The notes under the pieces are model-generated. The model saw nothing but the letters and a program-made list of their open reading frames with translations, was not told the origin of the DNA and searched no databases. A DNA stretch of 64,000 nucleotides from Chelativorans intermedius (GTDB taxonomy: Bacteria > Pseudomonadota > Alphaproteobacteria > Rhizobiales > Rhizobiaceae). Where the stretch lies: assembly GCF_025398255.1 (NCBI RefSeq), contig NZ_JAODNW010000017.1:62001-126000 (forward strand). Direction: 5' to 3'. Positions 1 to 64,000 of the stretch are shown piece by piece. The first letter of the stretch is position 1; each line of letters starts with the position of its first letter. The translations under genes and the position numbers were made by a program.

Positions 1-72
1 TCGCGCTGCCGCGGCGCTGAGGCCGCCTGCCCGCCCCTCGGAAGGGGGGCACAATGCGGCGCCGGGAATCGG

Positions 73-1866
73 CTATGCGGGCGAGGGGTTGTCGAGCTGG
101 CCGCCAAGCCTCTCGCTCCAGCGCAGAAGCCTTGCGGACTCCAGGCGCTCGGCGACGAAGCGCGCGGCCTTGATCTCGGTTTCCGCACCTGCCGGATTGC
201 CCTGTTCGACCAAGCGCTCGGCCAGCCGCAATCGCACCTCCGCGGCGTTGTAGGCAGCGCCCGCCCTGCTCCACAGATGGCGGGCGATCTCGAGTTGTTC
301 GATGGCTGCCGCCAGAGTGCCCTCCTGCGCGAAAAGATCCGCCTTCGCCTCGGCGACGACGGCCCGTATCGATGGCGTCGTCCAGCGGCCGGGCTCGCTT
401 TCGATCTCCCTGATGACGTTCCATGCCCGCGCGTCCATCCCGTTGCGCGCCGCGATGAGCGCCAGATGCGCAAGAAGCAGCCCCCGGCGCTGCAATGTGG
501 GCCAGGCTCGGCCCACCATGGCGCGCTCCAGCCCCGACAGGGCGGCGGCGCCATTGCCCTTCTCGTGCTGCAGCAGCGCCAGTCCGGGCTGCGGGTCCCA
601 GCCGACCGCACAGGCGCTCTCATAGGCGCGTTCCGCCTTGTCCAGTTCCCCCTTGATGCGGTGGATGTCGCCCAGCACGCGATAGGCGTCGCCGATCGCC
701 CAGGGCGCATCGCAGGAGAGCGTCTCCAAGGCACCCGCGATGAGCTGCTCGGCCTGCGCAAGGGTTCCCTGGACGCCCAGGAGTTCGGCGCGGTGAAGCT
801 GGCACGATCCCGTGAAATTGTGGATGCCGCAATCGCTGCACCACTTCTGATAGCCCAGCGTCCACTGGCTGGCGCGCTCCCAATCGCCGAAATTGCGGCA
901 CGCCCACAGGATGTTACAGTAGATCGTGCTGCCGGTGACCGGGTCCAGACCGCTCGAAAGCGCAAGGGCCGCGGCATGGTCCTGATCCTCAAGGCCGCTT
1001 TGCGTGTCTCCCAGGCACAGCTTGTAGAAGCCGCGATAGATGAGCCCCAGCGCCTCGATTTCCGCCTCGCCCAGGGAGCGGCCGATTTCATAGGCCTGGT
1101 TGCTGAGTGCCAGCGCGCGCTCGGGTTCGCCGTCCGCCGCGGCGAGGCGGGCCCCCATCCAGCACAGCAATCCGTATTCGCGGTTGTCGCGCTCCTCGCC
1201 GATCAGCTTCGCGGCACGGGCGTGCCATCCCCTGGCGGCCGCCGTTTCGTTGCGCTCCAGGTGGATTTTGGCGATGGAAAGTGCCGCCTTGGCCGCTGCC
1301 CGGTGGTTGCCGCCCATGTCATGGGCGATGGCCGAACGCCTCAGAATGTCGATGGCCATTTCCGGCGTGCCGGCACATTCGAGCGCCAGCGCCCATTGCT
1401 CCAGATCGGCCGCGTTCAACTGGTCCGCCAGATCTGCCTTCTCAAAGGCGGCCGCCGCTTCCGCCCAGCGGCGTTGGCGCATGAGGGAGCGCGCCAGCCC
1501 GGCAGGCCCGATCTTTTCATCCGCCGCTGCCGCGGTTTGGACAGGGGCATCCTCCCTCGCGTCGGTGACGGTTTCGCAGAAGCGGTATCCGATTTTCGGA
1601 AAGCTGCGGATGGCACCATCCATCCCGCCCTCGCGCAGGGCATTGCGGGCCAGGCTGACGAGGCGCTGCAGCGACGCCTCGGTAACGGTGACGCCCGGCC
1701 ACAGGGCGGACATCAGCTCGTCCTTCGTGACGACGCGGTTGTGGTGGCGCAGAAGAAACGTCAGCAGATCGAACACGCGCGGCTGCATCGGCACTTCGAC
1801 GCCCCGGCAATGGAGCGCGCGGCCCTCCTCGCTCAACTCGTAATCGCCAAAGCGAAACGACGCCAT
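73..1866 (-). CDS. Winged-helix (OmpR/ToxR-type) transcriptional regulator with C-terminal TPR region
   Basis: The first ~100 residues form a Trans_reg_C winged helix: a beta-rich start, then a recognition region containing LWPGVTVTEASLQRLVSLAR and ending in FPKIGYRF, as in ToxR/CadC/HilA-type regulators. No receiver domain or transmembrane helix is seen. The remaining ~490 residues are Ala/Leu-rich helical repeats of TPR type, resembling MalT- or HilA-like signalling arms. It is therefore likely a cytoplasmic one-component regulator whose TPR part binds a ligand or partner. The ATG at 1866 is preceded by AGGAG at suitable spacing. It reads away from the DUF4242 operon that starts at 2060, so the ~190-bp gap probably holds both promoters and the regulator may control that operon (inference). 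No specific regulon can be assigned. Confidence 0.85.
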   Translation of the reverse strand: MASFRFGDYELSEEGRALHCRGVEVPMQPRVFDLLTFLLRHHNRVVTKDELMSALWPGVTVTEASLQRLVSLARNALREGGMDGAIRSFPKIGYRFCETVTDAREDAPVQTAAAADEKIGPAGLARSLMRQRRWAEAAAAFEKADLADQLNAADLEQWALALECAGTPEMAIDILRRSAIAHDMGGNHRAAAKAALSIAKIHLERNETAAARGWHARAAKLIGEERDNREYGLLCWMGARLAAADGEPERALALSNQAYEIGRSLGEAEIEALGLIYRGFYKLCLGDTQSGLEDQDHAAALALSSGLDPVTGSTIYCNILWACRNFGDWERASQWTLGYQKWCSDCGIHNFTGSCQLHRAELLGVQGTLAQAEQLIAGALETLSCDAPWAIGDAYRVLGDIHRIKGELDKAERAYESACAVGWDPQPGLALLQHEKGNGAAALSGLERAMVGRAWPTLQRRGLLLAHLALIAARNGMDARAWNVIREIESEPGRWTTPSIRAVVAEAKADLFAQEGTLAAAIEQLEIARHLWSRAGAAYNAAEVRLRLAERLVEQGNPAGAETEIKAARFVAERLESARLLRWSERLGGQLDNPSPA

Positions 1867-2059
1867 TCCTCCGCTCCTGACGGGAGTCCCATGCCTTCAG
1901 AATAAAAGCTCAGGAGAAGATCAGCAAACGATCAGCGCGCGATAAGGACTTCGCCTCGCCCCCGGCGCTACGTTCATCCTGCATCGCAACCGCCCTGCCG
2001 GTCGCTCCTTGAGCGGCCGCCGGCCCGGCGGTCTGCGACGAACCCCTCAGGAGGCAGCG

Positions 2060-2443
2060 ATGGAACGGCCGCACACAGAGCATGAACCGATGACGATTTT
2101 TTCCGTGCGTCGCCGCCGCGCCTGGGTGGAGCCTTCGCAGCTGGAGGCCACGGCCGTCAAGTCCGAGCGCATCGCCAATGGGCAGATGCGCGGGCGGTTG
2201 CGCTGGATTCGCAGCTACATCCTGCAGGAGGCCGACGGCAGCCTGGGCAGCATATGCATCTACGAGGCGCACAGCGCCGAGGTGATCGCGCAGCATGCCC
2301 GCCTGGTCGGCATGCCGGCCGACGAGATCACGCCGATCCGCAACACCGTGATCGTTCAAGACGACCCGATCCGCCGTTCCAGGCCCGAGACGGATGCCTG
2401 GAGCACACGCAATCCAAACCGACAGGAAAGGACCGAACCATGA
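2060..2443 (+). CDS. DUF4242 family small protein (first copy)
   Basis: 127 residues. It is related to DUF4242 proteins, small ferredoxin-like alpha/beta proteins; one Streptomyces member (SCO4226) has been described as nickel binding. Visible family features are the sequence around LRWIRSYILQEADGSLGSIC, the CIYEA strand and the AQHARLVGMPADEITPI segment, which matches the second DUF4242 protein downstream. The ATG at 2060 was chosen because an AGGAGG-like ribosome site lies 6-7 bases before it; the frame is open further upstream. Its stop overlaps the next start as ATGA (2440-2443), implying translational coupling. The polar C-terminal tail after residue ~100 is not part of the fold. Its biochemical role is unknown. 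Confidence 0.8.
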   Translation: MERPHTEHEPMTIFSVRRRRAWVEPSQLEATAVKSERIANGQMRGRLRWIRSYILQEADGSLGSICIYEAHSAEVIAQHARLVGMPADEITPIRNTVIVQDDPIRRSRPETDAWSTRNPNRQERTEP

Positions 2444-2955
2444 CGAAAACCGCAACTTTACTATGCGCCGCGGCGATGGCCGCGCTGGCCTGCGGCGGCA
2501 CGCTGGCCGACGAGGCGGCGCACCGGGAGATCGACACGGCGCGCCAGGCGGCCGCCCGCTACGCCGACATCGAGGTGGCGCTGGCGGAAGGCTTCGAGCA
2601 GCTCTTCGAGTGTACGGCCCACGAGAAACACGGCACCATGGGCGTGCACTTCATCCATCCGGGGCGGGCCGGAGACGGCAGGCTGGTCCTCGAGGAGCCC
2701 GAGGTCCTGATGTACGAGCCCCAGCCTGACGGCTCGATGCAGCTCGTCGGCGTCGAGTACATCGTCTTCGAGAAGGATTGGACGGGCCGGGATGCCCCAC
2801 GGTTCCTCGGTCAGACGCTCAAGCGCAAGACGGCTGTCGGCAGGCACGAGGTCGATCCGTTCTACGAAGTCCATGTCTGGCACTGGCGGCACAACCCGCT
2901 CGGCATGTTCGCCGACTGGAATCCGTTCGTGAGCTGCGCGCACGAGCGCGGCTGA
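2440..2955 (+). CDS. Exported protein of unknown function
   Basis: 171 residues beginning with a short basic start and a hydrophobic stretch (residues ~5-22) that ends in an Ala-x-Ala-like site near LADEA, so it is probably a Sec-exported periplasmic protein. The mature part has conserved-looking blocks: GTMGVHFIHP, PEVLMYEP, LVGVEYIVFEKDW and a C-terminal HVWHWRHNPLGMFADWNP. Similar proteins of unknown function occur in other proteobacteria (recollection). The His-rich WHWRH segment and two Cys residues could bind metal, but this is speculation. The start codon overlaps the stop of the DUF4242 gene by four bases, so the two are co-translated. I do not recognise a named family. Confidence 0.75.
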   Translation: MTKTATLLCAAAMAALACGGTLADEAAHREIDTARQAAARYADIEVALAEGFEQLFECTAHEKHGTMGVHFIHPGRAGDGRLVLEEPEVLMYEPQPDGSMQLVGVEYIVFEKDWTGRDAPRFLGQTLKRKTAVGRHEVDPFYEVHVWHWRHNPLGMFADWNPFVSCAHERG

Positions 2956-3035
2956 CACACCCATCTGCCGCCGCAGGCGGCCGATGCCCGAGGGGCCTTC
3001 GGGCCCCTTCCAACCTTGAAACCGAAAGGAGAACC

Positions 3036-3311
3036 ATGATGAAACGGTATGTCATCGAGCGCGACATTCCCGGCGTTGGAAGCCTCAATGCCGAGCAGCT
3101 CAAGGAGGCCGCACGGACCTCGAACGCGGCGCTGGCCAAGCTCAACGGCAAGGCCCAATGGGTGCAGTCCTTCGTGGCCGGCGACAAGACCTTCTGCGTC
3201 TATCTCGCCGAAAGCGAGGAGGCGGTGCACGAGCATGCGCGCGTCAGCGGCTTTCCCGCAAGCCGGATCACGGAGGTCAACGGCGTCATCGACCCGATGA
3301 CCGCCATCTGA
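3036..3311 (+). CDS. DUF4242 family small protein (second copy)
   Basis: 91 residues, close to the minimal DUF4242 length. It starts with the typical MKRYVIERDIPGVG strand and loop, continues with a helix (LNAEQLKEAARTSNAALAKL), the WVQSFVAGDKTFCVYLAE hairpin and the VHEHARVSGFPASRITEV helix that parallels the first copy. The ATG at 3036 (or 3039) follows AAGGAG. It lies 80 bp after the exported protein gene in the same direction and likely belongs to the same operon. Two divergent DUF4242 paralogues flanking one exported protein suggest a common pathway, possibly metal or small-molecule binding; nothing in the sequence proves it. Confidence 0.8.
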   Translation: MMKRYVIERDIPGVGSLNAEQLKEAARTSNAALAKLNGKAQWVQSFVAGDKTFCVYLAESEEAVHEHARVSGFPASRITEVNGVIDPMTAI

Positions 3312-3379
3312 AGGGCGGCGCCCGCCGCGTCGCCGGCGGGCGCGCTGCCCGGCGCCAGAAAGCAGAGGAGGGCACAAGG

Positions 3380-3799
3380 ATGAACGGCGATGAGAAAACA
3401 ACCGTGCCGGCGCGCGCGGGGGGCGTGCGCTGGGCCGATCTGGCGACCGGCGATCCCGATCGTGCGGCGGCCTTCTACTGCGCGTTGTTCGGTTGGAAGG
3501 CCCACGAGCACCGGGCGAACGGAGGCACGCTGACCAAGCTTTGCCGTGGGACAGATCCCGTCGCCTCGATCTACCGGCTGAGCAAGATGCAGCTTCAACA
3601 GGGCATCCCGTCCCACTGGACGCCATATATGGGCGTTCCAGACCTGGAGGCGGCGGCCCGGCGGGCCGAAGCGCTCGGCGGCACCGTGCTGGTCGCACCC
3701 TTCGCCGTGGACGGCATGGCGCGCATCGCACTGATTCTCGATCCGGTCGGAGCGGCCATGGGGCTGTGGCAGGACGACGCCCCCCGATCCCGCGATTGA
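3380..3799 (+). CDS. VOC-superfamily (glyoxalase/bleomycin-resistance fold) protein
   Basis: 139 residues spanning one VOC domain. Recognisable parts are the N-terminal WADLATGDPDRAAAFYCALFGW strand-helix unit, the mid-protein WTPYMGVPDLEAAARRAEALGG unit and the final ILDPVGAAMGLWQ strand. This two-module layout is typical of the PhnB/YdcB-like VOC proteins that often act on small electrophiles or as binding proteins. Usual metal-ligand positions are not clearly preserved, so catalysis by glyoxalase chemistry is doubtful. The ATG at 3380 follows AAGG. It is the last gene of the rightward module before tRNA-Gly, 68 bp after the second DUF4242 gene. Substrate unknown. Confidence 0.8.
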   Translation: MNGDEKTTVPARAGGVRWADLATGDPDRAAAFYCALFGWKAHEHRANGGTLTKLCRGTDPVASIYRLSKMQLQQGIPSHWTPYMGVPDLEAAARRAEALGGTVLVAPFAVDGMARIALILDPVGAAMGLWQDDAPRSRD

Positions 3800-3977
3800 G
3801 AAACAGACATTCCGTCGCGTTTCCCGGCTTCCTTCGCCGCCCCGCCGATGCCCGCGTCTCGGGATGCGCTGGATCGCGACCGCAACCAGCAGCCTTGCCC
3901 GCCCGTTTTCGCAAGGCTGAAAAGCACGAGAAGCCTCAAGCAGAAGGCCACCAAGCGACTGATTTTCTTAGGATAAC

Positions 3978-4052
3978 TGGAGCGGGCGAAGGGATTCGAA
4001 CCCTCGACCCCAACCTTGGCAAGGTTGTGCTCTACCCCTGAGCTACACCCGC
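3978..4052 (-). tRNA. tRNA-Gly (anticodon GCC)
   Basis: On the minus strand the sequence folds as a complete cloverleaf: acceptor GCGGGTG at 4052 pairing with CGCCCGC, D-arm GCTC/GAGC, anticodon arm with loop CTTGCCAAG (anticodon GCC), T-arm GAGGG-TTCGAAT-CCCTT, discriminator T and an encoded CCA (3978-3980). 75 nt including CCA. It points its 3' end toward the accessory DUF4242 module. Confidence 0.97.
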
Positions 4053-4244
4053 TCGTGCGGCAACGCCGCAAGCGGCGCTTATATGGCCGATGTGGCGGCC
4101 GATTGCAACAGGGAATTCGCGGTGTTTTCACATTCATCGGCGGCGGCGGGGCAAGGTGCCGTGCCGCCGCCGCTGCGGCGCTTGCAAAAGGGCCGCAGGA
4201 AAGCCTACATCGGCATGGCGCGAAACCGTTGGAAGCGAGGGGCC

Positions 4245-4745
4245 ATGGCAACGTCGCCGGAAGAGGAACTGATGCGCTGTCTGGCGGAGCTCGGCATTGC
4301 GGTGACGATGCACCGCCACCCGCCGCTCTTCACGGTGGAGCAGTCGCGCCACCTGCGGGGGGAAATCCCCGGGGCGCACACCAAGAACCTGTTCCTGAAA
4401 GACAGGAAGGAGCGCTATTTCCTGGTGACGGCGGAGGAGGATGCCGAGCTGGACCTCAAGTCCATCCATCGCCTCATCGGGGCATCGGGCCGTGTCTCCT
4501 TCGGCAAGCCCGACATGCTGATGGCGCTGCTGGGTGTGGTCCCCGGCGCCGTCACCCCGTTCGGGGTGCTGAACGACCACGAGGGCAGGGTAACGATGGT
4601 TCTGGACGAGGCGCTGATGGACAGCGAGATCATCAATGCGCATCCTCTCCACAACGAGGCCACGGTTTCGCTGCGCAGGGACGACCTGCTGCGCTTTCTG
4701 GAGGCTACCGGGCACCCGCCGCTGATCTTGAAAGTTTCGCAATGA
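4245..4745 (+). CDS. YbaK/ProX-type aminoacyl-tRNA deacylase
   Basis: 166 residues with a single YbaK (INS-like editing) domain that hydrolyses mischarged aminoacyl-tRNA, in alphaproteobacteria typically Ala-tRNA(Pro) (ProXp-ala/PrdX type). Hallmarks seen: the N-terminal HRHPPLFTVEQ segment, the GAHTKNLFLKD lysine region, LMALLGVVPGAVTPFGVLND containing the conserved GxxxP-type loop, and NAHPLHNEATVSL near the end. The domain corrects prolyl-tRNA synthetase errors in trans. ATG 4245 is chosen over an in-frame ATG at 4215 because it has GAGG ~5 bases upstream and fits family length. It precedes the co-chaperone gene by ~95 bp. Confidence 0.9.
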   Translation: MATSPEEELMRCLAELGIAVTMHRHPPLFTVEQSRHLRGEIPGAHTKNLFLKDRKERYFLVTAEEDAELDLKSIHRLIGASGRVSFGKPDMLMALLGVVPGAVTPFGVLNDHEGRVTMVLDEALMDSEIINAHPLHNEATVSLRRDDLLRFLEATGHPPLILKVSQ

Positions 4746-4839
4746 TCGCCACATCACGCTCTCTGCCCATGCCCGCAAGGATGACGCCCGGGTGGCGTGC
4801 GGGCGGGCAGGAGCGCCAGGCATTGAGAAGGGGCAGAGG

Positions 4840-5793
4840 ATGAACAATCACGACAATCCCTATGGCGGCGCCAGCGGCCCGATGACGGCCGGCGTCAGCT
4901 TCGGCGAGGCGGGGCCTGAGCGGGGGGCGGACGGGCTCATCAAGGACACCTCCACCGCCTCCTTCGCCGCCGACGTGATCCAGGAATCGCGCCGCCAGCC
5001 GGTGCTGGTGGACTTCTGGGCCCCATGGTGCGGCCCCTGCAAGCAGCTTGCCCCGGCGCTGGAGAAGGTGGTGCGCGAGGCGGGCGGCGGCGTGAAGCTG
5101 GTGAAGCTGAACATCGACGAACATCCGGCCATTCCCGGCCAGCTCGGCATTCAATCGATTCCCGCCGTCATCGCCTTCAAGGACGGGCAGCCTGTCGACG
5201 GCTTCATGGGAGCGGTGCCGGAGAGCCAGATCCGCGCCTTCGTCAAGCGGCTTTCGGGCGGCGGCAACCGCATCGAGGAGGCGCTGGCGGCAGCGGCGGA
5301 GATGCGCAAGGCCGGTGATGCCCAGCAGGCCGCGCAGCTCTATGCGGCCATCCTGCAGCAGGAGCCGGAGCATGTGGAGGCCCTGGCCGGGCTCGCCGAT
5401 CTTCTCTTCGAGGCGGGGCAGGTGGAGGAGGCGCGCGCCACGCTGGAGCGCGTGCCGGAGGCCAAGCGGGAGGCCGCATCCGTCGCTGCGGTGCGCGCCA
5501 AGATGGCGCTGGCGGAGCAGGTGGCCGGGCTCGGCGACCCGGCGGAACTGGAACGGCGGCTCGAGGAAAACCCCGCCGACCACCAGGCACGTTTCGATCT
5601 GGCGCTCATCCGCAACGCCCAGGGAAGGCGCGAGGAAGCGGCCGATCACCTGCTTGCCATCGTCAGGGCAGATCGCGGCTGGAAGGAGGATGCGGCACGC
5701 ACCAAGCTTCTGGAGCTGTTCGATGCCTGGGGCATGAGCGATCCGGCGACCCTGTCGGCGCGGCGCAGGCTTTCCTCGCTGCTGTTTTCCTGA
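4840..5793 (+). CDS. ybbN: Thioredoxin-TPR co-chaperone (YbbN/CnoX family)
   Basis: 317 residues. An N-terminal thioredoxin domain (residues ~35-140) has an intact WCGPC redox motif (Cys64, Cys67) and the cis-Pro region IPAVIAF. The rest is a TPR-like helical region (AAQLYAAILQQEPEHVEALAG and later repeats). In E. coli CnoX (YbbN), the homologue protects substrates from over-oxidation and passes them to GroEL or DnaK; E. coli CnoX itself has the motif SQHC, whereas alphaproteobacterial members keep CGPC. ATG 4840 follows GCAGAGGA. It is followed by a Trm112-like gene 52 bp away; no LON-substrate-binding gene, often present here in relatives, lies between them. Confidence 0.9.
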   Translation: MNNHDNPYGGASGPMTAGVSFGEAGPERGADGLIKDTSTASFAADVIQESRRQPVLVDFWAPWCGPCKQLAPALEKVVREAGGGVKLVKLNIDEHPAIPGQLGIQSIPAVIAFKDGQPVDGFMGAVPESQIRAFVKRLSGGGNRIEEALAAAAEMRKAGDAQQAAQLYAAILQQEPEHVEALAGLADLLFEAGQVEEARATLERVPEAKREAASVAAVRAKMALAEQVAGLGDPAELERRLEENPADHQARFDLALIRNAQGRREEAADHLLAIVRADRGWKEDAARTKLLELFDAWGMSDPATLSARRRLSSLLFS

Positions 5794-5845
5794 GCCGGCC
5801 GCGGCATGACGGTGGCGAGGGGGCAGACAGGGGAGGCCGCTTCCA

Positions 5846-6049
5846 ATGGCTGAGGGGGAGCGCCGAGCTTCCATCGAGCCGAAATTTCTGGAGCTTCTGG
5901 TCTGTCCGCTCACCAGAGGGCCTCTTACATGGGATGCGCAGCGCAGCGAGCTGGTGTCGAAGAAGGCGCGGCTTGCCTATCCGGTGCGCGATGGCATTCC
6001 CGTCATGCTGCCGTCGGAGGCGCGCCCGCTCGACATGGAGGAGAGCTGA
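5846..6049 (+). CDS. Trm112-family small protein
   Basis: 67 residues matching the Trm112p-like domain: [14 protein letters not shown], a short hairpin, then the [19 protein letters not shown] segment that is characteristic of the family. Trm112 proteins are activating partners of SAM-dependent methyltransferases in eukaryotes and archaea; the bacterial partner is not established. Only one Cys of the zinc-binding knuckle is visible (the second is replaced in CPLTRGPL), as is common in alphaproteobacterial members. The gene runs with the co-chaperone gene and converges on dnaE2. Confidence 0.88.
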
Positions 6050-6132
6050 GAAGCGGGGCGCTTCGTCCTCCGCCATGTGACTGCGCGCCTGCGCCGCTCT
6101 GCCCGGTGTCGGCGGCCGCTCGCACATGCCCG

Positions 6133-9100
6133 TCAATGAAAGTTCCGCCCCTTGGGCATGACGGTCGCGGCCTGCAGAGGAGATGAAAGCGCGGGCCTTG
6201 CCGGCGGCTGCTCCCCGGCGTGCCGGGCTTCCTGCGGCGGGCCGTTTTCGAGCAGGCTGTCGAGCCTGGCGCTCAAATCCTCGATCCTTTCGGCGATGAG
6301 GTGAACGACGCCCGAGGCGACCTGCAGGCGGCCGGTCACGCGCACGAAGCGGGCACCCAGAACCTGAGGGCGGAAGCGCTCGAAGATCTTCTTCCAGACC
6401 ACGATATTGGCGATGCCGGTCTCGTCCTCCAGCGTCATGAAGATGACACCCTTGGCGGTGCCGGGGCGCTGGCGGACGAGCACCAGGCCGGCCACGGCGA
6501 GGCGGCGGCCATTGCCGATGTCTGCGAGGCGGGCATTTGCGATCGTGTCTTCCGCCGCGAGCCGGGCGCGCAGGAAAGAGACCGGGTGGGCGCGGAGCGA
6601 CAGGCCCAGCCAGCGATAGTCGTGCACCACATGCGTGCCCGGCGGCATGGCGGGCAGCGGCATCCGCGGCTCCTTGCCGGCGGCGCTCGGGCCCGGCCCG
6701 TCGAAAAGCGGCATCCGCGCGGCAAGCTCGCCCTCGTCCAGCGCCTGCACGGCCCAAAGGGCGCTGCGCCTGTCAAGGCCGAGGGAGCGGAAGGCATCGG
6801 CCTCTGCCAGGCGGACGAGGACTCCCTTGCGCAGGCCGGAGCGCAACCAGACGTCGCGCACCGAAGCATAACCCCTGCCCCGGCCCCGCACGAGCTGCTC
6901 CATCTCCCCTTCCGACAACCCCTTGACCTGCCGAAAGCCGAGGCGCACGGCATGCCGCGTCCTGATCGAGCCGCGCATCGCGGCGTGCCGCTTCTGCACC
7001 CGCGCCGGATCAAAGGGCGCCTCCTCCAGCGTGCAGTCCCAGGCGGAATGGTTGACATCCACGGGGCGCACCTCGACACCGTGTTCGCGCGCATCGCGCA
7101 CGAGCTGCGCCGGCGCATAGAAGCCCATGGGCTGGGCGTTGAGAAGCGCGGCGCAGAAGACGTCCGGGTAGAAGGCCTTGAACCAGGCCGAGGCATAGAC
7201 AAGCAGCGCGAAGGAGGCGGCGTGGCTTTCGGGAAAGCCGTAATCGCCGAAGCCCTCGATCTGCTTGAAGCAGCGCTCGGCAAAGGCGCGCGGATAGCCG
7301 CGCGAGACCATGCCCTCGATCATCCTGCGGCGGTAGTTGTGGATGGTGCCCGTGCGCCGGAAGGTGGCCATGGCACGGCGAAGCTGATCGGCCTCGCCGG
7401 GGGTGAAGCCGCCGGCCTCGATGGCAATCTTCATCGCCTGTTCCTGGAACAATGGCACGCCGAGCGTCTTTTTCAGGATGGCCTCGAGCTCCGGGCGCAC
7501 ATATTCGGGTTTCTCCTGGCCGTTGCGCCGCCTGAGATAGGGGTGCACCATGTCGCCCTGGATGGGGCCGGGCCGCACGATCGCCACCTCGATGACGAGA
7601 TCGTAGAAGTGCTTCGGCTTCAGGCGCGGCAGCATCGACATCTGCGCGCGGGACTCGACCTGGAAGACGCCGATCGTGTCGGCGCGGGAAAGCATTGCGT
7701 AGACGGGCGCCTTCTCCTTCGGGATGGTGGCCAATGTCAGCTTCTCGCCGCCTTCGCGCAGATAATGTCTTTCGTGAAGATCGAAGGCGCGGCGCAGGCA
7801 GGACAGCATGCCGAGCGCCAGAACATCCACCTTGAGAAGGCCGACCGCGTCCAGATCGTCCTTGTCCCACTCCACCATCTTGCGTTCATCCATCGCTGTC
7901 TTGACGACCGGCACGATCTCGTCGAGCCGGTCCCTCGTGATGACGAAACCGCCGACATGCTGGGAGAGATGGCGCGGAAAGCCCATGATCTCGTTGGCAC
8001 GCGCGAGCAGATGCCGGGTGCGCGGATCCGCGCTGTCGAGGCCGGCCGCCGCCGTCTCCCTCTCGCCCAGCCCAGCGCTCGACCAGCCCCAGATGGAACC
8101 CGAAAGCGCGCTCATCGTGTCCTGGGAAAGGCCCAGCGCCTTGGCCACCTCGCGCAGCGCCGAGCGGCCGCGATAGGAGACCACCGAGGCCGCGAGTGCG
8201 GTGTGCTTCTCGCTGTATTTCTCGTAGATATAGGCGATGACCTCCTCGCGCCGCTCGTGCTCGAAATCGACGTCGATGTCCGGCGGCTCGTCACGCTCGA
8301 CGGAGATGAAGCGCTCGAGCAGATGGTCCATGATGTCGGGGCCGACATCGGTGATGCCGAGACAATAGCAGATGAGGGAATTGGCCGCCGAGCCCCGCCC
8401 CTGGCACAGGATGCCGCGCGAGCGGGCGAAGCGCATGATGTCGTGGACGGTGAGGAAGTAGCGCGCATAGTTCTTCTCCGCCACCAGCGCCAGCTCCTTG
8501 CGCAGGAGGCTTGCCACCTTGTCGGGAATGCCGTCCGCAAAGCGCTTTTCCGCCCCCTTCCAGGTCAGCCGTTCCAGCTCCTCCTGGGCGGGAAGGCCGG
8601 ATTCCGTAGGCTCGTCGGGATAGTTGTGCTCAAGTTCCCCGAGCGAGAAGGAAAGGCTTTCGGCAAAACGGATCGTCTCGTCGAGCGCCTGCGGACAATG
8701 GTGGAAGAGGCGCGCCATCTCCCGCGCCGGTTTCAGGTGGCGCTCGGCATTGGCATGCAGGGCAAAGCCTGCCTCGGCGACGGGCACATTGAGCCGGATC
8801 GCGGTGAGCACATCCTGCAGGGGGCGCCGCGCTGCCACATGGTAGAGCACATCGTTGACCGCCATCAGCGGCGTGCCCGCCGCCTCCGCCATGCATGCAG
8901 CCTGCGCCAGCCGGAACCGGTCGTTGCCGCCATGGGAAGGCGCGACGGCAAGCCGGACGGCATCGCCGAACCGCACCTTCAGGCGCTTCACGAAGGCAAG
9001 GTCTTCCTGCGCGCCCGCTTCGAGCCGGGGAAGGACGGCAAGGGAAAGCCTGTCCCCCCACGCGAAGAGATCTTCCGCCAGGACGAGCGGCGCCCCCTTG

Positions 9101-9447
9101 GCGCTTTCCTCGCGCAGATTGGCCTGCGTCAGCAGGCGGCAGAGATGCGCCCAGCCCTGCCGGTCCTGCGGATAGGCGAGCACATCCGGCGTGCCGTCGC
9201 CAAAGACGAGCCGGCAGCCGGGGTGATAGGCGATCCGGGTGGGCGCGGCATCCTCCTCCAGCCTGATGCATCTGGACTGGCTCCAGGCGCGCACGACGCC
9301 TGCCACCGTGTTGCGATCGGCAAGACCGATGGCCGCATGGCCGAGCCGCCTTGCCTCGACCACCAGCTCCTCGGGATGGGCGGCCCCGCGCAGGAAGGAG
9401 AAATTCGACTGCACGGCGAATTCGGCATAGGCGAGAGGCGCGCTCAT
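6133..9447 (-). CDS. dnaE2: Error-prone DNA polymerase DnaE2 (ImuC)
   Basis: 1,104 residues, the usual size of this C-family polymerase. The N-terminal PHP domain starts with [22 protein letters not shown]; the palm carries the catalytic-acid motif [16 protein letters not shown]; the fingers and beta-clamp region and a C-terminal OB fold ([16 protein letters not shown]) follow. DnaE2 is the catalytic subunit of the SOS mutasome with ImuA and ImuB and carries out mutagenic lesion bypass. ATG 9447 overlaps the imuB stop as ATGA, so translation is coupled. The frame is open far upstream in the same phase, but that part overlaps imuB and is not coding. Regulation is by the LexA box before imuA. 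Confidence 0.96.
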
Positions 9448-11015
9448 GCGAAGATTCCATGCATGAACCAGCGCGGAGCCTCTGCCACCGCCCCGTAAAG
9501 GCCCTGGCGGAAGAGCCAGAAACGCCGGCCTTCGGCATCCTCGATGCGGAAATAGTCGCGCTCGGGCGCGTCTTCCATCTCGCGCCACCATTCCGGCGCC
9601 AGGCGCTCCGGGCCTTCTGCGCGCGCCACATGATATGTGGCGCGCCGCCAGCGGAAACGCAGCGGTGGCCCCTCCGGCACCTCGGCGGCCACAACGTCCA
9701 CCGGCTCGGGGCGGGCAAAGAGGCGGATCGGCCGTTCCCCGCCGGCCGGGCCTTGTGCCGGCTTTTTCTGCTGGCCGGCGGCGAAGGGGACCATGCGCAC
9801 GGCGCGTTCGGGGACATGGCTTTCCACGGGCACGGGCCGTCGCAGCGCCGTCTCGCCGAGCCGGGCGGCGAGGCGATCGGCGAAAAGGGCAAGCGCTGCC
9901 TCCGCCTCTCTGCTCTCGCCGGCCAGATCCGTCTGGACAATGGCGAAGGGAGAGGCTTCGAGCACGGAAAGCCGCACCAGCTCGAAGCCGTATCCGGTAT
10001 CGAGCTCCTCCCCGGTGGCTGCAAGCTTCTCGCGGAACAGCCTGCGGATTGCAGCCGGGTCGCGCACGGGACGTGCGGTGCGCACCACGAGCCTGTGCAC
10101 CGCGCCATCGACCCGGAAAAGGGAAAGCTGCAGCGCGTCGGCCCCCTCGCCGCGGCGCTCCAGTTCCTGGCGCAGGGTGAGGGCGAGCCGATGGGAAAGA
10201 GCCTCGATCTCCTCGACCTGCATTATCGGCTCGGCCAGTTGCCGCTCCACCGAAAGAGGGGGGGCAGGCCGGCGCGGGCAGATGGCTTCCTCGGCCTGCC
10301 CCAGCGCCTGGTCCAGCCGCCGCACGAGCCCGGCCCCGAAGCGCCGCACCAGGGGCGCGCGCGGTGCATCCAGGATGGCGCCCACCGTATGGAGACCGAC
10401 GCCTTGCAGGCCGGCGCGGGCCCGCGCGTCGATGCGCAGGGCGGACAGGGGGAGAGGGGCAAGCGCCTGCCGCTCCGCACCGGGTGGAACGATCGCCGGG
10501 CCTGAAAAACGCGCCACGGCCCAGGCAGCCCCAGGGCAGGAGGCAAGCCCCGCCCGCGCATCGAAGCCCTGGGACAGGAGGCGTGACAGGATGTCCCGCA
10601 TCATCGCCTGCTCGCCGCCGAAGAGGTGGGCGCAGCCGGTGATGTCGAGAAACAGGCCGTCGGCCCCGTCGAGGGCGACAAGCGGCGTGTAGCGGTCGCA
10701 CCACTCGGCAATCTCCTCCAGCAGGCGGCGGTCGGCCTGCGGGTCTGCCTCGACGATGGCGAGCGAGGGATGCATGGCCCGCGCATCGGCCAGGCCGAGG
10801 CCGGGCCTCAACCCCAGCGCTTCAGCCCGTTCGTCGAGGGCGGCGATGCGCTGAGCGCCCTTCTCGCGGTGGCTGACCGCCAGGGGCGGATGGCACGCTG
10901 GCGCGCCGCAACGCCACGACCGCCCCACCCGCCTGCGCAGGATGCGGTCGGTGGCCAGATGCGGGAACCACAGCGCGAGCACGCGCCGGGCGGACTTCAC
11001 GGAGGCTGAGGGCAT
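9444..11015 (-). CDS. imuB: ImuB, non-catalytic Y-family polymerase-like mutasome protein
   Basis: 523 residues. The N-terminus [15 protein letters not shown] replaces the DxD-type catalytic acid motif of true Y-family polymerases, and the second motif reads [16 protein letters not shown], both typical of ImuB, which lacks polymerase activity and acts as a hub for DnaE2, ImuA and the beta clamp. A helix-hairpin-like region (LGVGL-type, here [10 protein letters not shown]) follows, and the C-terminal part has the [15 protein letters not shown] and [24 protein letters not shown] blocks common in the family. ATG 11015 is needed to include the conserved start; it lies within the 3' end of imuA (194-bp overlap). 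The stop overlaps dnaE2. Confidence 0.95.
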
Positions 11016-11811
11016 CGGGGTTCCACTCCACAACGAAACTTTCCTGCAGGCCGGCACGGCTTTTTCCGATGGCGACGGCGAAGGCGGGATGACCGATCGT
11101 CCCCTCCAGGGGGGCGGCAAGGGTTGCGCGTGGCGCGGCCGGGGCAGCGCCCACCTCAAGGCGCAGCGGCGCCGCCGTCGGCTCCGCCAGTGCCCATTCG
11201 CGCAGCAGAAGGACGGGGCGCCCCGCCTCCTGCGCGCGCCGGTGGAGCCGGCGGGTGGCCGTCAGGTCGAGACGTGCGGGATTGCCCCGCACTTCCAGGA
11301 TGACGGCGCAAAGCTCGTCCACCCGCGCCGCCTCCTCCGCCGCCCACAGCGCATCGGCGAGGTGCCGGGCGGCGCAGAACAGGAAGGCATCCGCCTCCAC
11401 CCCGAAAAGCCTTTCCAGACCAGGCGCGTAGGGATTTCCCGCCTCGCGGAAAAGGTCTCTCCCGCCGATCCAGAGCAGCGGACGCCGCCGCCCGCTTTCC
11501 TCCTTGCGGACAAGGGCGGCCAGGGCGAGGGCAAAGCCCGCCGCCGCGCCCGCATCGCGGGTCTGCCGGCCGTGGATCTCGATGAGCGCGGCCAGCGGCA
11601 CGCCGCCGCCCAGCGCGGCGTCGAACCTGGCGACGCCCGTCTCCAGAACGCCGGCGGCAGCGGCCCGGCGGGCGGCCATGCCGCCGTGACGCAGCACGTC
11701 GCTGCCTTGCCCGCCCGGCATGGCGAGCGGCTCGGGCAGCGTGCCCTCGATCCTGGCGATTTCCCGGCGCAGGGCGCAAATGGTCTCCCGCGCCATGGCA
11801 GTGCGTGCCAT
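10822..11811 (-). CDS. imuA: ImuA, RecA-related SOS mutagenesis protein
   Basis: 329 residues. The core (residues ~45-240) is RecA/SulA-like: LETGVARFDAALGGGVPLAALIEIHG, a strand PLLWIGG, and the FLFCAARHLADALWAAEEAAR and VILEVRG elements. ImuA is a small accessory protein of the ImuB-DnaE2 mutasome that interacts with ImuB and RecA. ATG 11811 was chosen because GGAG (11820-11823) lies 8 bases upstream; a GTG at 11820 and an ATG at 11796 are alternatives. The last ~64 residues overlap imuB, are rich in Pro, Arg and Ala and are probably not conserved. A perfect LexA box sits 25-39 bp upstream. Confidence 0.92.
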   Translation of the reverse strand: MARTAMARETICALRREIARIEGTLPEPLAMPGGQGSDVLRHGGMAARRAAAAGVLETGVARFDAALGGGVPLAALIEIHGRQTRDAGAAAGFALALAALVRKEESGRRRPLLWIGGRDLFREAGNPYAPGLERLFGVEADAFLFCAARHLADALWAAEEAARVDELCAVILEVRGNPARLDLTATRRLHRRAQEAGRPVLLLREWALAEPTAAPLRLEVGAAPAAPRATLAAPLEGTIGHPAFAVAIGKSRAGLQESFVVEWNPDALSLREVRPARARAVVPASGHRPHPAQAGGAVVALRRASVPSAPGGQPPREGRSAHRRPRRTG

Positions 11812-11835
11812 GCCGTTCACTCCGGCCCATCATTT

Positions 11836-11850
11836 GTTCTCTATATGTTC
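11836..11850 (-). promoter_or_regulatory. LexA (SOS) box upstream of imuA-imuB-dnaE2
   Basis: The sequence GTTCTCTATATGTTC is a perfect match to the alphaproteobacterial LexA operator GTTC-N7-GTTC. It lies 25 bp before the imuA start, where it would overlap the promoter. LexA control of this cassette is established in Caulobacter and rhizobia; here it is inferred from the site. Confidence 0.92.
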
Positions 11851-11879
11851 TTATCGATTCCAGAGCTTTCCCCGCGAGT

Positions 11880-11899
11880 CAAGGGGATTTCGCCCCTTG
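11880..11899 (-). terminator. Hairpin between lolA and imuA
   Basis: CAAGGGG-ATTTCG-CCCCTTG forms a perfect 7-bp stem just downstream of the lolA stop. No T-run follows on the lolA strand, so it is at best a weak terminator or an RNA-stabilising hairpin. Confidence 0.35.
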
Positions 11900-11922
11900 C
11901 TGCAGGCGGCGCTTCTGCACCC

Positions 11923-12579
11923 TCAGTAGCCGCGGTTGAGCTGGTTGACGCGCCGGTAATCGATCTTGAAGACGCTGGGGTCGAAGGTGACGCCCTGCTG
12001 CACATTGTAGATCATCACCGTGGTGTCCCGCCCCTGGGCGTCGGTGATCGTCCATTGGCGCAGCGCGTAGGATTCGGCGTCGAACATCATGGTGATGGTG
12101 GAGCTGCCGAAAGCCCGGCGGTCGGCCAGCCGGATGGTGGCCAGCTCCTCGTCCTCTTCGACACTCTGCACCTTGTCGCCCGACAGGTCGATGCGTCTGT
12201 CGAGCAGCAGCTTCAGCGGCGTTTGCGACAGCGGATAGACGTCCGCCGTGTTCATCTTCTTGTTCCACACCACGACGGAGGTGCCGTCGGAGATGACGCG
12301 AAAGCCGGATGAGCCCTCATAGTCGAAGCGCAGCTTGCCGGGCCGCTCGATATAGAACTTGCCGCCCGTCTGTTCGCCACGCGGGCCGAACTGCACGAAG
12401 TCGCCGGTCATGGTGCGCACGCGGGAGAAGTGATCGGCGATGCGCTGGGCGGTGTCGGCCGCCGCCTGCCCGGTGCCGGCGGCCAGCGCTGCGAGCACGA
12501 GAAAGGCGGGGAGGATCAGGGTGAGGCTTCGCCTGGCGAATGCGGCCATGCTGTCCAATGCTCCGAAACGGTTCCTCAT
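11923..12579 (-). CDS. lolA: Outer-membrane lipoprotein carrier protein LolA
   Basis: 218 residues with an N-terminal signal peptide (hydrophobic ILPAFLVLAALAAGTGQAAAD, cleavage near residue 41) and a LolA-type beta barrel: HFSRVRTMTGDFVQFGP, the GGKFYIERPGKLRFDYEG strand pair, and the LWxxD-like DGTSVVVWNKKMNTADVYPL section. LolA ferries lipoproteins across the periplasm to the outer membrane. The gene follows ftsK by 60 bp in the same direction, an arrangement familiar from Rhizobiales. The start at 12579 gives a rather long n-region; an internal ATG about ten codons later is also possible. Confidence 0.92.
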   Translation of the reverse strand: MRNRFGALDSMAAFARRSLTLILPAFLVLAALAAGTGQAAADTAQRIADHFSRVRTMTGDFVQFGPRGEQTGGKFYIERPGKLRFDYEGSSGFRVISDGTSVVVWNKKMNTADVYPLSQTPLKLLLDRRIDLSGDKVQSVEEDEELATIRLADRRAFGSSTITMMFDAESYALRQWTITDAQGRDTTVMIYNVQQGVTFDPSVFKIDYRRVNQLNRGY

Positions 12580-12638
12580 TGCGCGACAGCCTAGAGACGG
12601 TTAGGGGCCGAATTTGGGCCTTCGCGCGGCGTTTCTCT

Positions 12639-15125
12639 TCAGGCGTCTTCCTGTTCCGTGGGCACCAGGATCTCGCGCTTGCCGGCATGGTTGGCCGGGC
12701 CGACGATGCCCTCCTGCTCCATGCGTTCGATGATGGAGGCCGCCCGGTTGTAGCCGATGCCGAGGCGGCGCTGGATATAGCTGGTCGAGGCCTTGCCGTC
12801 GCGCAGCACCACGGCGACCGCCTGGTCGTATGGATCGTCGGAATTGCCCAGATTGCCGCTGCCGGCGGAGGAAGAAGAGGCTTCTTCCCCGTCGTCCTGC
12901 GTCACCGCCTCGAGATAGTCCGGCGCGCCCTGCGTCTTCAGATGCGCCACGATCTCCTCCACCTCCTGATCGGAGACGAAAGGCCCGTGCACGCGCTGGA
13001 TGCGCCCGCCGCCCATCATGTAGAGCATGTCGCCCTGGCCGAGCAGCTGCTCGGCACCCTGCTCGCCGAGGATGGTGCGGCTGTCGATCTTGGAGGTGAC
13101 CTGGAAGGAGATGCGCGTCGGGAAGTTGGCCTTGATGGTGCCGGTGATCACGTCCACCGATGGGCGCTGCGTGGCCATGATGACGTGGATGCCGGCGGCG
13201 CGCGCCATCTGGGCCAGCCGCTGCACCGCGCCTTCGATGTCCTTGCCGGCGACCATCATCAGGTCCGCCATCTCGTCGATGATGACGACGATGAAGGGCA
13301 TCGGCTCCAGATCGAGCTCCTCGCTCTCGTAGATCGCCTCTCCCGTCTCGCGGTCGAAGCCGGTCTGCACCGTGCGGGTGATCCTCTCGCCCTTCTTCTT
13401 GGCGGCGGCCACACGCTGGTTGAAGCCCTCGATGTTGCGCACGCCCACCTTGGACATCTTGCGGTAGCGGTCCTCCATCTCCCGCACCGTCCATTTGAGC
13501 GCCACCACCGCCTTCTTAGGATCGGTGACGACCGGGGTCAGCAGATGCGGTATGCCGTCGTAGATGGACAGCTCCAGCATCTTCGGGTCGATCATGATGA
13601 GCCGGCACTGCTCCGGCGTCATGCGGTAGAGCAGCGACAGGATCATGGTGTTGATCGACACCGATTTGCCCGAGCCGGTGGTGCCGGCCACCAGCAGGTG
13701 GGGCATCTTGGCAAGGTCGGCGATCACCGCGCTGCCGTTGATGGTCTTGCCCAGCGCCAGAGCCAGCTTGCACTTGGTGGCCTCGAATTCGCGGCTGGCC
13801 AGAAGCTCGCGCAGGAACACCGTCTCGCGTGTCGCGTTGGGCAGCTCGATGCCGATGGCGTTGCGCCCCGGAACCACGGCCACGCGGGCGGCGATGGCGC
13901 TCATGGAGCGGGCGATGTCGTCGGCCAGGCCGATGACGCGCGAGGACTTGATGCCGGGTGCCGGCTCCAGCTCGTAGAGCGTGACGACCGGCCCGGGTCG
14001 CACGTGAATGATCTCGCCCTTGACGCCGAAATCCTCCAGAACGCCTTCGAGCAGCCGTGCATTCTGCTCCAGCGCCTCCTTGGAAAGACTCGGATCCCTG
14101 GTCGAGGCTTTCGGCTCGGCCAGAAGGTGCAGGGAGGGCAGCGTGAACTCGCCCGAATCCAGGAAAGAAGGCTGCGCCTCGCGGCGCACGCGCGCCCCCG
14201 GTGCCGGCCGCGGCGCGGGGTTGTCCACGCGGGCGGCAGGTTGCGGCGGCTGCAGCCGCGGCGCAGCGGGAACGGCAGGCGGCGCGATCTCGAGACCATC
14301 GGCGTCGAAATCGGGCTCGATGCGCATGTCCTCCGGCATCCCTGGCGCGGCCGGCGGCATGGGCGTGTCCAGCTCCGGCGGCAGCTCGTCCTCGTGGACG
14401 GCAAAGCGGCGACGCCAGAAGGCACGAATCGACAGCCACCAATGGGCGAGCACGCCGAGCGCGATGAAGCCGCCTTCGTCGTCTGCGTCGTCGATCTCCT
14501 CGTCGAGGGCGTCGGGCTCCTCCTCCTGCACGGCGGGCGCCGGGCGCGCCGTCCGGCCGAAGACGCCGGCGCCATAGAGGGTGAGCCAGACCGCCGGGCC
14601 GGCAAGCAGGGCGGCAATGGCGGCGCCGAACAGACCGGCAGGATAGGTGCCGCCGAGAAGGGCAGGGGCGGCCAGCACCACGTCGCCGAAGACCCCGCCG
14701 AGCCCGGTCGGCAGCGGCCAGGTCTGCGGCGGTGTCGCGCAGCCGGCCATGCCGGCGGCCAGCACCGCCCCGCCGAACCAGGCAGCCAGCCGGCGCCCCG
14801 GCTTGTCGATGCCGCGCGCGGTGAGCAGGAAGATGCCCCAGAAGACGGCCGGCACCAGCCCCACCACCGATGCGAGGCCGAAGAACTGCATGGCGATGTC
14901 GGCATAGACGGCGCCGGGATAGCCCATCGCATTGGTCACCGGGTTGTCGGTGGCGTAGCTGAAGCTCGGATCGGCCACATTCCAGGTGGCGAGACTGGCC
15001 AGGCAGAAGGCGACAAGGGCAAGCGACAACAGCCCCAGCCCGCGCGCCGCCTGCCGCCGCAGGAAACCGTGCACCCCGAAGCTGCCTTCGTGCATGGCAT
15101 ATGTCGCGAAAGAACCGGAACTCAT
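12639..15125 (-). CDS. ftsK: DNA translocase FtsK
   Basis: 828 residues. Four hydrophobic segments in the first ~200 residues anchor the protein at the septum; a short acidic/Pro-rich linker (about residues 200-330) follows, then the RecA-like motor with Walker A GTTGSGKS (near residue 482), [13 protein letters not shown] as Walker B, and a C-terminal winged-helix gamma domain (DPYDQAVAV...[17 protein letters not shown]) that reads KOPS and activates XerD. It pumps the terminus region during division. The linker is short compared with E. coli FtsK (1,329 residues), as in other alphaproteobacteria. ATG 15125 has AGGGA 7 bases upstream; ATG 15131 and TTG 15143 are alternatives. A CtrA box lies upstream. 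Confidence 0.96.
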
Positions 15126-15201
15126 TCGCATTTCCCTGTCCAAACGTCATCGACGGCGCGCCAGACGCGCCGGCACCGGCCTCACCCTAGCCGGGCGAAG
15201 G

Positions 15202-15217
15202 TTAAGGCGGCATTAAC
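15202..15217 (-). promoter_or_regulatory. CtrA binding site upstream of ftsK
   Basis: GGTTAA-GGCGGCA-TTAACC matches the full CtrA consensus TTAA-N7-TTAAC on both strands. It is 77-92 bp upstream of the ftsK start, so it could act at the ftsK promoter and tie its expression to the cell cycle. Site recognition is by eye; no promoter elements were confirmed. Confidence 0.65.
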
Positions 15218-15243
15218 CATGGCAGGCGGGCGTGGCGGCGGGA

Positions 15244-15276
15244 AAACAAAAAAAGAGGCCCGGATCGCTCCGGGCC
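15244..15276 (-). terminator. Rho-independent terminator of glnK-amtB
   Basis: On the minus strand an 8-bp GC stem (GGCCCGGA, loop GCGA, TCCGGGCC) is followed by TCTTTTTTTGTTTT. It is the classic form and lies ~90 bp after the amtB stop. It would also insulate ftsK from read-through. Confidence 0.9.
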
Positions 15277-15281
15277 AGGAG

Positions 15282-15346
15282 GCAGCAAGACGGCTTGCTG
15301 CGACGGGAGTCTGTGATCTCCGGCCGGACGGGCCGCCCGGCCGGAG
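15282..15346. other. Two further perfect hairpins after amtB
   Basis: GCAGCAAG-ACGG-CTTGCTGC (15282-15301) and a 10-bp stem CTCCGGCCGG / CCGGCCGGAG with a 9-base loop (15318-15346) sit between the amtB stop and the terminator. With the terminator they give three stems in ~100 bases of 3' UTR. They may stabilise the mRNA 3' end; no function is known. Confidence 0.6.
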
Positions 15347-15363
15347 GAGCGTGCTGCAGGCGT

Positions 15364-16719
15364 CTATCTCACGCGCGAGGCGATGAACTCGGGATAGGCT
15401 TCGACGCCGACCTCGCCGACGTCGAGGCCCGTCTGTTCCTCTTCGGGGCTCACCCGCAGGCCCATCGTGGCCTTCAGGACGGCCCAGACCGCCAGCGAGA
15501 CGACGAAGGTGAACACGCCATAGGCGATGATGCCGACGATCTGCACGCCGAAGCTGGTCTCGGCATTGGTGAGCGGCACGGCGATCGTGCCCCAGATGCC
15601 GGCGATCAGGTGGACGGGGATGGCGCCGACCACGTCGTCGATCTTGAACTTGTCGAGCAGCGGCACCGTGAAGACGACGATCACGCCGCCGATGGCGCCG
15701 ATGACGATGGCCATGAAGGGGCTTGGCGTCAGCGGTTCGGCGGTGATGGAGACGAGACCGGCCAGCGCGCCGTTGAGCACGAAGGTGATGTCCACCTTCT
15801 TGTAGACGATCTGCGTGAGGATCAGCGCCGCCACCACGCCGCCGGCGGCGGCCAGATTGGTGTTGGCGAAGATGCGGCTCACATCCGAGGCATCGGCGTT
15901 GGAACCCAGCGCAAGCTGCGAGGCGCCGTTGAAGCCGAACCAGCCGAGCCACAGGATGAAGGTGCCAAGCGTGGCGAGCGCCATGTTGGAGCCCGGAATC
16001 GGCTGCACCTGGCCCTGCGGGCCGTATTTGCCCTCGCGCGCGCCCAGCAGGATGGCGCCGGCAAGGGCCGCCCAGCCGCCCACCGAGTGCACCAGCGTCG
16101 AACCGGCGAAATCGGAAAAGCCCATTTCGGAGAGCCAGCCGCCGCCCCACTGCCAGGAGCCGGCGATGGGATAGATGAAGCCGGTCAGCACGACCACGAA
16201 GACGAGGAACGGCCACAGCTTGATGCGCTCGGCAAGCGTGCCGGAGACGATCGAGGCGGCCGTGGCCACGAAGACCATCTGGAAGAACCAGTCGGAGGCC
16301 ACCGCGTAATCGCCCTCGTTGGCCACGCCCGCATCGGGCCAGCCATAGGGCCAGAAGGTGCCGAAATAGCCGTTCACATCGACATACATCAGCGAGTAGC
16401 CGACGACCCAGTACATCAGCCCGGCGATGGAATAGAGCGCGATGTTCTTCAGAAGCTGCATGGAGACGTTCTTGGAACGCACCATGCCCGCCTCCAGCAT
16501 GGCGAAGCCCGCCGCCATCCACATGACCAGAAAACCGCCCATGAGGAAGAGAAGCGTGTTGAAGACGAAGGCCGTCTCGCCGGATACGCCTGCCGCCGCC
16601 GCTTCCGCCGCTTCCTCGGCCGCCTCCTGCGCGAAGGCCGGCAGCGTGGCGAAGGCGGCAAACGCCAGGGCCCCCAGCCCCGCACCGCATGTGGCGAATG
16701 TCATTTTCGGAAATCTCAT
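15364..16719 (-). CDS. amtB: Ammonium transporter AmtB
   Basis: 451 residues: a signal peptide (cleavage near PAFAQ, residue ~30), a short Ala/Glu spacer, then about 11 membrane helices. The twin-His pore residues are in LVHSVGGWAAL and PVHLIAGIWG; the Phe-gate region and the GxxxLxxA helices are intact. AmtB conducts NH4+/NH3 across the inner membrane and is blocked by GlnK when nitrogen is plentiful. The C-terminal cytoplasmic tail (LRVSPEEEQTGLDVGEVG) carries the conserved PII-contact region. ATG 16719 has GGGAG upstream; ATG 16704 is possible. It follows glnK by 32 bp, the standard glnK-amtB operon. Confidence 0.96.
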   Translation of the reverse strand: MRFPKMTFATCGAGLGALAFAAFATLPAFAQEAAEEAAEAAAAGVSGETAFVFNTLLFLMGGFLVMWMAAGFAMLEAGMVRSKNVSMQLLKNIALYSIAGLMYWVVGYSLMYVDVNGYFGTFWPYGWPDAGVANEGDYAVASDWFFQMVFVATAASIVSGTLAERIKLWPFLVFVVVLTGFIYPIAGSWQWGGGWLSEMGFSDFAGSTLVHSVGGWAALAGAILLGAREGKYGPQGQVQPIPGSNMALATLGTFILWLGWFGFNGASQLALGSNADASDVSRIFANTNLAAAGGVVAALILTQIVYKKVDITFVLNGALAGLVSITAEPLTPSPFMAIVIGAIGGVIVVFTVPLLDKFKIDDVVGAIPVHLIAGIWGTIAVPLTNAETSFGVQIVGIIAYGVFTFVVSLAVWAVLKATMGLRVSPEEEQTGLDVGEVGVEAYPEFIASRVR

Positions 16720-16751
16720 TTCATCGTTCTCCCTGAAAAGGCCGGCGCTGA

Positions 16752-17090
16752 TCACAGCGCGTCCGCGTCGGTTTCGCCGGTGCGGATGCGCACGGCTTTC
16801 TCGATGTTGTGGACGAAGATCTTGCCGTCGCCGATCTGGCCGGTCTTGGCGGCGGTGGTGATGGCATCCACGGCCTTGTCGGCCATGCTGTCCTCGACGG
16901 CCACTTCCACCTTCACCTTCGGCAGGAAGCTCACCGCATATTCGGCGCCGCGATAGATTTCCGTATGCCCCTTTTGCCGCCCGTAGCCCTTCACCTCGGT
17001 AACGGTCAGCCCCTGAATGCCAAGCTCGGTCAGCGCTTCGCGCACTGCCTCCAGCTTGAACGGCTTTATGATTGCCATGACGAGTTTCAT
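16752..17090 (-). CDS. glnK: Nitrogen regulatory protein PII (GlnK)
   Basis: 112 residues, exact PII length. MKLVMAIIKPFKLEAVREAL opens the ferredoxin-like fold; the T-loop contains Tyr51 (in TEIYRGAEY), the uridylylation target; the B-loop KTGQIGDGKIF binds ATP. GlnK senses 2-oxoglutarate, ATP/ADP and glutamine (through GlnD) and gates AmtB. Location directly before amtB identifies it as GlnK rather than GlnB, which normally precedes glnA. A sigma-54-like promoter is found ~85 bp upstream. Confidence 0.97.
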   Translation of the reverse strand: MKLVMAIIKPFKLEAVREALTELGIQGLTVTEVKGYGRQKGHTEIYRGAEYAVSFLPKVKVEVAVEDSMADKAVDAITTAAKTGQIGDGKIFVHNIEKAVRIRTGETDADAL

Positions 17091-17174
17091 CAGGATTCAC
17101 CTCTGCCTCTGCGGACGGACCGCGTTGCAAGTGCCGCCGACCCCCAGAAGGTGCGGCCGGCAGCAACAAGAGAA

Positions 17175-17190
17175 TCAAGCGGCGTGCCAA
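17175..17190 (-). promoter_or_regulatory. Candidate sigma-54 promoter for glnK-amtB
   Basis: On the minus strand TTGGCACG-CCGC-TTGAT matches the RpoN consensus YTGGCACG-N4-TTGCW except for A in place of the usual C in the -12 GC. Start of transcription would fall near 17165, ~75 bases before glnK. NtrC/RpoN control of this operon is well known in rhizobia, which supports the call; the -12 mismatch weakens it. Confidence 0.5.
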
Positions 17191-17308
17191 CCGCGCGCAG
17201 ATGCGCCTAACGCGCTTGAATCGCAGAGGAAAACTGGCGCCGGCAGCAGGCGATGCCGGCATATCCCGAGGCGGGGAGCCTAATGAATGGGCAAATTTTC
17301 AGATTTGC

Positions 17309-18175
17309 CTATTTTTTGCGCAACCGTATGAGCCCCTCCTGGGCCACCGAGGCGACGAGCCTCCCATCGCGGGAATAGATGCTGCCGCGCGACAGTCCGC
17401 GCGCCCCGCGGGCCGACGGGCTGTCCTGCGTGTAGAGCAGCCAGTCGTCGAGCGGGTGCGGACGGTGGAACCACATGGCGTGGTCGAGGCTGGCCATCTG
17501 CAGCTCAGGATCGAACACCGAGCGCCCATGGGCGAATGTGGCGGTATCGAGCAGCGTCATGTCCGACAGATAGGCGAGCACGGCGGCCTGGATGGCACGG
17601 TCGTCGGGCACCGGCCCGGTGGCCCGCATCCACACGTGCTGGCAGGGCGGCAGCTTCTTGCGCGTCGTGTAGTGTTCCACATGGACGGGGCGGATTTCCA
17701 CCGGCCGCTCCCGCTCCCAGTAGCGGCGGATGAGCTCCGGCACGCGCTCGCCAAAGGCGGCGAGGAACTCCCGCTGCGAGCGCAGCGTCTCCGGCGCCGG
17801 CACGTCGTGCGGCATCGGCATCTGGTGTTCCAGCCCCTCCTCGTCGATCTGGAAGGAGGCGGCGAGCGAAAAGATGGCCGCCCCGTGCTGGATGGCGACG
17901 ACGCGCCGCGTGGTGAAGCTGCCGCCGTCTCGGATCCGGTCCACCTCGTAGATGATGGGCACCGAGGGGTCCCCCGGCCGCAGGAAATAGCAATGCAGCG
18001 AATGCACGTGGCGGTCTGCCGCAACGGTGCGCTGGGCGGCCACCAGCGCCTGGCCGATGACCTGGCCGCCGAACACGCGCTGCCAGCCCACCTGCGGGCT
18101 GCGACCGCGAAACAGGTTGTGTTCGAGCGCTTCGAGATTAAGAATGTCGAGAAGCGCCTCAATGGCCGACGGCAT
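17309..18175 (-). CDS. tesB: Acyl-CoA thioesterase II (TesB)
   Basis: 288 residues forming a double hotdog. Family signatures include LFRGRSPQVGWQRVFGGQVIGQAL near the N-terminus, HSLHCYFLRPGD, RDGGSFTTRRVVAIQ, and the C-terminal half with SLDHAMWFHRP (catalytic Asp region) and LLYTQDSPSARGARGLSRGSI. It hydrolyses medium and long acyl-CoAs. It is divergently placed to the FAD hydroxylase gene with ~90 bp between starts and lies beyond the glnK promoter region in the same direction. Start ATG 18175 gives the full conserved N-terminus. Confidence 0.95.
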   Translation of the reverse strand: MPSAIEALLDILNLEALEHNLFRGRSPQVGWQRVFGGQVIGQALVAAQRTVAADRHVHSLHCYFLRPGDPSVPIIYEVDRIRDGGSFTTRRVVAIQHGAAIFSLAASFQIDEEGLEHQMPMPHDVPAPETLRSQREFLAAFGERVPELIRRYWERERPVEIRPVHVEHYTTRKKLPPCQHVWMRATGPVPDDRAIQAAVLAYLSDMTLLDTATFAHGRSVFDPELQMASLDHAMWFHRPHPLDDWLLYTQDSPSARGARGLSRGSIYSRDGRLVASVAQEGLIRLRKK

Positions 18176-18267
18176 GTGAGCGACCTCCTGGCGGAGTGTT
18201 GCGGGACAGCAGCGACAAACCGGAGGGCGCGGCGCAAGTCAAGCGGCAACGCAATGGAGGACACCCC

Positions 18268-19515
18268 ATGGCCGGTAGCAAAGAGGCCGAGCGCAGCTTC
18301 GACCGTCTCGACGTGGTGATTGCCGGGGCAGGCTATGTCGGTCTGGCGATTGCCGTGTCGCTGGTCCAGGCGCGGCCGGCCCTGAAGGTGCTGGTGGTCG
18401 ATGCCGCGCCGGAGGATGCATGGCAGCGCGACGGGCGCGCCTCGGCCATCGCGGCGGCGGCGGCGCGCATGCTGCGCCGGCTCGGCTGCTGGGAGGAGAT
18501 CGCGCCCGAGGCCCAGCCCATTGTCGACATGGTCATCACCGATTCGCGCACCGGGGACCCGGTGCGCCCGGTCTTCCTCACCTTCGGCGGGGAAGCCGCA
18601 CCCGGCGAGCCCTTCGCGCACATGGTCATGAACCGCGATCTGACGGGAGCGCTGCGCCGGCGGGCGGCGGCGCTCGGCATCGACATCCTTGAGGGCGTGG
18701 CGGTGGAGGGCTTCGAGACGGCGCCGGCGGAGGTCTCGATCCGCCTTGCCGACGGTGCGGGGCTGGCCGCGCGCCTTCTGGTGGCCGCCGATGGCGTGAA
18801 GTCGCGCCTGCGCGCCATGGCGGGCATCCGCACGCTGCACTGGGAATACGGACAGTCGGGCATCGTCTGCACCGTCGCCCACGAGCGTCCGCATGGCGGC
18901 CGGGCGGAGGAGCACTTCCTGCCCGCCGGCCCCTTCGCCACCCTGCCGCTCAAGGGCAACCGATCGTCGATCGTATGGACGGAGCGGACGGAAGATGCGG
19001 AGCGGCTGGTGGCCGAGGACGATCTCGTCTTCGAGCACGAGCTCGAACAGCGCTTTGGGCTCAAACTGGGCGAGATCCGCGTCGAGGGGCCGCGCCGCGC
19101 CTGGCCGCTGGGGCTTACGCTTGCCCGCGATTTCGTGCGCCCGCGCTTCGCGCTTGCCGGCGATGCCGCTCATGGCATCCACCCCATTGCCGGCCAGGGC
19201 CTCAATCTCGGCTTCAAGGATGCTGCCGCCCTTGCCCAGGTGGTGGTGGAGGCCGACCGGCTGGGCGAGGACATCGGCGCGCTCGACGTCCTGCAGCGCT
19301 ACGAGCGCTGGCGCCGCTTCGACACGGTGCAGATGGGCGTGACGACGGATGTGCTCAACCGCCTTTTCTCCAACGACATCGCCCCCGTGCGGGCGGTGCG
19401 CGACATCGGGCTCGGTCTTGTCGACCGCCTGCCGGGCATGAAGGGGTTCTTCGTGCGTCAGGCCTCGGGGCTTACCGCCGGTGCGCCGCGCCTTCTGCAG
19501 GGAGAGGCCATCTGA
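18268..19515 (+). CDS. UbiH/UbiF-type FAD-dependent hydroxylase (ubiquinone biosynthesis)
   Basis: 415 residues. An N-terminal Rossmann motif (VVIAGAGYVGLAIA), the ARVAADGVKSRLR-like DG motif (VAADGVKSRLRAMAG) and the C-terminal GDAAHGIHPIAGQGLNLGFKDA motif define the class A flavoprotein hydroxylases of ubiquinone synthesis. In alphaproteobacteria several such enzymes (UbiH, UbiF, UbiL, UbiM) divide the three ring hydroxylations; which position this one attacks cannot be told from sequence alone. UbiL is a reasonable guess. ATG 18268 has GGAGG 7 bases upstream; an upstream extension of the frame lacks a good ribosome site. The next gene (OsmC) starts 25 bp after the stop. Confidence 0.88.
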   Translation: MAGSKEAERSFDRLDVVIAGAGYVGLAIAVSLVQARPALKVLVVDAAPEDAWQRDGRASAIAAAAARMLRRLGCWEEIAPEAQPIVDMVITDSRTGDPVRPVFLTFGGEAAPGEPFAHMVMNRDLTGALRRRAAALGIDILEGVAVEGFETAPAEVSIRLADGAGLAARLLVAADGVKSRLRAMAGIRTLHWEYGQSGIVCTVAHERPHGGRAEEHFLPAGPFATLPLKGNRSSIVWTERTEDAERLVAEDDLVFEHELEQRFGLKLGEIRVEGPRRAWPLGLTLARDFVRPRFALAGDAAHGIHPIAGQGLNLGFKDAAALAQVVVEADRLGEDIGALDVLQRYERWRRFDTVQMGVTTDVLNRLFSNDIAPVRAVRDIGLGLVDRLPGMKGFFVRQASGLTAGAPRLLQGEAI

Positions 19516-19540
19516 AGACGGAACACAGGGAGTTGAAGAG

Positions 19541-19981
19541 ATGAAGCGTCACGCAGAAGTTTCCTGGAAAGGTTCGCTTACGCAGGGTTCCGGCCGCCTT
19601 CTGGGCACCCAGAGCGGGGCGCTCGGCGACCTGCCGATGGGCTTCAAGGCCCGCTTCGAGGACGAGACGGGCAAGAGCGGCACCAACCCGGAAGAGCTGA
19701 TCGCTGCCGCCCACGCAAGCTGCATCGCCATGCAGCTCGCCCATCTCCTGGCCGAGAACGGCACGCCTGCCGAGAGGCTGCATTCCAGGGCCGAGGTGGA
19801 GCTGCAGCCGGCCGAAGGCGGCGGTTTCGAGATCCGTTCGAGCGCCATCACCATGACCGGCAGCGTGCCCGGCCTGGAGGAGGAGAAGTTCAAGGAAATC
19901 GCCGCCAGGGCGAAGGAAATCTGCCCCGTTTCCAAGGCCCTCGGCGCCATCAAGGTCACGCTGGACGCCCGTTTCGCCTGA
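19541..19981 (+). CDS. osmC: OsmC-family peroxiredoxin
   Basis: 146 residues of OsmC subtype 1. The two active-site Cys residues are in AAHASCIAMQL (residue ~61) and KEICPVSKAL (residue ~127), with the resolving pair spaced as in E. coli OsmC. These proteins reduce organic hydroperoxides, recycled by the lipoyl system in several bacteria. ATG 19541 has an AGAAGAG-type site. It follows the ubiquinone hydroxylase closely and may be co-transcribed. Confidence 0.92.
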   Translation: MKRHAEVSWKGSLTQGSGRLLGTQSGALGDLPMGFKARFEDETGKSGTNPEELIAAAHASCIAMQLAHLLAENGTPAERLHSRAEVELQPAEGGGFEIRSSAITMTGSVPGLEEEKFKEIAARAKEICPVSKALGAIKVTLDARFA

Positions 19982-20120
19982 AGGCGGGCCCAGACGACAG
20001 TTTCGTGATGGTTTTCCGCCGCGTGCGCAATGGTCGGTCGCGGCGGCACCTCACTTCGCAACCAAAAATCGCGCACGGCACCTACATTTATGGGCAGATG
20101 AGTCGTTCGGGAGGAACGCC

Positions 20121-21251
20121 ATGCTGCACGTCCGTGAACCGAGAACGCTGAAAAAGCCCGCCGGCGCATCGACGCTCACCATCTCCGACATAACGGAAGA
20201 TGCCGCCCGTCTTGCCGCCTATGACGGTCACGAGCGGGTCTGGTGCGGCCGTGACGAAAGCCGCGGGCTCATTGCCATCGTCGCCATCCACAACACGGTG
20301 CTCGGCCCCGCGCTCGGCGGCACGCGGGTGTGGGCGCACGAGAGCTTCGAGGCCGCGCTGACCGACGCGCTGCGCCTGTCGCGCGGCATGACCTACAAGT
20401 CGGCAATTGCCGGCACGCCCTTCGGCGGCGGCAAGGCCGTCATCCTGGCCGACCCGAAGACGCAGAAGACGCCGGCGCTGCTGGCGGCCTATGGCGAGAT
20501 GCTGGCGGCGCTCGAAGGGCAGTTCTTCACCGGCGAGGATGTGGGGCTTACCGTGGCCGACGCCGATTTCCTGTCCACATGCGCCAGCAATGTGCTCGGT
20601 ACCGGGCGCGGCAGCGGCAATCCCTCGCCGGTGACGGCGCATGGGGTCTTCCTCGGCATCAAGGCAGCGCTGAACCACCGCCGCGGCTCGCAGCAGCTTG
20701 AGGGTGTACGGGTGGCCGTGCAGGGGCTGGGCTCGGTCGGCTGGGCGCTGTGCGAGAAGCTTCACGGGGAGGGCGCGGCCCTCATCGTCGCCGATATCGA
20801 CGCGGAGCGCGTGGAGAAGGCGAAACGGCTGTTTGGCGCCACCGCCGTGCCGGCCGGGGAAATCCTCGCCGCCGGGGCAGACGTTTTCGCGCCTTGCGCG
20901 CTTGGCGGGGTGATCGCGCAGCAGACGATCTCCATGCTGAAGGCCGGGATTGTCGCAGGCTCCGCCAACAACCAGCTCGCGCGCCACGAGGATGCCCGCC
21001 TTCTGATGGACGCCGGCATCCTCTATGCCCCGGACTATGTCATCAATGCCGGCGGGCTCATCAACGTGGCGGCCGAGCTGGCGCCCGGCGGCTACGACCG
21101 CGGTGCCGTCATGGCCAAGGTCGGGGAAATCCCCGGCACGCTGGGCGACATCTTCACCCGCGCCGAGGCGCAGCGCCGGCCCACCAACGACATTGCCGCT
21201 GAGATTGCCATGGAGCGCATCGCGGCGGCGGCGCGCAAGAGCCGGACATAG
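20121..21251 (+). CDS. Leucine/branched-chain amino-acid dehydrogenase-type protein (Glu/Leu/Phe/Val family)
   Basis: 376 residues. Substrate-side motifs GPALGGTRVW, SRGMTYKSAIAGTPFGGGKAVI (catalytic Lys) and the NAD-domain Rossmann VAVQGLGSVGWAL identify the Glu/Leu/Phe/Val dehydrogenase family; the short length and the GEDVGLT segment fit leucine dehydrogenases. It would catalyse NAD-linked oxidative deamination of branched-chain amino acids. ATG 20121 is preceded by GGGAGG. A 139-bp gap with an 8-bp GC inverted repeat separates it from osmC. It converges on msrA with 19 bp between the ends. Precise substrate is not shown by sequence. Confidence 0.88.
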   Translation: MLHVREPRTLKKPAGASTLTISDITEDAARLAAYDGHERVWCGRDESRGLIAIVAIHNTVLGPALGGTRVWAHESFEAALTDALRLSRGMTYKSAIAGTPFGGGKAVILADPKTQKTPALLAAYGEMLAALEGQFFTGEDVGLTVADADFLSTCASNVLGTGRGSGNPSPVTAHGVFLGIKAALNHRRGSQQLEGVRVAVQGLGSVGWALCEKLHGEGAALIVADIDAERVEKAKRLFGATAVPAGEILAAGADVFAPCALGGVIAQQTISMLKAGIVAGSANNQLARHEDARLLMDAGILYAPDYVINAGGLINVAAELAPGGYDRGAVMAKVGEIPGTLGDIFTRAEAQRRPTNDIAAEIAMERIAAAARKSRT

Positions 21252-21270
21252 GCCCGGGCGCAGGCGCCGC

Positions 21271-21915
21271 CTATTTGCCTGCGATCCCCCGCAGGGCGCT
21301 TTCGCCCCACACCTGCCGCAGGCGCGCGTCGCGTCCGCAGCCTTCCCGGTAGCCCTTGTAGGCAGCGGCCTTGGTGACGAAGCCGAAGCGGGTGAGGATG
21401 CGCTCGTTGCTGCGATAGTAGTCCTGGTGGTAGTCCTCGGCAGGCCAGAAGGCCGTCGCCGGCAGGATGGGCGTGACCACGGGCTGGCCAAGCTCGGCCT
21501 CGGCCGCCTTCTTCGCTTCCTCGGCTGCCTTCTTCTGTGCCTCGTCGAGCACATAGATGGCCGTGGTGTAGCCGTGGCCGCGGTCGCAGAACTGGCCGCC
21601 GCCATCGGTGGGGTCGACGGAGTGGAAGAAGACGTCGAGCAGGTGCGCATAGCTCACCTGGCTGTCGTCATACCTGATCTCGACCGCCTCGCGGTGGCCT
21701 CCGGCCTGGTAGTTGCGATAGCTGGGGTTTCGCGCCTCTCCGCCCGTATAACCGGAGACGGTGGAGAGCACGCCTTCCACCTTGTCGAAATCCGCCTCCA
21801 CGCACCAGAAGCAGCCGCCGGCGAAAATGGCGGTCTTCGTTTCCGCCATGGCCGGCAAAGGCCCGGCGAGCGAGGCGGCAAGCGCGAGTGCGGCGACAAG
21901 AGATGAGCGGATCAT
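21271..21915 (-). CDS. msrA: Peptide-methionine (S)-S-oxide reductase MsrA, exported form
   Basis: 214 residues. A signal peptide (hydrophobic residues 5-20, cleavage after AMA at ~24) precedes the MsrA domain, which opens with AIFAGGCFWCVEADF; GCFWC at 34-38 carries the catalytic Cys. Further family blocks are GYTGG, YRNYQAGGHREAVEI, and the QFCDRGHGYTTAIY and AEDYHQDYY regions. It reduces methionine-S-sulfoxide in oxidised proteins, here probably in the periplasm. A Cys in REGCGRD may be the resolving one. It is a stand-alone gene with no MsrB fusion. Confidence 0.95.
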   Translation of the reverse strand: MIRSSLVAALALAASLAGPLPAMAETKTAIFAGGCFWCVEADFDKVEGVLSTVSGYTGGEARNPSYRNYQAGGHREAVEIRYDDSQVSYAHLLDVFFHSVDPTDGGGQFCDRGHGYTTAIYVLDEAQKKAAEEAKKAAEAELGQPVVTPILPATAFWPAEDYHQDYYRSNERILTRFGFVTKAAAYKGYREGCGRDARLRQVWGESALRGIAGK

Positions 21916-21992
21916 GGCGGGTCTCCCTTTTCCGCGAGAAGACCTACCCCTTCGGCGGGGAATTTGAAATTCAATCCGCTACACGCTTGCGT

Positions 21993-22017
21993 GAGCGGCG
22001 GTTCACATCCGCCGCTC
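21993..22017 (-). terminator. Hairpin across the sdhB stop codon
   Basis: A 9-bp perfect stem (GAGCGGCGG / CCGCCGCTC, loop of 7) overlaps the last codons and stop of sdhB. No proper T-run follows on the minus strand, so it may only weakly end the sdh transcript. Confidence 0.4.
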
Positions 22018-22782
22018 GACCATCATCTTCTTGATTTCGGCGATCGCCCTGGCCGGGTTCAGCCCCTTGGGGCAGGCCTGCGTGCAGTTCATGATGGTGT
22101 GGCAGCGATAGAGCCGGAAGGGGTCTTCAAGATTGTCGAGCCGCTCGCCGGTGGCCTCGTCGCGGGAGTCGATCAGCCAGCGATAGGCCTGCAGAAGCAC
22201 CGCCGGCCCCAGATAGCGCTCGCCGTTCCACCAGTAGCTGGGGCACGAGGTCTGGCAGCAGAAGCACAGGATGCACTCATAGAGCCCGTCGAGCTTGGCA
22301 CGGTCCTCGTGACTCTGGCGCCATTCGGTGGCCGGCTCCGGCGTCACCGTCTGCAGCCAGGGCTGGATCGAGGAAAGCTGGGCATAGGGCACGGAGAGAT
22401 CGGGCACCAGATCCTTCACCACGGGCATGTGCGGCAGGGGATAGATGCGCACCGCATCCCTGATCTCGTCCATGCCCTTGGTGCAGGCGAGCGTGTTCGC
22501 CCCGTCGATGTTCATCGCGCAGGAGCCGCATATGCCCTCGCGGCAGGAGCGGCGGAAGGTGAGGGTGGGGTCCACCTTGTTCTTGATCCAGATGAGCCCG
22601 TCGAGAACCATCGGCCCGCAATCGTCCAGATCGACGTAGTAGGTGTCGACGCGCGGGTTCTCCTCGTCGTCCGGAGACCATCGATAGATGCGAAACTCGC
22701 GCAGCCTCGTGGCCCCTTCGGGCTTGGGCCAGGTCTTGCCCGGCTTGACCTTTGAATTCTTGGGGAGGGTGAGTTGGACCAT
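22003..22782 (-). CDS. sdhB: Succinate dehydrogenase iron-sulfur subunit SdhB
   Basis: 259 residues. The 2Fe-2S ligands lie in CREGICGSC, with the fourth Cys in LACTKG; the 4Fe-4S and 3Fe-4S ligands are in [17 protein letters not shown] and [17 protein letters not shown]. It passes electrons from SdhA FAD to quinone at the membrane anchor in complex II. The last gene of the operon; the vapD-like gene stops 10 bp before its ATG (22782). Length and motifs are entirely normal, so the inserted neighbour has not damaged it. Confidence 0.98.
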
Positions 22783-22792
22783 TTCGGATCGC

Positions 22793-23131
22793 CTATCCGT
22801 TTGCTGCCTGTTCGATTGCCGGTCCCAGATCGTTGTTTTCCTCGATGCGAAGCATCCGCATGTCCCGGACCGAGGGGCGGAACCAGGGAAAGCGACGGGT
22901 CAAATCCTGGACCGCGAGCACGCAGCTCACGGCATTGACCGTCTCGTTTCCGAAATAGACACTTCCCTGCTGCCAATCAAAACCATGTTTACGCAACTCG
23001 TTGCGGATGTCCGCATATGCGTTCCTCCATGAGGCATTGCCGTAGCTCTGCTCAAGCGTCTGGGTATCGAGATCAAACGTTATCGCATACATGGTTCCGC
23101 GCCGTCCGCTGTTATGCCCCATCATGCTCAT
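22793..23131 (-). CDS. vapD: VapD-family endoribonuclease (Cas2-like fold), inserted in the sdh operon
   Basis: 112 residues. From Met14 the sequence is a full Vap[10 protein letters not shown] strand (Asp20 equals the conserved Asp7 of H. pylori VapD), [26 protein letters not shown], and the diagnostic [16 protein letters not shown]. VapD proteins are ribonucleases with a Cas2-like ferredoxin fold and, in Haemophilus, the toxin of VapXD. The ATG at 23131 has AAAGGA 7 bases upstream; Met at 23158 or 23092 are alternatives. It lies 38 bp after sdhA and 10 bp before sdhB. Hand-counted GC of 22921-23100 is ~52% against ~72% in a sampled stretch of sdhA, pointing to recent acquisition. No VapX-like antitoxin is visible next to it. 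Confidence 0.88.
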
Positions 23132-23169
23132 GGCGACGTCCTTTCGCCGAAGGTTCATACAACCCCAAT

Positions 23170-25002
23170 CTAGTATACCCGCTTCTTCGGTGCGATCTTT
23201 TCGGGGTCGATGCCGCCCTCTTCGGGTTTGAGCAGAGGCTCCGTGTGGACCGGCCGATAGGCGAGGCGCACTCGGCCTTCCTCGTCCACGTGAGCAAGCG
23301 TGTGCTTGCGCCAGTTCCTGTCGTCGCGCTCGGTAAAGTCCTCGCGGGCATGGGCGCCGCGGCTTTCCTTGCGGGCTTCGGCCGAGTAGACGGTGGTGAT
23401 GGCATTGGCCATCAGGTTCTCAAGCTCCAGCGTCTCCATCAGGTCGGAGTTCCAGATCATCGAACGGTCGTGGACCTTGATGTCGGAAAGCCCGCTCCAG
23501 ACCTCCGAGATGCGCTTGCAGCCCTGCTCCAGCGTCTCCTGGGTGCGGAAGACGGCGGCGTCCTCCTGCATGGCGCGCTGCATCTTCTCGCGCAGGGCGG
23601 CCGTCGGCGTGCTGCCGTTTGCATGGCGGATGCGGTCGAAACGGTCCATGATCTTCTCGCATGCCGCCTTGTTCAGCGGCGGCACCTTGGCGTCCCTGTC
23701 CACCACCTTGCCGGCACGAATGGCGGCGGCGCGGCCAAACACCACGAGGTCGATCAGCGAGTTGGAGCCGAGGCGGTTGGCGCCGTGCACGGAGGCACAG
23801 GCCGCCTCGCCGACGGCCATCAGGCCGGGGGCTACGGCATCCGGGTCGTCGCGGGTCGGGTTCAGCACCTCGCCCCAGTAATTGGTCGGGATGCCGCCCA
23901 TGTTGTAATGCACCGTGGGCAGCACCGGAATCGGCTCGCGGGTCACATCGACCCCGGCGAAGATGCGCGCCGATTCGGCAATCCCCGGCAGGCGCTCGTG
24001 GATGACCGCCGGGTCCAGATGGTCGAGGTGGAGATAGATGTGGTCCTTCTCCTTGCCCACGCCGCGCCCTTCGCGGATCTCCACCGTCATGCAGCGAGAG
24101 ACCACGTCGCGCGAGGCGAGATCCTTGGCCGAAGGCGCATAGCGCTCCATGAAGCGCTCGCCCTCGGAATTGACGAGGTAGCCGCCTTCGCCGCGCACGC
24201 CTTCGGTGATGAGACATCCGGCGCCATAGATGCCGGTGGGGTGGAACTGAACGAACTCCATGTCCTGCAGCGGCAGGCCGGCACGCGCGATCATGCCGTT
24301 GCCGTCGCCCGTGCAGGTGTGCGCCGAGGTGCAGGAGAAATAGGCGCGCCCATAGCCGCCGGTCGCCAGCACCACCATCTTGGCGGCGAAGCGGTGGATG
24401 GTGCCGTCCTCGAGGTTCCACGCCACCACGCCGGTGCACGCGCCGTCCGTCATGATGAGGTCGATGGCGAAATACTCGATGAAGAACTGCGCATGGTTCT
24501 TCACCGACTGGCCGTAGAGCGTGTGCAGAATGGCGTGGCCCGTGCGGTCGGCAGCGGCGCAGGTGCGCTGCACCGGCGGGCCGTCGCCGAAATTCTGCAT
24601 GTGGCCGCCGAAGGGCCGCTGATAGATCCGGCCGTCCTCGGTGCGCGAGAAGGGCACGCCATAATGCTCCAGCTCGTAGACGGCGGCCGGCGCCTCGCGC
24701 GCCAGATATTCCATGGCGTCCACGTCGCCCAGCCAGTCGGAGCCCTTGACCGTGTCGTAGAGATGCCACTGCCAGTGGTCGGGCCCCATGTTCTGCAGCG
24801 AGGCGGCAATGCCGCCCTGGGCCGCCACGGTGTGCGAACGGGTGGGGAAGACCTTGGTGATGCAGGCCGTCTTCAATCCCTGCTCGGCCATGCCGAGCGT
24901 GGCGCGCAGGCCGGCGCCGCCGGCCCCCACCACCACCACGTCGAAGGCATGATCGACATATTCATAGGCCGCACCGGCCTTCTTCACAGTTGCGTCAGCC
25001 AT
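23170..25002 (-). CDS. sdhA: Succinate dehydrogenase flavoprotein subunit SdhA
   Basis: 610 residues. FAD-binding Rossmann [14 protein letters not shown] (residues ~23-36), the covalent-FAD His57 in [11 protein letters not shown], the substrate-site segment [23 protein letters not shown] and the catalytic Arg region are present. It oxidises succinate to fumarate in complex II on the cytoplasmic side of the inner membrane. It follows sdhD by 7 bp and precedes the inserted vapD gene. Assembly may be helped by the SDHAF4-type gene at 41991 in this window. Confidence 0.98.
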
Positions 25003-25009
25003 CGTGGTT

Positions 25010-25393
25010 TCAGGCTCCGAATGCGATCTTGAGCAGGGCGTAGAGGGCGGCCGCCCCGAGAAGGAGGGGGAAGAAGACGTTGAGCACGAGGAGGGCGATC
25101 TTCATGCCCTCGCCATGCACATAATCCTCGATGACGACCTGCATGCCGAGCCGCATGTGATAGAGCGCGGAGAGAACCGCCAGGGCAATGAGCAGCGTCA
25201 CCACGGGCTGGGCGAGCGCGGCGCGCACCTCTTCGTAAGGGGCGCCGTTATAGGCGATGACGAAGCCGACGAAAAACAGCACGAGCGGCACGTTTGCAAT
25301 CGCCGTCAGCCGCTGGCGCCAGAAATGCTCCGTGCCTTCCCTGGCCGAACCGAGACCGCGGACACGGGCAAGCGGCGTGCGCATGTCGGCCAT
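25010..25393 (-). CDS. sdhD: Succinate dehydrogenase membrane anchor SdhD
   Basis: 127 residues with three membrane helices ([55 protein letters not shown]). The heme-ligand His is in [18 protein letters not shown], a conserved SdhD sequence in alphaproteobacteria. It anchors complex II and forms part of the quinone site. Start and stop abut sdhC and sdhA. Confidence 0.94.
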
Positions 25394-25394
25394 C

Positions 25395-25802
25395 TCAGAA
25401 CCCTCCCCTCAGCATGTAACCGGCAATCCAGACGACCAGCGTCAGGATGATCGAAGCGATCAGATTGGCGGTGGCGATCCGCGTGGCGGTGCGCTTCTCC
25501 AGTCCGCGCGCAGTGTCCCACACGAGATGGCGGATACCGCCCAGAAGATGGTGAAGAAGCGCCCAGGTGAAGCCGAAGAGCACCAGCCGGCCGAGAAGCG
25601 AGCCGAACAAGGCGTTGACGAGGTCGAAGGCCTCGCGCGAGCTTGCGGCCGCCACAAGCCAAACGACGAACAGCACCATGCCGAAATAGAGCGCTCCGCC
25701 CGTGATGCGGTGCAGGATCGACATGGCCATGGTGGGCGTGAAGCGGTAGATCTGCAAATGCGGCGAGACCGGCCTCGCCCGGGTGGCTGTAGACTTGCTC
25801 AT
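25395..25802 (-). CDS. sdhC: Succinate dehydrogenase cytochrome b556 subunit SdhC
   Basis: 135 residues. The N-terminal [26 protein letters not shown] signature contains the quinone-site Ser and Arg; three helices follow, and [13 protein letters not shown] includes the heme-ligand His. First gene of sdhCD-A-vapD-B. ATG 25802 has GGGGAAG upstream; the frame is open further upstream but lacks family similarity there. The promoter should lie in the 249-bp gap to the GNAT gene, which also holds a run of 12 C. Confidence 0.94.
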
Positions 25803-26009
25803 GGCTTCCCCGTTCTGTCGCCGGGGGATCCGGGCCCTGCGGGCAGACCCCGCGTGGCCCAGGCCTCCGGCAGGTCGCTTTCTAATGCGCTTTTCGCAGT
25901 GCGTCAAAGCCGCAGAAGCGATCCGCCGGGCCTGAATCGATTTGAGACGGGAAAGCCGGCTCAGTTCTCCATCGCCCGCCTGCGCCGCCCCGCGGATGGG
26001 TGAGGTCCG

Positions 26010-26021
26010 CCCCCCCCCCCC
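26010..26021. repeat. Homopolymeric C12 tract
   Basis: Twelve consecutive C in the gap between the GNAT stop (26052) and sdhC. It is outside any gene. Such runs are prone to slippage and to sequencing error. Confidence 0.8.
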
Positions 26022-26051
26022 GACATGCCGGTTCCGAAGAGCCCCGCCGGC

Positions 26052-26543
26052 TCAGCGACCGGCAAAGCGAATCACGTGGCTGGTCCAGTCGGCCGGTGCC
26101 GCCACCTGCCCAAAGAGCCGCCGCCCTTCCTCGGGCCGGCGCGGCGCGTTCAGCACCAGCCGCGTCCAGCCCCGTTCCTCCGCCTGGTCGCCCACCACGT
26201 CGATCAGGGCCCGGGCGATGCCCTTGCCGCGATGGTCGTGATGCACATAGACATGTTCCAGCAGCCCGTAGCGCATACCGGAGACGGGGTCGGGCAGGTC
26301 GTAGAAGATGGCGAAGGCCACCAGCGTGCCGTCGATGCGCGCTCCGACCACTTCCGCCACCCGGTCCTGCAGCAGCGTTTCGGCATAGAAGGCATCGGGC
26401 CGGCGCGGCGCACCGCGCATGAGCGATTGCGTGTAGGCCGCAAGAAGCGGTGCCAGCGCCTGCGCATCCTTCAGCCGCAGCGGCGCGATGTCGATCCTGG
26501 GCTTGTCGCTCATGGCATCGGGATCCTTCTTCTTCGCCATCAT
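26052..26543 (-). CDS. GNAT-family N-acetyltransferase
   Basis: 163 residues. Acetyl-CoA binding motif A is visible in GLLEHVYVHHDHRGKGIARALIDVV (the R-G-x-G-I/A pattern), preceded by the VAFAIFYDLPDPVSG strand pair and followed by RGWTRLVLNAPRRPEEGRRLFGQ. It probably acetylates a small amine or protein N-terminus; the substrate is unknown. Start 26543 (MMAKKK) or an internal ATG 11 codons on are both possible. It is divergent from the exported-protein gene at 26666, with a CtrA box between them. Confidence 0.85.
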   Translation of the reverse strand: MMAKKKDPDAMSDKPRIDIAPLRLKDAQALAPLLAAYTQSLMRGAPRRPDAFYAETLLQDRVAEVVGARIDGTLVAFAIFYDLPDPVSGMRYGLLEHVYVHHDHRGKGIARALIDVVGDQAEERGWTRLVLNAPRRPEEGRRLFGQVAAPADWTSHVIRFAGR

Positions 26544-26606
26544 TCGGCGAAATTAACCATATCTGTCAACGGCCGGAAAAGATGGCGGCAGGCGGCGTGA
26601 CAATGG

Positions 26607-26621
26607 TTAAGAAACCATTAA
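26607..26621 (+). promoter_or_regulatory. Candidate CtrA binding site
   Basis: TTAA-GAAACCA-TTAA on plus reads TTAA-TGGTTTC-TTAAC on minus, a full CtrA consensus. It lies 45 bp before the exported-protein gene (26666) and 64 bp before the divergent GNAT gene. A second TTAACC half-site is at 26553-26558. The same bases also form a 7-bp palindrome (AATGGTT / AACCATT). Confidence 0.55.
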
Positions 26622-26665
26622 TCTTGACGGCGAGGAGGCCCGCGATCCTGAGAGGAGCGTTGCGC

Positions 26666-27016
26666 ATGTTTTTCAGCGGACTCTTGCCATCCGGCCGCGG
26701 CCTCGCCGCCATTGCCCTGTTTGCCTGGGCCGCCGTGCCGGCCTTTGCCGGCGGCGAGATCAGCTATTCCGACAGCTTCGGAAACCTGGTCGTCCACAGT
26801 CCGGGCGGCTACAAGCGAATCGTCGTCGGCCGGGGCCACCTCGCCGCCGGTCCGCGCGCCCAGGGGCCCAAGGTCGTCTATCTGGAGGAGCGGGACGGCG
26901 CGCTCTACCTGCGAGAGCGCCGGCGCTGCCGCCATGGGGTGCGGCTGCACGGGCGCAGCTATATGTACGGCCTGCCGGAGAACGTTCTGCCGGTGCCTGC
27001 CGCCTCCTGCCGGTAG
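26666..27016 (+). CDS. Small exported protein of unknown function
   Basis: 116 residues. A hydrophobic N-terminus (GRGLAAIALFAWAAVPAFAGG) ends in an AFA-GG signal-peptidase site near residue 29. The mature ~87 residues are rich in Gly, Arg and Tyr with SYSDSFGNLVVHSPGGYKRIVVGRG and two Cys (RRRCRHG and the penultimate residue) that may form a disulfide. I recognise no domain. ATG 26666 follows GAGGAG. The next gene starts 6 bp after its stop, so the two are an operon, preceded by a CtrA-like box. Confidence 0.7.
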   Translation: MFFSGLLPSGRGLAAIALFAWAAVPAFAGGEISYSDSFGNLVVHSPGGYKRIVVGRGHLAAGPRAQGPKVVYLEERDGALYLRERRRCRHGVRLHGRSYMYGLPENVLPVPAASCR

Positions 27017-27022
27017 CCGGCG

Positions 27023-27847
27023 ATGAGCCTGCCGGCCCGTGACATCGCGGCCATGCCGCACGCGGCATCCCCGTCCCGCCCTGCGCGCGCGTGGGAGGCG
27101 GTGCTTCTGCCGCGCCTTGCCGTGCTGCTGGTTCTTGCCGCTGCCGTCCTCTTCGGCATGGGCCTGCGCGAACTGGTCGATCGGCGTGGCGGTGTTGCGG
27201 GCGGCGTCGAGCCGCTTCTGCATCGCCTCTGGCCGGTCTCCGCGCCGGGCCATGCGGAGCCCCTGGCCGACAGGCAACGCCTGCACGCACCGATGTCCTT
27301 CGCGCTTGTGGCAGACGGCACGCTCAGGGCCACGGGCAGCATCGCGCCGGGCACGGCGGCCCTGTTCGAGGCCGCGCTCGACGCCCATGGCGGGGCGATC
27401 GGCCAGGTGAGCCTGCACTCCCCCGGCGGCACGCTGGACGATGCGCTGGCCATGGCGCGCGTGCTGCGCCGTCGCGGCATTGCCACGCTGGTGGAGGACG
27501 GGGCCGTCTGCGCCTCCTCCTGCCCGCTGGTGATGGCCGGCGGCGTGGAGCGCAGCGCCGGCGCGCAGGCGACCATCGGGCTTCACCAGTTCTATCTGGC
27601 GGGAAGAACGCCTGACGATCCGGCGCAGGCCATGATCGACGCGCAGATGACGACGGCGCGCGTCGCCCGCCATCTCGACAGGATGGGGGTGGACCCGGCC
27701 CTGTGGCTGCACGCGCTCGATACGCCTCCGCACATGCTCTACTATCTGAACCGCGAGGAGATGCGCCGCTACCGCCTCGTCACCACACCGTGGCCCTATC
27801 GCTCCAGCCGGGCGGCGACGGCGCTCATGCGCGAGAGCATGTCCTGA
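27023..27847 (+). CDS. ClpP/crotonase-like membrane-anchored periplasmic protein
   Basis: 274 residues. One hydrophobic helix (residues ~28-46, LPRLAVLLVLAAAVLFGMGL) anchors or exports it. The remainder resembles the predicted periplasmic ClpP-fold proteins (COG3904): VSLHSPGGTLDDALAMARVLRRRGIATLVE, a candidate nucleophile Ser in GAVCASSCPLVMAGG, and TIGLHQFY with a candidate catalytic His. Whether it is an active protease is unknown. It starts 6 bp after the small exported protein, and its last 52 bp overlap tail-to-tail with the cyclic-nucleotide-binding gene. ATG 27023 lacks a clear ribosome site, suggesting translational coupling. Confidence 0.75.
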   Translation: MSLPARDIAAMPHAASPSRPARAWEAVLLPRLAVLLVLAAAVLFGMGLRELVDRRGGVAGGVEPLLHRLWPVSAPGHAEPLADRQRLHAPMSFALVADGTLRATGSIAPGTAALFEAALDAHGGAIGQVSLHSPGGTLDDALAMARVLRRRGIATLVEDGAVCASSCPLVMAGGVERSAGAQATIGLHQFYLAGRTPDDPAQAMIDAQMTTARVARHLDRMGVDPALWLHALDTPPHMLYYLNREEMRRYRLVTTPWPYRSSRAATALMRESMS

Positions 27848-28251
27848 AGCCCGGCGGCGATGCGCCGGTGCAGCCTGACCGCGGTCTCCGGAAATTCCTC
27901 CAGGATGCGGCGGAACATGGACCGGTTGAGGCGAATCACCTTCACATCCGTCTGGGCCACGGCGCTGGTCAGGCGCACGCTCTCGGCGATCAGCGCCAGC
28001 TCGCCCAATATGGCACCGGGGCCGTGGACGGAGATGATCTCCCGCTCCTCTCCCCGCTGATGGTAAAGGGCAACCTCGCCTGCCGCCACCACGAAGGCGC
28101 AATCGGCCGGCGCACCCTCGGCATAGAGCTTGTGGCCGGCGCCGAGCGTGATGGTCTCGGCGCCGAAAGCCATGAGGCGTAGCTGCTCGCGCGTGAAGCC
28201 CTTGAAGAGTCCCACGCCGGACAGAACGCGGATGTCATCGTCCAGCGCCAT
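27796..28251 (-). CDS. Cyclic-nucleotide-binding domain protein
   Basis: 151 residues occupied by one CNB domain: LFKGFTREQLRLMAFGAETITLGAGHKLYAEGAPAD, VAAGEVALY, then the phosphate-binding cassette GAILGELALIAESVRLTSAVA (Glu and Arg ligands present). No helix-turn-helix, kinase or channel follows, so it is a single-domain receptor like the protein kinase A regulatory-subunit-like protein linked with OtpR/CenR in Brucella. It lies 56 bp after the response regulator in the same direction, supporting a functional pair. The 3' end overlaps the convergent ClpP-like gene. Confidence 0.87.
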   Translation of the reverse strand: MALDDDIRVLSGVGLFKGFTREQLRLMAFGAETITLGAGHKLYAEGAPADCAFVVAAGEVALYHQRGEEREIISVHGPGAILGELALIAESVRLTSAVAQTDVKVIRLNRSMFRRILEEFPETAVRLHRRIAAGLQDMLSRMSAVAARLER

Positions 28252-28307
28252 GCGGTCGTCCCCGCTCGCTTCTGCTTGTGCCCGGTGCCCGCCTGCACCG
28301 AATCATC

Positions 28308-28991
28308 TCAGGGAACGAGCTTGTATCCGCCGCTTTCTGTCACAAGAATTTCGGCTTTGGAAGGATCGCGCTCGATCTTTTGGCGTAGCCGATAGACGTG
28401 GGTTTCCAGCGTATGGGTGGTTACACCGGAGTTGTAGCCCCAGACTTCTTCGAGAAGCACGTCGCGCGTCACCACCTTCTGCTCGGCGCGGTAGAGATAC
28501 TTGATGATGGCCGCCTCCTTCTCGGTCAGCCGGATCTTGCCGCCGCGCTCGTCGATCAGCAGCTTCTGGCCGGGCTTGAAGGTGTAGGGGCCGACGGTGA
28601 ACTTGGCATCCTCGCTCTGCTCGTGCTGGCGAAGCTGCGCGCGGATGCGCGCCAGGAGCACGGCGAAGCGGAACGGCTTGGTCACGTAGTCGTTGGCGCC
28701 GGCTTCCAGGCCCAGAATCGTGTCGGAATCGGTGTCCTGCGCCGTCAGCATGATGATCGGCGCGCGATAGCCGCCCTTGCGCAGCAGCTTGACGGCCTCG
28801 CGCCCGTCCATGTCCGGCAGGCCGACATCCATGATGGTCAGGTCCACCATGGCATTGCGCGCGGCGTGAATGCCCTTGGTCGCCGTCGCTTCCTCGAGGA
28901 TGTCGAACTCCTCGTAGAGGGAAAGCTGCTCGACGAGGGTGGCCCGCAGGTCGTCGTCGTCGTCAACGATCAGGATGGTTCGTGGCGTCAT
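28308..28991 (-). CDS. cenR: OmpR-family response regulator of the CenR/OtpR type
   Basis: 227 residues. Receiver domain with acidic pocket DDDDD (10-14), phospho-acceptor Asp55 in LTIMDVGLPDMDG and Lys in DYVTKPF; C-terminal winged helix (LTEKEAAIIKYLYRAEQKVVTRDVLLEEVWGYN...). The sequence and its link with a cyclic-nucleotide-binding gene match CenR/OtpR, a regulator of the cell envelope that is essential in Caulobacter and controls stress resistance in Brucella. No histidine kinase lies nearby, as in those genomes. The assignment rests on recollection of the family; another OmpR-type paralogue is the main alternative. Confidence 0.85.
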   Translation of the reverse strand: MTPRTILIVDDDDDLRATLVEQLSLYEEFDILEEATATKGIHAARNAMVDLTIMDVGLPDMDGREAVKLLRKGGYRAPIIMLTAQDTDSDTILGLEAGANDYVTKPFRFAVLLARIRAQLRQHEQSEDAKFTVGPYTFKPGQKLLIDERGGKIRLTEKEAAIIKYLYRAEQKVVTRDVLLEEVWGYNSGVTTHTLETHVYRLRQKIERDPSKAEILVTESGGYKLVP

Positions 28992-29077
28992 ATGTCAATC
29001 CGTTGATTTGCAAGCCGGTGCCGTTGACCCCGCCGCCATTTTCATCGAACCTCCCCTTTACGCTCCACGGCGCCGGT

Positions 29078-29680
29078 ATGAAAGACGGTCACGGCTTTTT
29101 GTTCGCAACGTCAACTATAGCCCAGAAATGTGGCCGCGACAGCGCATCCCCGGCGGGATGCCTCATCACGGTGCGCGCGCGCCCCGGAAAGCCCGACCAG
29201 GGCCTCCTCTCCGTGGAGGGGCGGGTCTTCGCCTGCGCCTTGGGGCGCGGGGGAATCGGTGCGATGAAGCGGGAGGGCGACGGCGCGACGCCGCTTGCCG
29301 CCATGCGGCCGATGGGCGTGTTCTACAGGCGCGAGCGCCGGCACGCCGCCCTTGCGCACACGCCGCTGGCGACCCGTGCCATACGCGCCGACATGGGCTG
29401 GTGCGACGCCCCGGCGGATGCGAACTACAACCGCCCGGTCCGCCTGCCCTTTCGGGCCTCGCATGAAAGGATGCTGCGCGATGACACGCTCTACGACGTG
29501 TGCGTGGTGCTGGACTGGAACGTGCGCCCGCGCCGGCGCGGGCGGGGCAGCGCCATCTTCCTGCATCTCGCGCGGCCCGGCATGGCGCCCACCGAGGGCT
29601 GCATCGCCGTTTCCCTGCGCACCATGGCCCGACTTTTGCCGCTTCTTTCCCGGCATACCCGAATCGTGGTGAGACGCTGA
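29078..29680 (+). CDS. L,D-transpeptidase (YkuD) family protein
   Basis: 200 residues from ATG 29078. The catalytic block near the C-terminus reads FLHLARPGMAPTEGCIAVS, with His and Cys as in YkuD L,D-transpeptidases that make 3-3 peptidoglycan cross-links or attach proteins. Earlier blocks RARPGKPDQGLLSVEGRVFACALGRGGI and REGDGATPLAAM match the short rhizobial YkuD proteins. The true start is uncertain: related proteins begin near VRARPG, which would fit GTG 29171, and a GTG at 28982 overlaps the response regulator. No signal peptide is apparent. It is divergent to cenR, a placement that fits envelope control. Confidence 0.82.
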   Translation: MKDGHGFLFATSTIAQKCGRDSASPAGCLITVRARPGKPDQGLLSVEGRVFACALGRGGIGAMKREGDGATPLAAMRPMGVFYRRERRHAALAHTPLATRAIRADMGWCDAPADANYNRPVRLPFRASHERMLRDDTLYDVCVVLDWNVRPRRRGRGSAIFLHLARPGMAPTEGCIAVSLRTMARLLPLLSRHTRIVVRR

Positions 29681-29801
29681 CGGTGCCTGCGGCATCCTGC
29701 TGCAACGATAAGAGGAATCTTTACCACATGTCGCAATCATGGGATTGTCCGGCGGGCGGGCAGGGTAAACAGCAGCAGAGCACAGGGACAGGGAGACCCG
29801 C

Positions 29802-32800
29802 ATGACGGCGAAGGCAAAGCGCGCAAAAACCCCCAAAACCCGCCCGGCCGAAGCGAAGGCGCTCGACACGGCACGCCTGCGCGAACTGTTGATTTCCCGC
29901 GCGCCGGCGGAGGACCTGGAAAGCTACGACCGCGCCGCGATCGACCGCGCCGTGGAGCTGGTGGCGGCGGCGCTGAAGAAGCACAAGCCCGGCAAGAGCG
30001 TCGTGGAGGTGGAGGCGGCGTCGGGGATCGAGCGGGCCGGACGCATCCTCACCGCCGTCACCCTCGTCAACGACAACATGCCCTTCCTGTTCGATTCCGT
30101 GCTCGGCGAAATCACCGAATCGGTCGGTGAGCCGACGCTCATCATGCATCCGGTGCTGCTTGCCCGCCACGGCAGGAACGGCATCAGCGAGGTGCTGGGC
30201 GATGCCGCCACCAAGGCGGTGCGCGATGCCGTGCAGGTCAGCCTCATCCATGTCCACCTGCCGCGGCTTTCCAGCGAAAGGTGCGAGGAGCTGAGGGCGC
30301 GGCTTGCCCATATTCTGGGCCAGGTGCGCGCCGCCGTCAGCGACTGGAAGCCGATGCTGGCCCGTCTCGACCAGGAGATCACGCAACTGCGCTATGCGCC
30401 GGTGCCGCTCGACGCGGAGGCGGTGGCCGAGGCCATCGCCTTTCTGGAATGGCTGCGCGACGACAATTTCACCTTCCTCGGCATGCGCGAGTTCCGCTAC
30501 ACGGGCGGCGAGAAGAACGGCATGCTCGAACGCGCTCACAAGAAGGGCCTCGGCATCCTGGCGGACCCCAACGTGCTGGTCCTGCGGCGCGGCAGCGAGC
30601 CCGTCTCCACCACGCCGGAAATCCGCGCCTTCCTGCATGGGCCGGAGCCGCTGATCGTTACCAAGGCCAATGCCAAATCGGTGGTGCACCGCCGCGCCTA
30701 TCTCGACTATATCGGTGTCAAGACCTTCAGTGACGAGGGCAAGCTCACCGGCGAGCTGCGCATCGTCGGCCTGTTCACCTCCACCGCCTACACGCGCTCG
30801 GTGATGAAGATCCCCTATCTGCGCTCCAAGGCGCAGGCGGTCATCGCGCGCTCCGGCTTCGCGCCCACCGACCACTCGGGCAAGGCGCTCATCAACGTGC
30901 TGGAGTCCTATCCCCGCGACGAGCTCTTCCAAATCAGCGTGCCGACGCTGCGCAAGCATGCCGAGGCCATACTGGCACTTGCCGACCGGCCCCGCGTGCG
31001 GGTGCTCTACCGCATCGACCAGTTCGACCGTTTCGTCTCCGTCATCGTCTTCGTGCCGCGCGATCATTACGATTCGCGCGTGCGTGTGGAGATCGGGGAG
31101 TATCTGAAGACTGTCTTCGACGGGCGGCTGTCGGCCTACTATCCGGCCTTTCCCGAGGGCGCCCTGGCGCGCGTGCACTTCATCATCGGCCGGTCGGGCG
31201 GCAGGACGCCGCGCGTCGAGACGGAGGTTCTGGAGGCGGCGGTTCGCGACATCGTGCGCACCTGGGAGGACGCGCTGCGCGAGGCGGTGGAAGATACGGG
31301 AGCGGCCGACACCATCGCTGCCCTTGCCCAGGGCTTTCCCGAAAGCTACCGCAACAGCTTCGAGCCGGCGACGGCGCTCGTCGATGCCGAGCGCATTGCC
31401 GCGCTTTCCGCCGCGCAGCCCATAGCGATCGACTTTCACCGCCACGAAGACCAGAAGCCCGACCAGGCGGCGCTGAAGATCTATCACCATGGTACGCCCG
31501 TGGCGCTCAGCCGTCGCGTGCCGCTTCTCGAGAACATGGGCTTCCGCGTCATCAGCGAGCGTACCTTCGAGCTTGGCGGGCCGGACGGGGCGCCGGTCTT
31601 CCTGCACGACATGGAGCTGGAAAACACCTTCGAGGGGCCGATCGACCTGTCCGACGACGGGGCGCTGTTCCAGGAGATGTTCCTCGCCATCTGGCGCGGC
31701 GAATATGACAATGACAGCTTCAACGCGCTGGCCCAGACGGCGCGGCTCAGAGTATCGGAAATCGCCGTGCTGCGCGCCTACAGCCGCTTCCTGCACCAGG
31801 CGAAGATCCCGCAAAGCCAGGGCTTCATCGCCGCCACGCTGAACCGCTATCCGCAGATCGCGCGGATGCTTTTCGAGCTGTTCGTGGTCCGGTTCGACCC
31901 GCATCGGCGCGCGGCTGCCGGGCGAGAAGGAGAGATCGAGGCGGCAATCGGCAGCGCGCTCGACGACGTGCCGAGCCTCGACGACGACACCATCATCCGC
32001 CGCTTCCTCAACCTCATCAAGTCCACCCTGCGCACCAATTTCTTCGCCATGGGCGAGGGGTCGGGTGGGCGCTCGCTGGCCTTCAAATTCGATTCGCGAG
32101 CCGTCGAGGGGCTGCCGCAGCCGCGCCCCTGGCGCGAAATGTTCGTCTACGGGCCGGAGGTGGAAGGCGTGCACCTGCGCTTCGGTCCGGTGGCGCGCGG
32201 GGGCCTGCGCTGGTCCGACCGGGCGCAGGACTACCGCACGGAGGTCCTGGGCCTGGTGAAGGCCCAGCAGGTGAAGAACGGCGTCATCGTGCCGGTGGGC
32301 GCGAAGGGCGGCTTCTATCCGCGCCAGCTGCCGGCGGGCGGCGACCGCCAGGAGGTGTTCGAGGCGGGGCGGCGGGCCTATATCAACTTCATTTCCACCA
32401 TGCTCTCCATCACCGACAATCTGGAGGGCGACAAGGTGGTCACGCCGGAAGGCGTGGTGCGCCACGATGGCGACGACCCCTATTTCGTGGTCGCCGCCGA
32501 CAAGGGCACGGCCACCTTCTCCGACACCGCCAACGAAATCAGCCAGAAGCACGGCTTCTGGCTCGACGATGCCTTCGCCTCCGGCGGCTCGGCCGGCTAC
32601 GACCACAAGAAAATGGGAATCACCGCACGCGGCGCCTGGGAGGCGGTGAAGCGGCACTTCCGCGAGATGAACCGCGACATCCAGACAGAGCCCTTCACCG
32701 TGGTGGGCGTGGGCGACATGTCGGGCGACGTGTTCGGCAACGGCATGCTCCTGTCGCGCGCCACGCGGCTCATCGCGGCCTTCGACCATCGCGATATCTT

Positions 32801-34580
32801 CATCGACCCCGATCCCGACCCGCAGGTCGCCTATGCCGAGCGCAAGCGGCTGTTCGAGATGGGCCGGTCGAGCTGGCAGGACTACGACAGGTCGAAGCTT
32901 TCCAAGGGCGGCATCGTCGTCTCGCGCAGCCGCAAGCAGATCGAGCTTTCGCGCGAGGCGGCGGATGCCATCGGCCTGGACAGGACCACCGGCTCGCCCA
33001 CCGAGATCATGCGCGCCATCCTGAAGGCGCCGGTGGATCTTCTGTGGTTCGGCGGCATCGGCACCTATGTGCGCGCTTGCGACGAATCGAACGCCGATGT
33101 GGGAGACCGGGGCAACGATGCCATCCGGGTCGCGGCGCGCGAGGTGCGCGCCAGGGTGATCGGCGAGGGCGCCAATCTGGGTGTTACCCAGCGCGGGCGC
33201 ATCGAGTTCAACCTGGCGGGCGGACGCTGCAACTCCGACGCCATCGACAATTCCGGCGGCGTCAACTCCTCCGATCTCGAGGTCAACATCAAGATCGCGC
33301 TGGCCAGCGCCATGCGCTCCGGCACGCTGGCGCGCCCGGCGCGCGACAAGCTGCTCGCGGCGATGACCGAGGAAGTGGCCGCGCTGGTGCTGGAGAACAA
33401 CTATCGCCAGACGCTCGCCATCTCGCTGGTCGAACGGCGCGGCCTGGCCGAGCTGCCCCACCAGGCGCGCATGATGACGCTCTTCGAAAACCAGGGCCAT
33501 CTCGACCGGGCGGTCGAGTTCCTGCCCGGCCCGCAGGCCCTTGCCGAGCGCGAAAGCCGCGGCGAGCCGCTGACGCGGGCGGAGATCGGCGTGCTGCTGG
33601 CCTATGCCAAGATCGTGCTGTTCGACGAGCTGGTGGCCAGTCCGCTGCCTGACGAGAAGCATTTCGAGGCGGATCTGTTCGCCTATTTCCCCGAGCGGAT
33701 GCGACAGAAATACGCGGCCGAGATCCGCGGCCACCGGCTGCGCCGGGAGATCATCGCCACCGAACTCGCCAACGACGTGATCGACTGGGGCGGACCGACC
33801 TTCATCACCCGCCTTCAGGACATGACGGGCCGCCCGCCGCACGAGATCGTCGGCGCCTATGCGGTGGTGCGCGACGGTTTCGACCTGCGCACGCTGCAGA
33901 AGGCCATCGACGGTCTCGACAACCGGATCGACGGCAACGTCCAGCTCGCGCTCTACCAGCGTCTCTGCCGGCTGATCGTCTCGGCCACCGCATGGCAGCT
34001 CAAGAACGGCGGAAGCGAGGCGGAGGTGGGCAGCCGCATCGAACGGCTGCGCGCCGCGCGCGGGACACTGGAGCCGAAGCTGGGCTCCCTGATGCCCGAC
34101 TTCCTGCGGGAGCGGACGGGCGCGGAGGAAGAACGCCTGACCGCCGAGGGCGCGCCGGAGTCGCTGGCCCGCCGCCTTGCGCTCCTCGACATCTCCGCCA
34201 TGGTGCCGGACATCGCGCTTGCCGCCGACAAGGCGGAGGCCGATCTCGTGAAGGCGGCCAGCGCCTTCTTCACCGTCACCGAGACCTTCCGAATCGGGCG
34301 CATCGAAACCGCCGCACAGTCGATCACCCCGGCAGACTATTATGACGGGCTGGCGCTGGCCCGCGCCCTCGACACGATCGACGCGGCGCGCCGCAGCATC
34401 ACCATTACGGCCCTGCGCAGCCACCGCGATGCCGAAGACCCGGCCGCACAATGGCGGGAAGCCGGCGGCGAACGGGTGGGCCGCGTGCGCGAGCGGCTGC
34501 AGACGCTGACGGATGCCGGCGATGTCACCGTCTCGCGGCTGACCGTCGCTGCCGGCCTTCTGGCCGATCTGAGCGCCTGA
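29802..34580 (+). CDS. gdhB: NAD-specific glutamate dehydrogenase (large, GDH2/L180 class)
   Basis: 1,592 residues. This class has a long N-terminal regulatory part with ACT-like repeats (e.g. TLVNDNMPFLFDSVLGEI and RIVGLFTSTAYTRSV) and a catalytic core with RFGPVARGGLRWSDR, QQVKNGVIVPVGAKGGF (catalytic Lys) and VVGVGDMSGDVFGNGML (NAD site). It oxidatively deaminates glutamate to 2-oxoglutarate and ammonia, a catabolic route to the TCA cycle. ATG 29802 has GGGAGA upstream. The very long open frame on the opposite strand is a GC-bias artefact. The downstream transporter gene starts 8 bp after the stop. Confidence 0.96.
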   Translation: MTAKAKRAKTPKTRPAEAKALDTARLRELLISRAPAEDLESYDRAAIDRAVELVAAALKKHKPGKSVVEVEAASGIERAGRILTAVTLVNDNMPFLFDSVLGEITESVGEPTLIMHPVLLARHGRNGISEVLGDAATKAVRDAVQVSLIHVHLPRLSSERCEELRARLAHILGQVRAAVSDWKPMLARLDQEITQLRYAPVPLDAEAVAEAIAFLEWLRDDNFTFLGMREFRYTGGEKNGMLERAHKKGLGILADPNVLVLRRGSEPVSTTPEIRAFLHGPEPLIVTKANAKSVVHRRAYLDYIGVKTFSDEGKLTGELRIVGLFTSTAYTRSVMKIPYLRSKAQAVIARSGFAPTDHSGKALINVLESYPRDELFQISVPTLRKHAEAILALADRPRVRVLYRIDQFDRFVSVIVFVPRDHYDSRVRVEIGEYLKTVFDGRLSAYYPAFPEGALARVHFIIGRSGGRTPRVETEVLEAAVRDIVRTWEDALREAVEDTGAADTIAALAQGFPESYRNSFEPATALVDAERIAALSAAQPIAIDFHRHEDQKPDQAALKIYHHGTPVALSRRVPLLENMGFRVISERTFELGGPDGAPVFLHDMELENTFEGPIDLSDDGALFQEMFLAIWRGEYDNDSFNALAQTARLRVSEIAVLRAYSRFLHQAKIPQSQGFIAATLNRYPQIARMLFELFVVRFDPHRRAAAGREGEIEAAIGSALDDVPSLDDDTIIRRFLNLIKSTLRTNFFAMGEGSGGRSLAFKFDSRAVEGLPQPRPWREMFVYGPEVEGVHLRFGPVARGGLRWSDRAQDYRTEVLGLVKAQQVKNGVIVPVGAKGGFYPRQLPAGGDRQEVFEAGRRAYINFISTMLSITDNLEGDKVVTPEGVVRHDGDDPYFVVAADKGTATFSDTANEISQKHGFWLDDAFASGGSAGYDHKKMGITARGAWEAVKRHFREMNRDIQTEPFTVVGVGDMSGDVFGNGMLLSRATRLIAAFDHRDIFIDPDPDPQVAYAERKRLFEMGRSSWQDYDRSKLSKGGIVVSRSRKQIELSREAADAIGLDRTTGSPTEIMRAILKAPVDLLWFGGIGTYVRACDESNADVGDRGNDAIRVAAREVRARVIGEGANLGVTQRGRIEFNLAGGRCNSDAIDNSGGVNSSDLEVNIKIALASAMRSGTLARPARDKLLAAMTEEVAALVLENNYRQTLAISLVERRGLAELPHQARMMTLFENQGHLDRAVEFLPGPQALAERESRGEPLTRAEIGVLLAYAKIVLFDELVASPLPDEKHFEADLFAYFPERMRQKYAAEIRGHRLRREIIATELANDVIDWGGPTFITRLQDMTGRPPHEIVGAYAVVRDGFDLRTLQKAIDGLDNRIDGNVQLALYQRLCRLIVSATAWQLKNGGSEAEVGSRIERLRAARGTLEPKLGSLMPDFLRERTGAEEERLTAEGAPESLARRLALLDISAMVPDIALAADKAEADLVKAASAFFTVTETFRIGRIETAAQSITPADYYDGLALARALDTIDAARRSITITALRSHRDAEDPAAQWREAGGERVGRVRERLQTLTDAGDVTVSRLTVAAGLLADLSA

Positions 34581-34588
34581 GGCGGCCT

Positions 34589-35980
34589 GTGGTGACGGGG
34601 GAGGAAAGCACGCAGCGGGCGAGCCGCGCAGGGATCTGGGGCTGGATGCTGTTCGACTGGGCGCAGCAGCCCTTCCACACGCTGGTCATCACCTTCGTCT
34701 TTGCGCCCTATTTCGCCGCCGCCGTGGCGCCCGATGCGGCGCGGGGGCAGGAGCTGTGGGGCCTGGCGACAGGGATCGGCGGCCTGATGATTGCGCTTGC
34801 CTCTCCCGTGCTGGGCGCCATTGCCGACGCCTCGGGGCCGCGCAAGCCTTGGGTTCTGGGCTTCTCAGTGATTGGCGTTCTGGCCTGCGCGGGACTGTGG
34901 TTTGCCACGCCCGGCACGGAAAATCTGCTGCCGGTGCTGGTGCTGGTGGCGCTTGCCGTCTTCGGCATGGAGTTTGCCGCCGTGTTCAACAATGCGATGA
35001 TGCCGGGCCTCGTGCCGCGCGCGCAGCTCGGCCGCCTTTCCGGCTCGGCCTGGGGGCTCGGCTATGTGGGCGGGCTCGTCTCCCTGGTGCTGGTGCTGGG
35101 GTTCATGGCCGCCGTGCCGGAGACCGGGCGCACGCTTCTGGGGATCCAGCCTCTTTTCGGCCTCGATGCGGCGGCCCGCGAGGGCGACCGAATGGCCGGC
35201 CCTTTCACGGCCTTGTGGTATGCGCTGTTCGTGATTCCGATGTTCCTGTTCACACCCGACCGGCCGCGCCGCCGGGTGGTCGGGGCGGTGCGCCAGGGGC
35301 TTTCCCGCCTTGCTGCCACGCTGCGCGGCCTGCCCCGGCAGGTCAGCTATTTCAGCTTTCTGGCCGCCTCCATGTTCTATCGCGACGCGCTCAACGCGCT
35401 CTACGCCTTCGGCGGCATCTACGCCGCCGGCGTTCTCGGCCTGTCCATCGTGCAGATCGGGCTGTTCGGCATTCTGGCCAATGTGACCGGCGCCCTGGGC
35501 GCCTGGCTCGGCGGCCGCATGGACCAGGCGCACGGGCCGAAGGCCGTCGTCACCGTTTCGATCCTCGTCCTGAGCCTGTGCTGCCTCGTGGTGATCTCCA
35601 CCACCAGGAGCGAGGTGATGTTCGTCCCGCTCGGCACGGCCGACTCGTCGCTTCCCGTGCTGGTCTTCTTTGCCGCTGGCGCCTTCATCGGCGCGGCGGG
35701 CGGTGCCATCCAGGCCGCCTCGCGCACGCTGCTTGTCGATCAGGTGCCGCGCGAACAGGTGACGGAGGCGTTCGGCCTCTATGCCCTTTCCGGCAAGGCG
35801 ACCACCTTCATCGGGCCGCTGTCGGTGGCTGCCGCCACGGCCTATTTCTCCGGCAGCGCGCTGGGGCTTTCGGCGGAGAGCGCGCAGCGCCTGGGAGTGA
35901 CGCCGATCCTGGCCCTGTTTCTGTTGGGGCTCGTGCTGCTGCCGCTCGTCAGAAGCGCCCCGAGGGCCGTGGCGGAATAG
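34589..35980 (+). CDS. MFS transporter of the UMF1/Atg22-like group
   Basis: 463 residues with about 12 membrane helices. The start WGWMLFDWAQQPFHTLVITFVFAPYF is the hallmark of UMF1 proteins (Pfam MFS_1-like, TC 2.A.1.24), and SGSAWGLGYVGGLVSLV is the typical second block. Yeast Atg22 exports vacuolar amino acids; bacterial substrates are unknown. The start GTG 34589 (or 34592) has GAGG 6 bases upstream and lies 8 bp after gdhB, suggesting co-transcription; a role in amino-acid transport would fit but is inference. It converges on purH with a 9-bp gap. Confidence 0.88.
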   Translation: MVTGEESTQRASRAGIWGWMLFDWAQQPFHTLVITFVFAPYFAAAVAPDAARGQELWGLATGIGGLMIALASPVLGAIADASGPRKPWVLGFSVIGVLACAGLWFATPGTENLLPVLVLVALAVFGMEFAAVFNNAMMPGLVPRAQLGRLSGSAWGLGYVGGLVSLVLVLGFMAAVPETGRTLLGIQPLFGLDAAAREGDRMAGPFTALWYALFVIPMFLFTPDRPRRRVVGAVRQGLSRLAATLRGLPRQVSYFSFLAASMFYRDALNALYAFGGIYAAGVLGLSIVQIGLFGILANVTGALGAWLGGRMDQAHGPKAVVTVSILVLSLCCLVVISTTRSEVMFVPLGTADSSLPVLVFFAAGAFIGAAGGAIQAASRTLLVDQVPREQVTEAFGLYALSGKATTFIGPLSVAAATAYFSGSALGLSAESAQRLGVTPILALFLLGLVLLPLVRSAPRAVAE

Positions 35981-35989
35981 ATGCCGGCG

Positions 35990-37603
35990 TCAATGGCGGA
36001 AGTGACGCATGCCGGTGAAGACCATCGCGATGCCGTTCTCGTCGGCGGCCTGGATCACCTCCTCGTCGCGCATCGAGCCGCCGGGCTGGATGACGGCGGT
36101 GGCGCCCGCTTCCACCGCCGAGAGCAGCCCGTCGGCGAAGGGGAAGAAGGCATCGGAGGCGACGACGCACCCCCTGGTCAGCGGTTCGCCGCCGGCCGCC
36201 GCTGCCGCGTCCTCGGCCTTGCGCGCGGCGATGCGCGCGGAGTCGACGCGGCTCATCTGCCCCGCCCCGATGCCCACCGTGGCGAGGTCGCGCGCATAGA
36301 CGATGGCGTTCGACTTCACGTGCTTGGCAACGCGGAAGGCGAATTTCAGGTCCGCCATCTCCCTTTCGCCGGGCGCGCGCTTCGTCACCACCTTCAGCTC
36401 CAGATCGTCGACCACGCCGTTGTCGCGCGACTGGATGAGCAGCCCGCCGGCCACGGTCTTCGCCGATAGTCCGGGCTGGCGCGGATCGGCCACACCGCCG
36501 GTGAGAAGCAGGCGCAGGTTCTTCCTGGCCGCGATGATGGCCTGTGCCTCCTCGCTGGCGTCGGGGGCGATGATGACCTCGGTGAAAATCCTGGCGATCT
36601 CCTCGGCAGCTTCCGCGTCAAGCGGGCGATTGAGCGCCACGATGCCGCCGAAGGCGGAGACGGGGTCGCATGCAAGCGCCCTGCGATAGGCTTCGGCAAG
36701 CGAGGCGCCCTCCGCCACGCCGCAGGGATTGGCATGCTTGATGATGGCCACGGCGGCGCTCCTGGCGGGATCGAACTCCGAGACCAGCTCGAAGGCGGCA
36801 TCCGTGTCGTTGATGTTGTTGTAGGAGAGCTGCTTGCCCTGCACCTGGCGCGCGGTGGCCACGCCCGGCCGCTTCTCTCCCGTGACGTAGAAGCCCGCTT
36901 GCTGGTGCGGGTTCTCGCCATAGCGCATCACCTGCGCGAGCCTGCCGCCCAGGGCGCGCCACTGCGGCTGTGGCATGGAAAGGGCCTCGGCGAACCATTG
37001 CGAGATCGCCGCATCATAGGCGGCGGTGCGCGAAAAGGCTTTCGCCGCCAGCTCCTGGCGCAGCCGGTAGGGCAGCGCGCCGTCGTTCTCGGCCAGCGCG
37101 GCAAGCACCCGCGGATAGTCCGCCGGGTCGGTGACCACGGCCACATAGGCGTGGTTCTTGGCCGCCGCGCGCAGCATGGCCGGCCCGCCGATATCGATGT
37201 TCTCGACGGTCGCGGCATAATCGCCGCCGCCGAAGCGGACCTCCTCGAAGGGGTAGAGGTTGATGACCACCAGGTCGATGGGCTGGATGGCATGCGCCTC
37301 CATCGCCGCCTTGTGCTCCGCGTCGTCGCGGATGCCCAGAAGGCCGCCATGCACGGCCGGGTGCAGGGTCTTCACCCGCCCGTCCATGATTTCGGGAAAG
37401 CCCGTCAGGTCCGAGACGTCGCGCACGGCAAGGCCGTGCCCGGCCAGCGTCGCTGCCGTGCCGCCGGTGGAGACAAGCTCGACATTGCGTTCGCCGAGCG
37501 CGCGGGCGAACGCCACGATGCCCGTCTTGTCCGAGACGGAAATCAGCGCGCGGCGGACCGGCACGCGATCGGGAGCGGGGATGTTCTTTGCCGAAACGGT
37601 CAT
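35990..37603 (-). CDS. purH: Bifunctional AICAR formyltransferase / IMP cyclohydrolase PurH
   Basis: 537 residues. The N-terminal MGS-like cyclohydrolase domain opens with [20 protein letters not shown] and contains STGGTAATL and [16 protein letters not shown]; the AICAR transformylase domain includes [11 protein letters not shown] and [13 protein letters not shown] and ends with the [23 protein letters not shown] motif. It catalyses the final two steps of IMP synthesis. It lies downstream of the heparinase-like gene and RsmB in the same direction, a rhizobial arrangement. A palindromic repeat is in its 5' gap. Confidence 0.98.
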
Positions 37604-37648
37604 GGGCGTGCTTTCCTTGCTGGCGGGCCGATGCGCGGATCCAATATC

Positions 37649-37692
37649 CTACAGCGTCCTTCGTGCGTCCCGAAGGATGCACGGCGCTGTAG
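37649..37692. repeat. Palindromic intergenic repeat between the heparinase-like gene and purH
   Basis: Outer arms CTACAGCG / CGCTGTAG (37649-37656, 37685-37692) enclose an inner hairpin GTGCGTCC-CGAA-GGATGCAC with one wobble pair. The form (ACAGCG-TCC...-CGCTGTAG) resembles a family of extragenic palindromes that I recall from Mesorhizobium and Rhizobium genomes. It is in the purH leader, so it may also affect the mRNA. Confidence 0.7.
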
Positions 37693-37727
37693 CACAGGGG
37701 ACGCTCGAATCAAGCCGCGCGGGCGCT

Positions 37728-39446
37728 TCAGCCCCATTCCATGATGCTGTTGGTGCGCTGGAACTGCCAGCGCACCTCCGGTATCGCCGGTACGGTGATG
37801 TGCAGGACGATCTGGCGGCTGCGGCTGGCTCCGGCGACACCGGCGAAGAAGATGGACTCCTCCACCACCGGCTCCACGCCGTCGCAGGTGAACACCCAGG
37901 TGTCGGTGTCCCGGCCCGCCAGGATGAGCCGTCCCTCGTCGTCCTGGTAGAGCTCGATGTCGGGATGGATGTGGAAGCGCACGGCGACCGCGTTTTCCCC
38001 CCCGGCCGAAACGCCGTCGGCAGGCTGAAAGCGGTCGGCCCCGGTCAGCAGCCCGCCTTCCCGCGAAAGCGCCAGCGTCCGCTCGTGCACCAGGCCGAAG
38101 CGCCGGGCATAGCCGTCGTGGCTGGCGGTGAAGGATTGGATGCCGGCACCATCGGTGCGCCGCCGCTCCACCCTGCGCGGCCCGCCGATGAGGGGGGTGC
38201 CGATCCAGGCGTCCCAACCGGCCGGCAGGGCGAAGCGTGCCTGCGAGGTGTCGTTCACCGTCGCTGTCGAATGCGCTGCCGTGGCCCGGCCCAGGAGCCG
38301 GAACGCCTCGACGCCGGAGCTGTCGACGCCGCAATTGACGATGAACTGGTGCCGCCCGGACGACATCTCGAAGGAAAGGCATCCCGCATGGGCGAGGCTG
38401 GACAGCTCCGGCGGCGGCGGCGCGGTATCGGCGATCACCGTGGTGCTGCCCATGGCCAGCCGCTCGTAGCCCGAATAGGGCGCCTGGGAAAGCGGCGCGC
38501 CCCCCGTGTCGTCATAGCGCAGGATGGCGGCCACGCGGTCGTGCACGGTCACGCCCATGCCGTTGAAGCGGGCCAGGCTGCCGTCGCGGTGGCGGAAGAA
38601 GCGCAACGCCGGCAGCATCCGCTCCACCGCGCCGACCAGCGCGTCGGGCGGCGATTCGGCCTGGTTGGCGTAGGTCTGGCGCAGCGGCAGAAGGTCGGTC
38701 AGCAGCTCCATGACGGCCTGCGGATTGCGCGAGATGTGCCCGCCGTCGGGCAGGATCTGGCGGTCGAGCTCCATCGCCAGATTGCGCGTGGCGCTGCGCA
38801 GGGCGGAGATCGGCACCGGCAGCGACAGGGCGGCAAAGGCAAGCGCCACACGGGCGCGCAGCTTTTCTTCCCCGTCCGGCATCTCCGGCGCCATGGAGCG
38901 CAGATAGCGCACCTGGATGGCGAGCATCCTGAGGAACTGGCGGTAGAAGGCGAGATCCGCCCCCTGCAGCACCACCGCCGAATGCTGCAACCACGACATG
39001 ATGCGTCTGGCTGTGACGGGGGGAGACCAGGCAAGGCCCGCGATGCGCCGGCCGTGCACGCCCATCCAGTCCGCCACCAGAGCGCGCGCATTGGCCGCGG
39101 CAAGCTCCGAGCGGGCGGCATTGAGATGGCGCAGCCAGCGGAAGCCGTGCAGGCTCTCCAGCCAGGCGTGGTTGCCGATGTCGAGGTGGAACGGCGACTG
39201 GCCTCCCGTCTCCACCAGATGGCCGGCAAGCAGGAAGCGCCCGTGGTAGATCTCGCGGGCCACCTCCGGGTCTGCCAGCCGCAGGTCCGGCGGCGCGATC
39301 AGCAGGCGTTCCGGCGTCCGTCCGGTATAGCGCCAGCGATAGACGGGACCGGCGCGCAGCCGCCGGCGCAGGCGCCGCCAACCCTCCTTGACCGCCAGAT
39401 TCCACAAAAGCGGTCTATCGCCGCCGACCGTCGTCACTGAAGACAC
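37728..39446 (-). CDS. Heparinase II/III-like protein
   Basis: 572 residues. An N-terminal alpha/alpha region (EGWRRLRRRLRAGPVYRWRYTGRTPERLLIAPPDLRLADPEVAREIYHGRFLLAGH) is followed by a C-terminal beta-sheet Heparinase_II_III domain with GSTTVIADT, HAGCLSFEMSSGRHQFIVNCG and FHIHPDIELYQDDEGRLIL. Related enzymes cleave acidic polysaccharides, but the rhizobial member next to rsmB/purH has no known substrate. No signal peptide is seen, so it may be cytoplasmic. ATG 39446 follows GGGTGTCTTC without an obvious ribosome site. Confidence 0.88.
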   Translation of the reverse strand: MSSVTTVGGDRPLLWNLAVKEGWRRLRRRLRAGPVYRWRYTGRTPERLLIAPPDLRLADPEVAREIYHGRFLLAGHLVETGGQSPFHLDIGNHAWLESLHGFRWLRHLNAARSELAAANARALVADWMGVHGRRIAGLAWSPPVTARRIMSWLQHSAVVLQGADLAFYRQFLRMLAIQVRYLRSMAPEMPDGEEKLRARVALAFAALSLPVPISALRSATRNLAMELDRQILPDGGHISRNPQAVMELLTDLLPLRQTYANQAESPPDALVGAVERMLPALRFFRHRDGSLARFNGMGVTVHDRVAAILRYDDTGGAPLSQAPYSGYERLAMGSTTVIADTAPPPPELSSLAHAGCLSFEMSSGRHQFIVNCGVDSSGVEAFRLLGRATAAHSTATVNDTSQARFALPAGWDAWIGTPLIGGPRRVERRRTDGAGIQSFTASHDGYARRFGLVHERTLALSREGGLLTGADRFQPADGVSAGGENAVAVRFHIHPDIELYQDDEGRLILAGRDTDTWVFTCDGVEPVVEESIFFAGVAGASRSRQIVLHITVPAIPEVRWQFQRTNSIMEWG

Positions 39447-39517
39447 CCATACTCGAATGGCCCCACCCTGTTGAAGACTCTAAGCGATTCAACGGTTTGT
39501 GCGAAGGAGAAATCTGA

Positions 39518-40897
39518 CTAGCGAAGCCGGCGCAGGCGCACGGCAAAAAAACCATCGACATCGGCAAGCGCCCCGCCCCCGGCGGGCGTGGTGCGCAGCC
39601 AGCCTTGCGGGGCGATGAAATCCTCCGCGCCCGGCAGTTCCCCGGGCTGGATGGGGTCGAGCGTCACGTCTTGGCGCCGGGCAAGCAGCGCCTCCACCAG
39701 CGCCTCGCCCTCGGCGGGATCGAGCGAGCAGTTGGAGAAAACCAGGGGGCCGCCGGGCCGGACCAGAAGAAGGGCGCTTTCCAGAAGCTGTTCCTGCACC
39801 TGCGCCATCGTGGCGATGTCCTCCGGCGTCTTGGTCCATGCGACGTCCGGGTGTCGGCGTATGGTGCCGGTGGAGGAGCAGGGAGCATCCAAAAGCACGG
39901 CGTCGAAGGGGCGCTCCGGCCGCCAGCGTCTCAGATCGGACTCGACAAGCGTGGCGGCCAGGCCGAGCCGCTGCAAGTTGGCGTTCAGGCGCGCCAGGCG
40001 GCTGGCCGACTGGTCGAGCGCCGTCACCTGCGCGCCGGCCAGGGCAAGCTGCGCGGTCTTGCCGCCCGGGGCTGCGCACAGATCGGCCACCGCACGCCCC
40101 GTCACGTCGCCCAGAAGCCGCGCCGGCAGGCTGGCTGCGGCGTCCTGCACCCACCATTGGCCCTCGGCATAGCCCGGCAGATCCGGCACGGGCGCAGGCA
40201 GCCGTTCCACGCGCACCGAGCCGTTGGCCAGCACCCGGCCGCCCAGGCGCTCAGCCCAGAGGGAGGGATCGGTCTTCACGGTAAAGTCCACGGGTGGCTC
40301 CCGCCGGTGCGCTTCCATGATGGCGCGGGCCTGCACCGCGCCATAGACGGCGGTCAGCCGTTCGGCCAGCCAGTCCGGCGCGTCGCAGGTCTGCGCGAGG
40401 GCGCGGGGCAGGGTTTTCTGCCGGTCGCGCGCGAGCCTGCGCAGGACGGCGTTGACGAGCCGGGAAAAGCGGGCCGCCCGCGGGTCCGCCGCGGCATGGC
40501 TTACCGCCAGATCGACGGCGGCGCTGTCCGGCACGTCGAGAAAGAGAATCTGCGCAGCCCCCACATGCAGGATGTGCGAGAGGGCGTGCGCGCCGGCTGG
40601 CAGGGGGCGCTCCAGATAGCCCTGGAGCAGCGTCTCGATGGTGCGGCGATGGCGCAGCGCGCTGGCCAGAATGGCACGCACCAGCGCGCGGTCGCGCGGC
40701 GCGAGGGCCAGGAAATGCGGATGGCCGTGTTCGCCATCCGTCAGCGCGTCGAGCGGCGTGTGCGCGTCGACCACCGCGCCGAGCAGGCGGGCGGCGGTCC
40801 GGCGGGCGGCCAGCCCCGGCTTTTCGCCCTCCGGGCGGGTGGGCGGACGTCTTCCCCGGTGTGTCTTGCGCAGCGTGCCGCTGCCCGGTCCCTTCAC
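39518..40897 (-). CDS. rsmB: 16S rRNA (cytosine-967-C5)-methyltransferase RsmB
   Basis: 459 residues. N-terminal NusB-like RNA-binding domain ([25 protein letters not shown] ... [11 protein letters not shown]), then a Rossmann methyltransferase with SAM motif [14 protein letters not shown], motif [22 protein letters not shown] and motif [15 protein letters not shown] (two Cys as in RNA m5C enzymes). It methylates C967 of 16S rRNA. The start is GTG 40897 overlapping the htpX stop as GTGA; the long open frame upstream lies in htpX and is not used. Co-transcription with htpX is likely. Confidence 0.94.
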
Positions 40898-41841
40898 GAC
40901 CAGGGGCCCCCGCGCCCGCCCGCGCCACCCCACGGGCCGGCGGTGGACCCGCCGTCCCACGGTCCCTGCGTCGGACGCGGCCGGGCGTCGGCGGCACCCA
41001 CCTGACGGGCCATCGCCTGAAGGGCGGCGATGCGGTTTTCCGTGTTGGGATGGGTGGAAAACAGGTTGTCCATGTTCTGCCCGGAAAGCGGGTTGACGAT
41101 GAACATGTGCGCCGTGGCCGGATTGCGCTCGGCATCCGGGTTGACGACCTGCCGGGCGCTGCGGGCGATCTTGGCGAGCGCGGAGGCAAGCCACAGCGGC
41201 TGGCCGCAGATCTCGGCGCCGCGCCGGTCAGCGGCATATTCGCGGGTGCGGCTGATGGCCATCTGCACCAGCATGGCCGCCAGCGGCGCCACGATCATGG
41301 CGACAAGCACGCCGACAATGCCCAGAGGATTGTTGTTGTTGCGCCCGCCGCCAAAGAACAGCGCGAAATTGCCCAGCATGGAGATGGCGCCGGCCAGCGT
41401 GGCGGTGATCGTCATCGTCAGCGTGTCGCGGTTCTGGATGTGCGCAAGCTCGTGCGCCATGACGCCGGCCACCTCCTCCGGGGTCAGGCGTTCGAGAAGG
41501 CCCGTGGTGGCGGCAACGGCCGCGTTCTGCGGGTTGCGGCCGGTGGCGAAGGCATTGGGCTGCGGGTTGTCGATGATGTAGACGCGCGGCATGGGAAGGC
41601 CGGCATTGGCGGCAAGGCCGCGCACCATGCGATAGAGCTCGGGGGCGGAGCGCTCGTCCACTTCCCGCGCATGGTGCATTCTGAGCACCATCTTGTCGGC
41701 GTTCCAGTAGCTGAACAGGTTCATGCCCGCGGCGATGACGAGCGCGATCATCATGCCGCCCGTCCCGCCGACGAGATAGCCGACGCCCATGAAGAGCGCC
41801 GTCATGAACGCCAGAAGCATTGCCGTGCGAATCATGTTCAT
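40894..41841 (-). CDS. htpX: Membrane zinc metalloprotease HtpX
   Basis: 315 residues. Starts [26 protein letters not shown], typical of alphaproteobacterial HtpX. Two N-terminal helices, the zinc site [10 protein letters not shown] (HExxH) and the third ligand Glu in [11 protein letters not shown], then two further helices. HtpX degrades damaged inner-membrane proteins together with FtsH. The Gly/Arg/Pro-rich C-terminal tail ([23 protein letters not shown]) is low complexity. ATG 41841 chosen with GGAG upstream, rather than the upstream in-frame ATG at 41892. Confidence 0.95.
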
Positions 41842-41990
41842 GGCCCGTGGCTCCATTCCCGCCCGCCCCTCTCCGGGGGTGGGGCGCATCACCCGTCTGC
41901 CGCCGTTTTGCCGTGGCGGCCGTTTCGCCTATATGATGGGAAGGCAGCCATGCATATTCAACAAATGCGCCATCCTGACGCGAAAGGACG

Positions 41991-42194
41991 ATGCCGGTGA
42001 GCGAAGAGACCAAGAGGACGGAGGCGAGGCGCGACCTGCCGCCCGCCGCGCAACGGGCGTTGAAGGAGGCGGAGGAGCGCCGCCGCCAGGCTGCCGCGCG
42101 GCAGCCGGCACCACGCGAGATCGGCGGGCGGGACGGGCCTGATCCCGCCCGCTACGGCGATTGGGAGGTGAAGGGAATCGCCAGCGACTTCTGA
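41991..42194 (+). CDS. SDHAF4-like (DUF1674) succinate dehydrogenase assembly factor
   Basis: 67 residues. A charged N-terminal half is followed by the family signature GRDGPDPARYGDWEVKGIASDF at the extreme C-terminus, the part that in mitochondrial SDHAF4 (Sdh8) binds flavinated SdhA during complex II assembly. The bacterial proteins are annotated DUF1674. ATG 41991 lies 149 bp from the divergent htpX. It is unlinked to the sdh operon of this window (22-26 kb) but probably serves it. The end meets fpr tail-to-tail 6 bp away. Confidence 0.9.
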   Translation: MPVSEETKRTEARRDLPPAAQRALKEAEERRRQAAARQPAPREIGGRDGPDPARYGDWEVKGIASDF

Positions 42195-42200
42195 CCGGGC

Positions 42201-43028
42201 TCAGCCCACGAAGGCGCGCTCGACCACGAAATCGGCCGGCGCGGCATTGGAGCCTTCCTTCAGGCCGGCCTTCTCTACCAGAGCGCGCACGTCCTTCAGC
42301 ATATCCATCGAGCCGCAAATCATGACGCGGTCGCTGGCCGGGTCCAGGGGGGGCGTGCCCAGCGCCCTGAACAGGGCTCCATTCTCGATCAGCGCCGTGA
42401 TCCGGCCCATATGGGCCGAGGGCTCGCGCGTGGTGGAGGCGAAATAGTGCAGCCGGCCGGCAGTGAACTCGCCGATCAGCGGATCCTCGCGGGTGGCCGC
42501 GATCAGCTCCTCGCCATATTTCAGCTCCGCCACCTCGCGGCAGGTGTGGGTGAGAATCACCTGCTCGAACTTCTCATAGGTCTCGGGATCGCGGATGAGG
42601 CTGGCGAAGGGCGCGATGCCGGTGCCCGTCGAGATCATGTAGAGGCGCCTGGCCGGGGTGAGCGCGTCGTTGACCAGCGTTCCGGTCGACTTCTGGCGCA
42701 TCAGAACGGTGTCGCCGGGCTCAATCTTCTGCAGGTGCTGGGTGAGCGGGCCGTCCGGCACCTTGATGGAGAAGAACTCCACCTCCTCGTCCCAGTTGGG
42801 GCTGGCGATGGAATAGGCGCGGAAGACCGGCTTCTCCGCATTCGGCAGGCCGATCATCACGAACTCGCCGGAGCGGAAGCGGAAGGTCTGCGGGCGCGTG
42901 ATGCGGAACGAGAAAAGCCTGTCCGTGTAATGCCGCACCGAGACCACGCGTTCGGCATAGACGCCGGGAGGAATGGGAAACTCCAGCGCCTGGACGGCCT
43001 CGGTGTTGGGCATCGCAGCGGTGTTCAT
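42201..43028 (-). CDS. fpr: Ferredoxin-NADP reductase
   Basis: 275 residues of the bacterial (subclass I) ferredoxin/flavodoxin-NADP reductase. FAD motif FRAYSIASPNWDEEVEFFSIKV, NADP-domain MISTGTGIAPFASLIRDPE, the THTCREVAELKYGEEL segment and a C-terminal CGSMDMLKDV with the terminal VVERAFVG. It balances NADPH and reduced ferredoxin/flavodoxin, often in oxidative stress. ATG 43028 has AAGGAT 7 bases upstream. It is separated from rpsP by an intrinsic terminator, so it is transcribed alone. Confidence 0.95.
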   Translation of the reverse strand: MNTAAMPNTEAVQALEFPIPPGVYAERVVSVRHYTDRLFSFRITRPQTFRFRSGEFVMIGLPNAEKPVFRAYSIASPNWDEEVEFFSIKVPDGPLTQHLQKIEPGDTVLMRQKSTGTLVNDALTPARRLYMISTGTGIAPFASLIRDPETYEKFEQVILTHTCREVAELKYGEELIAATREDPLIGEFTAGRLHYFASTTREPSAHMGRITALIENGALFRALGTPPLDPASDRVMICGSMDMLKDVRALVEKAGLKEGSNAAPADFVVERAFVG

Positions 43029-43130
43029 GGGCTGATCCTTTGTCCGTCGCGGTTCCAGCGTCCGCAAAGACCTATTTCAAAATGCGGCCGGGAAAAAGGT
43101 TTTGCATTCCGGATTTGCGGCGCGCGGGAG

Positions 43131-43158
43131 AAAAGCGGCACGGATTTGCGCCGTGCCG
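43131..43158 (-). terminator. Rho-independent terminator after rpsP
   Basis: On the minus strand CGGCACGG-CGCAAAT-CCGTGCCG is followed by CTTTTCT. The 8-bp GC stem and T-run just past the rpsP stop mark the end of the ffh-rpsP operon. Confidence 0.85.
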
Positions 43159-43184
43159 TAAAAGCCGCGCGCCACGCAACGGCC

Positions 43185-43586
43185 TCAGCTTGCCGCTTCC
43201 TCGGCCGGGGCTTCAGCCGCAGCCGCGGCCTCGGCGGCCGCCGCCCTGGCTTCCTCTTCGGCCTGGCGGGCGGCTTCGAGCCGCTCCTGCGCCTTCTTGC
43301 CGGGCAGCGCCTTCTTCGGGTTGTTGCGCGCCGGGCGCTTGGCAAGGCCCGCCTGATCGAGGAAGCGCAGCACGCGGTCAGTGGGCAGCGCGCCGTTGGA
43401 GAGCCAGTGCTTGATGCGCTCCTCGTTGAGCTTCACGCGCTCGGCTTCCTTGGGCAGCATCGGGTTCCAGGAACCCAGCTTCTCGATGAAGCGCCCGTCG
43501 CGGGGGGCGCGAACATCGGCCACCACAATGTGGTAGTAGGGACGCTTCTTGGAGCCCGCGCGGGCCAGTCGGATCTTCAGTGCCAT
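43185..43586 (-). CDS. rpsP: 30S ribosomal protein S16
   Basis: 133 residues. S16 core [42 protein letters not shown] is canonical through residue ~80, then an Ala/Glu-rich extension ([31 protein letters not shown]) of ~50 residues, usual in alphaproteobacteria. It is a 30S assembly protein. Last gene of ffh-chorismate mutase-GNAT-rpsP. Normally rimM, trmD and rplS follow; here a terminator and fpr follow instead. Confidence 0.98.
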
Positions 43587-43610
43587 GTGTCTTCCTTTCG
43601 ATGATGGCTT

Positions 43611-44111
43611 TCAGGCCGGCACCATGTGCCGGAAACGCAAGCGCGGCTCGCCGCGCAGGGTGGTGGGCGGCAGGGGCGTCGCCCCCAGCCTTTTCGCTAC
43701 CGCCTGGGACGGCAGATTCTCGGGATGCACGAAGCTCATCAGCGGCGGCAGGCCGCGGTCGCGCGCCCAGCACAGCACCCGCCGGGCGGCCTCCACCGCA
43801 TAGCCCTTGCCCTCGAAGCCGGCATAGAGGCTCCATGCCAGCTCCGGCTCTTCGAGGTAGGCGGGGTGCCAGAGACCGGCGAAGCCCACCGTCGCGCCAT
43901 CCTGCTTGCGGTCCAGGGCAAAAAGGCCGTAGCCGTTGAGGGCCCACTCGCCGGGCATCGAGGCAAAGCCGGTCCATGCCTGCCACGCGTTCTTCGGCCC
44001 GCCGATGTAGCGCGTGCGCTCCTCGTCGGCGTAGAAGGCGGCAAAGGCGGGAAAGTCTTCCTTCCGCCAGCCGCGCAGCACCAGGCGTTCGCTTTCCAGG
44101 ACAGGGGTCAT
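43611..44111 (-). CDS. RimJ/RimL-type GNAT acetyltransferase
   Basis: 166 residues. Start LESERLVLRGWRKEDFPAFAAFYADEERTRYIGG is typical of the RimJ/RimL group, with acetyl-CoA motif AWSLYAGFEGKGYAVEAARRVLCWARD and SFVHPENLPSQAVAKRLGA. It likely acetylates a protein N-terminus or small molecule; no specific target is known. It overlaps the chorismate mutase gene by 4 bp and precedes rpsP by 24 bp, so it is in the ffh-rpsP operon. Confidence 0.9.
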   Translation of the reverse strand: MTPVLESERLVLRGWRKEDFPAFAAFYADEERTRYIGGPKNAWQAWTGFASMPGEWALNGYGLFALDRKQDGATVGFAGLWHPAYLEEPELAWSLYAGFEGKGYAVEAARRVLCWARDRGLPPLMSFVHPENLPSQAVAKRLGATPLPPTTLRGEPRLRFRHMVPA

Positions 44112-44443
44112 GCCTGCGCCTCGCCTCCCGTCGGCACGCCGTTGTGCTTCTCGGCAATCGCCTCGTGATGGCGGATCACCTCGTGGATGATGAAGTTGAG
44201 GAACTTCTCCGCGAAATCGGGATCGAGCTGCGCATCCTTTGCCAGCCGGCGCAGCCGGGCAATCTGCTGGCGCTCGCGCTCGGGATCGGCGGGCGGCAGG
44301 TTGTGCACGGCCTTGAGCTGCCCCACCGCCTTGGTGCAGCGGAAGCGCTCGGCCAGCATGTGAACGAGGGCGGCGTCGATGTTGTCGATGGAGGCACGCA
44401 GCTCCAGAAGCTGCGCCTTGACCGGATCCGTTTCAGCGCCCAT
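44108..44443 (-). CDS. Chorismate mutase (AroQ class)
   Basis: 111 residues, all-helical AroQ monofunctional enzyme. LELRASIDNIDAALVHMLAERFRCTKAVGQLKA carries the conserved Arg, Asp and Lys; PERERQQIARLRRLAKDAQLDPDFAEKFLNFIIHEVIRHHE completes the active site (Glu/Gln positions). It converts chorismate to prephenate for Phe/Tyr synthesis. Placed between ffh (12 bp) and the GNAT gene. Confidence 0.95.
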   Translation of the reverse strand: MGAETDPVKAQLLELRASIDNIDAALVHMLAERFRCTKAVGQLKAVHNLPPADPERERQQIARLRRLAKDAQLDPDFAEKFLNFIIHEVIRHHEAIAEKHNGVPTGGEAQA

Positions 44444-44455
44444 CTCTTCCGCCCC

Positions 44456-46003
44456 TCATTTCTTCCGCCGCAGGCCGGGCAGGCCCGGCAGGCCGTCGCC
44501 CCCGGGCAGGCCCGGAAGCCCCCTGGGCAGGCCCCCCCGCGGAAGGCCGCCCGCCCCGCCCAGCTGCTTCTGCAGCGCTTCGAGCTCCTTCGGGTCCATC
44601 CTGGACAGATCGGGCATTCCGCCCATGCCCGCGGGCATTCCGCCGAGGCCCATCTTCTGCGCCATGCCGCCCATCAGCCCGCGCATCATGCCGCCCTTCC
44701 TTCCCTTGCCGCCCATGGCCTTCATCATGTCGGCCATCTGGCGGTGCATCTTGAGAAGCTTGTTGATCTGCGCGGCATCCGTGCCGGAGCCGGCGGCGAT
44801 GCGCTTCTTGCGGCTGTTCTTGAGGATGTCCGGGTTGGCACGCTCCTGCGGCGTCATCGAGCGGATGATGGCGATCTGGCGGGCGAAGGTCTTGTCGTTC
44901 AGCCCGGCAGCGGCGAGCTGGTCCTTCATCTTCCCCATGCCGGGCATCAACCCCATGATGCCGCCCATGCCGCCCATCTTCTGCATCTGCTGAAGCTGCT
45001 CGGCGAGGTCGTTCAGGTCGAACTTGCCCGCCTGCATCTTCTTCGCCATGGCGGCGGCTTTTTCCTGGTCGATGGTCTCCGCAGCCTTCTCGACAAGGCT
45101 GACGATGTCGCCCATGCCGAGAATGCGGTCGGCGATGCGCCGGGGGTGGAACTCCTCCAGCGCGTCCATCTTCTCGCCAGTGCCGATAAGCTTGATGGGC
45201 TTGCCGGTGACGGCGCGCATGGAGAGCGCGGCGCCACCCCGCCCGTCGCCATCCATGCGGGTAAGCACAAGGCCGGTGATGCCGACGCGCTCGTCGAAGC
45301 TCCGGGCCAGATTCACCGCGTCCTGGCCGGTCAGCGAATCGGCCACGAGCAGGATCTCGTGCGGGTTCGCCACGCGCTTGATGTCGGCCATCTCGGCCAT
45401 CAGCGGCTCGTCGATGTGGGTGCGGCCGGCGGTGTCGAGGATCACCACGTCATGGCCGCCGAGCCGTGCCGCCTGGACGGCGCGCTTGGCAATGTCGACC
45501 GGGCTCTGGCCGGCCACGATGGGCAGGGTGGCCACCGAGACCTGCTCGCCGATCTGGCGAAGCTGCTCCTGGGCAGCCGGCCGGCGCGTGTCGAGCGAGG
45601 CCATGAGCACCTTCTTGCCCTGGCGTTCGGAAAGGCGCCTGGCGATCTTGCCCGTTGTGGTGGTCTTGCCGGAGCCCTGCAGGCCCACCATCATGAGGAC
45701 GACCGGCGCCGGAGCGTTGAGGTCGATCGTCTCGCCCTCGGCGCCCAGCATCTCCACCAGTTCGTCATGGACGATCTTGACGACCATCTGGCCGGGCTTG
45801 ACGGATTTGAGCACCTCCGCGCCCACTGCCTTCTCGCGCACGCGCTCCGTGAAGGAACGCACCACGTCGAGCGCCACGTCGGCCTCGATCAGCGCACGAC
45901 GCACCTCGCGCAGCGCGGCCGCAACGTCCGCCTCCGACAGCGCGCCGCGCCCGGTGAGGTTGTTCAGGATGGCGCCAAGGCGTTCCTGCAGGTTCTCGAA
46001 CAT
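44456..46003 (-). CDS. ffh: Signal recognition particle protein Ffh
   Basis: 515 residues. N domain MFENLQERLGAILNNLTGRGALSEADV, G domain with GLQGSGKTTTTGKIARRL, DTAGR and TRMDGDGRGGAAL, then the Met-rich M domain (about residues 300-440) that binds 4.5S RNA and signal peptides. After residue ~480 the tail is Gly-Leu-Pro-rich with repeated GLPGLPGG. Ffh with FtsY targets membrane proteins. ATG 46003 has GAGGAA upstream. The strong promoter and a terminator-like hairpin lie in a ~195-base leader. Confidence 0.97.
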   Translation of the reverse strand: MFENLQERLGAILNNLTGRGALSEADVAAALREVRRALIEADVALDVVRSFTERVREKAVGAEVLKSVKPGQMVVKIVHDELVEMLGAEGETIDLNAPAPVVLMMVGLQGSGKTTTTGKIARRLSERQGKKVLMASLDTRRPAAQEQLRQIGEQVSVATLPIVAGQSPVDIAKRAVQAARLGGHDVVILDTAGRTHIDEPLMAEMADIKRVANPHEILLVADSLTGQDAVNLARSFDERVGITGLVLTRMDGDGRGGAALSMRAVTGKPIKLIGTGEKMDALEEFHPRRIADRILGMGDIVSLVEKAAETIDQEKAAAMAKKMQAGKFDLNDLAEQLQQMQKMGGMGGIMGLMPGMGKMKDQLAAAGLNDKTFARQIAIIRSMTPQERANPDILKNSRKKRIAAGSGTDAAQINKLLKMHRQMADMMKAMGGKGRKGGMMRGLMGGMAQKMGLGGMPAGMGGMPDLSRMDPKELEALQKQLGGAGGLPRGGLPRGLPGLPGGDGLPGLPGLRRKK

Positions 46004-46082
46004 CCGCGTTCCTCTTCGTCTCGCATCGCCAGACACGAGAGGTAATGCATCCGCGCCGGTGCTTAAACCTCCGGCAACGCCG

Positions 46083-46116
46083 AAAAGCACCCGGGGGCGC
46101 ATCGCGCTGCCGGGTG
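46083..46116 (-). promoter_or_regulatory. Terminator-like hairpin (possible attenuator) in the ffh leader
   Basis: On the minus strand CACCCGG-CAGCGCGATGCGCCC-CCGGGTG is followed by CTTTTC. It lies ~80 bases before the ffh ATG and ~115 bases after the predicted transcription start. It could end a short RNA or control read-through into ffh. GCGC pairing inside the loop lengthens the stem. Confidence 0.55.
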
Positions 46117-46204
46117 TTGACCTCCGGGGTCGGTCTCCCTGCCAAGATTGAGGGGCGCCCCGGTCGGCTGCTCGGAGTTTGCACTCGTCGCTGATTGCGG
46201 CGCC

Positions 46205-46234
46205 TCTAGACAGGAAACCGCGCCGCGAGTCAAG
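46205..46234 (-). promoter_or_regulatory. Predicted sigma-70 promoter of the ffh operon
   Basis: On the minus strand CTTGACT, a 17-base spacer and TCTAGA form a near-ideal alphaproteobacterial housekeeping promoter (CTTGAC-N17-CTATAT type). Transcription would start near 46197, giving a ~195-nt leader before ffh. The remaining gap from 46235 to 46489 before xth shows nothing recognisable. Confidence 0.65.
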
Positions 46235-46489
46235 CAGCGGGGCGCATTTTCGCGCCCGGCAGGGGGAGCTCCGGCCTGTCGCGGGCCCACACTTGCCTTC
46301 GGGAACCGACCTCGAAGGGGGTGGCTGCCGCCGTTCTCGCGAACACCCGGTGCGCATCCGGTTTCCGCGAGGGCGATGGGGCAGGAGAAGGGCGGCGGCT
46401 GCATGCAGGGCCTGGCGCTGGCGCGCTGCTTGCCATCGGCTTGCCGGCCGCGCTATTGGCGGCTGATTGCAAGAGACGGACAGGCCCGC

Positions 46490-47290
46490 ATGCCCTTCAA
46501 GATCGCCACCTGGAACATCAACTCCGTACGGCTACGCCTCGGCCTGGTGCAGCGCTTCCTGGAAGAGCACCAGCCGGATGTGCTGTGCCTGCAGGAGACC
46601 AAGTGCCCGGACGACCGTTTTCCGCTCGCCGCGCTGCGCAAGCTCGGCTATCGCCACATCGAGATTCACGGCCAGAAGGGCTATCACGGCGTGGCCACCA
46701 TCTCGCGCCTGCCGATGCGGCTGGTGGAAAAGCGCGGCTTCTGCGGCATGGGCGACAGCCGCCATGTCTCCACCCTGGTGGAAGCGGGTGGGCGGCGCCT
46801 GCTGCTGCACAATTTCTACGTGCCGGCCGGCGGCGACGAACCGGACCCGGAGGTGAACCCCAAGTTTCGCCACAAGCTGGACTTCCTGCAGGAAATGCAC
46901 GCAGTGCGCCCGCAGGAGGACGCGGACACGGCGACGCTGCTCGTCGGCGACCTGAACATCGCGCCGCTGGAGACCGACGTGTGGTCGCACCGCCAGCTTC
47001 TCAATGTCGTCAGCCACACGCCCGTGGAGACGGAGGGGCTCGACCGGCTGCGCGACGAGGGCGGCTGGGTGGACCTTGTGCGCCGCCACATCCCGCCGCA
47101 GGAGAAGCTTTTCAGCTGGTGGAGCTATCGCGCCAAGGACTGGAGCTTCTCCGACCGCGGGCGGCGGCTCGACCATATCTGGTCCTCCCCCGGTCTGGTG
47201 CCGGCGCTGCGGCGCGTCGAGGTGCTGCGCGAGGCACGCGGCTGGGAGCGGCCCTCCGATCACGTGCCGGTGATCGCCGAGTTCGGCTGA
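46490..47290 (+). CDS. xth: Exodeoxyribonuclease III
   Basis: 266 residues of the exonuclease III/AP endonuclease family. MPFKIATWNINSVRLRL, LCLQETKCPDDRFP (Glu metal ligand), LLVGDLNIAP (Asp-x-Asn) and a final PSDHVPVIAEF (Asp-His) define the active site. It removes abasic sites and 3' blocks during base excision repair. ATG 46490 is the family start; earlier in-frame starts would add unrelated residues. The ~490-bp region to ffh is shared by two divergent genes. Confidence 0.95.
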   Translation: MPFKIATWNINSVRLRLGLVQRFLEEHQPDVLCLQETKCPDDRFPLAALRKLGYRHIEIHGQKGYHGVATISRLPMRLVEKRGFCGMGDSRHVSTLVEAGGRRLLLHNFYVPAGGDEPDPEVNPKFRHKLDFLQEMHAVRPQEDADTATLLVGDLNIAPLETDVWSHRQLLNVVSHTPVETEGLDRLRDEGGWVDLVRRHIPPQEKLFSWWSYRAKDWSFSDRGRRLDHIWSSPGLVPALRRVEVLREARGWERPSDHVPVIAEFG

Positions 47291-47417
47291 GGCGCCCGAG
47301 CCTCACCGCAACGTGACTTTCCAACGAAACCCGGCAGCCGCTACTGTGCGGGCGACGTTCCGTGCACGGGCACGGACCAAGACAACCGGGGCGAAAGGAC
47401 GGACGGGCGGCAGGACG

Positions 47418-48170
47418 ATGACAACCCTCAGAGCGCGCATGGGCGCCCTTCTCTTGCTTCTGGCGCTTGCCGCACCCGCCTTCGCCGAGGCCACGGCACG
47501 GCCGGTCGGGGTGGTGGAGCTGTTCACCAGCCAGGGCTGCAGCTCCTGTCCGCCGGCGGATGCGCTGCTGGCCGAGCTGGCCGGACGGGACGACGTGGTG
47601 GCGCTTTCCTACCATGTCGACTACTGGGATTATCTCGGCTGGAAGGACACGCTTGCCACACCGGAAAACACCGCCCGTCAGCGCGCCTATGGGGCGGCGC
47701 TCGACCGGCCGGTCTATACACCGCAGGTCGTCATCAACGGGCATCGCGATGCGGTGGGCTCGAACCGCAAGGCGATTCTGGCGGCGCTCGACCGGCCGGA
47801 AAGCGGCGCGCTGAGCGTCGACATCGCGCTTTCCGCCCGCAACGGAAGCATCTTCGTCGATATCGGCGCGGCGGCCGGCCCGGCAGCGGCGGGGCTGGCC
47901 GATGCGCATGTCATCGTCGTCTATTACAAGTCCAGCGAGGTGGTTTCGATCGAAAGCGGCGAGAATCGCGGCCGCTCCGTCGACTACCGAAACGTCGTCA
48001 CCGGCTTCCAGACGGTGGGCATGTGGCATGGAGATTCCATGCGCCTGGAACTGCCGAAAAGCGAGATCGTCAGGAAGGGCGGGCGCTGCGCGGTGCTGGT
48101 GCAGGCTTTCGATGCCGAGGGCCGCCCCGGCATCATATTGGGGGCGGCGCACTCGGGTTTCGACTGGTAA
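47418..48170 (+). CDS. DUF1223 exported thioredoxin-fold-like protein
   Basis: 250 residues. Signal peptide (ALLLLLALAAPAFAEA, cleavage near residue 23) followed by VGVVELFTSQGCSSCPPADALLAEL, where CSSC is placed as in thioredoxin-like proteins. The block LSYHVDYWDYLGWKDTLATPENTARQRAY and TPQVVINGHRDAVGS are characteristic of DUF1223, common in alphaproteobacteria. A periplasmic thiol role is plausible, but no activity is known. ATG 47418 has CAGGACG upstream. Converges toward acs across a structured gap. Confidence 0.88.
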   Translation: MTTLRARMGALLLLLALAAPAFAEATARPVGVVELFTSQGCSSCPPADALLAELAGRDDVVALSYHVDYWDYLGWKDTLATPENTARQRAYGAALDRPVYTPQVVINGHRDAVGSNRKAILAALDRPESGALSVDIALSARNGSIFVDIGAAAGPAAAGLADAHVIVVYYKSSEVVSIESGENRGRSVDYRNVVTGFQTVGMWHGDSMRLELPKSEIVRKGGRCAVLVQAFDAEGRPGIILGAAHSGFDW

Positions 48171-48205
48171 TGCCAAAAAGAAGCCGGCGGCCAAGGCGCG
48201 CCGGC

Positions 48206-48342
48206 ACGATCCGGTTCGGGATCGTTGCCTGCCGGGGGACCGGGCGTCTGGCGCCCGGAGTTGGTTCGATCCGGCTACGACACCGTGGGCGGGGGGGCTT
48301 GGGGTACGGCACCGTCTCCGGATCGAACCGTCTCAGGCAACG
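48206..48342. ncRNA. Candidate structured RNA in the gap between DUF1223 gene and acs
   Basis: The 427-bp gene-free interval 48171-48597 contains nested exact inverted repeats. ACGATCC-GGTTCG-GGATCGT (48206-48225) is a hairpin. CGTTGCCTG (48223-48231) pairs with CAGGCAACG (48334-48342), enclosing a second hairpin CCGGGCG-TCTGG-CGCCCGG (48240-48258) and a 12-bp stem GGTTCGATCCGG / CCGGATCGAACC (48263-48274 with 48318-48329). This closing stem, bulge and long terminal stem layout resembles 6S RNA-like architecture, but no consensus could be matched. Strand is unknown. The rest of the interval, 48343-48597, has one small hairpin (CCTTG / CAAGG near 48350) and nothing else recognised. A degenerate repeat element is the alternative. 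Confidence 0.4.
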
Positions 48343-48597
48343 GTGGCATCCTTGCTTCAAAACAAGGCAGCAGCTTGAACAGAAGGCGGCGAGAATAAGG
48401 CAGGCGATCACCAAATCCGACAATGCGTTTTCGGGTGTGAGGACGCGGCGCGGCGTCGGGTGCGCCGCACCGCGCAAGAACGCAGATTCCCGAACGATTT
48501 CAGCGACATGCGATGTGGGAAACGGCGGGCGGCGGCGAGGCCGGTTCCGCCCGCGCGCGCCGACGCCGGAACCGGGCCGCGCCGTCGGTGCGCCGAG

Positions 48598-50559
<1,962 letters not shown>

Positions 50560-50828
50560 TTCCTCTCCTCCGGATGCTTTTCGACCGGCAGAACGCCGCA
50601 GGGGATGGGCGAACGCCTCCCGCGCGCATTATTACCATTCTTCGGTGGGCGACAATATTAGACAATGGATGTTGCGCCAAGGGCTGTCAGCAGCCGCCGG
50701 CGAGTGTTGCTAACAAACTGAAATCAAACAAAAATTTGCGCGCGTGAGAGCATTTTTCCTCTGGACGGTCAAGCCGCGCGGAGACAAAATCACAAGGTGC
50801 GAGCTTCACGGAAAGAGCAAGGGAACCC

Positions 50829-51101
50829 ATGCACGAAAACAGAGAAATCCAACTGATGCTTGAAGGCTATGGGCTGACCACGGCCAAGGTGCTCTACCAT
50901 CTTCCCGACCATCCGCACCTGCTGCAGACCTTCGTCTGGCAGCAATACGACATCGCGCCGAAATTCCCCGCGCTGCACCGGTTCATCGCCTTCTGGCAGG
51001 AGGCCATCGAGGGGCCGCTGCACTCGGTGACCTACACGCACCGCCGCCTCGTCGCGCCCAGCGAGTGGCGCAACGTGACAGGGGAGCTGGTGCTGCACTG
51101 A
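50829..51101 (+). CDS. usg: Usg family protein
   Basis: 90 residues matching the alphaproteobacterial Usg protein: EIQLMLEGYGLTTAKVLYHLPDHPHLLQTFVWQQYDIAPKFPALHRFIAFWQ and THRRLVAPSEW. The family is named after an ORF near the trp operon; function is unknown. ATG 50829 has AAGGGAA upstream. It faces yggS tail-to-tail with a GC hairpin in the 112-bp gap. Confidence 0.9.
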   Translation: MHENREIQLMLEGYGLTTAKVLYHLPDHPHLLQTFVWQQYDIAPKFPALHRFIAFWQEAIEGPLHSVTYTHRRLVAPSEWRNVTGELVLH

Positions 51102-51170
51102 CCTGACCGAGACGGGCAGAGGTGCTGCGCGCACCGAAGGCGCGCGGCGCCCGACCGCACGGAACCCGCG

Positions 51171-51194
51171 CACCGGGCTTCGTCGCGCCCGGTG
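51171..51194. terminator. Possible bidirectional terminator hairpin between usg and yggS
   Basis: CACCGGGC (8 bases), loop TTCGTCGC, GCCCGGTG forms a perfect stem between converging genes. T-runs are poor on both sides, so activity is uncertain. Confidence 0.4.
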
Positions 51195-51213
51195 GCGGTT
51201 TGCGGGCCGGCGG

Positions 51214-51879
51214 TCAGCCGCGGCTGCCGAAGATCGCCGAGCCGACGCGCACCGCCGTGGCGCCGAAGCGGATTGCGGTCTCGTAGTCGGCCGACATGCC
51301 CATGGAGAGCTTCTCCACCCCGGCCTCGCGGGCAAGCTTCTCCAGAAGCGCGAAATGGGGGCCAGGGTTCTCGTCGACGGGCGGGATGCACATCAGGCCC
51401 TCGATGGCCAGGCCGTGCACGGTGCGGCAGCGCTCCACGAAGGCCGCCGCCTGGCGCGGGTCGATGCCGGCCTTCTGTTCCTCAAGACCGGTGTTGACCT
51501 GCACATAGAGGCGGGGGCGGCGGTCCTGCCGGGCCATCTCGGCGGCAAGCGCGGCGGCGATCTTTTCGCGGTCCACCGTCTCGATCACGTCGAACAGGGC
51601 AACGGCCTCCCTCGCCTTGTTGGACTGCAGGGGGCCGATCAGGTGCAGCTCGATGTCGGGGAACGCCTCCTTCAGGGCCGGCCACTTGGCGCGCGCTTCC
51701 TGCACGCGGTTCTCGCCGAAGACGCGCTGGCCTGCCTCGATGACGGGGCGGATGTGCTCCGGCGCGAAGGTCTTGGAGACGGCGACCAGCGCCACCTCGC
51801 GCGGTTCACGGCCGGCGGCGCGCGCGGCCTCGGCGATTTTCTCGCGGACGGCTCGAAGGTTTCGTGCGGGCTCGGACAT
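51214..51879 (-). CDS. yggS: YggS-family pyridoxal phosphate homeostasis protein
   Basis: 221 residues, single-domain PLP barrel. The PLP Lys is in LVAVSKTFAPEHI; GENRVQEARAKWPAL, LHLIGPLQSNKA, VQVNTGLEEQKAGI and LSMGMSADYETAIRFGATAVRVGSAIFG are all typical. It buffers PLP and affects amino-acid balance. ATG 51879 is chosen with GGAAATCGCC upstream; an ATG 27 bases earlier (51906) is in frame. Divergent from leuS. Confidence 0.95.
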   Translation of the reverse strand: MSEPARNLRAVREKIAEAARAAGREPREVALVAVSKTFAPEHIRPVIEAGQRVFGENRVQEARAKWPALKEAFPDIELHLIGPLQSNKAREAVALFDVIETVDREKIAAALAAEMARQDRRPRLYVQVNTGLEEQKAGIDPRQAAAFVERCRTVHGLAIEGLMCIPPVDENPGPHFALLEKLAREAGVEKLSMGMSADYETAIRFGATAVRVGSAIFGSRG

Positions 51880-52002
51880 GGCGATTTCCAGGCTCTTCGG
51901 GGTCATCGTGCGGCCGGCGAGCAATAGCCGGAGTTGACGCTCGCCGCAAACCATGGTGAAGGTCCGCCGGAAACTTCCCTGCTTTTGTGTGAAGATCCAG
52001 CG

Positions 52003-54618
52003 ATGGCAACCGAACGTTACAATCCGCGCGTATCCGAACCCCGATGGCAGAAGGCGTGGGAGGAAGCACGCCTGTTCGAGGCCGCGCAGGACGACGCGCG
52101 GCCGACCTATTACGTGCTGGAGATGTTTCCCTACCCCTCCGGGCGCATCCATATCGGCCACACGCGCAACTATACCATGGGCGACGTCGTGGCGCGCTAC
52201 AAGCGGGCCAAGGGCTTCAACGTGCTGCACCCCATGGGCTGGGATGCCTTTGGCATGCCGGCGGAGAACGCCGCCATGCAGAACAAGGTGCACCCCAGGG
52301 AGTGGACCTACCAGAACATTTCGGTGATGCGCGACCAGCTCAAGATGATGGGGCTGTCGCTCGACTGGAGCCGCGAATTCGCCACCTGCGACGTGGAGTA
52401 CTATCACCGCCAGCAGATGTTGTTCCTCGACTTCTACGAGAAGGGGCTGGTGACCAGGAAGACCTCCAAGGTCAACTGGGACCCGGTGGACCAGACGGTG
52501 CTCGCCAACGAGCAGGTGATCGACGGGCGCGGCTGGCGCTCGGGCGCCGAGGTGGAGCAGCGCGAGCTGGCGCAATGGTTCTTCAAGATCACCGACTACT
52601 CGGAAGAGCTGCTGTCGGCCATCGACGGGCTCAAGGACTGGCCGGAGAAGGTGCGCCTGATGCAGCGCAACTGGATCGGCCGCTCCGAGGGCCTGTCGAT
52701 CCGCTGGGCGCTGACGGAGGAGACGGCGCCGGCAGGCGAAAGCGAGATCGAGGTCTACACGACGCGCCCGGACACCATCTTCGGCGCCTCCTTCATGGCG
52801 CTGGCCATCGACCACCCGCTGGCGAAGAAGGCGGCGCAGACCAATGCGGCGCTGGCCGCCTTCATCGAGGAATGCCGCAGGATCGGCACCTCGGCGGCGG
52901 CGCTGGAGACGGCGGAGAAGAAGGGCTTCGACACCGGCATCAGGGTGCGTCATCCCTTCGACCCGGAATGGACGCTGCCCGTCTACGTCGCCAATTTCGT
53001 GCTCATGGAATATGGCACGGGCGCCATCTTCGGCTGCCCCTCGGGCGACCAGCGCGACCTCGACTTCGCCAACAAGTACGGCCTGCCGGTCATTCCCGTG
53101 GTGATGCCGGAAGGCGCCGACCCGGCAACCTTCCAGATCACCGAGGAAGCCTATGGCGACGACGGCATCATGCTCAACTCGCGCTTCCTCGACGGCATGA
53201 CGAACGCGCAGGCCTTCGAGGAGGTGGCGCGCCGCCTGGAGACGGCGACCCTGGCCGGCCGGCCGGTGGGCGCGCGCAAGGTGAACTTCCGCCTGCGCGA
53301 CTGGGGCATCTCCCGCCAGCGCTACTGGGGCTGTCCCATTCCGATGATCCACTGCCCCGACTGCGGCATCGTGCCGGTGCCGAAGGAGGACCTGCCGGTC
53401 AGGCTGCCCGACGACGTTTCCTTCGACCGGCCGGGCAACCCGCTCGACCGGCATCCGACATGGCGGCATGTGACCTGCCCGAAGTGCGGCGGCGCGGCGC
53501 AGCGCGAAACGGACACGATGGACACCTTCGTCGATTCGTCCTGGTATTTCGCCCGTTTCGCCTCGCCGCACGCCGAAGGGCCGACCGACCGCGAGGCGGT
53601 GAACCGCTGGCTGCCCGTCGACCAGTATATCGGCGGCATCGAGCACGCCATCCTGCATCTGCTCTACTCGCGCTTCTTCACGCGCGCCATGCGGGCGACC
53701 GGGCATCTGGACCTCGACGAGCCCTTCAAGGGCCTGTTCACTCAAGGCATGGTCGTGCACGAGACCTATCGCTCCGCCGACGGGCGTTGGCTGGCGCCCA
53801 GCGAGGTGCGCGTCGAGAATGCCGACGGGCAACGCAAGGCTGTCGAGATCGCCACCGGCGAGACGGTGACGATCGGCGCGCTGGAGAAGATGTCGAAGTC
53901 GAAGCGCAACACGGTGAGCCCGGAGGAGATCATCGATTCCTTCGGCGCCGACACGGCGCGCTGGTTCATGCTCTCCGATTCCCCGCCCGACCGCGACGTG
54001 GAATGGACCGATGACGGCGCGGCCGGCGCGCATCGCTTCGTGCAGCGCGTTTGGCGGCTGGTGAGCGAGGCCGCGCCCGCCATTGCCGGAACGGTGCCGC
54101 AGGCGGCGAAGACAGGGGCGGCGGCCGCCATCTCCAAGCCGGCTCACAAGGCGCTGAAGGCGGTGGGCGAGGACATCGAGCGGCTGGCCTTCAACCGCGC
54201 CATCGCGCGCATCCACGAGCTGGTCAACGAGCTGCAGGGGCCGCTGTCGGGCTTGGGCGCGGGCGATGACGCCGCGCGCGCGGCGGCGCGCCAGGCGGTG
54301 GAAATCCTCATCCACCTGATCGCCCCCTTCATGCCGCACCTGGCCGAGGAATGCTGGGCCAAGATCGGCGGCGAGGGGCTGGTGGCGGCGAGCCGCTGGC
54401 CGGACTTCGATCCCGGGCTTGTGGTGGACAACGAGATCGTGCTGCCGGTGCAGATCAACGGCAAGAAGCGCGGAGATTTGACAATCGCCCGCGACGCGGA
54501 TCAAGCTGCCGTGGAAGAAGCGGTCCTCGGGCTCGATTTCGTGCAGAAGGCGCTTGGCGGCGCCGCTCCACGCAAGGTGATCGTGGTGCCGCAGCGAATC
54601 GTCAACGTCGTCGCCTGA
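52003..54618 (+). CDS. leuS: Leucyl-tRNA synthetase
   Basis: 871 residues. HIGH motif at 50-53 (in [12 protein letters not shown]), zinc/connective and editing (CP1) domains, KMSKS in [17 protein letters not shown] (near residue 630), then the anticodon-binding helices and a small C-terminal domain ([11 protein letters not shown]). It charges tRNA-Leu and edits misactivated norvaline/isoleucine. ATG 52003 gives the normal start. Followed by lptE 6 bp later, the standard leuS-lptE pair. Confidence 0.98.
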
Positions 54619-54624
54619 GGGGGG

Positions 54625-55170
54625 ATGCCCTTGAACGCCGCCATACGTGCCTTCGCCCTGGCCGCTTCCGGCCTGCTTCTCGCCCTTGCCGCGGGCTGCA
54701 CGGTGCGCCCGCTGCTGGCCGAGGCGCCGCCCGGCGCCGCGGTGCGGGAGACGGCGCGGCTCGACGCCGTTTCCGTGGCGCCGGTTTCCACGCGCCCGGC
54801 CCAGCAGGTGCGCAATCATCTCATCTTCCTCCTGCATGGCGGGGCCGGGGAGCCGGCAAATCCCGGCTATCGCCTGGAGCTGGACGTGACCAGCCGCGTG
54901 GGCTCGGCAGTGGACATCCAGAGCGGCGGCGAGGACGAGCCGACCGCGGGCACCGTCACGCTGACCGGCCGCTACAGGCTCATCGACAGCATCACCGGCG
55001 AGCCGGTGAGCGCCGGCACACAGAGCGTGAGCGCCGGCTTCGACAGGCCGCGCCAGGAGTTTGCCGTGCTGCGGGCCGAGCGCAACGCACAAGACCGGGC
55101 AGCGCGCGAGCTGGCGGAGTTCATCCACCTCGCCATCGCGAGGGATCTGGCGGGGCTGGACGGCCGCTAG
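54625..55170 (+). CDS. lptE: LPS-assembly lipoprotein LptE
   Basis: 181 residues with a lipoprotein signal peptide: lipobox LAAGC, lipidated Cys25. The mature protein has LptE-like alternating strands and helices (RNHLIFLLHGGAG, GYRLELDVTSRVG, GTVTLTGRYRLIDSITGE, SFDRPRQEFAVLRAERNAQDRAARELAEFI-like region). It plugs the LptD barrel in the outer membrane for LPS delivery. Sequence identity in LptE is low, so position after leuS is the main support. In many relatives holA follows; here an acyltransferase does. Confidence 0.85.
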   Translation: MPLNAAIRAFALAASGLLLALAAGCTVRPLLAEAPPGAAVRETARLDAVSVAPVSTRPAQQVRNHLIFLLHGGAGEPANPGYRLELDVTSRVGSAVDIQSGGEDEPTAGTVTLTGRYRLIDSITGEPVSAGTQSVSAGFDRPRQEFAVLRAERNAQDRAARELAEFIHLAIARDLAGLDGR

Positions 55171-55291
55171 GCGGGCTGTGCTATTATGGCGCTTGCGATT
55201 GATTGGAGCCTTTTGCCGTCGCTGTCCGGTGCGATCGTCATTGCGTCGTCATAGTTTTCGGTGAAACAGCCGCCAACGGAGTGCTTCGCCC

Positions 55292-56224
55292 ATGGATTTT
55301 CACACGACACTCATGTCGGTCGCCGGCGTGCTGGGCAACCGCGTCTTCAGGCGCGATGCGGCTGCCGCGAAGGAGCCCCCGCATATCGTCGACCAGCTCA
55401 TCGCCGAGCGGACGGTGCATCTTTCGCAGCACCCGTTGTGGCCGGTGGCCCGGCCGCTGCTCTATCGCTATTTCCACTACCGCCAGGCGCTGGCGATGGC
55501 CGACGAGATCGCGGAGCTTTCCGGCTGGGACGCCTTCACCTATATCAGCCGGCTTCTGTCGCTGAACGTGTCGGCCCGCGGCACCGAGCACATTCCCGAG
55601 CAGGGCAGCTTCATCCTGGCGCCCACCCACCCCACGGGCATCGCCGACGGCATCGCCATCTTCGACCTGATGAAGGAGCGGCGGCCGGATCTCGCCATCT
55701 TCGCCAACCGCGATGCGCTGCGCGTCAATCCGCGGTTCCGTGATCTCGTCATTCCGGTGGAGTGGCGGGCGGGCGAGAAGTCCCATGCCAAGAGCCGGGA
55801 CACGCTGGAGATGACCGCCAAGGCCTTTTCCCAGAACAAGGCGATCGTCCTGTTCCCGGCCGGCCGCATCGCCTACTGGCACCAGGACCGGCTGACGGAG
55901 CGGCCCTGGCAGCCCTCGGTGGTGGCGCTGGCCAGGCGCTATCGCGTTCCGGTCATCCCGGTCAACATCACGGCGCGCAATTCCGGTCTGTTCTATCTGC
56001 TGTCGAAATATTCCACGGAGCTGCGCGACATGACGCTGTTCCACGAGCTTCTGAACAAGAAGGGACGCGCCTTCGAGATGACCGTCGGCAGGCCGATCCC
56101 GCCCGAGCGGCTGGAGGGAGAGCCGGCCGAGATCGCCGCCGCGCTGCAGGCCCATGCGGTGGCGCGGCTGGCCGATGACCCGACGGCGGAGTTCCAGCCG
56201 GGCCTTCAGGCAGACCCGGCCTGA
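55292..56224 (+). CDS. Lysophospholipid/phosphate acyltransferase-like protein
   Basis: 310 residues. The PlsC-type catalytic His-Asp motif is in LAPTHPTGIADGIAIF, with ANRDALRVNPRFRDLVIPVE as the second block, LFPAGRIAYWH as the third and VPVIPVNITARNSGLFY as the fourth, resembling the COG3176-like acyltransferases. It may acylate a lysophospholipid or ornithine lipid; substrate is unknown. No classical signal peptide. ATG 55292 is 121 bp after lptE; a palindromic repeat follows the stop. Confidence 0.8.
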   Translation: MDFHTTLMSVAGVLGNRVFRRDAAAAKEPPHIVDQLIAERTVHLSQHPLWPVARPLLYRYFHYRQALAMADEIAELSGWDAFTYISRLLSLNVSARGTEHIPEQGSFILAPTHPTGIADGIAIFDLMKERRPDLAIFANRDALRVNPRFRDLVIPVEWRAGEKSHAKSRDTLEMTAKAFSQNKAIVLFPAGRIAYWHQDRLTERPWQPSVVALARRYRVPVIPVNITARNSGLFYLLSKYSTELRDMTLFHELLNKKGRAFEMTVGRPIPPERLEGEPAEIAAALQAHAVARLADDPTAEFQPGLQADPA

Positions 56225-56245
56225 CGGCCTTACAGCATTTTGCAG

Positions 56246-56330
56246 CCAGATGGAATCATCTGGCGTCGCATAAATACAGCAAAAACAAACAGATGGGCCG
56301 GTTCAGCGTTTCATTGAAACGATGAACCGG
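56246..56330. repeat. Palindromic intergenic repeat element
   Basis: Two hairpins in the gap between the acyltransferase and transaldolase: CCAGATG-GAAT-CATCTGG (56246-56263) and CCGGTTCA..GTTTCA-T-TGAAAC..TGAACCGG (56298-56330). The flank TACAGCATTTTGCAGC and the tail GGTCTAG match a widespread extragenic repeat that I recall from Rhizobium, Mesorhizobium and Brucella genomes. Copy number cannot be measured here. Confidence 0.75.
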
Positions 56331-56389
56331 TCTAGCGAAAGCCTGGCCGGGCTGCGAGCGGGCGCGCCCGCTGGCGCGCCGCCCGGTCT

Positions 56390-57043
56390 TCAGCCGATCT
56401 TCTGGCCCGTCTTCGCCCAGTCCGCCAGGAAGGCCTCAAGCCCCTTGTCGGTGAGCGGGTGCTTGACCAGCGCCTTCAGGACCGCCGGCGGCACGGTGGC
56501 CACATCCGCCCCGATGAGGGCCGCCTGTTTGACGTGATTGACGCTGCGGATGGAGGCGGCGAGGATCTCGGTCTCGAAATCGTAATTGTCGTAGATGGTG
56601 CGGATCTCGGCGATCAGCTCCATGCCGTCGATGCCCGTGTCGTCCAGGCGGCCGATGAAGGGCGAGATGAAGGTGGCGCCGGCCTTGGCGGCAAGCAGCG
56701 CCTGGTTGGCCGAGAAGCACAGCGTGACATTGACCTTGCGGCCGCTGCCGGTGAGCGCCTTGCACGCCTTCAGCCCGTCCATGGTGAGGGGCACCTTGAT
56801 GCAGATGTTGTCGGCGATCTCGGAGAGGATGTCGGCCTCGCGCATCATCTCCTTGAACTCTACCGCCGTCACCTCGGCCGAAACCGGCCCGTCGACGATC
56901 TCGCAGATCTCCCTGGTCACCTCCAGGATGGGTCGCCCGGACTTCATGATGAGGGAGGGGTTGGTGGTCACGCCGTCCAGAAGCCCGGTTTCGCTGAGCT
57001 CGCGGATCTCGTTGACGTCGGCTGTGTCGACGAAGAATTTCAT
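56390..57043 (-). CDS. tal: Transaldolase (fructose-6-phosphate aldolase-like)
   Basis: 217 residues of the short transaldolase group. [31 protein letters not shown] is diagnostic; Schiff-base Lys83 lies in [35 protein letters not shown] and [19 protein letters not shown] follow. It transfers dihydroxyacetone in the pentose phosphate pathway. ATG 57043 has GAGGAG upstream; longer in-frame starts lie in non-homologous sequence. Divergent from priA. Confidence 0.95.
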
Positions 57044-57144
57044 GTCTGTCTCCTCTGCTTGCCTGGCCGGGGCGGGCGGTGCGCCGCGCATCTCATGTAA
57101 GCCCGGCCTTGCTCTAATCCAAGAAACCGGCAAGGTCACGCCCG

Positions 57145-59328
57145 ATGAGGCGAGATTCGTTCCAGAAGCGCGTGATTCCCGTTCTGGTTCCCGTTCCGGC
57201 GGAGCGGCCATACTCCTATGCCGTGCCGCAGGGCATGACGGTCGAGCCGGGGGCGATCCTGCGCGTGCCGCTCGGCCCGCGCGAGGTGGCGGGCATTGCG
57301 TGGGACGGCGAAGGCGAGCCGGTGGCGCCCGCCAAGCTGCGCGATGTCGCGCATGTCTTCGACTGCCCGCCCCTGCCGTCCGACATGCGCCGCTTCATCG
57401 AATGGGTGGCCTGCTATACCCTGTCGCCGCCCGGCATGGTGGCGCGCATGGCGCTGCGCGCGCCCGGCGCCTTCGATCCCGAACCGGCGGTGGAGGGGCT
57501 GCGGGCCAGCGGGCGGGCGCCCGACCGGATGACGGCGGCGCGCCAGCGCGTGCTCGCCCAGGCCGGCGACGGCCGGGCCTGGACGCGCAGCGGCCTGGCG
57601 CACGCGGCCGGCGTGTCCCTGTCCGTGGTGGACGGGCTTGCCCGCCAGGGCGTGTTCGAGCCGGTGGCGATCCCGCCCCAGCCGGTGGTGGCGCCGCCCG
57701 ATCCGGCTTTCGCCCGCCCGGCGCTGACGCCCGACCAGACCGAGGCAGCGCGCCGCCTCGCGGGGACGGCCGGGCGGGACGGCTTCAGCGTCACCCTGCT
57801 CGACGGGGTGACGGGTTCGGGCAAGACCGAGGTCTATTTCGAGGCGGTGGCGGCCGCCGTGGAGCGTGGCCGGCAGGTGCTGATCCTGCTTCCCGAAATC
57901 GCGCTGACGCAGGCGTTTCTGGAGCGCTTTCACGACCGTTTCGGCGCCAAGCCGGCCGAGTGGCACTCCGATCTGGCGCCCAGAAAGCGCGAACGGGTGT
58001 GGCGGCAGGTGGCCGAAGGGCAGGTGCGCGTGGTGGCCGGCGCGCGCTCCGCGCTGTTTCTGCCCTTCCGCGAGCTCGGGCTGATCGTCGTCGACGAGGA
58101 ACACGATCCCGCCTACAAGCAGGAGGATCGCGTCTTCTACAACGCCCGCGACATGAGCGTCGTGCGCGGGCATCTGGGCGGCTTTCCGGTGGTGCTGGCT
58201 TCAGCCACGCCGTCGCTGGAAAGCCGGGTCAACGCCGAGCAGGGGCGCTATGCGCGCATCGTGCTGCCCGGCCGCTTCGCCGCTGCGGCGTTGCCCGAGC
58301 TGCGCACCATCGACATGCGCCGCGCGCCGCCTGCGCGCGGGGACTTCCTTTCGCCGATGCTCATCGAGGCGGCGGGGCGGACGCTGGAGCGGGGGGAGCA
58401 GGCGCTGCTGTTCCTCAACCGCCGCGGCTATGCGCCGCTGACGCTGTGCCGTGTGTGCGGCCATCGCTTCCAGTGCCCCAACTGTTCGAGCTGGCTGGTG
58501 GAACACCGCTTTCGCCGACAGCTCGTGTGCCACCATTGCGGCCACCACGAAGCGCAGCCGGAAGCCTGTCCCGAATGCGGGACGCTGGACCACCTCGCCG
58601 CCTGCGGCCCCGGCGTGGAACGCATCGCCGAGGAGGTGGACCGGCACTTTCCGCAGGCGCGCACCATCGTGCTGTCCTCCGATCTGATGGGCGGGGTGAA
58701 GCGGCTGCGGCTGGAGCTGGAGGCCATCGCCCGTGGCGAGGCGGACATCGTGGTGGGCACGCAGCTCGTCGCCAAGGGGCACAATTTCCCCGCCATGACG
58801 CTGGTGGGGGTGGTGGACGCCGATCTGGGACTGGCCAATGGCGACCCGCGCGCCGCCGAGCGCACCTTCCAGCTTCTTTCCCAGGTGACGGGCCGGGCCG
58901 GGCGCACCGGCCGAAAGAGCACCGGCCTGCTGCAGACCTGGCAGCCCGAGCACCCGGTGATGCAGGCGCTGGTGTCGGGCGATGCGGAGACCTTCTACCA
59001 GCGCGAGATCGCCGAGCGCGAGCGCGCCGGCCTGCCGCCCTTCGGACGGCTGGCCGCCCTCATCGTCAGCGCCGCCACCCGCGCCGAGGCGGAAAGCCAC
59101 GCCCGCGCCCTGCGCCGGGCAGCCCCTGCGGCAGACGGGATCGCCGTTCTCGGACCGGCCGAGGCGCCGCTGGCGCTCGTCGCCGGCCGCCACCGCTTCC
59201 GCCTCCTGGTGCATGGCGGGCGGCGCACCGACATCCAAGGCTATCTGCGCGGCCTCCTCTCCAGGGCGCCGCGCCCGCGCGGCTCGGTGCGGGTGCAGGT
59301 GGATGTCGATCCGCAGAGCTTTCTGTGA
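57145..59328 (+). CDS. priA: Primosomal protein N' (replication restart helicase PriA)
   Basis: 727 residues. DNA-binding N-terminal domain ([19 protein letters not shown]), helicase with Walker [26 protein letters not shown], and the zinc domain with four CxxC pairs ([13 protein letters not shown] ... [17 protein letters not shown]). C-terminal helicase motifs ([25 protein letters not shown]) complete it. It restarts collapsed replication forks. It starts 102 bp from the divergent transaldolase. Confidence 0.97.
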
Positions 59329-59414
59329 CACGGCGGCTGCGGACGCGTCGCAAAAAAGCTGCAAAGCTGGTGGAGGGGATGGCATCGTCTATTTTTGTTC
59401 ATCGGGATGTTCGC

Positions 59415-60020
59415 ATGCGTTACCAGCCCGTCAATCAGAGATCGCGTATTCGTATTCTTCAGGTGGGCGGGTTGCTGATTGCCGTCCCTCTGCTTACGAT
59501 GCGTCCCGCGCTCGCCGGTGACGGGCATGAGGTGATCGAGGTTATCAGCCTTGCGCTGGTGCTCATCTGCATCGCCGGCAGGATGTGGAGCATCCTCTAT
59601 ATCGGCTCGAAGAAGAATCGGGAGTTGGTGACCACGGGCCCGTATTCCATGACCCGCAACCCGCTCTACTTCTTCTCCGTGCTCGGTGCGGTGGGCATAG
59701 GGCTTTTCGTCGGGTCGCTCACACTGGCGTTCCTTCTGGGGCTTGCCGTCTATCTCGTGCTCGTCATGACTGCGGAAAAGGAGGCGGAACACCTGGAGGC
59801 ATTGTTCGGCACCCAATACCGCGATTATGCCCGCACGACGCCAATATTCTGGCCGAAGCCCTCGCTCTACCGGGAAGCCGGCGAAGTTGCATTCTCGCCC
59901 GTCGCGCTCAGGCGTACTTTTCTCGACGGATTGCTTTTCCTCATTGCGTTTCCGGCCATCGAGGTGATCGAATATCTGCATGAGGTCGCGTATCTGCCGA
60001 TGCTGTTCAATCTGCTCTGA
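59415..60020 (+). CDS. Isoprenylcysteine carboxyl methyltransferase-like membrane protein
   Basis: 201 residues from ATG 59415 (GGGAT 7 bases upstream; ATG 59379 is an alternative with a ribosome site too close). Four or five membrane helices and the motif TTGPYSMTRNPLYFFSVLGAVGIGL, then EKEAEHLEALFGTQYRDYARTTPIFWP, place it in the ICMT/PEMT superfamily of integral methyltransferases. Bacterial substrates are unknown. Sampled GC of the gene is ~50-53%, below its neighbours, and it separates priA from the DUF4345 gene that normally follows, so it may be acquired. Confidence 0.82.
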   Translation: MRYQPVNQRSRIRILQVGGLLIAVPLLTMRPALAGDGHEVIEVISLALVLICIAGRMWSILYIGSKKNRELVTTGPYSMTRNPLYFFSVLGAVGIGLFVGSLTLAFLLGLAVYLVLVMTAEKEAEHLEALFGTQYRDYARTTPIFWPKPSLYREAGEVAFSPVALRRTFLDGLLFLIAFPAIEVIEYLHEVAYLPMLFNLL

Positions 60021-60096
60021 CGTACCGCTTTCAACCACCGGACAGCGCAACTCCGATCCGCTAATCTCACGGCTGCGATTCGCACGGAGAGAACCT

Positions 60097-60492
60097 ATGA
60101 ATTTCACCTTTCCCTGGCCGTACAGCCAGGGCGAATGGCTGGCCTTCGGGGCGGCTGCGTTCACCGTGTTGTGCGGGCTGGTGGCGATGTTCGCGCCGCG
60201 GCTCACGCTGCGATTGCTGCGGCTCGAGGTGCCGGAGCTCCATCCCCGGGCCCTGTCGGAGCCGCGCGCGCTGCTCGGCGGCTTCTATCTCGGCATCGGC
60301 CTTTCCGCCCTCGTCTTCGCCCAACCGCTCATCTACATGGCGCTGGGCGTGGCCTGGGGCCTTTCGGCCTTCGGGCGCATCGTCTCCATGATGTCGGACC
60401 GTGCCAACACGCTTTTCAACTGGATCGCCCTTCTCGTCACGCTCCTTGCGGCCGGCCTGCCGCTGGCCTTTGCGCTGGGCTTCGTGCGTTGA
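60097..60492 (+). CDS. DUF4345 family membrane protein
   Basis: 131 residues with about four helices (EWLAFGAAAFTVLCGLVAMFAPR; LLGGFYLGIGLSALVFAQPLIYMALGVAWGLSAFGRIVS; FNWIALLVTLLAAGLPLAFALGF). It matches DUF4345, a small uncharacterised inner-membrane family in Rhizobiales placed next to the F1 ATP synthase operon. ATG 60097 has GAGAGAA upstream. Function unknown. Confidence 0.78.
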   Translation: MNFTFPWPYSQGEWLAFGAAAFTVLCGLVAMFAPRLTLRLLRLEVPELHPRALSEPRALLGGFYLGIGLSALVFAQPLIYMALGVAWGLSAFGRIVSMMSDRANTLFNWIALLVTLLAAGLPLAFALGFVR

Positions 60493-60551
60493 GCCTGCCC
60501 GGGGCCCGCGACATGCGACAAACACGCCGCGCATTGGCGGCTTTCCGCGTG

Positions 60552-60579
60552 TTGCGAGTCTGAGAAGCCTGTGCTAGAC
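60552..60579 (+). promoter_or_regulatory. Candidate sigma-70 promoter of the F1 ATP synthase operon
   Basis: TTGCGA, 16-base spacer, CTAGAC fits the weak alphaproteobacterial pattern. It would give a ~140-base leader before atpH. Only similarity to consensus supports it. Confidence 0.35.
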
Positions 60580-60719
60580 GGCAAGCGGCTTTCGCTCGGG
60601 GGATGGCGATGCCCGTTTCCCCGGGTTGAGAAACTGTCAACAAGGTCAGGGATTTAGCCCGAGTCTCGCACTCCAGCGTCGAATCTCGTGACCCTCAAGC
60701 TGCGGGAAGAGGCCCTCTG

Positions 60720-61280
60720 GTGGCAGAATCTGGCTCGATGATCTCCGGGGTGGCGGAGCGTTATGCGCTTTCGCTGTTTGAGCTGGCACAGGAATCGGAT
60801 TCGGTTCCGCAGGTCGAGCAGGATCTCGGCCGCTTCGAGGCGCTCCTCGAAGGCAGCGATGACCTGCAGCGGCTCATCAGAAGCCCCGTCTTTTCAGCCG
60901 ACGAGCAGCTTCGGGCTCTCGCCGCCGTTCTCGACAAGGCGAAGATCGGCGGGCTTACCGGCAATTTCCTGCGTGTCGTGGCAAAGAACCGGCGGCTTTT
61001 CGCCGTGCCGCAGATGATCCGCGCCTTCCGCCGGATCGCCGCCGAGGCGCGCGGCGAGGTGGCCGCCGAGGTGGCCTCGGCCCACGCGCTGACCGCCGCG
61101 CAGGAGCGCGAGCTGAAGGCCGTGCTCAAGGAGGTCGCGGGCAAGGATGTGGCGGTCAAGCTGACCGTCGATCCCTCCCTGCTCGGCGGGCTGGTCGTCA
61201 AGCTCGGCTCGCGCCAGATCGACACGTCGCTCAAGACTAAACTCAATTCGCTCAAGCTTGCACTGAAAGAGGTCGGCTGA
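60720..61280 (+). CDS. atpH: ATP synthase F1 subunit delta
   Basis: 186 residues. Start GTG 60720; [30 protein letters not shown] opens the six-helix bundle; the C-terminal [36 protein letters not shown] is the family signature. It joins the F1 head to the peripheral stalk (OSCP equivalent). Its stop overlaps the atpA start by one base. Confidence 0.97.
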
Positions 61281-62809
61281 TGGATATCCGCGCGGCGGAA
61301 ATTTCCGCAATTCTCAAGGACCAGATCAAGAATTTCGGCAAGGAGGCCGAAGTCTCCGAGGTCGGCCAGGTGCTTTCCGTCGGTGACGGCATCGCCCGCG
61401 TCTACGGCCTCGACAACGTCCAGGCCGGCGAGATGGTGGAGTTTCCCGGCGGCATCCGCGGCATGGCGCTGAACCTCGAGGTCGACAATGTCGGCGTCGT
61501 GATCTTCGGCTCCGACCGCGACATCAAGGAAGGCGACACGGTCAAGCGCACGGGCGCCATCGTCGACGTGCCGGTGGGCCCAGAGCTTCTGGGCCGCGTG
61601 GTCGATGCGCTGGGCAATCCGATCGACGGCAAGGGGCCCATCAAGGCCAAGGAGCGCCGCCGCGTGGACGTGAAGGCGCCGGGCATCATCCCCCGCAAGT
61701 CGGTGCACGAGCCGATGTCGACGGGCCTGAAGGCCATCGACGCGCTGATTCCCATCGGGCGCGGCCAGCGCGAGCTCATCATCGGCGACCGCCAGACCGG
61801 CAAGACCGCCATCATCCTCGACACCTTCCTCAACCAGAAGCCGCTGAACGAGGGCGACGACGAGAGCCAGAAGCTCTACTGCGTCTATGTCGCCGTCGGC
61901 CAGAAGCGCTCCACCGTCGCGCAGTTCGTGAAGGTGCTCGAAGAGCGCGGCGCGCTTGAATATTCCATCGTGGTCGCCGCCACGGCCTCGGATCCGGCGC
62001 CGATGCAGTTCCTGGCTCCGTTCGCCGGCTGCGCCATGGGCGAGTATTTCCGCGACAACGGCAAGCACGCGGTGATCGGCTATGACGACCTGTCCAAGCA
62101 GGCCGTCGCCTACCGCCAGATGTCGCTCTTGCTGCGCCGTCCGCCGGGCCGCGAGGCCTATCCCGGCGACGTCTTCTACCTGCATTCGCGCCTGCTCGAG
62201 CGCGCGGCGAAGATGAACGAGGACAACGGTTCCGGCTCGCTCACCGCGCTGCCCGTCATCGAGACGCAGGCCAACGACGTGTCGGCCTACATCCCGACCA
62301 ACGTGATCTCGATCACCGACGGCCAGATCTTCCTGGAGACCAACCTGTTCTTCCAGGGCATCCGCCCGGCGGTGAATGTGGGCCTGTCGGTGTCGCGCGT
62401 CGGCTCCGCGGCGCAGATCAAGGCGATGAAGCAGGTTGCCGGCTCGATCAAGGGCGAGCTTGCGCAGTATCGCGAGATGGCGGCCTTCGCGCAGTTCGGC
62501 TCCGACCTCGACGCGGCCACCCAGCGCCTCTTGAACCGCGGCGCGCGCCTCACCGAGCTGCTCAAGCAGCCGCAGTTCTCGCCGCTCAAGACGGAAGAGC
62601 AGGTGGCGGTGATCTTCGCCGGTGTCCAGGGGTATCTCGACAAGCTGGAGCTCAGGGACGTGACGCGCTTCGAGCAGGGCCTGCTTGCCCACATGCGCTC
62701 CGAGGGCAAGGAGATCCTCGAAGCGATCCGCAAGGAGAAGGCGCTGTCCGATACGTTGCGTGACAAGCTCAAGGCCGAGATCGACGCCTTCGCCAAGAAC
62801 TTCGCCTAA
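61280..62809 (+). CDS. atpA: ATP synthase F1 subunit alpha
   Basis: 509 residues. [19 protein letters not shown], Walker [11 protein letters not shown], and the [17 protein letters not shown] (alpha signature region) are intact. Non-catalytic nucleotide-binding subunit of the F1 hexamer. Gene order atpH-A-G-D is the alphaproteobacterial F1 operon; F0 genes are elsewhere. Confidence 0.99.
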
Positions 62810-62823
62810 CCTGCGGGGCGCCG

Positions 62824-63705
62824 ATGCCTTCCCTCAAGGACCTTCGCAACCGGATCGCCTCCGTCAAGGCGACGCAAAAGATCACCAAGGCGATGCAGAT
62901 GGTCGCCGCGGCGAAGCTGCGCCGTGCGCAGGAGGCGGCCGAGGCCGCGCGCCCCTATGCCACCCGCATGGGAGCGGTGCTCGCCAATGTGGCAGGCCGC
63001 GTTTCGGGCACCGACGCGCCGGCGCTGATGACCGGCACCGGAAAGGACGACACGCATCTTCTGGTGGTCTGTACGGCCGAGCGCGGGCTTTGCGGCGGCT
63101 TCAACAGCCAGATCGCAAAGCGGGCGCGCGAGCATGCGCGGGCGCTTCTTGCCGAAGGCAAGCAGGTGAAGATCCTGACCGTCGGCAAGAAGGGCTTCGA
63201 CATCCTGCGCCGTGAATACAGCGACCATATCATCGACCGGGTGGAGCTGCGCGATGTCAAGCGCATCGGCTTTGCCAATGCCGACGCCATCGCCAGGAAG
63301 GTGATCGGCCTGTTCGAGGATGGGCAGTTCGACGTCTGCACGTTGTTCTATTCCGAGTTCAAGTCGGTCATCAGCCAGGTGCCGACGGCCCAGCAGATCA
63401 TCCCCGCCGCCTTCCCGGAGCAGGAGGAAGGCGAAAGGGCGGGCGGCGATGCGGCCTATGAATACGAGCCGGAGGCGGCGGCCATCCTCGCCGATCTCAT
63501 CCCGCGCAACATCGCAGTGCAGATCTTCCGGGCGCTGCTTGAGAATGCCGCCGGCGAGATGGGCGCCAAGATGACGGCGATGGACAATGCCACGCGCAAT
63601 GCCGGCGAGATGATCGACAAGCTGTCGATCACCTACAACCGCCAGCGCCAGGCGCAGATCACCAAGGAACTGATCGAAATCATCTCGGGCGCGGAAGCGC
63701 TCTAG
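62824..63705 (+). CDS. atpG: ATP synthase F1 subunit gamma
   Basis: 293 residues. [36 protein letters not shown] forms the coiled-coil rotor, [15 protein letters not shown] is conserved, and the C-terminal coil [35 protein letters not shown] closes it. Rotating shaft of the enzyme. 14 bp after atpA and 23 bp before atpD. Confidence 0.98.
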
Positions 63706-63728
63706 CGGATCGAAAGAGGTAGACAGAA

Positions 63729-64000
63729 ATGGCGAAAGCAGCGACCCCGAAGAGGGCCTCGGCGGGCGAAGCCAAGGCAAAGACGCCCCGGACGACCAGA
63801 AAGGCGCCGGCCAAGGCCGCCGCGGCGAAGACCCCGGCCGCCCGCGCCAAGGCCTCCGGGCCCACCGGCACCATCCGCCAGGTCATCGGCGCCGTGGTCG
63901 ACGTGCAGTTCGAGGATCACCTGCCGGCGATCCTGAACGCGCTGGAGACCGACAATCACGGCAACCGGCTGGTGCTGGAAGTGGCGCAGCATCTGGGCGA
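63729..64000 (+). CDS. atpD: ATP synthase F1 subunit beta (partial, cut by window end)
   Basis: The first 90 codons are present. A 45-residue Lys/Ala/Thr/Pro-rich extension ([20 protein letters not shown], etc.) precedes the normal start of the beta fold, [27 protein letters not shown]. Similar extensions occur in Mesorhizobium/Brucella AtpD. Walker A would lie beyond position 64000. ATG 63729 follows AAAGAGG. Confidence 0.96.

Follow-up and report, generated by a model that had tools for sequence, protein, structure and literature searches.

The succinate dehydrogenase (sdh) operon in the window analyzed here, 64,000 nucleotides of a Chelativorans intermedius contig, carries an intact vapD gene at the junction of sdhA and sdhB. 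Comparison with related genomes shows this junction, unlike the sdhC-sdhD and sdhD-sdhA junctions of the same operon, to be a hot spot that takes unrelated cargo, mostly in the operon direction. We consider it probable from these comparisons that vapD was acquired horizontally at this hot spot, that it is maintained by selection and expressed from the sdh mRNA, and that it was probably moved by recombination in the flanks.

The vapD gene and its product

The locus reads, on the minus strand, sdhC, sdhD, sdhA, vapD, sdhB and msrA, with families assigned by Pfam and NCBIfam (Table 1). An earlier note on this DNA had described a complete vapD between sdhA and sdhB, in the same direction and with gaps of 38 and 10 bp, and this is confirmed by the coordinates and by both family collections. 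Three candidate starts are available, at 23158 (the longest ORF), 23131 and 23092, of which the ATG at 23131 is the most plausible; it is preceded by AAAGGA and yields these gaps to sdhA and sdhB, respectively. Because predicted ribosome pairing is alike at the three starts (-5.9, -6.5 and -5.7 kcal/mol), the choice also rests on the conserved leader of the protein. The GC content of vapD is 55.8%, compared with 66.6% over all of sdhA and 63.8% for sdhB, and its GC3 is 68% versus 88% for both neighbors. The lower GC reported earlier therefore stands, although the ~72% then counted in one part of sdhA overstates the average of the gene. This composition is compatible with a foreign origin. An assembly artefact is unlikely, since a homolog is found just 3' of sdhA in 20 other family genomes and in many named species.

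Table 1. Features of the sdh locus (positions in the window)
Feature	Positions	Strand	Basis or remark
sdhC	25395-25907	minus	Pfam Sdh_cyt; sdhC-sdhD junction used as control
sdhD	25010-25393	minus	NCBIfam TIGR02968; sdhD-sdhA junction used as control
sdhA	23170-25002	minus	TIGR01816, 965.7 bits; left side of hot spot
vapD (predicted GHN-type VapD/Cas2-like nuclease)	22793-23131	minus	112 aa; preferred start 23131
GHN motif of N-terminal leader	23111-23119	minus	17-row alignment; H and N invariant
Asp20 (counted from 23131), conserved VapD core Asp	23072-23074	minus	Alignment
Ser57, second conserved active-site residue	22961-22963	minus	Alignment
sdhB	22003-22782	minus	NF004616, 370.5 bits; right side of hot spot
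Inserted segment, 387 bp	22783-23169	minus	12 bp at the same place in 6 of 7 congeners

The protein matches Pfam CRISPR_Cas2 (3.1e-06, 27.7 bits, above the gathering score of 23.8) and NCBIfam VapD (6.7e-18, 64.9 bits, under the 100-bit cut-off) and, judged by its sequence, is a VapD-family relative outside the curated NCBIfam equivalog group. Six PDB sequences match as well, all titled VapD or virulence-associated protein D, the best being 3ui3 (3e-17), which we take to be the stand-alone VapD HP0315 of Helicobacter pylori; 5dyr matches at 7e-17. The VapD homology proposed in the earlier note is supported by these matches. The PDB alignments begin at residues 20 and 26, past the GHN leader, and PHROGs gave no match for the protein. 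The two catalytic residues of VapD are Asp and Ser (PMC11980593), which correspond, by our reading of the alignment, to Asp20 and Ser57. Asp is present at the first position in 107, and Ser at the second in 106, of 111 aligned copies, a set that includes duplicates and distant VapDs; the conserved acidic residue on which the earlier assignment had been staked thus aligns with the VapD core Asp. One sdh-linked copy (L020, genome G159) has lost the active-site Ser together with several other conserved residues and is probably decaying.

The N-terminal leader is the other conserved part of the protein. GHN or a near form (GDN, DHN) lies ~10-20 residues ahead of the VapD core in 73 of 80 named loci (the closest 80 of 235 relatives). 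The seven loci lacking it are L079, L084, L085, L087, L093, L097 and L101; of these, L085 and L097 are copies from Rhodobacteraceae that are linked to sdh. Since all four Gly codons are used (12, 11, 9 and 8 of 45 rows; 40 rows hold Gly and 5 have gaps), the motif is conserved as amino acids and not as DNA. It was absent from all 17 viral-contig VapDs, and among 402 plasmid records of VapDs the 30 hits listed align from residue 21-24 onward only. GHN thus looks like a feature of an alphaproteobacterial chromosomal VapD subfamily. There was no sign that it is a general leader of other proteins in this genome: a partial-codon pattern gave 5 hits, vapD among them, which is no more than its reversed control gave (5). 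Of 5708 ORFs called mechanically from the fetched DNA, 57 have GHN in the first 60 residues, and three of these were not text-filtered as VapD, namely L029 and L062, which are longer-frame VapDs, and one ORF in L284. Genome G547 has, besides the VapD gene at its sdhA-sdhB junction (L122), a second one elsewhere (L104), whose start region lacks GHN.

Occupancy of the sdhA-sdhB junction in relatives

Homologs of vapD were detected in 21 of 394 sampled genomes of the GTDB family, the own genome included, leaving 373 without; the 7 sampled congeners are all negative. Each of the 21 has the same strand as sdhA and follows it, with 11-917 bp between the end of sdhA and the point where the match begins, and for 16 of them the fetched 1.5 kb also contained sdhB. 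The search of sdhA-sdhB gaps suggested in the earlier note thus places vapD on the 3' side of sdhA in these family genomes, and finds other cargo there too. All 20 complete copies are open, the 21st being cut by a contig end; stops flagged by the search in L006, L011 and L013 leave the reading frame from the likely start intact. Profile searches matched 20 of 397 genomes across the order, 12 with sdhA or sdhB in the fetched flank, and 15 of 385 across the class, 2 with sdh (the own genome and L139); among the remaining matches are distant VapDs located away from sdh.

A scan of named genomes gave 235 confirmed relatives, and the counts that follow concern the closest 80 of them and so lean to near relatives. 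Of these 80, 52 are at the sdhA-sdhB junction (50 with sdhA upstream and 2 with sdhB downstream on a cut contig) and span several alphaproteobacterial families; in L027 sdhA is upstream of vapD at a distance of 3.9 kb. The other 28 are largely from Sphingomonadales, with other Alphaproteobacteria and a few outsiders (Gemmatales, Phycisphaerales, Acidithiobacillus). In Sphingomonadales the GHN-type VapD mostly follows addB-addA rather than sdh: clustering of 19 loci with this order in the title found an addA-type gene in 13, an argJ-type gene in 10 and at least one of the two in 15 (families named by Pfam on one member of each). As Sphingomonadales carry GHN away from sdh, the motif hardly serves an sdh-specific purpose. 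The special tie between VapD and TCA flux envisaged earlier is not supported in that form, given these copies after addB-addA and the many unrelated genes at the same sdh junction. The addB-addA/argJ vicinity is a second conserved operon address for GHN-type vapD, and in one Sphingomonadales locus (L034, 4652-5348) the order is addB-addA-trxA-vapD.

Within the genus, the sdhA-sdhB gap is 12 bp in six of seven congeners and is an 877-bp segment in the seventh. In that congener a family 25 glycosyltransferase gene (L127, 627-1508) stands where the window has vapD. For the family we analyzed 135 sdhB loci, consisting of the 7 purposely chosen congeners, the window and other best matches, and 100 further stretches (up to 5 kb) that follow the order of the list except for 12 rows passed over by hand. 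Of the 135 loci, 126 had an sdhA; the gap was at most 60 bp in 84, 78-103 bp in 5 and over 250 bp in 37, with vapD in 5 of these 37 occupied junctions. Among the 100 further stretches, 87 held sdhC, sdhD and sdhA and 13 were unscored (8 of these had no sdhA in the stretch). In these 87 complete operons, inserts over 250 bp were present at 23 sdhA-sdhB junctions (Fisher p 4e-8 against sdhD-sdhA) and at 0/87 of each of the two sister junctions, which thereby act as built-in controls. The junction was occupied in 21 of the 58 genera in the 100 stretches and was mixed in 7 of the 29 genera sampled more than once.

The class sample, 60 of 97 matched genomes taken nearly in similarity order, gave the same kind of result: scored by position, inserts over 250 bp were seen in 9 of 58 sdhA-sdhB junctions and in 0/58 of either other junction, and with stricter scoring in 8 of 49 and none. 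Two of the class inserts are small (252 and 289 bp), and vapD was in none of the 8 strictly scored ones. Outside the class, in a sample that leans to one family, no insert over 250 bp was found in 24 loci, i.e., 19 scored stretches of 20 fetched (largest gap 129 bp) and 5 further loci. As for orientation, all mechanically called ORFs point with the operon in 28 of the 37 occupied family junctions, and the other 9 have at least one ORF on the opposite strand.

Pfam was run on 20 of the 96 ORFs of the occupied family junctions and on 9 class ORFs, and the gap was found to hold at least 12 unrelated protein families. The commonest cargo in the census, outnumbering vapD, is a DUF3052-like protein, mostly of ~145 aa (L175, L178, L212, L218, L186, L229, L247 and L173); these 8 proteins are related by BLAST and all are encoded between sdhA and sdhB. 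Family 25 glycosyltransferases (6 related, 5 in junctions with sdhA in view), VapD (5) and APP1-type phosphatases (5 related, 3 with sdhA in view) were also found, as were methyltransferases, a sulfotransferase, SUFU, a sulfatase, a protease inhibitor, a group 1 glycosyltransferase, CreD (2), DUF4258, DUF2442 and a PIN protein (L182), and several cargo ORFs had no match at all. In locus L165 a FitA-like ribbon-helix-helix gene (828-1070) precedes an ORF akin to the L182 PIN protein, by sequence a toxin-antitoxin pair within the same hot spot. The SUFU-domain protein is in the junction of L189 (3203-4051); this domain occurs in immunity proteins of polymorphic toxins.

Retention, repeated entry and movement of vapD

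Among 12 vapD copies the median dN/dS is 0.11 and the maximum 0.25 (dS was usable in 28 of 66 pairs and often close to saturation), which indicates purifying selection. Neither a sigma-70-like promoter nor a minus-strand terminator-like site was found in 21900-26100, and there was no Rfam match in 21900-26000. Transcription of vapD as part of the sdh mRNA, with translation starting at the gene's own ribosome site, is likely. The gene often ends at or over the sdhB start, as in translational coupling, and operons with vapD have a weaker ribosome-binding sequence ahead of sdhB, with a median of -5.0 versus -6.6 kcal/mol (p 2e-6; 37 distinct vapD-operon sequences from many families against 80 empty family junctions) and, within the family alone, -4.75 (n=14) versus -6.6 kcal/mol (n=80; p 0.0004). 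Translation of sdhB may thus depend in part on the end of vapD, which would aid retention of the gene, and the earlier suggestion that vapD is hard to lose without disturbing sdhB receives some support from the weaker site.

These features might also be expected if vapD were a selfish, orphan toxin locked into an essential operon, of no benefit to the host and rarely lost cleanly without harm to sdhB. The weaker sdhB site, the lack of an adjoining antitoxin gene, the decaying copy and the common occurrence of VapDs on plasmids agree with this explanation. We nevertheless find it unlikely: the protein is under strong purifying selection and GHN is conserved at the amino-acid level, whereas an inactive copy would work equally well as a trap, and empty sites are common, so that the site must often be restored or never filled.

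The history of the gene was examined by comparing VapD with SdhA. In the 42 loci whose genes are complete, namely the window and 41 named loci out of the 80, the pairwise identity of VapD hardly tracks that of SdhA (Spearman 0.17), whereas SdhA and SdhB vary together (0.63). In an IQ-TREE tree of VapD, 16 rows labeled Rhizobiaceae are split over several clades and a single clade is rejected (p-AU 2.4e-12), although this set was assigned from titles and is non-monophyletic in the SdhA tree as well (4 changes versus 7 in the VapD tree). Individual cases are therefore sharper evidence. Aliihoeflea aestuarii and Aliihoeflea sp. 2WW are sisters in SdhA (98), but in the VapD tree they are far apart, with starred branches between them. 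Rhizobium sp. CFBP 8762 has a rhizobial SdhA and yet a VapD that falls with Methylobacteriaceae (support 87/68 for the closest group and 94/81 once Salinarimonas is included). The quicker FastTree comparison puts 7 VapD splits, of 12 with support, at odds with a supported SdhA split; this measure is noisy, as 11 of the 24 SdhA splits with support are likewise contradicted by a supported split in SdhB. Since the VapD and SdhA trees disagree, different VapD lineages have entered the same junction more than once, with several entries in different host lineages.

The rarity of the gene (21/394) is a point against this reading in that repeated loss of an old gene would account for it as well, and the order sdhA-vapD-sdhB might be ancestral in Alphaproteobacteria and mostly lost, with VapD having a direct sdh role, e.g., trimming the mRNA between sdhA and sdhB. 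Such an origin is in keeping with the same location across several families and orders, the sdh linkage of all 21 family copies and the purifying selection. It is, however, improbable: many losses alone are disfavored by the tree conflict, at least 12 unrelated protein families occupy the same gap, GHN-type VapD of the same kind is located elsewhere in Sphingomonadales, and 373 of the 394 family genomes have no vapD. The idea of a dedicated sdh regulator is lowered likewise by the other junction cargo and by the non-sdh Sphingomonadales copies. Equally improbable is a toxin-antitoxin system whose VapX-, VapY- or VapW-like antitoxin is encoded elsewhere in the genome, for although three families of antitoxins are known to partner VapD toxins (PMC11980593), vapD has sdhA and sdhB as neighbors here and is the only VapD-like gene in the genome (E up to 0.001), so that no VapW is recognizable at that sensitivity.

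How a horizontally acquired vapD reached the junction may be judged from the flanks. There are no direct repeats in 22700-23300 around the insert, and transposition was discarded on this ground. Sites private to the window relative to its congeners amount to 28 of 401 within 200 nt of the junction and 34 of 994 farther away (p 0.006); such an excess was significant in none of the 7 congeners, and the one with the glycosyltransferase insert had a near/far ratio of 0.83, i.e., no excess. The nearest vapD-bearing relative, L022, matches 8 of 34 window-private sites in sdhB and 5 of 50 in sdhA, and because these are few, L022 itself is not a good donor. In same-genus pairs with one junction occupied, near-junction divergence had a median of 1.33 versus 1.16 for empty pairs (p 0.008; 24 versus 44 non-independent pairs, the window giving 6 of the 24). 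These data are a hint of recombination in the sdh flanks and no proof of it.

In the reading we favor, an intact VapD-family gene of an alphaproteobacterial GHN-leader subfamily would have entered horizontally between sdhA and sdhB, mainly by homologous recombination between the conserved 3' end of sdhA and 5' end of sdhB. Cargo could then be swapped between species at a fixed address, and if flank recombination moves it, an integrase, att site or tRNA is not needed. We infer that VapD is an active nuclease kept for some benefit such as a stress or phage response. It might act as a low-dose effector in stress or phage defense rather than as one half of a toxin-antitoxin system, and the GHN leader might serve binding or control; of these steps we are least sure.

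Relation to known systems and significance

The window protein shares the core sequence and the catalytic Asp and Ser with the VapDs of 3ui3 (HP0315) and 5dyr. Its GHN leader lies ahead of the alignments with them, and these two have not been described in a respiratory operon. With VapXD, VapYD and VapWD it has the VapD family in common, but no antitoxin gene adjoins it, as the earlier note had observed, its neighbors being sdhA and sdhB; it is not a VapXD-type pair. HP0315, too, is without an antitoxin (PMC11980593). In common with Cas2 it has a Pfam CRISPR_Cas2 match above the gathering score, but it matches VapD better, and its immediate neighbors are sdhA and sdhB, with no cas genes or CRISPR array alongside.

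Chromosomal integration hot spots and defense islands have fixed core flanks, empty sites in relatives and varied cargo. The sdhA-sdhB junction resembles them in all three, its cargo including a toxin-antitoxin pair. It differs from usual hot spots in its place within an operon, where it separates the genes for two subunits of the same enzyme, in often holding one or two small genes, and in that the window site lacks direct repeats. The usual places to look for hot spots are the gaps between operons, tRNAs and the vicinity of integrases. We found no open-licence publication that describes an sdh operon containing vapD or a hot spot at sdhA-sdhB.

A broader proposal, which we offer as tentative and, taken as a whole, rather doubtful, is that sdhA-sdhB serves Alphaproteobacteria as an operon-internal exchange address. 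Short cargo (toxins, toxin-antitoxin pairs, surface-modifying enzymes) would be swapped there between species by flank recombination and expressed from a central metabolic operon, with sdhB translation held hostage, and the GHN leader would replace an antitoxin as built-in control.

A 2025 census reported no specific neighbor for about half of VapDs, and neither "sdh" nor "succinate" occurs in its main text (PMC11980593); in the present set, a large group shares one highly specific neighborhood. The GHN leader offers a testable handle on the control of such stand-alone VapDs. If true, a hot spot between complex II subunits would explain how cargo has spread to a fixed address with no visible integrase, and would be a new class of place in which to seek horizontally moving genes.
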